IMG/VR virus record: IMGVR_UViG_3300032086_000180
Location: 1 to 35,679 of that record
Origin: a virus
Reading direction: 5' to 3' (one strand)
DNA: 35,679 nt
Within the stretch, counting starts at the first letter, position 1, and each line of letters begins with the position of its first letter. The notes below the pieces were generated by a model. It was not told the DNA's origin. It saw only the letters and a program-made list of their open reading frames with translations, and made no database searches. Both the position numbers and the translations under genes were made by a program. Positions 1 to 35,679 of the stretch are shown one piece after another.

Positions 1-2464
1 TGGTTCCAATACCAGGCATATTTGAAAACTGTTCTACCTTTTTAGCTACTTCTCCAAAGAAGCCATAATCTTTTGTTGTGTAGTCTTTAGAAAAAACAGA
101 TCGTAGGGTTGTATCAATAGCAGCGCCTATTACATCATCATCTATTTCTTCTAACCTACCTTCTTTCAGAACTGTTTTTAAAGACACCTCTTTTTTTAGC
201 TGCAGGTATTTATCTAACTCAAGCATAAACATCTGTGATTTAGTAAAGGTATCTTGTATACGAACTCCTGTAATATTCATAGAAGCGTTTACAATATTCT
301 CTACGTTTTTATATACTGGATTACTTGGATCAATCCCATAACGTTTAGCGTTACGCTCCACACCACCAGCTACAGTTTCAAATAAAAGATTTTGTACATC
401 TGTATTGCCTGTTTCATCCTTGATCTCTTTCATAATCTTCATGTAAGAGTCGTGAGTTGTAAAAGGATCTACAAAGTTTTTCATCTTTTGTGCTTGTATA
501 GTTGTATAAACTTTAGCTTGTCTAGTAAGTTTTTCCGCACCCTTAAAATCGCCTAGGCCATACTTAGCTGCAGCACCCACCATAAGAAGACCAGACGAAA
601 GAGTATCAGCTACAAGCTGACCACTAAAGAACTGCCCAAAGCCCATGACGTTTGCTGATGTAGTAGCTGGGGATGAAACCAGCATACGCTTCCACACGTT
701 CTGTCCATACGCAAAAGGCTTAGCGCTTTCTGCTTTTATAAACTCAGATTTTAATGTGTCACGAAGGTCTTTACTATTTAAAGCTTCTTTAAGTATTTCG
801 TTTCCAGCTACCACACCGCCGTCTATGGTGCGCCTGAATTGAGACATAACTGCTAGTTTTTTTCCTGCCTTTGATATATCTGCTGCAATAATCTCACCAA
901 TCTCTATACCCAAGTCAGACGCTTCACCTAATGTTAAGCCTACACGTTCTCTAAACAAACCTGATATTTCTTGCAGATCATCCTCTGGCATAAACCTAAT
1001 CAGATTTGTCATAACGTCAGAGACTTTAGTATCTCTGCGTATCTTAATGCCTCTATCCCTAAAGATAGCAGCAACACCACCTTTATTACCATCACCTAGC
1101 ATTATTTGCTTTAATAAGATTTCAGGAATAGCTACAGCTTCTTCATGTATTTCTTCTGCTGTGTATCCTTCCTGCAAATACTTACCTGACTTTACTTTTT
1201 CATCCCAAGTTTTAATGCCATCTTTGATAGCTTTGACTGCACGTTCTTGGTCTTTAATATCAGGCAGTATAGGCTTACCTATAGTCTCTCTTTTTATTTT
1301 TCTTTTCTCTGCTTTAAGCTGATTTATTTTTCTAGTCTTTATTACCTTCTGACCTTTAGTTGTCGCTGGCATAGCTTGCGCTGCTTCTATCTCTTTATCA
1401 AGAGCGTTTATCTTAGTTCTATCTACTAGCTCTGATGCTTTGTCTGCACGTCCTGCTACCTCTGCTTCCCTTACTGCGTCTGCTAAGCCTGAAGATCCCT
1501 CAAACTTACCGAAGGTATAATGCAGTCCACCACCTACACCACCCAGCGCTAAAGATAAACCTGTCTGAGCTACACTGTAATCTTCTTGAGCACCTACATC
1601 TAAGTAAATGTTTTGGATGGCGTTATCTTGTACACCTGCTATGAGAGCATCAATAGCAGTAGTTTGTATTACTGCTCGTTTACCTGCTTTAGCTATCTCT
1701 TCCCTGCCTACCTGCGTAGCAGCATCACGAGCAGCTTGTAGTCTTACTTGTGCCTTTGCTTTCTTTGCAGCTTTACGTGCAGCCATAGCTACTTCTTTTC
1801 CTGATACACTTTTAGAGATCATCTTCTGAGCCATGAGTGTACCAGCTTCAATGCCAGCGTTCTCTGCTGCCTGTTTAGTAGCACCACTTTGTGCAGCACG
1901 TTTAGCTGCCTCACTTGCAGCTTTTCTTAAAGCCAGCTTACCTGTTTGAGTTACACCTAGTGCTGCTGCCTTACCTAAACCACCAGTGAATGCACCTATG
2001 TAGTTTGTAGGATCTTTAATTGCCGCAAATACATAATCCTTTACGCCATCCACTGCACCATAGAAACCATCATTAACAAAAACATTTCCTAAGCTATCAT
2101 ACAAGTTATAAGCTTCAGCAGCCATAGCTTTTGTTTGATCATCTGCTTTACTTATAAAGCGCACCTCACCAGCAGTACTCAAGGTATTAGTGTTGAAGTA
2201 CCTCATGTGATCGACAAAGGTTTCTACTAATGTTTCATCATCCATATCCATATAGTCAGCGCCTTTGTTTGCCGACATATAGTTACGAATAGTATTCAAG
2301 TTTTCATATCTGTATAGATCTTTTTTCTTTAGCTTCTGCCCCTCAGGAATAGGACTTTCAAAGACCTCTTCTTCGTTAGACAGCCTATTATAATCTCTAG
2401 GCTTTAGGCTTTGAGTTGGAACCTTATCGAAAGCGATACCTTTTCTTTCAAGTATACTTGTCAT
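1..2464 (-). CDS. Large internal virion (ejection-type) protein, C-terminus cut by window edge
   Basis: An open frame starts at the ATG at 2464-2462 and runs without a stop to position 1, giving at least 821 residues. The N-terminus reads MTSILERKGIAFDKVPTQ. The middle is Ala/Lys-rich and helical (stretches such as ALRKAASEAAKRAAQSG), and the last visible residues are NMPGIGT. The start overlaps the last bases of the lysozyme-like gene, as expected for translational coupling. Being the last and largest gene in a run of virion genes, behind a lysozyme and a wall hydrolase, it has the position and size of T7 gp16 or P22 gp16-type ejection proteins. No enzymatic motif was seen. The functional name rests on position, size and composition only. 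Confidence 0.8.
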   Translation of the reverse strand, partial: MTSILERKGIAFDKVPTQSLKPRDYNRLSNEEEVFESPIPEGQKLKKKDLYRYENLNTIRNYMSANKGADYMDMDDETLVETFVDHMRYFNTNTLSTAGEVRFISKADDQTKAMAAEAYNLYDSLGNVFVNDGFYGAVDGVKDYVFAAIKDPTNYIGAFTGGLGKAAALGVTQTGKLALRKAASEAAKRAAQSGATKQAAENAGIEAGTLMAQKMISKSVSGKEVAMAARKAAKKAKAQVRLQAARDAATQVGREEIAKAGKRAVIQTTAIDALIAGVQDNAIQNIYLDVGAQEDYSVAQTGLSLALGGVGGGLHYTFGKFEGSSGLADAVREAEVAGRADKASELVDRTKINALDKEIEAAQAMPATTKGQKVIKTRKINQLKAEKRKIKRETIGKPILPDIKDQERAVKAIKDGIKTWDEKVKSGKYLQEGYTAEEIHEEAVAIPEILLKQIMLGDGNKGGVAAIFRDRGIKIRRDTKVSDVMTNLIRFMPEDDLQEISGLFRERVGLTLGEASDLGIEIGEIIAADISKAGKKLAVMSQFRRTIDGGVVAGNEILKEALNSKDLRDTLKSEFIKAESAKPFAYGQNVWKRMLVSSPATTSANVMGFGQFFSGQLVADTLSSGLLMVGAAAKYGLGDFKGAEKLTRQAKVYTTIQAQKMKNFVDPFTTHDSYMKIMKEIKDETGNTDVQNLLFETVAGGVERNAKRYGIDPSNPVYKNVENIVNASMNITGVRIQDTFTKSQMFMLELDKYLQLKKEVSLKTVLKEGRLEEIDDDVIGAAIDTTLRSVFSKDYTTKDYGFFGEVAKKVEQFSNMPGIGT

Positions 2465-3060
2465 TTAAGTGCTTCCTTAATAGCGTTAGAATATCTAGTG
2501 CCTTTAGTACCAAAGGCGTCACTACCTACCATACCAGTTTTTAACCAGCTATTTGCACCAGACCAACCTTGGTTGTGAGCATAAGCTAAGGCAGATAGTT
2601 TATCTTCTAGAGAAAGGCTTCTATATTTTTTAGATTTAGCCATAAGATAATCATGGTTTTTTACAGTGAAGGCAGCAAATGCTTCTTCTTGTTTTGTCCT
2701 ATCGTTTCTAAAAGCTTCTCTTGATTTAGTATCATGTCCAAGAGAATATCCTAACAGAGTAGCTGCATCTTTTTTAGCAGCCTCGCCCATTTGGTATCTA
2801 CCATCGTAGTGATTTTTATATCCACCTTTTACAGAGTAATCCCCGCCAGATTCTATGTCAGCAATCTTTTCTCTATATATATTCCACATTGATTGGTCTG
2901 CACCAATATTGTCAGACACAAGTGTGTAAGCTACATTAGATACATTCTGAGGTTTTTGTACAAGAGCAGGTTTTTTTAAATCGTCTACATATGTACCTTC
3001 TAAGTCTAGTCCTTTTTTAGGTTCATCCACATATGTACCTTCTAAGTTTAATGATGACAT
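2461..3060 (-). CDS. Lysozyme/lytic transglycosylase-like virion protein
   Basis: About 199 residues from ATG 3060. The fold cues are IESGGDY, YDGRYQMG about 15 residues later, and ALAYAHNQG near the end. These resemble the Glu-Ser-Gly helix and the glycine-rich strand of the lysozyme-like/SLT superfamily, so the Glu of IESGG is the candidate catalytic acid. Two imperfect copies of LEGTYVD lie near the N-terminus. An ATG at 3162 gives a 233 aa form with a Lys-rich start and about 16 hydrophobic residues, a possible signal anchor, but it would overlap the upstream gene by 89 bp. ATG 3060 lies 13 bp after that gene's stop, with AAAGG 10 nt upstream, so I prefer it. The neighbours suggest a virion enzyme that opens the cell wall during DNA entry. 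Confidence 0.75.
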   Translation of the reverse strand: MSSLNLEGTYVDEPKKGLDLEGTYVDDLKKPALVQKPQNVSNVAYTLVSDNIGADQSMWNIYREKIADIESGGDYSVKGGYKNHYDGRYQMGEAAKKDAATLLGYSLGHDTKSREAFRNDRTKQEEAFAAFTVKNHDYLMAKSKKYRSLSLEDKLSALAYAHNQGWSGANSWLKTGMVGSDAFGTKGTRYSNAIKEALK

Positions 3061-3073
3061 GTTTTCTAGGCCT

Positions 3074-4807
3074 TTATTTTTGTTTAATTCTACCGTCTGC
3101 AGGGTTAATAAAGTGAGAACCAGCAGGAAGACTATTATATATTTTTTTAACTTCATCATCATCTAGGCTTTCATCAAAAACATATGGGTTAGCTCTAGTA
3201 TACTGTATCTTTCCCTTCGTGTCAACAGTTTCTTTAGGCGTTGCACTTACTTTAGGTGAGCCATCAGGATTGTATCTATCTTTAGGTGAGCCATCACGGT
3301 TATGTGTTTCACCAAACAGTTCATCCCACTGGCTAGGCTTTAAGTCTCTAGGCACAGGTATCTTGCCAGAAAGAATGTCTTCTTTTTCTTGCCCATCCAT
3401 GCCGGGCCGCCTGATCTCAGAAAACAAACCTGACTGTGGTCTTGGTGGTACACCTACTACTATTGCTTTTCTAGTATCCCCTCCTCGAACCTCTACGTCT
3501 TTTACATAATGTACCTTTTCATCGTAACCTTCTATAGGGGTTTCAGGAAACTCTTCAGTGTCAGAATATTTATCATAAGGATCTACGAAGAACATTTCTT
3601 CCTCAGAATCAAATGGTCTAGGCTGTAACTCACTAGGGGTTTTACCTGTATCACCTATAGTAAATGCACTAGGGTCTAATCTTCCTGCAGTAGCTAAACC
3701 AACTATATACTCATCGTATTCTGATTCATCAATATCACGTCCGTTTTCTGTCATGCTAAGAACGGTATTGTTTTCACCTAGTACGATCTCAATTACCTCT
3801 CCTTTAAACTCCTCACCTTCTTTATTATAGGGTACTCTAATAGTAGTTCCTACGTTTACACCATCCATTTTTATTAGGTTTTTAACTATAAGCTTCTCTA
3901 GTTCTTCTGAGGACTTATAATCGTCTAGCATGGCATAGTATAAGGTGTCTCCTATCTCACCTCGTACATCAATAGAGGTATCTTCCAGAAACTGCAACTG
4001 GAATTTTTTAGCGTATTGATCTACAACACCTAGCTTTCTTTTAAGTCTTTCAGCCTTTATTGCATCGTCTAGTTCTTGACCCTTATACCGTGCTCTAAGA
4101 GATGCTTCTAATGCAGCAGGTAGTTCATCTGCGGACTCAAAGGCATCTCTAAATGCTGGACCTATTTTTGTAGGATCATAATTTGCTGAAGGTCTAAATG
4201 AGAAATACGTACCTGGGTCCATACTTTCGTATGCTTCCTGTCTAGCTATCTCGTTTATATCCATAATAGAGTATCCTTCAAAGTAAGGATCTCTATCCAT
4301 CCTAGCTCTAGCTGCGTCTTTAAGACCCATACCTAGCGCTGTTCTTAGCAAGCCTTGACCTTTAGCTTCATAGCCTCCTAGTGATGGAGATGCTAGTCCT
4401 ATGGAGTTAGCGTAGTGTTCTTCAGGAGTCATTGACGCTGCAGCAAACTCTTCTGGCATATCAATAAAAGTATCTAACTCACTCTCACTAAACGTGTAAG
4501 ACCCCCCAGCGCTGGGCCTCTTCTGTGCTTCTTTTTGTAGAGCTTGTGAAAACTCAAACAAAACTTTTGGACCTGCTGCAATAGCGGCGTTGATGTGTTT
4601 ATCTTTTGCACCAAGCCTTCTAAGCATATTGATCTCTGTCTTAGCTAGATTAACCAGTGCTCTACGTTTACCTATTATAGATTTATTACGTTCAGCCTGT
4701 TCACGCTGTTGATCTTCATAATCCTCTGCATCTTGTATACGCTTTTGGATTTGCTTTGCTTGGTCATCCATAAACGCTGTAGCGAATGCTTTAAAGTTAA
4801 ACGCCAT
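3074..4807 (-). CDS. Putative internal virion protein, 577 aa
   Basis: No family recognised. The first 60 residues are a charged helix rich in Asp/Glu/Gln/Arg (AFMDDQAKQIQKRIQDAEDY), a likely coiled coil. The centre is mixed and acidic, and the protein ends in LPAGSHFINPADGRIKQK, a Pro/Gly-rich tail ending in Lys of the sort often seen at the ends of phage virion proteins. The ATG lies 2 bp after the stop of the upstream 198 aa gene, with AGAGGTG about 8 nt before it. It sits between the membrane protein/wall hydrolase genes and the lysozyme-like gene, so a role in the internal core or ejection complex is the best guess. There is no enzyme motif and no membrane segment. Confidence 0.8.
   Translation of the reverse strand: MAFNFKAFATAFMDDQAKQIQKRIQDAEDYEDQQREQAERNKSIIGKRRALVNLAKTEINMLRRLGAKDKHINAAIAAGPKVLFEFSQALQKEAQKRPSAGGSYTFSESELDTFIDMPEEFAAASMTPEEHYANSIGLASPSLGGYEAKGQGLLRTALGMGLKDAARARMDRDPYFEGYSIMDINEIARQEAYESMDPGTYFSFRPSANYDPTKIGPAFRDAFESADELPAALEASLRARYKGQELDDAIKAERLKRKLGVVDQYAKKFQLQFLEDTSIDVRGEIGDTLYYAMLDDYKSSEELEKLIVKNLIKMDGVNVGTTIRVPYNKEGEEFKGEVIEIVLGENNTVLSMTENGRDIDESEYDEYIVGLATAGRLDPSAFTIGDTGKTPSELQPRPFDSEEEMFFVDPYDKYSDTEEFPETPIEGYDEKVHYVKDVEVRGGDTRKAIVVGVPPRPQSGLFSEIRRPGMDGQEKEDILSGKIPVPRDLKPSQWDELFGETHNRDGSPKDRYNPDGSPKVSATPKETVDTKGKIQYTRANPYVFDESLDDDEVKKIYNSLPAGSHFINPADGRIKQK
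3197..3225 (-). promoter_or_regulatory. Candidate intragenic sigma70 promoter before the lysozyme-like gene
   Basis: On the minus strand TTGACA (3225-3220) is followed after 17 bp by TATACT (3202-3197). The predicted transcript would start near 3190, just before both candidate starts of the lysozyme-like gene. It lies inside the 577 aa structural gene, so a chance match within coding sequence is possible. Confidence 0.35.
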
Positions 4808-4809
4808 AG

Positions 4810-5406
4810 TTACGCACCTCTCGCCATAAGACCTGCACCCTCAGGTGGCATTGGCTCTTCTGCAGGTTCATCTATTTGTTGTAGCTCTTCAGGTTCAGGT
4901 GGTTGCTCCTCTGCCATAGGCTCACCTGCTTGTTCTGAAATAAGGTAATCAGCCATAGACTGCAACATAGATGTACCTTCATCTTGTGTCTTAGCTTCAC
5001 GTACAGCAGCCTGTAGCAGCATAGCAATCTTAGCTTCTTCTTTCTCTCGCTTCTCTTTCTTGTAATCTTTGTTGGACATCTTGTAGTCTATCTCATAGCT
5101 ACGTGCAACAGCAGCAAAGTACTCAGACAAAGCAGGGGCAATCAAGATACCAACATCTAAGCTGTGTATACCACGCATAACATTAGAGAGATACAAAGCC
5201 TTTACCATAGGTACAATAGCAATACCAGATTCTATAGCCACCATGAAGTCATCAATAATCTCTTCATCAGATAGACGCTCCATGTAATACTTGAGAGCCT
5301 CTTCTACAGAAGCTATCTCAGGAGGTCTTTCCCACTGTCGTTCACCTGGTTTATGTGATGTCAAAGACCCGCCAGGAATAGGTTTGCTATACTCTAATAC
5401 TGCCAT
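4810..5406 (-). CDS. Conserved-looking structural protein, 198 aa
   Basis: No named family recognised. Residues about 30-115 look helical and include one fairly hydrophobic stretch (AIVPMVKALYLSNVM). A charged segment rich in Lys/Glu follows (NKDYKKEKREKEEAKIAM). The last 45 residues are a Pro/Glu-rich acidic tail with repeated EEP/PPE, probably disordered. AGGA lies 7 nt before the ATG. It is co-directional and tightly packed with the membrane protein upstream and the 577 aa protein downstream, which suggests a small component of the internal core or an assembly partner. Confidence 0.75.
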   Translation of the reverse strand: MAVLEYSKPIPGGSLTSHKPGERQWERPPEIASVEEALKYYMERLSDEEIIDDFMVAIESGIAIVPMVKALYLSNVMRGIHSLDVGILIAPALSEYFAAVARSYEIDYKMSNKDYKKEKREKEEAKIAMLLQAAVREAKTQDEGTSMLQSMADYLISEQAGEPMAEEQPPEPEELQQIDEPAEEPMPPEGAGLMARGA

Positions 5407-5415
5407 TTTATTTTC

Positions 5416-5859
5416 CTACTTAGTAAACCCTGCACCAAAGTACAGGCCTACGATTGCTGATACTATGTGTGTGTCTAAGGGCGTTATTACAAAGCCTTGT
5501 GCTACCTTCCACTTGATTGCTTCATCAGGTCCAAACAACCAGTTCCACAAACCACCTGTCGCTTCAGTGTAGCCTACATAAACACCTACCTCAGGATACC
5601 ACACTGCGACTAGCTTTGGCAAGACAATAATGCTGAACACTGCAGATAAAGCTATGATGCGTCTAGTCCAAGCAAAGTGTTTGTCTGTCTTACCTGCATC
5701 CCTAGCTGTATTAACTTGCTCTGCAGAGAACCTAGCATTGGCAAGCATCATCTTGTTTTGCTCTTGCTTGTTCTTCATGCTCTGACCCCAGATAGACATG
5801 AAGCCACCTAGTAGGGTGGAGAAGAGCATGGTTATGAGTTCGAGTGGGAGTCCTAGCAT
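5416..5859 (-). CDS. Small three-helix membrane protein, holin-like
   Basis: 147 residues with three hydrophobic segments: about 3-25, 66-88 (IIALSAVFSIIVLPKLVAVW) and 122-143 (IVSAIVGLYFGAGF). A charged amphipathic stretch (SMKNKQEQNKMM) lies between the first two. The topology recalls the three-helix holin-like proteins of gene transfer agents, but I cannot show homology. The start overlaps or abuts the wall hydrolase stop (AACTAAATG), with no clear Shine-Dalgarno sequence, implying translation coupled to that hydrolase. A holin for release, or a membrane component of the ejection channel, are both possible. Its place between a wall hydrolase and internal proteins does not decide between them. 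Confidence 0.75.
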   Translation of the reverse strand: MLGLPLELITMLFSTLLGGFMSIWGQSMKNKQEQNKMMLANARFSAEQVNTARDAGKTDKHFAWTRRIIALSAVFSIIVLPKLVAVWYPEVGVYVGYTEATGGLWNWLFGPDEAIKWKVAQGFVITPLDTHIVSAIVGLYFGAGFTK

Positions 5860-7638
5860 TTAGTTTAGGTCTTTTTTTATTGTTTCTGATGTAACTCTAC
5901 GTACAGCCATAACGTATTTAAGATTGTATGCGTCACCTCTTACGTTTACTTGATCGTTTTGATTACCACCTAACACCTCAAGCATACCGTTTTCAGCTTT
6001 ACCTACATTAAATCCTACATGATATTGATTAGATACATTATAAGTACCATCATTCATTTTTTGTATTTCAGCTTGCATTATATCATCACTAGGATCGCCT
6101 TTCCAAACGTATTTACCATCAGATGTTTTTTCTACATCCCTAACGGAAAACCATTGTTTCTTACCGTCTGGTTTCTTAACAACAAAAGAGGAATGTATAA
6201 CTAATATATCACCTACCTTTGCATTAGCATTAAAGTCTTTTTCTGTAGGGCTTTTACCTAAAACTTTATTTCCATAGTTTTCATAAGCTCTGGCCCTTAC
6301 TCTGTCGTATACATCCCCACCTTGACCAGATCCTAATCTATCCGCCCCCATTTCATTTAATATATGATCTACAAATAAAGCACACCAAGCTTCTGAAGTA
6401 GCATCAAAAGTTGCGTTTTTTCCTATGGCGTTTTTAAAGAACTGTTCTATTACTTTAGCGTCTTCTAAGTTGTTTTCATCCAAGTTACTTGCATAACCGC
6501 CATATCTATTACTTTTAATATCAGCAATTATATTTTGTGCCTTTGTAAAACTAGGGCTTAATAAGAAATCTGTATACTGATTTTTTATATAACCTAACGC
6601 TTTCACCTTTTCAATTGCGTTTAAATCATCTATTTCATTAGAGACTTCTTTGTTAAAGTTTAATCTAGGTAAGATACTAGATGTTTTTATATTAGGTGTT
6701 TGCACAGGTATAGCATCTTCCTGATCAACAGATACTGTGTAATCCTCTGACGTTAAAAACTCATTTGCTCTTTTAACTAAATATTGCTCCCTACGCATTA
6801 GACCCTCTGACGTATAAGGTCTACCTGTAGTGGGGTCAACTATAGAAGGGTCTTGAAACCCAACCTGCATTTGATCTGGACCTACTTGTGCTGGCTTATC
6901 ATATATGCTAGGCTGTAGTTCTTCTTCTTTTATTTCAGGCTTAGGCATTACTTTATACAAAGCTGCTTTTGTATTTTTACCTACAATACCGTCAACCTTT
7001 AGGCCTTCTCTTTTTTGAAAGGCTTTAATTGCAGCTAATGTATTACGTCCTTTTATACCATCTACTACAAGAGGCTTACCACCTACCTCTATACCTGCAA
7101 TATTTAATGCTTGCTGTATATCTTTTACAGTATCAAGCTTTGTGTAACTAGCTTGTTCTGCTCTTATAGCTTGTATTTCTTCAGCACTCTTAGGTCTAGC
7201 TCTAGGGCGTAAACTAGGTGTACTACTCATTATTAAATTTATCTCATTAGTAATATCATCTACTTCTATATCAGGTACTACTTTAGCAACTTTTACTTTC
7301 GAGCCTGTACTTGGTATGTTTTTATTAAGTCTATAAAACTGTGCAGCAGTTGTTTTATATCTTCCTTCCATATCTCTTGCGTTTAATCTTAAATCTGCTA
7401 AAGGTATTTCTGCGCCTTCTTCAGGTGTATCATCATAGTCACTCATTGCAGCCACAAACTTAGAGGTAGATTCACTAGCGCTAGGTTGAACAGGTTCAAC
7501 ATCTTCTGGTCTAGCTCGTGGTCTAGTACTACTCATCAAGCCCTCTGGTCTAGCTCTAGGGCGTGTCACCTCTTGCTGTTCTTCTTCAGCGAAGATGTCA
7601 GCTAGTATATTTTTTATTACTTGATCAAAACTAGACAT
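5860..7638 (-). CDS. Virion peptidoglycan hydrolase: PG-binding domain plus CHAP/NlpC-like domain
   Basis: 592 residues. The N-terminus carries three RPRARP motifs (about 26-32, 39-45, 144-150) in disordered, acidic sequence. Residues about 171-230 form a PG_binding_1-type repeat (VVDGIKGRNTLAAIKAFQK, then VDGIVGKNTKAAL). Residues about 405-585 look like a CHAP/TIGR02594-type amidase/endopeptidase: Cys419 in AWCALFVDHIL, His540 in YHVGFNVG, and a polar residue in GGNQNDQVNV. Together these indicate a cysteine peptidoglycan hydrolase that binds the wall. Its length and position among virion genes favour a structural wall-opening enzyme over a soluble endolysin, although it could serve lysis with the membrane protein directly downstream. 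AGGG lies about 9 nt before the ATG. Confidence 0.88.
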   Translation of the reverse strand: MSSFDQVIKNILADIFAEEEQQEVTRPRARPEGLMSSTRPRARPEDVEPVQPSASESTSKFVAAMSDYDDTPEEGAEIPLADLRLNARDMEGRYKTTAAQFYRLNKNIPSTGSKVKVAKVVPDIEVDDITNEINLIMSSTPSLRPRARPKSAEEIQAIRAEQASYTKLDTVKDIQQALNIAGIEVGGKPLVVDGIKGRNTLAAIKAFQKREGLKVDGIVGKNTKAALYKVMPKPEIKEEELQPSIYDKPAQVGPDQMQVGFQDPSIVDPTTGRPYTSEGLMRREQYLVKRANEFLTSEDYTVSVDQEDAIPVQTPNIKTSSILPRLNFNKEVSNEIDDLNAIEKVKALGYIKNQYTDFLLSPSFTKAQNIIADIKSNRYGGYASNLDENNLEDAKVIEQFFKNAIGKNATFDATSEAWCALFVDHILNEMGADRLGSGQGGDVYDRVRARAYENYGNKVLGKSPTEKDFNANAKVGDILVIHSSFVVKKPDGKKQWFSVRDVEKTSDGKYVWKGDPSDDIMQAEIQKMNDGTYNVSNQYHVGFNVGKAENGMLEVLGGNQNDQVNVRGDAYNLKYVMAVRRVTSETIKKDLN

Positions 7639-7660
7639 TGATTATTACCCTGTTTTACTA

Positions 7661-10600
7661 CTAAAATTTAGCTTTCACAAACGCAGACACAACGCTTGAC
7701 AAGAAGCTACCTGCAGCAGAGCTATAAGCACTATCTTCATCAGCATCAGCTTGTATCTGCGCTTTTACCAACTCGTGATCACGATCCATTTGCTTCTCAG
7801 AGCTAGTCCAAGCGAAGTCCAGCAAGTCCCGCTCTTGTTGCCACAACTCCGCTAAGCCTTGTAGCGTCAGGTTGTTCTGCGCCATAACTTCAGCCATGTT
7901 AGCCTCATTAAGTGCAGCCGTATTAGCTGTAGCTATAGTCTGTCTCCAAACTGTGTTAGCTTGTGCAATAACCAGTTCGTTCTGTGCGTTAAACAGATCA
8001 CGTTGATTATCAAGTTCAGCTTGGAACTTAGTCATTGTGTTCTCTTCACCAGCGTTAAACTGTTCCATAGCGTTACTCTGTGCTACGTTAAACTGGCTAA
8101 TCTGTGTTGCCATACTTTCATAGAACTGATTAACTTGGTTGATACTCTCAGCGTTAAACTGTAGCTGAGCATTCTGTGCAGCTTGATCTGAGAATATACT
8201 TTGCACAAGAGACTGTGCCTCAAACATGGTAGCTTGTTGCTCGTTATCCAAGTTAGCCATGTCCATCTGCAAGAAGGCTTGTGCTTGTTGTGCTGCAGCT
8301 TGTTGGCGGTTGTTAAGGTTAGCCATGTCAACGTCTGCCATAGCCGCTACATCAGCCATAAGCTTAGCTTGTTCGTTGCTTAGGTTAGCCAAGTCTACAG
8401 ACATAGCCATCTCAGAGTTACGCAGTGCTCTTGTTTGCGCCTCTGTGAAGTTCATGTTCGCTATCTCAGCAACACGCTCAGCTTTAATAACAGCAACTTG
8501 TTGTTTATTTGTAAGCTCCTGCCCTTTCATTGCAGCTTCAATCTGTGCATTAGCTAGAGCAGTTTGCTGGCGGTTAGACAAGTTAGCCATGTCAACAGTC
8601 ATCTTGTTAGACATATTGAAGATAGCAGTTTGCTGTTCGTTGTTAAGTTCTATCTCACGTTCAGACATTACGTTAGAGATATTGAATAGAGCAGTCTGTT
8701 GTTTATTGTCTAAGACACGGCCTTCCATAGCTGCACGGGCAACAGCGTCTTGGATGAACGCTTGCTGTCTATTCGTAGCGTCTTGCATGTTAGCTTCAAA
8801 CGCTTGTGTACTTTCAAGCACAGCCATCTGTTGCTCATTAGACAACTCTTGGCCCATCATTGCAGCTTTAACTTGTAAGTTAGACAGGGCAGTCTGCTGT
8901 GCGTTAGACAGGTTAGCCATCTCTACTTCTAAGTTTTGTGTAGATTTAAGTATAGAAGTTTGCTGTCTGTTTGTCAAGTTAATATCGTTGACTGCAGCAT
9001 ATCTTGCAGCGTTAGCAAGTGCAACGTTAGCGCTAATACTTAGTTCTTGACCTTGAAGTGAAGCTTTAAACTGTGCTTGAGCAAGTACAGCTTCTTGTTC
9101 GTTTGACAAGTTCTTTAGTTGTAAGTTAGCATTATTCATGCTGTTCTGAATACGTACAGCTTGTTCGTTGGATAAGTTAGCTAACTCAAAGTTCTGTGCT
9201 GCAGCAGCATTAGCTAAAGCTACAGCCTGTGCATTACGAACATTCTCCATATCCATTGCAGCAAAGGTAGCAGCATCTGATTGTGCGATAGGTATAGTCG
9301 CTTCCATAGCAGCCTGTACTATTGCAGCACCTGCCATAGAACTACCAGCTAGACCACGAGCAGCCATAGCCGCATTAGCTTTACGTAGAGCACCTGCAGC
9401 CCACGCTGGCGTACCATTATCAAACTGCTTCATAAGTTTTTCCATTTGGAATGAAACAGTAGATGCAGCAGATACCTCACCCTTTACAGCTTTAGCTTCT
9501 AGCTGTTGTGTAAACGTAGCAGTTGCAGCCTTTGCAGTAGAGGCTTCATTAAGAGCTTCTAGTGTCTTAGCTGTGACAATAACCTCTTCACCATTAAGGA
9601 TGTCATTTACATCAGCCAGTTCATCATCACTAACAGTTGTTTGTTCTGCTGTTACATCAGGTACAAACTCAGATTTCTTTTCATCTGCAGACGCATACTC
9701 ATTAAAGTTAGCTGCATCTTCCACCTTACTCTTTTCAGATTCTGCCACTTGTGTAGGCGGTAAATTATAGTCTGTCTCAGCTTCTGCTTTAGGCGTTGTA
9801 GTTTCAAACTTAGCAGGGTCAATCTCTCCTACCTCACCCTCAAAGGTAACATCAGGTGCTGTCGTATATTTATCAAAGAGTGCCGCATCTGGTTGTTCGC
9901 CATCTTGTATTTTACGAACTACCTGTGATACTTCACGTATAGTATCTAGAGTAGCAGGGTCTAAGTCTAGCTGTGCTAACTCTTCAGGCTCCATCGTTGC
10001 AGCATCCATCAAAGCATCTTCTGATGGTGTACCTGTGGCTGCAGCAAAGTCAGCCAATGCTGCTTTAACGTCAGCGTTAGACTCTATAGCATCGTATGTT
10101 TCTGTAGAAGCCTTAGCTGCATCTTGTTCAACCTGTGCTTGCTGTGATGCGTAGTATTCGTCTATGTCTTTTACAGCCCAATCAGGTAAAGGTATGACTG
10201 CAGGAAGAGCACGAGGATATGGTGGGTACTTCTCTCTACGCTCTTCATCAGACAGGCCTTCTAAATAAAACCGTGATCTTTTAACTGCAGGGTTCTCTAC
10301 TTCATCTGCAGCTTGTGCTTGCTTAACTAAAAGAGTAAGCGCATCAGCTACCTGACCTGTTGTACTATCAATAAGCTGATCATCTTTAACTTCCAAGCCG
10401 TACACTGTAGGCTGAGATAGGATAGCACTAGGCGTAGATATAGCTTTACCCAGCGCTTCACCAGTAGAGGGTACGTCTGTAGTCTCGAATCTTTTTTGGG
10501 CTGTACTTACAGCAGCTTGTGTTTGTGTAACTGAAAGTTCAGCATTTGCTACTGCTTCTTCTAGAGCTTTGTATGCATCTTTGTCTGCTTGAGGTGCGTC

Positions 10601-11122
10601 ATCTGCAGGTATAGTTGCACCACTCAAAGCCTGTTGTGCATCTGTAAGAGCACCCATAGCTGTGCTGTAGGCTTTCTGTGCTTCGTCTAATGAGGTAGCA
10701 GCTTCACTAACCTCAGGGCTAGGCGTACCTTGCTTTAAGACAGGACCAGGTTGGAAAGCTTCTTGTGTAGCATCAGGTTGATCTTGTTCTTGTTCCTGCT
10801 CTTGTTCCTGCTCTTGTTCCTGCTCTTGTTCCTGCTCTTGTTGTTGTTGATCATCTATGTCTTTTATTCTAGATACCTCTTTGTAACCCTCTTCTTCGTT
10901 TTCTATAGCACCTTCACTACCCTCAGCAAACCCTGTAGGAGCTAAGGGTCCACCTTCTATGCGTTGCCTTGCAATATCTGCATAACGTCCTAACTTAGAA
11001 GCAGCACTAGGGCTAGACGCAAGGAACGCATCCATGTCATCCTTCTGCGCTGGGCCTGTGTAGCCCATCTCTTTTAGAAGGGTATGTGTTTGCTGATTGG
11101 TAAAACCTTTAAACTTTTTCAT
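7661..11122 (-). CDS. Giant helical repeat protein of the virion (22-residue repeats)
   Basis: 1153 residues. The N-terminus (MKKFKGFTNQQTHTLLKEMG) is followed by a Gln/Glu run (about 91-114) and a long Ala/Glu/Asp-rich, probably disordered region to about 600. Residues 628-979 are sixteen consecutive 22-residue units, each opening with a variant of LSNEQQTAL, without a single insertion or deletion. From 980 the register continues as 11-residue units, many ending QFN or LFN, to about 1111. The C-terminus is SSVVSAFVKAKF. An 11/22 period predicts very long amphipathic or hendecad coiled-coil helices. Between the fibre genes and the wall hydrolase, in a genome with no tail-tube gene, it is best read as an internal-core/ejection protein. 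A tape measure is the main alternative. No enzymatic motif was seen. Confidence 0.85.
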   Translation of the reverse strand: MKKFKGFTNQQTHTLLKEMGYTGPAQKDDMDAFLASSPSAASKLGRYADIARQRIEGGPLAPTGFAEGSEGAIENEEEGYKEVSRIKDIDDQQQQEQEQEQEQEQEQEQEQEQDQPDATQEAFQPGPVLKQGTPSPEVSEAATSLDEAQKAYSTAMGALTDAQQALSGATIPADDAPQADKDAYKALEEAVANAELSVTQTQAAVSTAQKRFETTDVPSTGEALGKAISTPSAILSQPTVYGLEVKDDQLIDSTTGQVADALTLLVKQAQAADEVENPAVKRSRFYLEGLSDEERREKYPPYPRALPAVIPLPDWAVKDIDEYYASQQAQVEQDAAKASTETYDAIESNADVKAALADFAAATGTPSEDALMDAATMEPEELAQLDLDPATLDTIREVSQVVRKIQDGEQPDAALFDKYTTAPDVTFEGEVGEIDPAKFETTTPKAEAETDYNLPPTQVAESEKSKVEDAANFNEYASADEKKSEFVPDVTAEQTTVSDDELADVNDILNGEEVIVTAKTLEALNEASTAKAATATFTQQLEAKAVKGEVSAASTVSFQMEKLMKQFDNGTPAWAAGALRKANAAMAARGLAGSSMAGAAIVQAAMEATIPIAQSDAATFAAMDMENVRNAQAVALANAAAAQNFELANLSNEQAVRIQNSMNNANLQLKNLSNEQEAVLAQAQFKASLQGQELSISANVALANAARYAAVNDINLTNRQQTSILKSTQNLEVEMANLSNAQQTALSNLQVKAAMMGQELSNEQQMAVLESTQAFEANMQDATNRQQAFIQDAVARAAMEGRVLDNKQQTALFNISNVMSEREIELNNEQQTAIFNMSNKMTVDMANLSNRQQTALANAQIEAAMKGQELTNKQQVAVIKAERVAEIANMNFTEAQTRALRNSEMAMSVDLANLSNEQAKLMADVAAMADVDMANLNNRQQAAAQQAQAFLQMDMANLDNEQQATMFEAQSLVQSIFSDQAAQNAQLQFNAESINQVNQFYESMATQISQFNVAQSNAMEQFNAGEENTMTKFQAELDNQRDLFNAQNELVIAQANTVWRQTIATANTAALNEANMAEVMAQNNLTLQGLAELWQQERDLLDFAWTSSEKQMDRDHELVKAQIQADADEDSAYSSAAGSFLSSVVSAFVKAKF
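8186..9241 (-). repeat. Sixteen in-frame 66-bp units encoding the 22-residue repeat
   Basis: 1056 bp, exactly 16 x 66. Each unit encodes a helix beginning (L/V/F/A)-(S/T/N/D)-N-x-Q-Q, often closing with MAN or GQE. The DNA units are strongly diverged while the length is perfectly kept, which points to old duplication with selection on helical register. Confidence 0.9.
8949..8977 (-). promoter_or_regulatory. Promoter-like match inside the repeat gene
   Basis: TTGACA (8977-8972), 17 bp, then TATACT (8954-8949) on the minus strand. It is embedded in codons for LTNRQQTSIL of the 22-residue repeat and is not near any gene start (next gene 7638). It is probably a coding coincidence, but it fits the same pattern as stronger sites. 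Confidence 0.2.
10793..10840 (-). repeat. 12-bp tandem repeat encoding Glu/Gln alternation
   Basis: Four perfect copies of ttcctgctcttg on the plus strand, flanked by imperfect ones. On the coding strand they encode QEQE. Perfect identity suggests recent slippage, so the number of Gln/Glu pairs probably varies between close relatives. Confidence 0.9.
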
Positions 11123-11124
11123 TG

Positions 11125-11586
11125 TTACCTAGTTCCTATCCATACAAAGCCGACGATAGCGCCAACGCCTAAAACAAATAAAGCAAACCCTGCTGTCCAT
11201 TCGATGATTGCTTGTTTGATTTCCATCTGCCTGTGCTCGTGTTCTCTTTTTTGCTTACGTAAGTCTGCTTCTATTGCCAATATTTCTTGCCACTTTGATG
11301 GCCCATACATAACAGAAATGTAGTCTTTTAGCTCCTGCCTCATGGCTGCAGCCTTCTGTTTAGCTGCAAAGATTTCCATAGCTTGAGCTTGTACGCCACC
11401 ACCTAATGTCTTATACCACGCTGGCTTCTGGTTCTGCTTGTCAGCAAAGTCTAAGTCAGCTATTGCACCTGCCCACTTAGAGAGTTGACCACCCATATCC
11501 TGCAGATCTTTACCAACAGCTATGCCTTTCTTGAGCATACTAAAAGCGGTGGTGGCTGCTGTAATCGCAGTCACTGGATCAATCAT
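11125..11586 (-). CDS. Small internal/membrane-anchored virion protein
   Basis: 153 residues from the ATG at 11586 (MIDPVTAITAATTAF). The ATG at 11592 is rejected as start because it overlaps GGGAG of the Shine-Dalgarno sequence, which stands 6 nt before the second ATG. The N-terminus is a mildly hydrophobic helix with a Lys/Gly-rich stretch. The centre is a long charged helix (KQKAAAMRQELKDYI, then EADLRKQKREHEHRQMEI). Residues about 128-150 form a transmembrane segment (TAGFALFVLGVGAIVGFVWI). Directly upstream of the giant repeat protein, it could be a membrane partner of the ejection complex. The exact family is not recognised. Confidence 0.8.
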   Translation of the reverse strand: MIDPVTAITAATTAFSMLKKGIAVGKDLQDMGGQLSKWAGAIADLDFADKQNQKPAWYKTLGGGVQAQAMEIFAAKQKAAAMRQELKDYISVMYGPSKWQEILAIEADLRKQKREHEHRQMEIKQAIIEWTAGFALFVLGVGAIVGFVWIGTR

Positions 11587-11610
11587 AAGCATCTCCCTAT
11601 TGCTTATAAA

Positions 11611-11865
11611 TTATTTACCGAAGGTCATCCAAACTGCTGTAGCTATAAACGTTAGTACTGCTACTGTTCCCATCTTTACAGTAGTAGACCATATACTTTT
11701 CTTGGTAAGTCTCCAAGCATCCAGCAGACTACGCATTTCACGTAGGTCACTAGCTGCATCGTCATCTTGTAAGCCAAGCTCACGAAGTGCTGCTGATGCA
11801 CCCCTCTTAGCTGCACGATCTAACATTGCTTCCAGTTCTTCTGCTGTTAGCTTGGAGTCTGACAT
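11611..11865 (-). CDS. DUF6127-like small protein with C-terminal membrane helix
   Basis: 84 residues. The N-terminal half (LTAEELEAMLDRAAKRGA, then REMRSLLDAWRLTKKS) followed by a single transmembrane helix (about 62-80) matches my recollection of the DUF6127 family found in phages and alphaproteobacterial prophages. The function of that family is unknown. GGAGAG lies about 7 nt before the ATG. It is sandwiched between small fibre-downstream genes and the 153 aa membrane protein, so a role in ejection or release at the inner membrane is plausible but unproven. Confidence 0.75.
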   Translation of the reverse strand: MSDSKLTAEELEAMLDRAAKRGASAALRELGLQDDDAASDLREMRSLLDAWRLTKKSIWSTTVKMGTVAVLTFIATAVWMTFGK

Positions 11866-11868
11866 TTA

Positions 11869-12114
11869 TTACTCTCCTATAGCTGCATTACCTGCTGTAA
11901 TAGCATTATTTAGGGGAGTCATGTCTTCAGTAGTCCAGTGTTCGTAGTTTACCATACCTTCTAGGTGTTCTACGTTACGTTGCAAAACTGTAGGATCATC
12001 TGCATAATTATCAGGTGCAGCAATTACTGCATTGATTAAATTTACACTGTCCATACAAGCACTATAGTGCTTTGCAATCTCTTCTGCTGTAGGTGTATTT
12101 ACTTCTTCAGTCAT
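11869..12114 (-). CDS. Hypothetical protein, 81 aa
   Basis: No family recognised. It is acidic, Asn/Ala-rich and probably helical, with no membrane segment and one Cys (YSACMDSVNLI). The start overlaps the stop of the 71 aa gene (TAATG), with GAGG 7 nt before the ATG, so it is translated together with that gene. Its place just after the fibre genes suggests a fibre-assembly accessory, which is inference. Confidence 0.7.
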   Translation of the reverse strand: MTEEVNTPTAEEIAKHYSACMDSVNLINAVIAAPDNYADDPTVLQRNVEHLEGMVNYEHWTTEDMTPLNNAITAGNAAIGE

Positions 12115-12329
12115 TATGCTGCCTCTTGATCTTTCTCTAAGTCATTCGCAAGATCAACAGCAAATGCCTCACGTCCTACGATAAGTTGATCTAGGTTAAA
12201 ACGTGTAGTGTTAATCTTACGTTCTAAATCCTGTACATGTGCAAGCATAACTTTCTGCTTATCTGTCATGTCATCAACGTTGTATTCTTTTTCGTTGACT
12301 GTAATGACGTTCTTTTGTTTCTCTGCCAT
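12114..12329 (-). CDS. Hypothetical protein with ITVNEKEYxxDDM start (DUF6447-like)
   Basis: 71 residues. The short N-terminal beta-hairpin-like segment (VITVNEKEYNVDDMTDKQK), followed by a helix with regularly spaced Leu/Ile, resembles the small phage family DUF6447 as I remember it. That assignment is tentative. GGAG lies 6 nt before the ATG. It is the first gene after the promoter at 12374-12401 and overlaps the next gene by one base, heading the operon that leads into the ejection genes. Confidence 0.72.
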   Translation of the reverse strand: MAEKQKNVITVNEKEYNVDDMTDKQKVMLAHVQDLERKINTTRFNLDQLIVGREAFAVDLANDLEKDQEAA

Positions 12330-12373
12330 GTTAGTCTCCTTTGTTTAACAGATGGTCATTTAGACCTAATATA

Positions 12374-12401
12374 ATTATACATACTTTAGTATAATTGTCA
12401 A
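12374..12401 (-). promoter_or_regulatory. Perfect sigma70 promoter after the fibre array
   Basis: TTGACA (12401-12396), 16-bp spacer, TATAAT (12379-12374): both hexamers match consensus exactly. The -35 box overlaps the TGA stop of the S74 fibre gene. Predicted start is near 12367, giving a leader of about 38 nt before the 71 aa gene at 12329. It would drive the small genes and the internal-core operon independently of read-through from the fibres. Confidence 0.75.
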
Positions 12402-13834
12402 GAGTTTAATTGAGCTTCTAGTTCATCAACTTTAGCAGACAACTCTTGAATTGCCTTAACTAATACAGGTATTAACGTACCATAAGCTGCTTCAAGTTTA
12501 TCTGGATTCTCATCATATACAAGATTAGGAATAGTGATACCTGTATCTTCTTGGACTCGTTGTAGATCTTGTGCAATAAAACCTGTATCTTCTACTCCAA
12601 CTTTACCACCATCACGCATATTCCATGTAAATGAAACTGGATCAAGACGTTCAACAAAGTCTAAACCTGCCTGTAGTGGTGCTACGTCTGTTTTATCACG
12701 AGCATCTGAAAGAGCCGTAATAGATGTAACCTGACAACGAAGAGCAGTTACATTTGCATCACCAAGAGTAACCTCGTTAGTTGCTGTTGCACTTGAAGGA
12801 TCTGCATTAGAGCCAATAACAGTGTTATTTGTACCTGTTGTAATTAGGTTTCCTGCATTATAACCAATAGCTACGTTATAACCACCTGTAGTGTAACCAA
12901 ATAAAGCCTGATAACCTATTGCTACGTTGTAGTCGGCAGTAGAATTATTAACTACCCCCTTTGCAGCCTCTGTTCCAAGAGCTATGTTGCTATTACCTGA
13001 TGTATTATAAAGAAGGGCTTGATAACCAATAGCAGTGTTGTATCCTGTGCTGCTAGTGCCTACAGTGTTTTTTGCAGCTTGATACCCTAACCCTATATTT
13101 CCAGCGCCTCTATTAAGATAAAGAGCTTCATTTGCTATAGCTATGTTATGATCGCCGCTAGAATTACCAGAAGTACCTTGTAAAGCAGAATAACCAAGAG
13201 CTACGTTATTAGAACCTGTTTGATAACGAGCAGCTACTCTGCCCAAAGCAATGTTGTAAGAGTTCGTAGTAACAGTTTGAAGGGCGTACCTACCTAAAGC
13301 AATGTTATCAATACCTGTAGTATTATTTTTTAACGAATAAAAACCTAGTGCAATATTGACAGTGCCTGTAGTAGTTTCAAACCCTGCCTCATTACCAATA
13401 AAAACGTTACTGCCCCCTGTAGTAACATCTCTACCTGCCATCCTTCCTATGGCAACATTGGTACCACCTGAAACCATATTTAAAATAGTTCCATATAAAG
13501 CTGTATTACCTATAGCTATGTTATCATCACTGTTTGAAAATGTTGCTGCGTAAGGACCAATTGCAACGTTCCTAGAACCTGTTGTAAGGTTAGCCAACGC
13601 ATTATAACCAACAGCCGTGTTCATATCCCCTGTGGTAACATCGTTACCAGTGTTATTACCTAGTAGAGTGTTATATTCAGCACCACTTTCTAAAGCAGCA
13701 CCAGCACCTGTACCACCAATAAAGTTACCCGTACCAGTGTTACTTGAAGCACCACCAGCAGAGGCACCATCAATGGTCAGTGAACCACTGGTAGCAGAAA
13801 TGTCATTCGTTTGATGATTGATGGTTATTGCCAT
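12398..13834 (-). CDS. Tail fibre/spike with S74 self-cleaving chaperone domain
   Basis: 478 residues. Residues about 45-345 are repeats of NVAIGxxAL...TTG, the pattern of YadA-type left-handed beta-rolls in trimeric adhesins. The C-terminal 103 residues are a Peptidase_S74 intramolecular chaperone domain. It begins SDARDKTDV with the Ser/Lys dyad at Ser376 and Lys381, continues FGFIAQ-like (VEDTGFIAQDLQ), and ends in a coiled coil (VKAIQELSAKVDELEAQ). In this family the domain trimerises the fibre and is then cut off next to the catalytic Ser. GAGGAT lies about 9 nt before the ATG. It is the third fibre gene of the array and a likely distal receptor-binding part. Confidence 0.9.
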   Translation of the reverse strand: MAITINHQTNDISATSGSLTIDGASAGGASSNTGTGNFIGGTGAGAALESGAEYNTLLGNNTGNDVTTGDMNTAVGYNALANLTTGSRNVAIGPYAATFSNSDDNIAIGNTALYGTILNMVSGGTNVAIGRMAGRDVTTGGSNVFIGNEAGFETTTGTVNIALGFYSLKNNTTGIDNIALGRYALQTVTTNSYNIALGRVAARYQTGSNNVALGYSALQGTSGNSSGDHNIAIANEALYLNRGAGNIGLGYQAAKNTVGTSSTGYNTAIGYQALLYNTSGNSNIALGTEAAKGVVNNSTADYNVAIGYQALFGYTTGGYNVAIGYNAGNLITTGTNNTVIGSNADPSSATATNEVTLGDANVTALRCQVTSITALSDARDKTDVAPLQAGLDFVERLDPVSFTWNMRDGGKVGVEDTGFIAQDLQRVQEDTGITIPNLVYDENPDKLEAAYGTLIPVLVKAIQELSAKVDELEAQLNS

Positions 13835-13852
13835 TGGTGTGTATCCTCTTTA

Positions 13853-13882
13853 ATTATACTGCAGTTGATCCTGCCATATCAG
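13853..13882 (-). promoter_or_regulatory. Possible promoter before the S74 fibre gene
   Basis: TATAAT (13858-13853) on the minus strand, overlapping the stop of the 101 aa gene, with CTGATA 18 bp upstream (13882-13877). The -10 is perfect and the -35 matches 4 of 6. The leader to the fibre start would be only about 13 nt, so it is uncertain. Confidence 0.3.
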
Positions 13883-14159
13883 CTTGAGCCATAACCCAAG
13901 AGTAGCACTTATCAAGGAAAGCATCTCCTGATGAAGCATTAATAGCATCCCAATCTGCGTGATACCGTTTAAAGTCTACCTCACGAGTGTCATCTGTAGG
14001 TGTGTTTGTAGCATATGCTGACAAGTCAATCATTACAGAAAACTTAGGGTCAGTGCCACGTTGACGTGATACACTTGCCGTTACGATACGGTAGTATGCA
14101 TTGTTAAAGGCGATACCATATTGGCTTGCCCCTTCTGCGATATTATTTTGAATAGCCAT
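13854..14159 (-). CDS. Fibre-associated small protein, 101 aa
   Basis: The start is taken at ATG 14159 (MAIQNNIAEGASQYG) because AAAGGAG stands 8 nt upstream. A longer reading to 14216 would overlap the upstream fibre gene. The sequence mixes short beta-like segments (YYRIVTASVSRQRG, KFSVMIDLSAYA) with a C-terminal helix holding one Cys. It lies between two fibre genes, so it may be a fibre connector, chaperone or tip. I do not recognise a named family. Confidence 0.75.
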   Translation of the reverse strand: MAIQNNIAEGASQYGIAFNNAYYRIVTASVSRQRGTDPKFSVMIDLSAYATNTPTDDTREVDFKRYHADWDAINASSGDAFLDKCYSWVMAQADMAGSTAV

Positions 14160-14173
14160 TGTTAGTTTCTCCT

Positions 14174-15310
14174 TTAGGCGTAAGTCACTTCGGTGGTTCT
14201 GATATTTGCCACCCAACGAATGTTATGCGCTGCCTCACCTGTTACTGTGATAGCAAGGGCATTGTTTGTATTATCTGCTGAGAGAGCCATGCCCCAGCTA
14301 GATAAGTTTTGAATTACTGTTGTGGCACTGTTAGCAAGTGTTGTTGTACCACCGTCATTTACCAGCAATCCTTCGATCTTCCAAGAGGCATAGGCTTGTG
14401 CTCCGTTTTGCATGGCAGTGATTGTACCGTCAAAAGTAATGCAAGTATCAGAGGTAGCTACGATTTGGTTAGTTGACGCTGCCGTGCTGTTGTTTGTTGT
14501 AAGAACGGTTGCCGTTGCATCTGTAGTGTCTGCACGAAGAATAAACTGACCACCTTGTGCGTCACCATCTGCAGAAAACCTTCCAGTGGCTCTTGCGAGC
14601 TTACCTATTTCAGCAGCCTTTGCATACTCACCCGTAGCAAAAGTGTGAGAAGCATTGGCTTCATTGTAATCCCCACCAACAATTACACCTCTAGACCCCG
14701 TAACATTATTGCTGTTACCACCGACAATCACACCATATTGACCAGCAGTTGATATTGTGTTGGATTGACCACCCGCAATAATTGCTCTAGTACCTCCGTT
14801 GGAATTAAATGTACCACCCATTACGGAAGCATAAGAAGAAGTTGCAGAGTTCATGTTTCCACCAATGGAAACTGCTTCAGTTGAGTTTGCTTTATTCTGT
14901 TTACCCATCGCAATACTATTAGTACCAGTAGCACCATAGGTTGTAGTGTTATTACTAATATTCACAGCAAAACTTTGCGTTCCAAACGCCATAGAGTTGC
15001 CAATCGCAACACCTTGACCACCTGAACCACCAGTTTGCGCCTGATACCCCAATGCCACTGATCTTTCAACAGTAGCATCTGTATCTTCCCCAATAGCATA
15101 AGCATGGAGTGCCGAAGCAACTGCACCGCTACCAATAGCCACGGCATTACTACCAGTAGCAGACGGTGCCGTAGGTGTGCTAGGGTTCTCAGCATAAAGT
15201 TCTAAAGCAGAACCACCTATCGCAGTTCCCCCAAGTAACAGGCTAGTACCGTCAGAGCTTAGAGTAATGCCCCCACCAGAGCCTGTGTGATCTATCTCGA
15301 TTTTACCCAT
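14174..15310 (-). CDS. Tail fibre paralogue, 378 aa, beta-roll type
   Basis: The N-terminal 40 residues are followed by LELYAENPSTPTAPSATGSN and many VAIGxx/VIVGGxx repeats (about 50-225), a trimeric beta-roll adhesin pattern. The C-terminal ~125 residues (from GQFILRADTTDATATVL to IRWVANIRTTEV) are clearly paralogous to the end of the 1219 aa fibre upstream (GTYILYSDTTDATAEAL to LRWVATVHTSEV), as is the AENPSTPT segment. The ATG overlaps the stop of the upstream gene (TAATG). It probably arose by partial duplication of the large fibre and forms a second receptor-binding or branching element. Confidence 0.87.
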   Translation of the reverse strand: MGKIEIDHTGSGGGITLSSDGTSLLLGGTAIGGSALELYAENPSTPTAPSATGSNAVAIGSGAVASALHAYAIGEDTDATVERSVALGYQAQTGGSGGQGVAIGNSMAFGTQSFAVNISNNTTTYGATGTNSIAMGKQNKANSTEAVSIGGNMNSATSSYASVMGGTFNSNGGTRAIIAGGQSNTISTAGQYGVIVGGNSNNVTGSRGVIVGGDYNEANASHTFATGEYAKAAEIGKLARATGRFSADGDAQGGQFILRADTTDATATVLTTNNSTAASTNQIVATSDTCITFDGTITAMQNGAQAYASWKIEGLLVNDGGTTTLANSATTVIQNLSSWGMALSADNTNNALAITVTGEAAHNIRWVANIRTTEVTYA

Positions 15311-18300
15311 TATGCGTTTACAACCTCACTTGTATGAACTGTAGCAACCCACCGAAGGTTTGTAGCTGCAATACCAGTTACTTCTATTTTAAGTCCACCG
15401 TTTGTGGTATCTGCTGAAAGTGCTACGGATGCATTTGCTAGTCCTGCTGTATGGTACAAACTGTTTACTATGCCAACTCCAAGGGTAGTAGTTGCTACAC
15501 CACCACCTCTCATAATTACACCTTTAATCTCCCAACCTGCGTAGTCATCACCATTAGTTGCATCTTCACGTACAACTACTGTACCTGTAAAGGTCATGGC
15601 ACCTTCGTCTTCTAAAATAATTTGGTTGGTTGTTCCTGCTGTACTATTGGTAGTAGTCAGTGCTTCTGCAGTTGCATCTGTTGTATCTGAGTATAAAATG
15701 TATGTACCACTTTGCACAGACCCTGCAGAAAAGAAACCTTTAGACCCAAATATAAATGAATTTTGTACATCAGCTTTTGCATAGGGGCCAAAAGTCATTG
15801 CATAAGTTTGAGTTGCAGTAGACGAAGAACCACCAATACTAGCTGCTAAAGTTCCACTAACTGTGTGGTTAGTACCTATGGCAATGCCTGTAGAACCAGA
15901 AACAGTATTAGTATTACCTAAAGCTATTGCATCTGTATTACTAACAACATTATTGTCGCCAATAGATACACTATCTGTACCACTAGCCTTTGTTAGTCTA
16001 CCTATAGCAATACTATTAGCACCAGTAGCACCGTAGCTGGATGTGTTGTTATCTATAACTGCTGCAAAACTACCATTGCCCGAAGCCAGAGACTGACCAA
16101 TTGCTACACTTTCAGATCCTGTACTTTGAGCATTTGAACCAATAGCTAAAGCATCTGTACCTGTAGCATCCGTATTTCGTCCTATTGCTATTGCTGATGA
16201 GTTAGTTCCTGCAAGGGCAGCTTCGCCAATTGCAATACAAGAAGTACCTGAAGCAGTTCCATCAGCAGCCGCAAAAGCCAAACTTCCACTTGCAACAGCA
16301 TCAAAACCAAGTGCTATTGAACCACCACCAGTAGCTTCAGCTTGAGTACCAATAGCAACATCATTTGCACCAGTAGCTATTGGAGTAGTAGGTGTACTTG
16401 GGTTTTCAGCATAAAGCTCTAAATTACCACCAGCATCCGCAAAAGAAAGAACACCTGCACCATCTGTTTTTAGGAACTGCCCTGCTGTACCATCAGTAAT
16501 AGCTGCAGTAGGTGCAGTAGTAAATACAGCTACGTTACCTGTAGCATCTGGGAATGTAATTGTACGATCTGCTGTTGGGTTTGTAAAGGATACTGTAGTC
16601 TCGTTAAGATCTGCACTAGAACCCTCAACACTAAACCCTGAGTCACTTAGATACAAACCAGATACTGTTGGGCTTGTCAGTGTCTTGTTAGTAAGTGTCT
16701 TAGTTGTACTTGAGAAGTATGTATCAAGTAAGTCTACATCAAAGTAACCAATAGCTGATGCAGAAGAGTCAAACACTGCAATGCCATCATTGTTAGCGAT
16801 AGCAGTACTTGTGTCAATTGTAATAGCTGATACATCTGCTACAGCATTAAGTTCAGCACCTGTAGCTGTTAGACCAGTTACGTTGTTAGCTGTGCCGTTG
16901 ACTGCTTGAATACGTGACTCAATAGCTGCTGCTGTAGCTAACTCAGAGTTAGTAGATCCTGTACCTACACTGGTTACAATATCAGTTACACTATCTGTAC
17001 CATCTGACAGAGTACCAAATGTAATTGTACCTGTAGTAGTGATAGCACTTGATCCATTATTAATAGAACCAAAGTTACTTGTAATGCTACCACTATCAAG
17101 AGCACCTACTGTAGTTACATTGCTTAGTGTATCTAATGCACTCTCAAAGTATGTCTCAAAGTCAGTCAGTGCTACCTGCTTCATAGTGCCAGCATCATTA
17201 ACTACAACTCTGTCTGCATCTGCAAGAGTAGTAGCTGTAGCTGCTGTATCACCATCCATGATGTTTATTTCAGTAGCAGTGGCAGTTACACCTGTAAGAT
17301 CCGTAGGTGCAATACTGATGTTAGCTGTACCATCAAAAGACTGACCAGCAATTGTTCTTGCAGTTGCTAGGGCTGTAGCTGTATCAGCATTTCCTGTAAG
17401 ATCACCCGTTACGTTACCTTCGATGTTGGCTACAAGTGTACCTGTAGTAATCGTAAGATCACCTGTAGATGCACCTGTAAATGTGCCTGTGCCTACAGTA
17501 AACTTGTCTGCACTTTCATCCCAACCAATAAAGGCATTATCAGAGCTACCACGTTCAATGACAATACCTGCATCATTAGAAGGTGTACCTGTAGTACCAT
17601 TACCTAGTTCCATTAACAAGTCAGCAACTACAGTGTTGGTTGTGTTGATTGTAGTTGTTGTGCCGTTTACAGTTAAGTTACCACCAACGGTAACATTGCC
17701 TGATGTTGTAACTGTAGCAAAGCTAGATGTACCCGTAGAAGTTACATCACCCGTTAGATTTCCTGTTACATTACCAGTTACGTTTCCAGTAACATTTCCT
17801 GTGACATTACCTGTCAGGTTGCCAGTTACATCTCCTGTGACATCTCCTGTCAAGTCTCCCGTCACGTTACCTGTAACATTGCCAGTAACATTACCTGTTA
17901 CATTACCCGTGACGTTACCTGTCAAAGCACCTGTAATTGCAGTAATGTTAGCGGCATCACCATAGATGTTTGCCCAACGAATAGTGGTAGTACCTAAGTC
18001 ATATAGACTGTCAGACGCAGGGTTAAGATTTTTAGCTGTTGAAGTTGTACCTACAAGATTACCTGTAACGTTACCCGTTAAGTTTCCTGTAACATTACCA
18101 GTGACATTGCCCGTAACGTTACCTGTAAGATTTCCTGTTACGTTGCCTGTCACGTTTCCTGTAAGTGGACCTACAAGAGATGTACCTGTGATGGTTGTAC
18201 CTGTAATAGCTGCTGCAGTAGTACCACCAATAACTGTGTTATCAATAGCACCGCCGTTAATGTCAACAGTAGTAAGTGTAGTTGTACCTGTAGCTGTAAG

Positions 18301-18969
18301 GGTTGTAAACGTACCAGCAGCAGCAGTTGTTCCACCAATGGTAGCAGCATCAATTGTACCACCGTTAATGTCTGCAGTGTCAGCTATAAGACTATCAATG
18401 TTAGCAATACCATCAATGTATAGGTTACGCCACTCAGAGCCTGTAGCACCTAAGTCATACGTATCATCAACAGAAGGAAGAAGTGCAGAAGCAATATCAG
18501 CAGTAAACGTTACAGTATCCGTAGCAGCATTACCAAGAGTAGCATTACCATTTACTGTAAGGTTGCCTGTAATAGTAGCATTTTCGTCAACCTGCAGAGT
18601 ATCAATAGTAGCAGTGCCATCTAGGTACAAGTTTTTAAACTCTACGCTAGATGTACCAAGATCAATATCGTTATCTGTGACAGGAGTAATAAGACCATCT
18701 TGGAATCTAACTTGCTCTACGGCTGCAGCAGATACCTCTACGAATACACCAACACGATTGTTTGATGTATCTATAACTACTTTATTAAGTGCATCTGAAT
18801 CAGCAATCAGTGGTACATACGCACCCTCTGCTGCAGTACCATCGTGCTTGTGTCCAGTTGAAGCATTAAACGCAGCAAGTACTTGGTCAAACTCTAGGTT
18901 TAACGGGTTAGCTCGTACAACGGCTGTTGCCACAATGTCTGCTGAAGATTGTCTTGTATAACCTGCCAC
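15310..18969 (-). CDS. Giant tail fibre, 1219 aa
   Basis: The start codon is GTG at 18969, with AGGAG about 7 nt upstream. The N-terminal ~100 residues (DIVATAVVRANPLNLEFDQV, then GHKHDGTAAEG) probably attach to the tail. Three copies of a module with DxTYDLG/DIDLGTSSVEFKNLYLDG follow, then two runs of the tetrapeptide GNVT (about residues 263-305 and 344-410). Next comes a region with NLTVNGTTTTI and VxxDLLMELGNG, then a beta-roll region (VAIGxxA) from about 850. The C-terminal domain of ~125 residues is shared with the next fibre. There is no S74 domain. This is the main fibre shaft with a receptor-binding tip, expected as a trimer on the podovirus tail. Confidence 0.9.
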   Translation of the reverse strand: MAGYTRQSSADIVATAVVRANPLNLEFDQVLAAFNASTGHKHDGTAAEGAYVPLIADSDALNKVVIDTSNNRVGVFVEVSAAAVEQVRFQDGLITPVTDNDIDLGTSSVEFKNLYLDGTATIDTLQVDENATITGNLTVNGNATLGNAATDTVTFTADIASALLPSVDDTYDLGATGSEWRNLYIDGIANIDSLIADTADINGGTIDAATIGGTTAAAGTFTTLTATGTTTLTTVDINGGAIDNTVIGGTTAAAITGTTITGTSLVGPLTGNVTGNVTGNLTGNVTGNVTGNVTGNLTGNVTGNLVGTTSTAKNLNPASDSLYDLGTTTIRWANIYGDAANITAITGALTGNVTGNVTGNVTGNVTGNVTGDLTGDVTGDVTGNLTGNVTGNVTGNVTGNVTGNLTGDVTSTGTSSFATVTTSGNVTVGGNLTVNGTTTTINTTNTVVADLLMELGNGTTGTPSNDAGIVIERGSSDNAFIGWDESADKFTVGTGTFTGASTGDLTITTGTLVANIEGNVTGDLTGNADTATALATARTIAGQSFDGTANISIAPTDLTGVTATATEINIMDGDTAATATTLADADRVVVNDAGTMKQVALTDFETYFESALDTLSNVTTVGALDSGSITSNFGSINNGSSAITTTGTITFGTLSDGTDSVTDIVTSVGTGSTNSELATAAAIESRIQAVNGTANNVTGLTATGAELNAVADVSAITIDTSTAIANNDGIAVFDSSASAIGYFDVDLLDTYFSSTTKTLTNKTLTSPTVSGLYLSDSGFSVEGSSADLNETTVSFTNPTADRTITFPDATGNVAVFTTAPTAAITDGTAGQFLKTDGAGVLSFADAGGNLELYAENPSTPTTPIATGANDVAIGTQAEATGGGSIALGFDAVASGSLAFAAADGTASGTSCIAIGEAALAGTNSSAIAIGRNTDATGTDALAIGSNAQSTGSESVAIGQSLASGNGSFAAVIDNNTSSYGATGANSIAIGRLTKASGTDSVSIGDNNVVSNTDAIALGNTNTVSGSTGIAIGTNHTVSGTLAASIGGSSSTATQTYAMTFGPYAKADVQNSFIFGSKGFFSAGSVQSGTYILYSDTTDATAEALTTTNSTAGTTNQIILEDEGAMTFTGTVVVREDATNGDDYAGWEIKGVIMRGGGVATTTLGVGIVNSLYHTAGLANASVALSADTTNGGLKIEVTGIAATNLRWVATVHTSEVVNA
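17741..17931 (-). repeat. 12-bp tandem repeats encoding GNVT, block 2
   Basis: About 16 consecutive 12-bp units encoding G-(N/D)-(V/L)-T, varying mainly at synonymous sites (gtaacattacc, gttacgtttcc and similar on the plus strand). The repeat forms a fibre-shaft segment, and length variation by slippage or recombination is expected. Confidence 0.9.
18052..18167 (-). repeat. 12-bp tandem repeats encoding GNVT, block 1
   Basis: About ten consecutive 12-bp units of the same G-N-(V/L)-T type as the block at 17741-17931, separated from it by about 120 bp encoding a DSLYDLGTTTIRWANIYGD-like module. The two blocks offer homology for recombination that could change the fibre length. Confidence 0.9.
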
Positions 18970-18972
18970 TTT

Positions 18973-20736
18973 TTATCTCCTGTCGCCTGTGCCATACAGT
19001 ATGGATACGGCCTGTATTGTATGACTTGGGCTTGTACTATTGGTAACGTAAGATACCGAAATAGAATCCCCTGATCCACTTATATTCGTTGATCTTGTTG
19101 GTGATGGGTTACCATCATATATGTCTGTTGTATCAAAGATTGTAGATGCGTTATCAAATAAAGAGGCTGCACCTGCAGTTGTCAATGAAAAGTTTTCTGG
19201 TGTGTTTATTTCAGAGTCACCAAAGTTAAAGTCTATACCTACGTTAATTAAAGCCTCACCTTCAGTTTTAAGAAAGGTCTTAACTTTATAAAATACTTTA
19301 CGGACTTCTGGATCACCCATAAAGTAATACGGAGTTTGGTACACACTAAATATTTCAGAGCCAGCAAATGAGTCACCTTCTTCTTGCTTATGTACCTTAC
19401 CCGTACTGTCTCCGTGTAATACAAACTCAAACTGACCTATGTAACCACTAGCTACTGCTGTTGCTTCAACACCTACAAGCTGACTATACTCAAATGTAGA
19501 CTGTGCTGTTGGGCCTTTACGTATAGCTGCTAGTAGTGACAAAGAAGTGTTGGCTTCAAAGAATAATCTAAACTGTGACTTTCTTCGTATTACAAGAGCT
19601 TTAAGTTTAGTTACGTCCTCGTTAGCAGTGTAGTTCTCAAATGTCTTTTGTATTTCACGAGAAACAGTTTCAAGTTCAACGTCACCAATACGTGATGTAC
19701 CTGAGATAGGACGAATACCGTCTGGCCCTAAGAAGATAATGTCACCACCAAACTCTACCACAGTATCAGGTGCAACACAACCCAAGTCATTCGTTACGTT
19801 TTCTACTGTAAAGTTAGAAAAATTATCTCCTATAATACGTTTAATTTGGTTTTGACCAAACACGTAAAGTTGATTACGAAATGCTTTTAACTGAGTTACA
19901 GTAAAACCTATATTAACTACACCTGCTCCGTTTGCTGGATCAAAGTCTGTATCTGCATTAGGAGAGGAAAAGTAAATGTTAAAAGGTTCGTCAGGATCAC
20001 CAGCTAACCAAAGATGATTTGCAAAGGCACTAGAAAACTTAGGATTATTAGGCGCATTTGTATGAGTAATCTGCGTATATGTTGTACCATTATACTTAGC
20101 TGCAGGATTAACACCATCAGTCAGCAATAAGATTTCTTCAGTCCAATTATAACGTTCAAACCTTACTACGTCAACCCCTGTCATTGTAGGGCTACCTGCT
20201 GTAGTAACTGCAGTCCAACCTATTACAGTAGGAGTACTTGATACTGTACCTGTTGCACTAGATGTACCACCTGTAAGTACGTTACCTGTAGCAAAAACAC
20301 TGTCAGGTAATCTACCAAAGTTTACTACGATAGCATCTGCAGTTTTAGATATTACTGTACCTGATGCTGTAACCCCAGCCCCTGTAACAGTTTCACCAAC
20401 AGTAAAACCTGATCCTTCTCCTGTACCTAGTGGTACATCATAGTAATGGTTATACCAATGCAGATAATTATTACCAGAAGAGGGTGCTCTACATCCAAGT
20501 ACGCCTTGATTAATATCGCCGTTGACAGAAAGTCCTAATACTTTACCTGTACCAGGAAGTGTACCATAAGAGTTTTCAAATCCACTTATTCGCCTGTATC
20601 CACCCTCAAGTGAAGGCTCCATGTTTACAAGACGTACCGCACTACCTGAGAAGTTGTTTGACTGTGTAAGTGGATCAACGTTAGTTACAAGTCCACCAGC
20701 CATAACAGACACATATGTTTGTAATGCGTCAGACAT
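18973..20736 (-). CDS. Tail nozzle/hub protein (T7 gp12, P22 gp10-like)
   Basis: 587 residues. The N-terminus (AGGLVTNVDPLT, VRLVNMEPSLEGGYRRISGF) and the propeller-like strands (LLTDGVNPAAKYNGTTYTQ, FANHLWLAGDPD, LKAFRNQLYVFGQNQIKRI, GCVAPDTVVEFGGDIIFLG) are typical of podovirus tail tubular protein B/DNA-stabilisation proteins, which close the tail end below the adaptor. It comes 2 bp after the adaptor gene and just before the giant fibre, the usual podovirus order. Residues about 100-170 (TVTGAGVTASGTVISKT, NVLTGGTSSATGTV) look like an inserted beta-domain. The identification rests on pattern and order. Confidence 0.85.
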   Translation of the reverse strand: MSDALQTYVSVMAGGLVTNVDPLTQSNNFSGSAVRLVNMEPSLEGGYRRISGFENSYGTLPGTGKVLGLSVNGDINQGVLGCRAPSSGNNYLHWYNHYYDVPLGTGEGSGFTVGETVTGAGVTASGTVISKTADAIVVNFGRLPDSVFATGNVLTGGTSSATGTVSSTPTVIGWTAVTTAGSPTMTGVDVVRFERYNWTEEILLLTDGVNPAAKYNGTTYTQITHTNAPNNPKFSSAFANHLWLAGDPDEPFNIYFSSPNADTDFDPANGAGVVNIGFTVTQLKAFRNQLYVFGQNQIKRIIGDNFSNFTVENVTNDLGCVAPDTVVEFGGDIIFLGPDGIRPISGTSRIGDVELETVSREIQKTFENYTANEDVTKLKALVIRRKSQFRLFFEANTSLSLLAAIRKGPTAQSTFEYSQLVGVEATAVASGYIGQFEFVLHGDSTGKVHKQEEGDSFAGSEIFSVYQTPYYFMGDPEVRKVFYKVKTFLKTEGEALINVGIDFNFGDSEINTPENFSLTTAGAASLFDNASTIFDTTDIYDGNPSPTRSTNISGSGDSISVSYVTNSTSPSHTIQAVSILYGTGDRR

Positions 20737-20738
20737 TG

Positions 20739-21488
20739 TTAGAATCCATCAGATACTGCACCTGGGCCTACCGTAGCGGTGTTAAGTTGCATGTTACTCA
20801 CAGGGCGTTGGATTACAGTGGACCTTACGTTTACAGGAGGATCTAGTATAAGCCTACGCATCATAGCAATACCATCCGTAAACTTTTTCTCGTGCATAGC
20901 CGCACTCTGTTCATTAGATCTAAACATCATCATGTACATCATAGCGCCATCTATAATAACATGTTTAAAACGATCTGGTACTAATGCAGTATCGCTACTA
21001 GCAGTTAAGTCAGCAGGATACTTCCAATACCTATACTCAATAACGTATGCTGCATTTGGTATAGGTGTAACGCCAAACTTTTCTTCTTGCGTCATGTACA
21101 CGTAGTCAGGGTCACTTCTTGCACCCTCACCACCCAAGTCCTCTAAGGATTTAAATGTAGATATATACTGATCAAATGTAATAAGAGAAAGCTTCTTAGG
21201 TGTATTATTCTCTGAAGATAGCTGCCTAATGTAAAACGTATCCCAATCTGCTTTGGAATAATCTGCAGGAAAGTCATACGTTCCTGTTCCTGCAACTAGG
21301 GTTTGTGTTGTTGTAGTCAACGCAAAAGGCCACTCTTGTGCATCCTGAAGCATCTGCCTGATAGATGAGTTTATAGAATCTTTAGCGAGAGCTTGCACGT
21401 TTTTAACTGAAGTAAACTCAGATTCTGTAATCTGAACTTCATTAAGTCTACGTAACAGTTCGTTTGTCAGGTTGATGAAAGTAGCCAT
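20739..21488 (-). CDS. Head-to-tail adaptor (T7 gp11, P22 gp4-like)
   Basis: 249 residues. The helical start NLTNELLRRLNEVQITESEF, the sequence INSSIRQMLQDAQEWPF, and a later VIEYRYWKYPADLTASSD are characteristic of podovirus tail tubular protein A/adaptor proteins that sit under the portal. A helical segment with IDGAMMYMMMF follows, then a C-terminal extension (STVIQRPVSNMQLN). It lies directly before the nozzle gene (2 bp gap) and after the capsid genes, as in other podoviruses. The Shine-Dalgarno sequence is weak, so expression may depend on read-through or the candidate promoter at 21629-21657. Confidence 0.83.
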   Translation of the reverse strand: MATFINLTNELLRRLNEVQITESEFTSVKNVQALAKDSINSSIRQMLQDAQEWPFALTTTTQTLVAGTGTYDFPADYSKADWDTFYIRQLSSENNTPKKLSLITFDQYISTFKSLEDLGGEGARSDPDYVYMTQEEKFGVTPIPNAAYVIEYRYWKYPADLTASSDTALVPDRFKHVIIDGAMMYMMMFRSNEQSAAMHEKKFTDGIAMMRRLILDPPVNVRSTVIQRPVSNMQLNTATVGPGAVSDGF

Positions 21489-21546
21489 AAGAATCTCTAT
21501 TAGATAAGTGTAAGGGCCACCCGAAAGCAGCCCCTACATTATTTAG

Positions 21547-22032
21547 TTATGCAAGCGTATCACGATCTACTTCTTGAGCAGATAGATCACCTACATCTGT
21601 GCAATCCATAAGAACTGCCCATACACGCATTTTACCTGTAGACAACGTACCTGTCAATGTAGCAATAGTTACATCAATGTTATCGTCAGCAACAGCCATT
21701 ACTGGCTGATATGCGGCAGGGTTTTGCGACAGTACACCTGCTGCAGATGTGCCATCAAAGCCATCTGCAAACACGTCAGCATCAACACCTGTACCAAGGT
21801 CAAGAGTCAAAGCTGAAGCAGATGTAATTGCTGTGTCAACTTCAATACCAGCATTAAGGATCATAGTTCCTTTTGGTACTGCAATTGCAGGAATAACATC
21901 AGCCGCAGCCAATGCACTTCCTTTGTCTGACAAAGCAGTTGCTAAGTTCAATACGGTTTGAACCATATAAGGGTTGCGTCCTCGCTGCGAAACGCCACGA
22001 GCGGAAGCAAGAGTATTATCACCAAGTGCCAT
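21547..22032 (-). CDS. Probable capsid decoration/head protein, 161 aa
   Basis: 161 residues, mostly short beta strands with Ala/Thr/Asp: VLNLATALSDKGSALAAADV, LTLDLGTGVDADVFADGF, NIDVTIATLTGTLSTGKMRVW. GGAGG lies 8 nt before the ATG, a strong site fitting an abundant protein. It lies 15 bp after the major capsid gene and under the same promoter. Size, composition and position are those of head decoration or head-fibre proteins, although sequence families for these are too diverse for me to name one. Confidence 0.72.
   Translation of the reverse strand: MALGDNTLASARGVSQRGRNPYMVQTVLNLATALSDKGSALAAADVIPAIAVPKGTMILNAGIEVDTAITSASALTLDLGTGVDADVFADGFDGTSAAGVLSQNPAAYQPVMAVADDNIDVTIATLTGTLSTGKMRVWAVLMDCTDVGDLSAQEVDRDTLA
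21629..21657 (-). promoter_or_regulatory. Candidate intragenic promoter before the adaptor gene
   Basis: TTGACA (21657-21652), 17 bp, TAAAAT (21634-21629) on the minus strand, inside the decoration-protein gene. A start near 21621 would place the adaptor ATG (21488) about 130 nt downstream. It could be a coincidence in coding sequence (TLTGTLSTGKM). Confidence 0.3.
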
Positions 22033-22047
22033 ATCTCATTCCTCCCC

Positions 22048-23109
22048 TTATAGACCAGACGTGTAGATTGCATTAACAAGAGCTTCAGGGCGCAAGATTT
22101 TGCGTCCGTATAGATGCATACCACGAACGATGTCAGCAAAGCTGTCAGGGTCACGATATGTTTCTGTCTTGTTAATTTGCTCAGCAGTAGCTGCTGCAGA
22201 TGAATGTCCAGCAAGCAACACACCGTAGTGTGTAGAACCTGAAGATGTGGTTGAGGTTGGACCATCACCTACTTCAGGAAGGTTGTTAGACATGTAGACT
22301 TTAAAGCCATGAATGTTGTTGAAGATCAACCCGTTCTGCAACCCTGATCCACCGAAGTCTGCGTTCAGAAGACGTGAATCTTCGTCTTTCAGAAGTTCAG
22401 CAAACACGGGGTCAATTATGAGCCAACGATCATTCGTAGAAACATTCTGTTGGTCCAGCTTACGTGACATACGTGCAATAACTTGCATTGGTGTCGCATT
22501 AGCTGTAGTGGTGTTCAACGTGTCTGCACCTGTACGAGGCTTGACAACGATAGAGTTACCACCAGTACCAGCATTAAAGTCAGAAGCGTCTAGCTTCATG
22601 CTTGAAAGCAGTTCATCAGAACCAGCAGTTGATACAGCTTTCGTACCGTTTACGGTAGTGTTAGCTGTATTAGCTTTACCGTGGATAGCTGCTTGCTTGA
22701 AGCCAGCCATATAACCAAGAACATCTTGGTCAAACTGATCAGCCAAACGATAAGCTGCACGGTCAGATGCGATACTTTGGAAGTTCACATGTGAGTGAGC
22801 TTCTTCAATATCGTCAACCTTGAAGGCAAAGTAGTTTGCTTTATCAACGGTCAAAGAAAAATCTTCATCGTCAAGGTCTTGTGGTGTGATCGTCGTGCCA
22901 CGGGCATACGACTTCACGGTGATTTCAGGTTCTTTGATAATTTTAACGGAATCACCCATGTTAGCAATCTCTCCGAAATAATCAGAGTTTGTGATTGCTT
23001 CTACAATAGAGGCCTTGCGGAAGGCAAGTTGTACCTGTTTACTGTAGATTACTGGACTAAAATTACCGTTGGGTAAATTACCATAACCTGACGCTGTTGC
23101 GAAAGCCAT
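22048..23109 (-). CDS. Major capsid protein (HK97 fold expected)
   Basis: 353 residues from ATG 23109 (MAFATASGYGNLPNG). The ATG at 23124 is rejected because its ATGGAGG is itself the Shine-Dalgarno sequence (GGAGG, 8 nt before the second ATG). Diagnostic segments are the N-terminal arm (NGNFSPVIYSKQVQLAFRKA), GDSVKIIKEPEITVKSYARG, DQFDQDVLGYMAG and NDRWLIIDPVFAELLKDEDS, as in coat proteins of marine podoviruses/siphoviruses. It follows the scaffold gene and precedes the decoration protein. Transcription probably starts at its own promoter (23342-23370), with a leader of about 225 nt that carries a hairpin. Confidence 0.9.
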   Translation of the reverse strand: MAFATASGYGNLPNGNFSPVIYSKQVQLAFRKASIVEAITNSDYFGEIANMGDSVKIIKEPEITVKSYARGTTITPQDLDDEDFSLTVDKANYFAFKVDDIEEAHSHVNFQSIASDRAAYRLADQFDQDVLGYMAGFKQAAIHGKANTANTTVNGTKAVSTAGSDELLSSMKLDASDFNAGTGGNSIVVKPRTGADTLNTTTANATPMQVIARMSRKLDQQNVSTNDRWLIIDPVFAELLKDEDSRLLNADFGGSGLQNGLIFNNIHGFKVYMSNNLPEVGDGPTSTTSSGSTHYGVLLAGHSSAAATAEQINKTETYRDPDSFADIVRGMHLYGRKILRPEALVNAIYTSGL

Positions 23110-23196
23110 GATATAATCCTCCATAGATAGTTAGGCTTATTTAGATTTATAAGCTGTAACATCAGATAAGAGGCTGATCGTTCTAGGGTGCGACTT

Positions 23197-23217
23197 CAAA
23201 AAAGCTTGGCCTAGCTT
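23197..23217 (-). terminator. Weak terminator-like hairpin in the capsid leader
   Basis: On the minus strand AAGCT (23217-23213), loop AGGCCA, AGCTT (23206-23202), then more T to give six in a row. The stem is only 5 bp, so it is weak. It lies between the capsid promoter and the capsid start, so if active it would act as an attenuator. Confidence 0.25.
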
Positions 23218-23278
23218 AAAGTCTGTCGGGCCTATAATAGAACAGGTAAGTCTTAACGTATTTGTCTTCGCTTAGTTG

Positions 23279-23328
23279 AAAGCATAGGCATAGTAGCTGA
23301 AACGTCTAACAGGGTATACCTATGCTTT
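23279..23328 (-). promoter_or_regulatory. 5'-terminal stem-loop of the capsid transcript
   Basis: A perfect 10-bp inverted repeat: AAAGCATAGG (23279-23288) and CCTATGCTTT (23319-23328), 30-nt loop. It begins about 7 nt after the predicted transcription start, a location where stem-loops stabilise abundant bacterial and phage mRNAs. A 27-codon frame (ATG near 23334) runs through it without a Shine-Dalgarno sequence and is probably not translated. Confidence 0.55.
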
Positions 23329-23341
23329 ATTAACATACACA

Positions 23342-23370
23342 GTTATAACATAGAGTTTGTGTAATGTCAA
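23342..23370 (-). promoter_or_regulatory. Sigma70 promoter of the capsid operon
   Basis: TTGACA (23370-23365), 17 bp, TATAAC (23347-23342) on the minus strand, with a TGT just before the -10 (TATGTTATAACT, an extended -10). Predicted start is near 23335. It lies in the 255-270 bp gap between scaffold and capsid genes. The same 12-mer TATGTTATAACT recurs before the DUF1127/TerS operon. Confidence 0.7.
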
Positions 23371-23378
23371 TACCTTAT

Positions 23379-24260
23379 TTACCTCGCACCACCAGAAACA
23401 TCATAGACAAACTTACCACTACGGATAGCTTCCATGATTTCATCTGAACGTTGCTCGTATTCTGAGGCACTCATACGTTGAACATCTGATTCACGTAGTT
23501 GCCCAGATACACCCTCACCGTCTGGCTTTGAGGTACGTTTTGTTTTAACAGCAGATGCTGCATCTCTAGTATTCTTTCGTTGACCCTTAGTGTCCATACC
23601 CTTGTCAACCTTATATAGGTCAATCACACGGATCACTGATTGTGGATCATCTTGGTTTTCATATAGTGCGTCTTGTACCCACTTGGGTTGTTCACCAGCC
23701 CAATCGTGGAAGTCATCACTTGCACGTAGATCATCGAAGTCGGTGTGCATGGCACGGATCTCATTCTCCGCTTTTGTGCGCTGGGCTTTCTCGTTGATCT
23801 TGTCAATCTCTTTTAGACGCTCATCTGCATAGCTAAACTTTTCTTGCGCTTTCTTTTCAGCGATAGTTTCAACTATGCCAGCAATCTCAGGATACTTAGC
23901 TGCCCAAGCTTCAATGCTTTCGTCTGAAGTAGGAGCACGTACCTTGCCTGTCTTTTGTGCTGTTTCAAGCTGAGCTTTAAGTTGTTTTAGTTCTTCAGCT
24001 TGCTTGTTTAAGTGATTACGTAGATCACTGTAGCGTTTCTTGTAGGTACGTTCCTCACCTGACAGATCTTCTTCCTCAGGTTCTTTTGCAGGTTTAGCTT
24101 CTTGCTCTTCTGCTTTATCTTCGATCTCTTCAGTTCTAGCTTTCATCAAAGCTTGTAGTTCTTCTTCCTCTCGTTTAATTTTTTCTTCTAGAGGTGTAGG
24201 CTTCTTGGGGTTTACGAAACCTGCTGTCTTTGGGGTTTCTACTTCTGCTAGTTCAGGCAT
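23379..24260 (-). CDS. Capsid scaffolding protein
   Basis: 293 residues, highly charged and helical. There is an acidic/Lys-rich N-terminal region (KIKREEEELQALMKARTEEI, EEDLSGEERTYKKRYSDLRN), a coiled coil (LNKQAEELKQLKAQLETAQK), a conserved-looking mid-segment (AWAAKYPEIAGIVETIAEKK, FDDLRASDDFHDWAGEQPKW) and a basic C-terminal part. This is the usual composition of marine phage scaffold proteins, and the gene stands immediately before the major capsid gene. AAAGGAT lies 6 nt before the ATG. No protease motif was seen, so maturation proteolysis, if any, is encoded elsewhere or absent. Confidence 0.85.
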   Translation of the reverse strand: MPELAEVETPKTAGFVNPKKPTPLEEKIKREEEELQALMKARTEEIEDKAEEQEAKPAKEPEEEDLSGEERTYKKRYSDLRNHLNKQAEELKQLKAQLETAQKTGKVRAPTSDESIEAWAAKYPEIAGIVETIAEKKAQEKFSYADERLKEIDKINEKAQRTKAENEIRAMHTDFDDLRASDDFHDWAGEQPKWVQDALYENQDDPQSVIRVIDLYKVDKGMDTKGQRKNTRDAASAVKTKRTSKPDGEGVSGQLRESDVQRMSASEYEQRSDEIMEAIRSGKFVYDVSGGAR

Positions 24261-24309
24261 ACTGTATCCTTTCTTATATGGGGCCAGCCGTAGCTGGGTA
24301 GCCTTATTG

Positions 24310-26757
24310 TTAAACAGTTTTTAGTTTTCTACCTTTCAGTTTGTAGATAGCTCTTGAAATGGGTACGCCTATGGCTAACATAAGCTTACCTACATAGTCT
24401 GGTTTGTAGTTCTCTGGTTCCATAATGTGTGCAATATGATTTGCCCAGCGCCGTGTAAATGGTACACACCAGTACTTTAAATATAGTTTAGCTAAGAAGG
24501 ACTCTTTCTCTACCCAAGCTACCATAGGCTTAGCCCATGTGTGATAGCCTTCCATTAATTCAGGGTCTTCTATTGCTACACGATCACCAAACGCTGCATC
24601 TAGACGCCAGATGTTTTCGTCTAGATACCCATAACGATGAATTAAACTGCAAAGAACTGTACCGTCTTTACTAGATTGACCGCCATCTTGACCGCCATCT
24701 TCCTTTTTACCAAAGTAAGAATTATCTTTTACAGCATCTTCGGGGTCTACTCCTGCTGCAATCTGTTCAGCCCGTTTTTTCTGTAGGCCTTGGCTGTGTA
24801 TTTCTTGAGAGGCTAAATACTGATCTCTAGAACTACCCTCTCCACCTAAAGCCTGATCTCTGTCGTACTGAGTTTGAAATACAGATGTATCTGGATCAAA
24901 CGCAAGGGCAGACTTAGGTGCTTCTTTTTCAACTTCTTGTTTTATAGTCTCGCTCGCTGGTCCTAATCTTTCAATCCTATCACTTTTACCTAAAAGATCT
25001 TCGTAACCTTCTACGGCAATACCATACTGATCATCATAAGGATCAAGTAATACAAGTGGATTCTTAGGATCGTAAGTAGTTAATGCAGATTCATATAAAT
25101 CTTTAACTGTGTCTTGATATGCTTTACTAGAGCCTACTCCTAAAATAGACTTTGCGCTTTCTAAAATACTTTTACTCTCTTTATCTTTTTCATCTAGTGC
25201 ATTGTTTATACCTAATGCTATATATGTAGACTCAGCAGCTAAACCAGCAGCTTCTATTTTACGAGTCTCTTCATCTGATAGTTTCTGTCCTGTTTCTCTA
25301 TTTATTAAAGAACCGTCTGTAGCTCGTATAACGGTAGGCGCTTCTTCAGTATCAGAATAAAAACCTAAATCTTTTATTGTTTCATTAGCGCTTGTTAGTA
25401 TATTTTTTGCCGTTTTTACTTTTTGTTTTTTAGCTATATTAGCAAGAGCAATACCTGCGCCTGGAGCTATTACGTTTCCTATAGTGTTTAGGAATATCTT
25501 TTCTGTAGTGGAAATGTCTAAAGGATTTTGACCTTTTCTTATTTTACTTTGATAATCTCCTAGCTGCTCTCTAAAATCATTATCAGTCCATTCTTCTACT
25601 GGTGTATTTTCCCAGTTTTTTTGTTCTTTAAGTTGGGGCGCTGCACCTTTAGCCTCTGCAGTTTCTACTGCCGCCTGTTCTTGTTCTTCTGCAGGTGTTT
25701 CACCCATCTCACGGAAACCAGCAGGTATCCTACTTAAAGGTCTACCATTAAAGAAGAATATAATTATCTTTTGACCTGTTTCATCATTTATGAATGTTTT
25801 ACTTTGGTATCCCATAAACATAGCACCAGTACCGCCGTACTGACCATAGCCACCACCTACAGGTTCAGGTACTACCAGATCCCCTTCAGCGTAACCTTTA
25901 ACACGTCCACCATGAGCAAAACCTTCTGGTTCTACTTCTTCAGTCTCATCATCTTCAATATCGAGTTCATCATCTCTGAAAGGTAGCTCTTCACCTTCCT
26001 TAATGCGTTTAAAACCTTCTGCTGCAGCTTTTTGTAGCTCATCAAAAAAATCCTCTCCAAAGTATCTTACCGTCTGTGCATTTATTACATACTCACCTGG
26101 ACTAACTCTAATCTCTACATCATCACGAACCTCTTCAGGTTTAGCGCCTATAGGAGCAGTGTTACCACTTACAGGGTCTACCTGCTCGTTCATAATGAGT
26201 TCCATTTCTAGTTGTGCTTTATCGCTCACTTTACCACCCTCTGCAAAGCTCATACCTACGTCAAGTAGCTTTATTGTTTCGCCATCCCATGATGTTTTAA
26301 ATCTATTTAAGTCTACGCCTCTTGGCATTGCATCTTTTAGTAGGTTATCAAAAACGTTAGACCAATCCATAGAGACATCTAGCTTTGCATCTCTTTCTTT
26401 TATTTCTAAAGGACCAATGTTTATTTTAGGTTCTGGAACAGCTAAACCAGATTTAGATTTTTTTCTTCGCTGTGTTGTTTCACTTAATGAACTGTCACCT
26501 GAAAAAGTAACATCTCCACTACCTACATCCCAATTAGCTACTGTCTCATCTGTATCTGCATCTACAATAGATATAGTAGGAGATTCACTTGTGTCTTTAC
26601 TTTCAGGCCTAGCTCTTGGTCTAGTAGGTGGTGGATCATCTCTGTCACCGCCAGCTAGTTTTTGAGACTTTTCGTAGTTACTATAGGTTTTAGTTCCTGA
26701 TAGATTTACACCAGCCTCACCTAAACTCTGAGCCATTTGTTCATACGGATTTGCCAT
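24310..26757 (-). CDS. Large virion-associated protein between portal and scaffold, 815 aa
   Basis: No family name known. It has a RPRARPE motif at residues 46-52 (also found three times in the wall hydrolase), a FAEGGKV and a GFAHGGRVKGYAEGD motif, and the segment RVSPGEYVINAQTVRYFGED, which I have seen in other marine phage proteins. A long low-complexity, charged middle follows. The last ~120 residues are a distinct domain (TVLCSLIHRYGYLDENIWRL, HTWAKPMVAWVEKES, WCVPFTRRWANHIAHIMEPE) rich in aromatic residues, with two Cys. The start overlaps the 65 aa gene by 17 bp. The modular build and position suggest a minor head or ejected protein. No catalytic motif is identifiable. Confidence 0.8.
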   Translation of the reverse strand: MANPYEQMAQSLGEAGVNLSGTKTYSNYEKSQKLAGGDRDDPPPTRPRARPESKDTSESPTISIVDADTDETVANWDVGSGDVTFSGDSSLSETTQRRKKSKSGLAVPEPKINIGPLEIKERDAKLDVSMDWSNVFDNLLKDAMPRGVDLNRFKTSWDGETIKLLDVGMSFAEGGKVSDKAQLEMELIMNEQVDPVSGNTAPIGAKPEEVRDDVEIRVSPGEYVINAQTVRYFGEDFFDELQKAAAEGFKRIKEGEELPFRDDELDIEDDETEEVEPEGFAHGGRVKGYAEGDLVVPEPVGGGYGQYGGTGAMFMGYQSKTFINDETGQKIIIFFFNGRPLSRIPAGFREMGETPAEEQEQAAVETAEAKGAAPQLKEQKNWENTPVEEWTDNDFREQLGDYQSKIRKGQNPLDISTTEKIFLNTIGNVIAPGAGIALANIAKKQKVKTAKNILTSANETIKDLGFYSDTEEAPTVIRATDGSLINRETGQKLSDEETRKIEAAGLAAESTYIALGINNALDEKDKESKSILESAKSILGVGSSKAYQDTVKDLYESALTTYDPKNPLVLLDPYDDQYGIAVEGYEDLLGKSDRIERLGPASETIKQEVEKEAPKSALAFDPDTSVFQTQYDRDQALGGEGSSRDQYLASQEIHSQGLQKKRAEQIAAGVDPEDAVKDNSYFGKKEDGGQDGGQSSKDGTVLCSLIHRYGYLDENIWRLDAAFGDRVAIEDPELMEGYHTWAKPMVAWVEKESFLAKLYLKYWCVPFTRRWANHIAHIMEPENYKPDYVGKLMLAIGVPISRAIYKLKGRKLKTV

Positions 26758-26938
26758 TCACTTCATCCCGTAAATAAGTTAATCTGCGTAGGGCAGCAAT
26801 CTCGCCTTGAGCACGGTACATACCTTCCATAGTTGTCTCTTGCTCTAACCTACGTTGTGCTACTGCAATCTTATTATTGATTACCTCTAGAAAACTATCC
26901 CACAGAGGCTTATCGTTTACTAGCTTCTTTATTGTCAT
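26741..26938 (-). CDS. Small helical protein between portal and 815 aa gene
   Basis: 65 residues, one or two charged helices (FLEVINNKIAVAQRRLEQE, MYRAQGEIAALRRLTYLRDE). The start overlaps the portal stop as ATGA (4 bp) and the end overlaps the next gene by 17 bp, so it is translated by coupling. Proteins of this size and look directly after the portal are frequent in marine phages. The function is unknown, and a portal or connector assembly factor is a guess. Confidence 0.75.
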   Translation of the reverse strand: MTIKKLVNDKPLWDSFLEVINNKIAVAQRRLEQETTMEGMYRAQGEIAALRRLTYLRDEVNGKSV

Positions 26939-29073
26939 GTACCAGTAAATCCTTGCTCACCTGGGGTAGGTACTGTACCTGTACCTATGTTACCACCCCC
27001 AGCGCCTGTAGTGTCAGATACGCCAACTCCTGCTTGCTCTGGTGCTGCTCCTGGTGAAGGTGGTGGAGGTGGACCTTGTACTGCACCTGCTGGGGGTTCA
27101 GGTGGTGTAGTAAACTTCTTGAGGATCTCAGCTTGGATAGCTGCGTCACCCAAAGAGTTAGTCACCTTATCAGGGTCAAGGTCCATGCTCTTAGCAATCT
27201 CACGTATGATGTAATCACTCTTAACAAACGGCATAAGCGCTGGGTTAGAAGCTACACCCATGAACTGCATCAAGCGTTGTGAACGTACTTCGTTAGCCAT
27301 CAAGCTTTCTGTACCTGATGCCTTAACTTCTAGATCACCTTTTATCTCTTTGTCGAAGTCAAACTGCATATTAAACGCAAAGAACGCTTTACCAAGAGGG
27401 CCAATAAGATAGTCATCTACGTTCTTTACAACATTTCGTATAGAGCCGTTAGCTGCAGACATAAGCATACTAATCCCAGAAGCAGTCCTTCCCACTCCTG
27501 AAACACCTGTCTGCCCGTGTGCAAACGATGGGAAACCTGTACTCTCATCAGCCAAAACCCTTGCTTTATCAAATAGTTGCATATTCTCGTTGGCTACATT
27601 AGGGAACTTAGTACCAAAGATACCTTGCCCTGGTGCACCCCCTTGGCGTCTGAATATCTTTCCTGGGTACACAGATAAGTCTTGACCTGGTACTAGATTA
27701 GTCTCATCTACTTCAATGATAAGGTTACCTGAAAGCGCAGCGTTGTCAATAGCCATACGCATGAATCCATTCATCAAAGTCTGCGTATCGTCCATGTTCT
27801 CTGCAATACCCACACCGAAGAAACTGTATGGGTTAAGCTCGTAAGGCACAGCGTAGTAAGGAATACGTGTAGGCTTGAATGGGTTTAACACTAAACGTAG
27901 AACTTCATTGTTACAAATCCAAACGTTTACGTTTACTTGTTCTGCGTTTTTAAGTTCACGAGGAATGCGTACACCGTTATCTTCTAGAACATCCGTATCA
28001 ACGTAGCCCCAAAACTCTAGGACTTCATAACGTTCAGGAGAGCCAGACTGTTGATCGTCATCCTCCATGTCATGTTCCCAATACTTCTTATCGTAGGACT
28101 CACCTGTCTGGATAGCTTTATCAATAGACTCTTTCCTGAAGAAAGGACGTGACTTTAAGCCACGCATCTGAGAACGTGTCATACGGTGACGCTCAATGAC
28201 GTACTCTGCTTCATCCATATTGTACGCATCAGGATCAGGATAGAAGTTCCACACGGACACATGGCTTGTAGATGGTACAGTCTTTATCGTAGGATCGTAG
28301 TCACCATCTTCGTTCCAGTTAGGGTACTCTTTATCAATAGCAAACGGACCCTTCATAATACCCGTGCCAAACAACGCCATCTCAAAAGAAGTATGGCGAA
28401 GCTGTTTATTAGCTCCGCTCTCTTCTAACTGGTCATGTATTTTCTTTTCCATCTTCTTAGCTGCTACCATAGCAGGATGGAAAGTGACAGTATCTTGTGT
28501 AGTGCCTGGACCTTCAATAATCTTATCGCTTACAGCCTCAAGTTTTTTCTGTAGTGGACCCATACGTTTCATACGGTCATACATTGTCTCGCCGGGCTTT
28601 AGTTTCTCATCAGGATCAAACAAGAACTTAACTTTAGGTTCTTCTTCAAAAGCCCCACGTAAAGGGTCCATAGCTTGTTCTGTCTGGGGGTTCATGCTGA
28701 TATGCATAGACTCAGCGACACCCTCAGGTAAAGTTGTAGGGTTTACTGTAAGTGGAAACCGTGAGCTACCAAAGAGTACGTCTACGATTTGACCGTAAGC
28801 CGCCAACGTCTTAGTCTTAGTAACCTTGACAAAAACCCTAGATTTCTCAGTTTCAGTAAACTGTACATCACTTCCATATATACCTCTGTAGTTACGGTAA
28901 GCACGAAGCCACCTGTTTTCATCTGCGTATCTTGAATCTTCTGCACGATGGAAGCGTGACTCTACGTAAGACACTACGCTAGGCACATCCAAGTCATCCC
29001 CGTCTTGAATAACAGCTACATCATCTGTCTCAAACAGTTCGCCTTGTTCGTTTACAATATCTTCTTCTGCCAT
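26935..29073 (-). CDS. Portal protein (P22-type, large)
   Basis: 712 residues. Typical portal segments are DENRWLRAYRNYRGIYGSDV, FVKVTKTKTLAAYGQIVDVL, ERYEVLEFWGYVDTDVLEDN, IPYYAVPYELNPYSFFGVGI (a characteristic portal block before the long helix), NLVPGQDLSVYPGKIFRRQG and RTASGISMLMSAANGSIRNV. A Pro/Gly/Ala-rich tail (PPPPPSPGAAPEQAG) ends the protein. The size matches the large P22-like portals with an extended barrel. It lies 4 bp after the terminase large subunit. The portal forms the dodecameric DNA channel and the packaging motor dock. Confidence 0.92.
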   Translation of the reverse strand: MAEEDIVNEQGELFETDDVAVIQDGDDLDVPSVVSYVESRFHRAEDSRYADENRWLRAYRNYRGIYGSDVQFTETEKSRVFVKVTKTKTLAAYGQIVDVLFGSSRFPLTVNPTTLPEGVAESMHISMNPQTEQAMDPLRGAFEEEPKVKFLFDPDEKLKPGETMYDRMKRMGPLQKKLEAVSDKIIEGPGTTQDTVTFHPAMVAAKKMEKKIHDQLEESGANKQLRHTSFEMALFGTGIMKGPFAIDKEYPNWNEDGDYDPTIKTVPSTSHVSVWNFYPDPDAYNMDEAEYVIERHRMTRSQMRGLKSRPFFRKESIDKAIQTGESYDKKYWEHDMEDDDQQSGSPERYEVLEFWGYVDTDVLEDNGVRIPRELKNAEQVNVNVWICNNEVLRLVLNPFKPTRIPYYAVPYELNPYSFFGVGIAENMDDTQTLMNGFMRMAIDNAALSGNLIIEVDETNLVPGQDLSVYPGKIFRRQGGAPGQGIFGTKFPNVANENMQLFDKARVLADESTGFPSFAHGQTGVSGVGRTASGISMLMSAANGSIRNVVKNVDDYLIGPLGKAFFAFNMQFDFDKEIKGDLEVKASGTESLMANEVRSQRLMQFMGVASNPALMPFVKSDYIIREIAKSMDLDPDKVTNSLGDAAIQAEILKKFTTPPEPPAGAVQGPPPPPSPGAAPEQAGVGVSDTTGAGGGNIGTGTVPTPGEQGFTGT

Positions 29074-29077
29074 TTAA

Positions 29078-30529
29078 CTAATATCCAAAGGTTGAGTCTG
29101 CAGCTTGAAAACCTGCATTATGTGTTCTAGGATTAAAATCCCATAAGGAACTTCTAGGTCTTGTCATTATACCGTACCTGATAGCATCGTACAAGTGATC
29201 TTCAGCATTGGTATCTACATCTTCTGGATTTCTTTTATCCAAAGGTATACCAGGTATCTGAGCTACGCAGTTCGTGCAAGTCGAAAAGAACACTAGCCTT
29301 GGCTCCTCAGTGTACTCATCAACTTGCAAGCGGCGGTGAAGCTCGTTTTTACCTGCAACCCTTGAGCCTCTTGAACGGTCTGAAGGCCTCCACCTGCATC
29401 CCTTTGCGTTCATTTGCTCTGCCAAGGAAGGGCCAGTGTCACCTCTTTTGTGCCACAGGGAGCTATCCAACACACCGTACCTTATGCTACCGTCATCCGC
29501 TTCAGCGTCAAGTACCATGTCAGCTAAGTCAGTAGCTGTAACCTTAGAGCAATACAACTCTCTATAAACTACAAGTTGCTCTGTTGGTGTAACTGCAAAC
29601 CAAACAACGCCTGTAAAGCTACCGTAGCCATAATCGCAAGCCCTAAACTTAGTCCAACTCTTAGGTATCTTGTAAGGTTCTACTACGTGTACCTGTCTGT
29701 TAAACTCAGGGAACGCTGCTCCCTCGTTTACATCCCAATTACCTTCTAGTAGTTGCTTACGTTGATGCTCTGGTAGTGACAGAAGCATAGCTTCGTAGTC
29801 ACCACTTTCAGCTAAGTACGGATTATCGAAGAGGCTGGCGGGTATAAACCTTCGCTTGAACAAGGGTTGACCAGCTTTACTATGACCTTTCGGGAAGCGT
29901 AATACCTCACCAGACTCTATGTCCGTTGCCCAGAAAGCCGTATTAGGTGGCGCTGGGTCAATGAACATCTTCTTAACCCAAGCATGTCCAATCCCACCTG
30001 GGTTTGTAGTAGCTCGCATGTACAAACCTAAGTCTTTGTTTGCACTACGTAGACGTGATCTCATGTAATCCCACGCAAAACTGGAAGACCACTGAGTGAG
30101 TTCGTCAAATGCTACGTAGTTAAACGCCTGACCTTGGTAGCGCATAACGTCTGTGTCTCTGTCCAAGTACGACATCCAAAGTGTGCCGCCTCTTGGTGTA
30201 GTCCATTGCGACTTACGCTCAGACCACTTTATTCCTGGTATAGCTTTAGGGTACAACTCTTGGCTTTTCTGTATGAGTTCCCTAAGTTCTTCTGTTGTGT
30301 GTCGAACAAGTAGACCACTGAAATCTGGGTTGTTCATGTTACGTAATGGATCAGCTAGTGTTGCATATGACTTGCCACCACCTGCTGCCCCACCATATAG
30401 AACCTCACGTTCACTTGAAGCTAGGTACTGTGTCTGTGGACCAGGGTTAGGTCTAAAGACAATGTTCTGTACTTCTTCAACGTCATACTCAGGAGGTTTG
30501 ACTGTGGCTGGCTTCGCAGCTTTCGTCAT
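29078..30529 (-). CDS. terL: Terminase large subunit
   Basis: 483 residues from ATG 30529. An upstream ATG (30655) would add 42 Lys/Ser/Thr-rich residues but overlap the upstream gene by 167 bp, so it is less likely. The ATPase domain has Walker A GGAAGGGKS (46-54), Walker B VAFDE (139-143) and a coupling motif ATTNPGG (about 173-179). The nuclease domain has the acidic residues CDYGYG (Asp299), VLDSS (Asp355) and DHLYDAIRYG (Asp444/448). All key residues are present, so it should be a working DNA translocase/nuclease. It binds the portal encoded next. The packaging type cannot be decided from sequence alone. Confidence 0.93.
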   Translation of the reverse strand: MTKAAKPATVKPPEYDVEEVQNIVFRPNPGPQTQYLASSEREVLYGGAAGGGKSYATLADPLRNMNNPDFSGLLVRHTTEELRELIQKSQELYPKAIPGIKWSERKSQWTTPRGGTLWMSYLDRDTDVMRYQGQAFNYVAFDELTQWSSSFAWDYMRSRLRSANKDLGLYMRATTNPGGIGHAWVKKMFIDPAPPNTAFWATDIESGEVLRFPKGHSKAGQPLFKRRFIPASLFDNPYLAESGDYEAMLLSLPEHQRKQLLEGNWDVNEGAAFPEFNRQVHVVEPYKIPKSWTKFRACDYGYGSFTGVVWFAVTPTEQLVVYRELYCSKVTATDLADMVLDAEADDGSIRYGVLDSSLWHKRGDTGPSLAEQMNAKGCRWRPSDRSRGSRVAGKNELHRRLQVDEYTEEPRLVFFSTCTNCVAQIPGIPLDKRNPEDVDTNAEDHLYDAIRYGIMTRPRSSLWDFNPRTHNAGFQAADSTFGY

Positions 30530-30902
30530 CGTCTTCGTAGGCGTAGGTTCCTGTGTAGTTTTTTTCGAGCGCTTCGATCTGTTGTAACGTCTTCTGGAGC
30601 CTTCTGGCGTACTCACGTTTAATTGAAGTAAGTTGCTTTCTTTTTCTTTCGACATCTATACGTTTTCTCAAGCCATCGTGAGTTATCTCTCTGCCTGACT
30701 GTGTAGTCAACCAAGCTGCAACTTGGCGTAAGCTATACTGCTTCAGGTGTTTCTTAGCTAACTCTAAAAGCTCTAACTCCTTTGGTATGGGGTTTAACCA
30801 CTCTTCATCTTCAGGGTCTATCTCGTAACCAAACGGAACGTATCTACTTATTCTTGGGATGCGTAACCATACCTTTACCTTGTACGGTAATTTAGGTAAC
30901 AT
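30489..30902 (-). CDS. Terminase-associated HTH/coiled-coil protein
   Basis: 137 residues from ATG 30902 (MLPKLPYKVKVWL). ATGs at 30950 and 30947 (MLRIRKERPL) are possible but overlap the preceding gene, and no start has a good Shine-Dalgarno sequence. The block RYVPFGYEIDPEDEEWLNPI, then LELAKKHLKQYSLRQVAAWL with ITHDGLRKRID, looks like a helix-turn-helix. Residues 95-120 are a basic coiled coil. A protein of this type precedes TerL in many marine myoviruses and podoviruses, where it is sometimes named small terminase. The C-terminus overlaps the TerL start by 41 bp. It likely takes part in DNA recognition for packaging. Confidence 0.8.
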   Translation of the reverse strand: MLPKLPYKVKVWLRIPRISRYVPFGYEIDPEDEEWLNPIPKELELLELAKKHLKQYSLRQVAAWLTTQSGREITHDGLRKRIDVERKRKQLTSIKREYARRLQKTLQQIEALEKNYTGTYAYEDDDESCEASHSQTS

Positions 30903-30930
30903 CCAGTATTCGTTCTGAAGAGGTCTTTCT

Positions 30931-31311
30931 TTACGAATCCTCAGCATCATCAGCGTTCTTAGGGGGCAGTATGAACAACCCACCCGTTGATTCTACTGCT
31001 ACCCTCTCCGTTTTAACTACACCTGCACGATCAAGTATCTGACCTGCAGCCATCATCTTTTCTTTAACACCTAGCTGGGTAGGATCGTCCAAAGCACTGC
31101 CATATGCAATCGCAGCCTTAGGGCCAATCCTTGCCATGTACGACTTAGTTGCCTCAAATATTTCATCCTTTAAAGCCTCCACTATTGTAGTCGTAGGTGA
31201 GTTATCACTATACCCAGCTAAACGTTTAGCGACAACTACATCACCACCAGCCTCTTCAAAGAGCACTGCCATGAAAGCCTGTTGTTTTTCTGTAAGTTGT
31301 CTTGTACTCAT
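30931..31311 (-). CDS. Terminase small subunit-like protein
   Basis: 126 residues. LTEKQQAFMAVLFEEAGGD, then VVAKRLAGYSDNSPTTTIVE, matches the N-terminal helix-turn-helix of small terminases (T-x-K-Q-x-x-F ... A-x-x-A-G-Y-S). The rest (GPKAAIAYGSALDDPTQLG, KEKMMAAGQILDRAGVVKTE) is the oligomerisation helix region seen in such proteins. It starts one base after the DUF1127 stop (TAAAATG), with GGAAAG serving as ribosome-binding site inside that gene. It would bind the packaging site and recruit TerL. Two candidates for this role (this and the next gene) are encoded. Confidence 0.82.
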   Translation of the reverse strand: MSTRQLTEKQQAFMAVLFEEAGGDVVVAKRLAGYSDNSPTTTIVEALKDEIFEATKSYMARIGPKAAIAYGSALDDPTQLGVKEKMMAAGQILDRAGVVKTERVAVESTGGLFILPPKNADDAEDS

Positions 31312-31312
31312 T

Positions 31313-31462
31313 TTACTTTCCGTATGCTACCCTGTAGATTTCTGATCTGTGGATACCCATATCTTTTAGATCTTTGTCTGACAGGTTCTGAAGTTGCCAG
31401 TAAGCTACACGTCTTTGTTGACTTAGTTTGTAGCCTTCCCACATGTTGTTAAGCCATTTCAT
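31313..31462 (-). CDS. DUF1127-type small protein, 49 aa
   Basis: Frame from ATG 31462 to TAA 31313. Reading in part: MKWLNNMWEGYKLSQQRR, then LSDKDLKDMGIHRSEIYRVA. The second half is the DUF1127 signature (L-S-D-x-x-L-x-D-M-G-I-x-R-S-E-I). AAGGAG lies 8 nt before the ATG. In bacteria, DUF1127 proteins are small, Arg-rich regulators mostly known from Alpha- and Gammaproteobacteria, and some bind RNA and influence metabolism and stress responses. Here it is the first gene of the packaging operon, one base before TerS. Its ribosome-binding site is covered by a potential hairpin (31466-31504). Capture from a host is likely. Confidence 0.88.
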   Translation of the reverse strand: MKWLNNMWEGYKLSQQRRVAYWQLQNLSDKDLKDMGIHRSEIYRVAYGK

Positions 31463-31465
31463 TGC

Positions 31466-31508
31466 ACTATCTCCTTTTTACTGTTGTTGTGCTATGGAGA
31501 TAGTTATA
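31466..31508 (-). promoter_or_regulatory. Hairpin over the DUF1127 ribosome-binding site, overlapping a -10 box
   Basis: A perfect 9-bp inverted repeat: ACTATCTCC and GGAGATAGT on the plus strand (31466-31474 and 31496-31504), 21-nt loop. On the transcript the 3' arm contains the GGAG of the ribosome-binding site. An extended -10 box TGTTATAAC has its TATAAC at 31508-31503, overlapping the 5' arm. No good -35 was found (TACTAA at 17 bp). RNA from this promoter would start near 31496 and lack most of the 5' arm, while read-through RNA would fold. Confidence 0.6.
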
Positions 31509-31542
31509 ACATATGTATGACTAAATTAGTATTGTTATTTAA

Positions 31543-31929
31543 TCATAGCCGCCTTGCAGGAGTGTAATATAGTCTACAAGAAATAGTAGCATCAAAGTTA
31601 TGTGTAGGACTATATCTAAATACTAAAACTTTATCACCTTCATGTAAAAACAAAGGGCCACTACCTATAAACTGTACGTGGTTTAAACCTGGTATAGCTT
31701 GTTGTCCATGTAGAAAATGAAACGTATTGCTGTCTGAATGATAGACTTGTATTCCAATATTAGAAGTTGAATTATCTTCGTTAGCTACCATAAGAAAAAC
31801 TACTTCAGCTTCGTAGCTTAATGGGCAGGTAAACAATAGTGTGGCATTATTAGGATTACTCACTGTACTAGCAGAGCTACCTATTACCTCAGTAAGTTTT
31901 GTTTCTGTTCTAAAGTTAATGCCAGCCAT
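31543..31929 (-). CDS. Small beta-rich protein, 128 aa
   Basis: No family recognised. The protein alternates short hydrophobic and polar stretches: STVSNPNNATLLFTCPLSY, EVVFLMVANEDN, NHVQFIGSGPLFLHEGDKVL, ATISCRLYYTPARRL. This is consistent with a beta-sandwich, as in minor capsid or tail accessory proteins. It has no signal peptide. It is the last gene before the DUF1127 control region, 5 bp downstream of the lysine repeat protein, and has a weak ribosome-binding site. Confidence 0.72.
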   Translation of the reverse strand: MAGINFRTETKLTEVIGSSASTVSNPNNATLLFTCPLSYEAEVVFLMVANEDNSTSNIGIQVYHSDSNTFHFLHGQQAIPGLNHVQFIGSGPLFLHEGDKVLVFRYSPTHNFDATISCRLYYTPARRL

Positions 31930-31934
31930 GTTTG

Positions 31935-32372
31935 TTACTTTTTGTTTTTACGGTTGTCACGCTGTTCTTTTACCATACCACCTAAGTTGTAAGTCATAAC
32001 TTTACCACCCTTAGCGTAACCTTTCTTCTTCATCATACCACCCTTAGCGTAACCTTTCTTCTTCATCATACCACCCTTAGCCATACCCATGCCAGCAGTC
32101 ATACCTCTAGCTGACATCATTCCTTGTGGAGCACGGTTGGCTGATGGACGGTAACGGCTTTGTTCGCCTTCCATAGGCGTTGTAGAGCCACCTAGAGCAT
32201 AACCTTTTTTCTTCATCATACCGCCCTTGGCATAACCTTTTTTCTTCATCATACCGCCCTTGGCATAACCTTTTTTCTTAACTTTACCACCATCCTTCAT
32301 GTACCCCATTTTATTACGTACACCCTTTGGTAGCTTCTTCAAACCCTTTTGGTTTTCTGTAGGCTTCTTCAT
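31935..32372 (-). CDS. Lys/Gly/Tyr repeat protein (KKKGYAKGGMM)
   Basis: 145 residues, extremely basic. The 11-residue unit KKKGYAKGGMM is repeated in two blocks (about 31-61 and 98-122), separated by a Pro/Met/Arg-rich segment (YRPSANRAPQGMM). The same core, G-(Y/F)-A-x-G-G, occurs in the 815 aa virion protein. Such repeats recur in marine phage genomes but have no established role that I know. DNA condensation, capsid-interior binding or a phase-separating linker are all guesses. Within each block the DNA repeats are nearly identical, so copy number probably changes by slippage. Confidence 0.82.
   Translation of the reverse strand: MKKPTENQKGLKKLPKGVRNKMGYMKDGGKVKKKGYAKGGMMKKKGYAKGGMMKKKGYALGGSTTPMEGEQSRYRPSANRAPQGMMSARGMTAGMGMAKGGMMKKKGYAKGGMMKKKGYAKGGKVMTYNLGGMVKEQRDNRKNKK
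32004..32080 (-). repeat. 33-bp repeats encoding KKKGYAKGGMM, block B
   Basis: Two full and one partial 33-bp units, each with ccacccttagcgtaacc on the plus strand. They are identical to each other but use different synonymous codons from the block at 32191-32280, so the blocks evolve separately. Confidence 0.9.
32191..32280 (-). repeat. 33-bp repeats encoding KKKGYAKGGMM, block A
   Basis: Three units, with ccgcccttggcataacc on the plus strand. They are near identical within the block and diverged at third positions from the block at 32004-32080, a pattern of local homogenisation. Confidence 0.9.
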
Positions 32373-32377
32373 CTTCT

Positions 32378-33055
32378 TTAACCCTCGTTATATAGATTGT
32401 TGAACACTCGTTGCGTATCCCATACATACCCTACGTCTTCCTTTGAGTTGTACGTATGTTGGTTAGGCTTGAAGTCAGGAGCACCTTCACCTGTTTCAAA
32501 CCACGCAGGGTGAGTTACTCTCACTCTATTATTGGGTAACGCAACCATGTTACCTGTGTAAGGTCCAGCATCTAGCAGTTCTAAAACGTGTGACTGCTTA
32601 TGTTGTGCTGGGTCATCTGCTACTTCACTATCTGTATAGTCAACTGTAAAGTAATATTTTGCTGGGTAGAACTCCCCGTCAACCTTAGCTATCCAAGGTG
32701 CTGGACTTGCTCGTTCTAACTTATATACGGAATGCCAGTGAGACATACAATCCCAAGGCTGTGCCAAATAAGGTGGTAACTCTTCAGGCCATTCTTCTAA
32801 AGGTGTGTCTGCTACTAAAGCTGTTAGAGGCAACCTAGCCCACATAGCCCCGCCGTGAACGTTCTGTTCTTCTTCCGAAACGTCTGACTCGCACCCTGTA
32901 AAGATAACTTGGAAGCTTAGCGTCCTGTTGGGTAGAGTTGTTACTCCTATCACCATGCAGTGTAGAAACTGGCCTTGATATTCTTCTAAGTTCTTTGTAT
33001 ACTCTCTTCTTACCCATGCTTTAAAATACGGAATACTGCTGGTTAAATAGGGCAT
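32378..33055 (-). CDS. Hypothetical protein, 225 aa
   Basis: No family recognised. It is mixed alpha/beta and Trp/Tyr-rich: YFKAWVRREYTKNLEEYQGQ, FLHCMVIGVTTLPNRTLSFQ, LPPYLAQPWDCMSHWHSVY, GPYTGNMVALPNNRVRVTHP. It has three Cys, and the compact, hydrophobic make-up suggests a globular enzyme or beta-barrel protein. AGAGGTG lies 6 nt before the ATG. It is in the small-gene cluster before the packaging genes, so it could be a virion protein or an early accessory protein. Confidence 0.75.
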   Translation of the reverse strand: MPYLTSSIPYFKAWVRREYTKNLEEYQGQFLHCMVIGVTTLPNRTLSFQVIFTGCESDVSEEEQNVHGGAMWARLPLTALVADTPLEEWPEELPPYLAQPWDCMSHWHSVYKLERASPAPWIAKVDGEFYPAKYYFTVDYTDSEVADDPAQHKQSHVLELLDAGPYTGNMVALPNNRVRVTHPAWFETGEGAPDFKPNQHTYNSKEDVGYVWDTQRVFNNLYNEG

Positions 33056-33076
33056 TTACTACACCTCTTATTATTG

Positions 33077-33298
33077 TTACGCTACTACAAAGTCTACTAA
33101 TTGTCCTTGCAGTATTTTGTTTTGGTTATGGGGGTGGTACGCATAAATGCTTTCGTACCTAAATGCATCTGCTTTTTTATCTACAGACTTATGTGTTTCT
33201 TCTACTATTCTTTTCTTTTCAGTAGGCGCTGGGTTGACTTTATCGAAAGGCATGAAGGGTAATGGTAAGTAGCCTAACAATCCCAAGTCTACGTTCAT
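33077..33298 (-). CDS. Hypothetical protein, 73 aa
   Basis: No family recognised. A hydrophobic Pro-rich start (LGLLGYLPLPFMPFDKVNPA) is followed by a basic helix (EKKRIVEETHKSVDKKADAF) and a short beta-like end. The start overlaps the stop of the preceding gene (TAATG), implying translational coupling. There is no clear membrane segment. Confidence 0.68.
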   Translation of the reverse strand: MNVDLGLLGYLPLPFMPFDKVNPAPTEKKRIVEETHKSVDKKADAFRYESIYAYHPHNQNKILQGQLVDFVVA

Positions 33299-33492
33299 TA
33301 TGTAGATGTTCCTGTTGTAACTTTAAAACAATAAGGTACAGCGTACAAGTTTCTAGAAGCTAGACTTTTCTGTACTTCAGCTACTTCCTCGTTACACGCA
33401 GACTCTTCGTAGAATACTTTTTGTGTGTTTGCGTAAACGATACACGAAACGGCTGCAGGGTTAGCACAGACAAGTATCATAGCAAGCCACAT
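33298..33492 (-). CDS. Small exported Cys-containing protein
   Basis: 64 residues. The first ~20 (MWLAMILVCANPAAVSCIVY) are hydrophobic, lack basic residues, and resemble a signal peptide, with a possible cut after AVSC or YAN. The mature part has two Cys (SACNEEV and PYCFKV) that could form a disulfide in the periplasm. ATG starts 2 bp after the stop of the 82 aa gene. A periplasmic or envelope target is suggested by the leader. The function is unknown. Confidence 0.72.
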   Translation of the reverse strand: MWLAMILVCANPAAVSCIVYANTQKVFYEESACNEEVAEVQKSLASRNLYAVPYCFKVTTGTST

Positions 33493-33494
33493 AG

Positions 33495-33743
33495 TTACTT
33501 TACTTTCCTAAAGGCTTTGGTCTTCTTTGCGATGCTCTTAGGTTGAGCCACAAACTGCTTACCTGCCTTAGTGCCTTGTCGTTTAGCTCTGGTTGTAGCG
33601 GCATACTCACTACTGCTAAGAGACTTAATAGCCGCAGCAGGTAGATACCGCTCACCAGTTTTAGCACTAGGCTTGCCACTCTTAGTACGCCACTTTTGTT
33701 TAGTCCACGCCTTCAGGCTTTTCTGTGATTTAGCAAGAGCCAC
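33495..33743 (-). CDS. DUF5872-like basic protein, 82 aa
   Basis: GTG start at 33743, overlapping the TAG stop of the upstream gene by one base. The block WTKQKWRTKSGKPSAKTGER, followed by YLPAAAIKSLSSSEYAATTR, is a pattern I associate with the DUF5872 group, which occurs in phages and giant viruses. The name is from memory and unverified. It is strongly basic (Lys/Arg about a quarter of residues), so a nucleic acid-binding role is likely. Confidence 0.72.
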   Translation of the reverse strand: MALAKSQKSLKAWTKQKWRTKSGKPSAKTGERYLPAAAIKSLSSSEYAATTRAKRQGTKAGKQFVAQPKSIAKKTKAFRKVK

Positions 33744-33922
33744 TACTTGTAACCCCCACCCTTAGCTTTATATTGCTTAGCTAACATTTGAGCTTTACGG
33801 GCAGACCACTGTCCGGGCTTACCGCCTTTACCACCAGCTTTAATAGAGTTAAATAAACCCTTACGCATGGTAGGCTTAGTGTAGTTACCTGCTTGATTTA
33901 CTTTACTCTTAGGTTTATTCAT
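33743..33922 (-). CDS. Small basic protein, 59 aa
   Basis: ATG at 33922, TAG at 33743-33745. Reading in part: MNKPKSKVNQAGNYTKPTM, then GGKGGKPGQWSARKAQMLAK and YKAKGGGYK at the end. The KPGQWSARKAQxxAKxYK block occurs in other marine phage small proteins and looks nucleic acid-binding. It overlaps the next gene by one base (TAGTG) and begins 4 bp after the stop of a tiny basic gene. The function is unknown. Confidence 0.78.
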   Translation of the reverse strand: MNKPKSKVNQAGNYTKPTMRKGLFNSIKAGGKGGKPGQWSARKAQMLAKQYKAKGGGYK

Positions 33923-33926
33923 AACG

Positions 33927-34058
33927 TTACACTACCAGTTTCATTTTGAAGTCGAGTACTTGTGCCTTCTTTTGAAGGTATCTTTTTTTCTTTAACTTTT
34001 GTATTGGACGTTTGCGCTTGGGCAGCTTCTTACGCCGCACAACCGCTACATTACTCAA
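33927..34058 (-). CDS. Tiny very basic protein, 43 aa, TTG start
   Basis: The open frame from TTG 34058 to TAA 33927 exactly fills the gap between two genes. Residues run MSNVAVVRRKKLPKRKRP, then a Lys-rich helix ending DFKMKLVV; nearly half are Lys or Arg. AAAGGGG lies about 11 nt before the TTG. A GTG at codon 7 is an alternative start. Tight packing with both neighbours supports it being a gene. RNA/DNA binding is the obvious guess. Confidence 0.55.
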   Translation of the reverse strand: MSNVAVVRRKKLPKRKRPIQKLKKKRYLQKKAQVLDFKMKLVV

Positions 34059-34063
34059 CTATA

Positions 34064-34375
34064 TCAAGACCCCTTTACCCACTTCTTGCTAGGCGACTTA
34101 GTTTTACTTGGTGACCACTTCGCCTTGTTAGCCCAATAAGCTGCACTCATTGGACCCTTCGCTATGTTACTAGCGTGGCGTGACTTAAAGGCCTCACGTT
34201 GTCCTGCAGTCTGGTTCGTCTTTACACCTTGCTGTCCAAAACGTATAGTCTTTATCTGATCACCCTTCTTAGCGACTACAATGTGCGACTTTGTAGGGTG
34301 ACCTGGGGTACGCTTGGGTTTGTTATACCCAGATACACCTGCACGTTTTAACCTTGGGTCTTCTGCTCTAGCCAT
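34064..34375 (-). CDS. Basic conserved phage protein, 103 aa
   Basis: DPRLKRAGVSGYNKPKRTPG, HPTKSHIVVAKKGDQIKTIR and FGQQGVKTN form the conserved core, and the tail SAAYWANKAKW with Lys/Ser repeats follows. I recognise this protein type from phages of marine and alphaproteobacterial hosts, always without a known function. It is highly basic and may bind nucleic acid or pack inside the head. It overlaps the preceding 85 aa gene by 8 bp. Confidence 0.8.
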   Translation of the reverse strand: MARAEDPRLKRAGVSGYNKPKRTPGHPTKSHIVVAKKGDQIKTIRFGQQGVKTNQTAGQREAFKSRHASNIAKGPMSAAYWANKAKWSPSKTKSPSKKWVKGS

Positions 34376-34625
34376 ACTCTCGTTCTCGCTCTGGGTCTAA
34401 CACTTCGTGTGACTCTAAGTATCCCTCTAAGTACATAGCTCTCTCTACGTGATCTAAAGTGTACCACTGTCCAGTGCGGTTATACAAAGCTTCACGTACA
34501 TAAAACACATCTGACTTAGGTATATGTACTTTATGTAAAGCACGAGGGTTATTATCCGCTATAGCACTGTAAAAGTCTTCTATTACGGTTTCACTTGCAT
34601 ATAGTTGTACAGGTTTTTTACGCAT
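34368..34625 (-). CDS. Conserved small phage protein, 85 aa
   Basis: ATG 34625 (MRKKPVQLYASETVIEDFY). A TTG two codons upstream is also possible. It is acidic to neutral, with segments SAIADNNPRALHKVHIPKSD, VFYVREALYNRTGQWYTLDH and ERAMYLEGYLESHEVL, suggesting a small helical fold. It has no Shine-Dalgarno sequence, so initiation may depend on the structured leader directly upstream (34652-34746). It is the first gene behind the promoter at 34791-34819. I have seen this type in other marine phages without a function. Confidence 0.78.
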   Translation of the reverse strand: MRKKPVQLYASETVIEDFYSAIADNNPRALHKVHIPKSDVFYVREALYNRTGQWYTLDHVERAMYLEGYLESHEVLDPEREREYG

Positions 34626-34651
34626 TGTCAAGAGTTAATTGAAATAAAATA

Positions 34652-34746
34652 CGTGTTATAGGAATGTATGTACATATAGGGTAGTGAGGAGGGAGATACA
34701 GGAGTGAGGTGACACTACATATACGTAGATTACACCCTATAACACG
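34652..34746 (-). ncRNA. Long stem-loop leader or small RNA
   Basis: The minus-strand RNA can form an 11-bp stem (34746-34736 with 34662-34652, perfect), an 8-bp stem (TACGTATA with TATATGTA, one G-U pair), and a 6-bp stem (GTAGTG with CACTAC), with small internal loops and a 26-nt pyrimidine-rich apical loop. The G-U pair becomes an A-C mismatch on the plus strand, so the fold fits the minus-strand RNA. It starts about 38 nt after the predicted transcription start and is followed by TATTTTATTT. It could be a 5' leader, a riboregulator or a short RNA. Confidence 0.55.
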
Positions 34747-34790
34747 CTAGTAGTAACTTTATAGTTATACTTTTTGTAGTTACTTATGTT

Positions 34791-34819
34791 ATAGTAGACT
34801 ATTTTTAGTTACTTGTCAA
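34791..34819 (-). promoter_or_regulatory. Promoter for the rightmost operon
   Basis: TTGACA (34819-34814), 17 bp, TACTAT (34796-34791) on the minus strand: perfect -35, 4 of 6 at -10. Predicted start is near 34784. A second TTGACA at 34996-34991 has only a poor -10 (AAAACT, 17 bp). Confidence 0.5.
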
Positions 34820-34852
34820 TAGTTATTTTATAAAAAGAGTATATTTTTTTGT

Positions 34853-34948
34853 AAGTTTAACTTTAAGTTTAACTATCCTAAGTCCAATATTCTATAGTTA
34901 CTATATATATTAGTCTATTTTTATAGTTTTAACTTTAAAGTTTAACTT
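34853..34948. repeat. Iteron-like AGTTTAAC repeats
   Basis: AAGTTTAAC occurs twice in 34853-34873, and TTTTAAC plus AAGTTTAAC in 34925-34948, in AT-rich DNA directly upstream of the promoter. The units are close to their own reverse complement when paired, so they could be operators or part of a replication origin. Confidence 0.5.
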
Positions 34949-35177
34949 AGGGCTGCTACTGCTACGCAGTTTTACACATATTTACGTGCTTGTCAATACA
35001 AAATCGTACATTGTTACATAAAAAGTGAACATATTGTAACACTTTGTAACAAAACGTGATTAAGATTAACTGGTGTGTGCTTCTTTGTGTACGACTCTTT
35101 TGAAAAACCCCGTGTGTTGCAGAGCATGTATATATAACGGTATATCCCCCCGGTGGCCCTCGCCCCCCGTGCTCAAC

Positions 35178-35203
35178 CTATAGGCGAAAATCGCTCCTTA
35201 TAG
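35178..35203. other. Hairpin in a GC-rich island
   Basis: CTATA...TATAG and inner GCGA/TCGC close an AAA loop (35184-35194), with a small internal bulge. A second, weaker hairpin GTTGCG...CGTCAAC follows at 35203-35222. Together with the C-rich run at 35148-35168 they form a structured GC island in otherwise AT-rich DNA. Confidence 0.45.
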
Positions 35204-35255
35204 TTGCGCTGCGCCCGTCAACTAGCCTTAAAAGTGTAGACTCAAAGGTTTTTCT

Positions 35256-35351
35256 ATGGGTAAGTCATTGAAAATACTACATAAAGAGACTGATACATTA
35301 TCAGTATCAACAAAAAAAGCACTATGTGAAGGTGTAAAACTGACTGACTAG
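35256..35351 (+). CDS. Possible tiny plus-strand gene, 31 aa
   Basis: ATG 35256 with AAAGG 7 nt upstream. The product starts MGKSLKILHKETDTLSV and ends VKLTD. Its stop lies in a hairpin (AAACTGACT 35337-35345 with AGTCGGTTT 35350-35358). It is the only plausible plus-strand gene of the window, perhaps the first divergent (early) gene. Evidence is thin: length and codons give no strong support. Confidence 0.25.
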   Translation: MGKSLKILHKETDTLSVSTKKALCEGVKLTD

Positions 35352-35679
35352 TCGGTTTATCAATAGTGGATGCACAACTATAAAGTGTAAAAACCTATTT
35401 TATATTTATAATGTATACACACGAAAAACACCCCATCCCCCACTTTTTTTGGTTCACATGCATTTTTTTGCTTGTGTCCGGTTTTATTCTGTGCAACGGT
35501 TAGAACATGGAAAGCAGAACACTGTGAAACACTCGAAAGTTTAAGTTTCCGACATGACGCATCCCGCAAGGCCTAGCAATCAAGGGGGCCACAAAGACAG
35601 ACTAAAAAAGACTTGACTACCTAGACGACCAAATGTAAGACTGAATACACAAGCCCTAGAGTAAAGGGAAAAAGACACA

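Follow-up and report, generated by a model that had tools for sequence, protein, structure and literature searches.

A conserved hairpin overlapping a predicted promoter suggests start-site-dependent translation of a DUF1127 gene in HMO-2011-type phages

Background

In a phage genome fragment, the Shine-Dalgarno (SD) sequence of a small gene encoding a DUF1127 protein forms part of a perfect inverted repeat, the other arm of which runs into a promoter-like box. This arrangement raises the question of whether the gene can be translated from any RNA that contains it, or only from RNA that begins at its own promoter. The principle of such a dependence is known from phage T4. Long early transcripts of T4 gene e mask the SD in a helix, with an effect of ~100-fold, and soc, 49 and I-TevI are described as further T4 cases of an inhibitory structure (PMC3014915); a figure legend in the same paper mentions T4-type phages that possess gene e without the apparent structure. 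For I-TevI, I-TevII, I-TevIII, segB and Aeh1 mobE, a hairpin at the ribosome-binding site has been reported on transcripts from upstream early or middle promoters, and the late promoters of homing endonuclease genes are placed such that late RNA includes too little of the sequence for the hairpin to form (PMC2988022).

The HMO-2011-type group of marine phages has been called dominant and broadly distributed, in a paper whose main text does not contain the word promoter (PMC9038755). Among titles and abstract openings of the literature on phage DUF1127, HMO-2011-type promoters, roseophages, and read-through and SD masking, with few subscription journals covered, we found no paper on the element described here. 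The literature surveyed by title and abstract opening likewise contained no infection transcriptome for these roseophages; a paper on the transcriptome of a pelagiphage and SAR11 exists (PMC12753301). A first-pass annotation of the locus, made from the sequence, had likened it to T4 gene e. Therein it was proposed that transcripts entering from upstream genes are folded shut, while those from the gene's own promoter are translated. We analyzed the locus and its relatives computationally with this proposal in mind.

Results and discussion

The locus and its hairpin

The DNA analyzed (hereafter the window) is a linear virus record of 35,679 bases. Its TerL shares 83% identity with the TerL of roseophage CRP-2 and 75% with that of HMO-2011; the values for 11 CRP phages are 60-83%, in all cases with ~90% of the query covered. 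Judged by this protein, the window represents part of the genome of an HMO-2011-type phage, near the roseophages. The DUF1127 protein scores 32.7 bits against the Pfam gathering threshold of 23.3, which makes it a member of the family, and its gene starts with the ATG at 31462-31460 on the minus strand. Pfam and PHROG searches with TerS gave no match, and its tblastn matches are the annotated terminase small subunits of ctYwJ313, HTVC033P and HTVC115P. The gene that precedes DUF1127 (31543-31929) stops ~80 nt ahead of the DUF1127 start, upstream of the 5' arm. An intrinsic terminator was ruled out, as no terminator-like site is listed on the minus strand in 30500-35679, including the region between this gene and DUF1127. 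In CRP-2 and CRP-3 the replication genes point rightward and the structural genes leftward, and the DUF1127 gene of CRP-2 (gp65) is part of the leftward unit, where it follows eight small annotated genes (gp66-gp73).

Table 1. Features of the DUF1127 locus in the window
Feature	Position	Strand	Basis
Extended -10 promoter-like box TGTTATAAC, no -35 seen	31503..31511	-	sequence, conservation in relatives
5' arm ACTATCTCC of the putative SD-masking hairpin	31496..31504	-	sequence, folding, covariation in relatives
Loop, 21 nt	31475..31495	-	sequence
3' arm GGAGATAGT, holding the GGAG Shine-Dalgarno sequence	31466..31474	-	sequence, folding
DUF1127 gene, 49 aa, presumed target of the switch	31313..31462	-	Pfam PF06568, E 6e-8
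TerS gene	30931..31311	-	ATG 1 nt past the DUF1127 stop
TerL gene	29078..30655	-	Pfam Terminase_6N and PHROG 979
Upstream gene, 128 aa, possible source of read-through	31543..31929	-	ORF list

Direct reading confirmed the perfect 9-bp inverted repeat that hides the GGAG, with 9 of 9 pairs and no mismatch between 31504-31496 and 31474-31466, as well as the overlap of its 5' arm with the -10 box by two bases (31504-31503). No -35 hexamer is seen before TGTTATAAC, and a sigma-70 scan did not report this site; the scan demands a final T in the -10 and could not list TATAAC, so that the identity of the -10 rests on conservation. Judged from spacing only, with 6-8 nt past the hexamer, transcription would begin at ~31494-31498, at the border of the arm and the loop, and nearly all of the 5' arm would thus be absent from the resulting RNA, which agrees with the earlier claim that transcripts from the gene's own promoter lack most of this arm. 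The predicted leader of such an RNA is ~34 nt long.

In folding predictions for isolated RNA at 37 °C, the hairpin alone has an energy of -11.6 kcal/mol (z -3.97, with none of 200 shuffles equally stable) and the 81-nt leader -16.6 kcal/mol (z -2.58, 2 of 200), and in RNA from 31495 the SD is open (-3.4 kcal/mol, z +1.23). A Watson-Crick run of at least 9 over the GGAG arises by chance in 67 of 20,000 shuffled leaders (0.34%), so that the window hairpin taken alone is only moderately significant; a single hairpin is suggestive and does not suffice for the claim, and it is the relatives that make the case convincing. As a separate observation, GCAC in the loop (31489-31492, minus strand) can pair with GUGC just ahead of the AUG (31464-31467, minus strand); this pairing recurs in many leaders of the group A set, and a small alternative stem might form in the short RNA.

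Related loci

Two scans of viral contigs (the best 80 matches of each) and 15 named phage stretches yielded 173 loci, or 174 with the window; two contigs are present twice under different locus identifiers (L076/L098 and L078/L099). DUF1127 was found in 136 of the 174 loci with the window protein as a query and in 150 with a second query added, which is no estimate of frequency, because 80 loci were chosen for encoding DUF1127. In 149 of the 150 DUF1127 loci, the gene is followed on the same strand by a TerS match at a distance of up to 3.8 kb, and the only locus without it (L144) has just 41 nt of right flank. The remaining 24 of the 174 loci have no DUF1127, and in seven of these 24 a TerS match is missing and the upstream sequence is short. 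DUF1127 was not found in HMO-2011, ctYwJ313, HTVC033P and some contigs (e.g. L008, L070, L074), with more than 1 kb before TerS examined, nor in HTVC115P within ~0.6 kb before TerS. In HMO-2011 there is also no TATAA[CT] box within 2 kb before terS.

For the analysis of SD opening, 38 copies among 136 leaders were skipped and 8 leaders were dropped (7 short ones, and L127 without a -10 that fits the pattern), leaving 90 distinct leaders. The first run used the upstream of two -10 boxes in L077, L025, L042 and L165, and the repeat used the downstream one. All counts and energies given below are taken over related sequences, which are not independent events.

Opening of the Shine-Dalgarno sequence

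Over the 90 leaders, the mean cost of opening the SD is 8.1 kcal/mol in read-through RNA, as opposed to 1.5 kcal/mol in RNA from the predicted start, or 1.2 kcal/mol with the downstream-most -10; shuffling restricted to the sequence ahead of the start gives a mean of 2.4 kcal/mol. The difference between read-through and promoter-started RNA reaches at least 3 kcal/mol in 76 of the 90 leaders, in 78 if the -10 nearest to the gene is used, and in 79 for start distances of 4, 5 or 8 nt, and the effect is stable in the relatives across gaps of 4-8 nt between the -10 and the start. Among other genes of the same loci, with a start assumed 22 nt before the SD, such a difference was found in 9 of 300; these are 300 of 413 genes, at least one of which (in L161) is CRP-1's own DUF1127 gene. 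As to the promoter-like box, TATAA[CT] is present in 88 of the 90 DUF1127 leaders vs 14 of the 300 other genes, and TGnTATAA[CT] in 66 of 90 vs 2 of 300. If the whole region from the SD to the AUG is considered and 13 more diverged phage leaders are added, 95 of 103 leaders pass, as compared to 33 of 543 other genes. Altogether, roughly 90% of the related leaders in our set show the effect.

We considered whether the leader might have been inherited from bacterial DUF1127 genes. Of 80 bacterial loci, 77 had a usable leader, and among these the SD difference occurs in 2 and TATAA[CT] in 1; the idea was rejected on these counts, which apply to a set with mostly rhizobial titles, none of them naming Rhodobacterales, the lineage of the phages' hosts. 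A thin survey for the same arrangement elsewhere, based on few boxes, revealed boxes followed by an SD and ATG twice in the window, three times in bases 1-50000 of CRP-2 and once in bases 1-50000 of CRP-3, and the effect was present only at the DUF1127 boxes of the window and CRP-3 (the DUF1127 gene of CRP-2 lies outside the scanned stretch).

Order of the arm, the box and the upstream gene

At least half of the bases that pair with the SD lie strictly upstream of the predicted start in 87 of the 90 leaders, all of them do in 42, and none in 3. The arm is located on or just past the -10 in 71 of the 90 leaders, and in 16 the SD partner lies wholly upstream of the -10, at roughly -8, -14 to -16, -19 and -21. 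In a TerS tree, which covers 88 of the 90 leaders and is based on few columns, the latter class requires at least two changes and falls within a single deep branch, which it shares with members in which the arm overlaps the box. Thus, judged by the positions of the partner bases, the arm varies in sequence and location, yet it stays on the side that would be missing from promoter-started RNA, and nothing points more strongly to the mechanism, in our opinion, than this conserved order of elements. An upstream ORF was identified in 84 leaders and terminates ahead of the 5' arm in 81 of them, while in the other three it extends 4-10 nt into the arm (no upstream ORF could be identified in six of the 90); ribosomes translating it would therefore rarely melt the hairpin.

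Covariation of the arms

Compensatory changes of the arms in related phages, proposed in the first-pass annotation as a check, came out in its favor. For 35 representatives with less than 75% identity, the summed duplex energy of each leader's own arms is -399.7, compared to a mean of -290.1 (sd 13.4) for permuted partners, and none of 10,000 permutations gave a value as low; in individual leaders the own partner is the best one in only 7 of the 35, so that it is the sum that is extreme. An alignment was made of 36 of the 55 group A leaders, after removal of 6 near-copies, 5 leaders whose arm precedes the -10 and 8 of a weak kind, a choice that favors the structure. Here 22 cells are changed on both sides of a pair, a number reached in none of 500 shuffles, and sliding the partner reduces the pairing from 89% to 40-57%. 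Changes on both sides are seen in 6 of 9 pairs, which does not beat the shuffles (73 of 500 reach it), and the count of further pair types in this alignment is no better than in shuffles (386 of 500).

Watson-Crick runs of at least 9 over the SD occur in 24 of 81 leaders vs 0.12% of shuffles. This version of the test was adopted because the one with G-U pairs is not discriminating, as 45% of shuffles reach a run of at least 7. The helices are mostly short, with a median of 14 pairs when bulges are allowed and up to 32 pairs in some leaders, and the span they enclose ranges from 3 to 41 nt.

Exceptions

Relatives that retain the gene and lose the pairing, which the first-pass annotation had regarded as the outcome that would speak against it, were found as a minority only. 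In three of the 90 leaders (L029, L054, L067) the SD has no upstream partner, yet all three pass on the wider region from the SD to the AUG; the SD difference is below 3 kcal/mol in 12 of 90, and the wider initiation region fails in 8 of 103. The subgroup in which the DUF1127 protein starts with MEL is mixed, with no effect in CRP-603 and L045, little in L021, L023 and L046, and a positive result in CRP-2, L026 and L028. Among the cultured roseophages, 9 of 11 reach the SD difference of 3 kcal/mol, with CRP-13 (2.9) and CRP-603 (1.8) falling short. In CRP-603 (L162), an 8-base match ATGTTCAT/ATGAACAT noticed by eye near 2478 reaches the start codon and not the SD; it is a possible variant lock, for which the energy measure over the SD-to-AUG region gives no support.

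Two boxes similar to TGnTATAACTA, ~15 nt apart, precede DUF1127 in L082, L087, L101, L119, L077, L025 and L079, and tandem boxes are also present in CRP-1 (L161, 869-889) and CRP-345 (L164, 1340-1360). If the upstream box of such a pair is used, the resulting RNA would contain the whole hairpin and be silent, which counts against the proposed switch.

The proposed switch and its alternatives

Comparison of the sequences shows the elements, their conserved order, the pairing and its covariation. The element is real and conserved, and it most likely restricts translation of DUF1127 to RNA from its own predicted promoter. We favor, with a probability of about 0.8, the interpretation that the DUF1127 leader is a start-site-dependent translation switch. 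RNA entering from upstream genes, which presumably exists, would contain both arms and fold the SD, and often the start region as well, into a stable hairpin that should block ribosomes, and DUF1127 would hardly be translated from it. On the other hand, RNA begun at the extended -10, which lies on or just downstream of the 5' arm and probably acts as a promoter with a start ~6-7 nt downstream, would lack that arm, and its SD would be open for translation. The promoter of DUF1127 may be used later than those upstream.

The inverted repeat could also be read as a DNA operator that overlaps the -10, with a repressor, perhaps DUF1127 itself, bound to the half-sites. Small phage proteins often autoregulate, and the arm lies on or just past the -10 in most relatives (71 of 90). 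However, an operator recognized by a protein is expected to keep its sequence and spacing, while the sequence, register and spacing of the arms vary widely between clades (the span of the SD helix being 3-41 nt), the 5' arm lies upstream of the -10 in 16 of 90 leaders, and the feature that recurs is the SD within one arm; we regard an operator as quite improbable. A hairpin that functions in the main mRNA independently of the start site, as a thermosensor, a riboswitch or a protein-binding site, is an unlikely explanation too, even if the tandem upstream -10 boxes of some relatives would yield RNA with the whole hairpin, because 87 of 90 leaders have half or more of the SD partner upstream of the start predicted from the nearest -10, and RNA begun there has an almost free SD (mean opening cost 1.2 kcal/mol).

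Cleavage of the read-through hairpin by RNase III or RNase E, separating the messages, would be compatible with masking of the SD and could be suggested by the long helices of some leaders (up to 32 pairs), but the typical helix is short (median 14 pairs, bulges allowed), and such a processing signal leaves unexplained both the presence of the SD in one arm and its position relative to the -10, which makes it very improbable. Finally, leader-mediated control has been published for the same protein family, namely attenuation of transcription dependent on a uORF in the DUF1127 gene of Sinorhizobium meliloti (PMC12218461). The predicted leader of ~34 nt has no room for such a uORF and no terminator-like site separates the element from the gene, so that, unless transcription were to begin far upstream, the locus lacks what this type of attenuation requires, and we give it practically no weight.

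Comparison with known systems

The start-site-dependent switch resembles that of T4 gene e in that the SD is masked in a helix of a long transcript, here a stable helix deduced from predicted folds and covariation, and in that the gene's own transcript would lack the 5' strand of this helix (87 of 90 leaders, with predicted -10 and start). The parallel drawn by the first-pass annotation is thus well supported by computation, with the contrast in SD opening, the covariation and the order of elements all pointing the same way, and given the reviewed T4 cases the claim that the element works like its T4 counterparts is a strong one. The promoters are different: T4 relies on its own late promoter TATAAATA with gp55, while the box here is TGTTATAACT, and the TATAA[CT] found in 88 of 90 relatives is mostly TG-extended, so that it does not fall into the T4 late-promoter class. 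The phages and the gene are different as well. Unlike in the T4-type phages listed as having gene e but no apparent structure, the pairing is maintained here throughout a diverse group, in which the arms covary and have been relocated; and whereas the T4 homing endonuclease genes are mobile intruders, DUF1127 lies upstream of terS on the same strand in all 149 loci that have both. Bacterial DUF1127 proteins, such as CcaF1 of Rhodobacter sphaeroides and those of A. tumefaciens and S. meliloti, belong to the same family, but an SD difference was seen in only 2 of 77 bacterial leaders, most of them rhizobial. Hence, the principle is known from T4, and what is new is the phage group, the type of promoter, the target gene and the breadth. 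If correct, this type of switch, known chiefly from T4-like phages, would here be conserved to an unusually wide extent. It would provide a prediction of the transcription start and the timing for DUF1127, a gene of unknown function, and mark it as one that these phages avoid translating from read-through RNA, and because its arms covary, the switch lends itself to a simple reporter assay.

As to why the lock would be maintained, CcaF1 is an RNA-binding DUF1127 protein (PMC10253847). We tentatively speculate that DUF1127 protein made prematurely could be harmful to the phages, probably because it acts on RNA turnover as CcaF1 does, and that selection might have kept the lock on this one gene, and rebuilt it at new arm positions, across the roseophages; DUF1127 itself would then be a timed switch from early to late messages. 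At present we would consider this scenario possible rather than likely. The first-pass annotation had extended the timing to TerS. In the window this is plausible, since the TerS ATG follows the DUF1127 stop by 1 nt and translational coupling could operate, but it does not hold in general: DUF1127 and TerS are within 30 nt of each other in only 27 of 135 loci, and in CRP-1 and CRP-345 the box and hairpin precede DUF1127 1.6-2.1 kb upstream of TerS. The box and hairpin thus go with DUF1127, and control of TerS timing by the switch would be local at best.

Further observations on neighboring genes

Upstream of DUF1127 and in the same direction, the window encodes a 145-aa ORF of Lys/Gly-rich repeats around KKKGYAKGGMM (31935-32372, minus strand), and a 225-aa protein (32378-33055, minus strand) matches PHROG 3704 (ferredoxin; category moron, auxiliary metabolic gene and host takeover). 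Most CRP records label DUF1127 as a hypothetical protein, and in the deposited CRP-13 record (L165) its gene (3023-3187) lacks an annotation and extends into the terminase small subunit annotated there. A near-consensus sigma-70 promoter, TTGACA-17-TATAAC, is located at 23342-23370 of the window (minus strand), in the gap before ORF 22048-23124, a part of which matches the putative coat protein gene of CRP-1.
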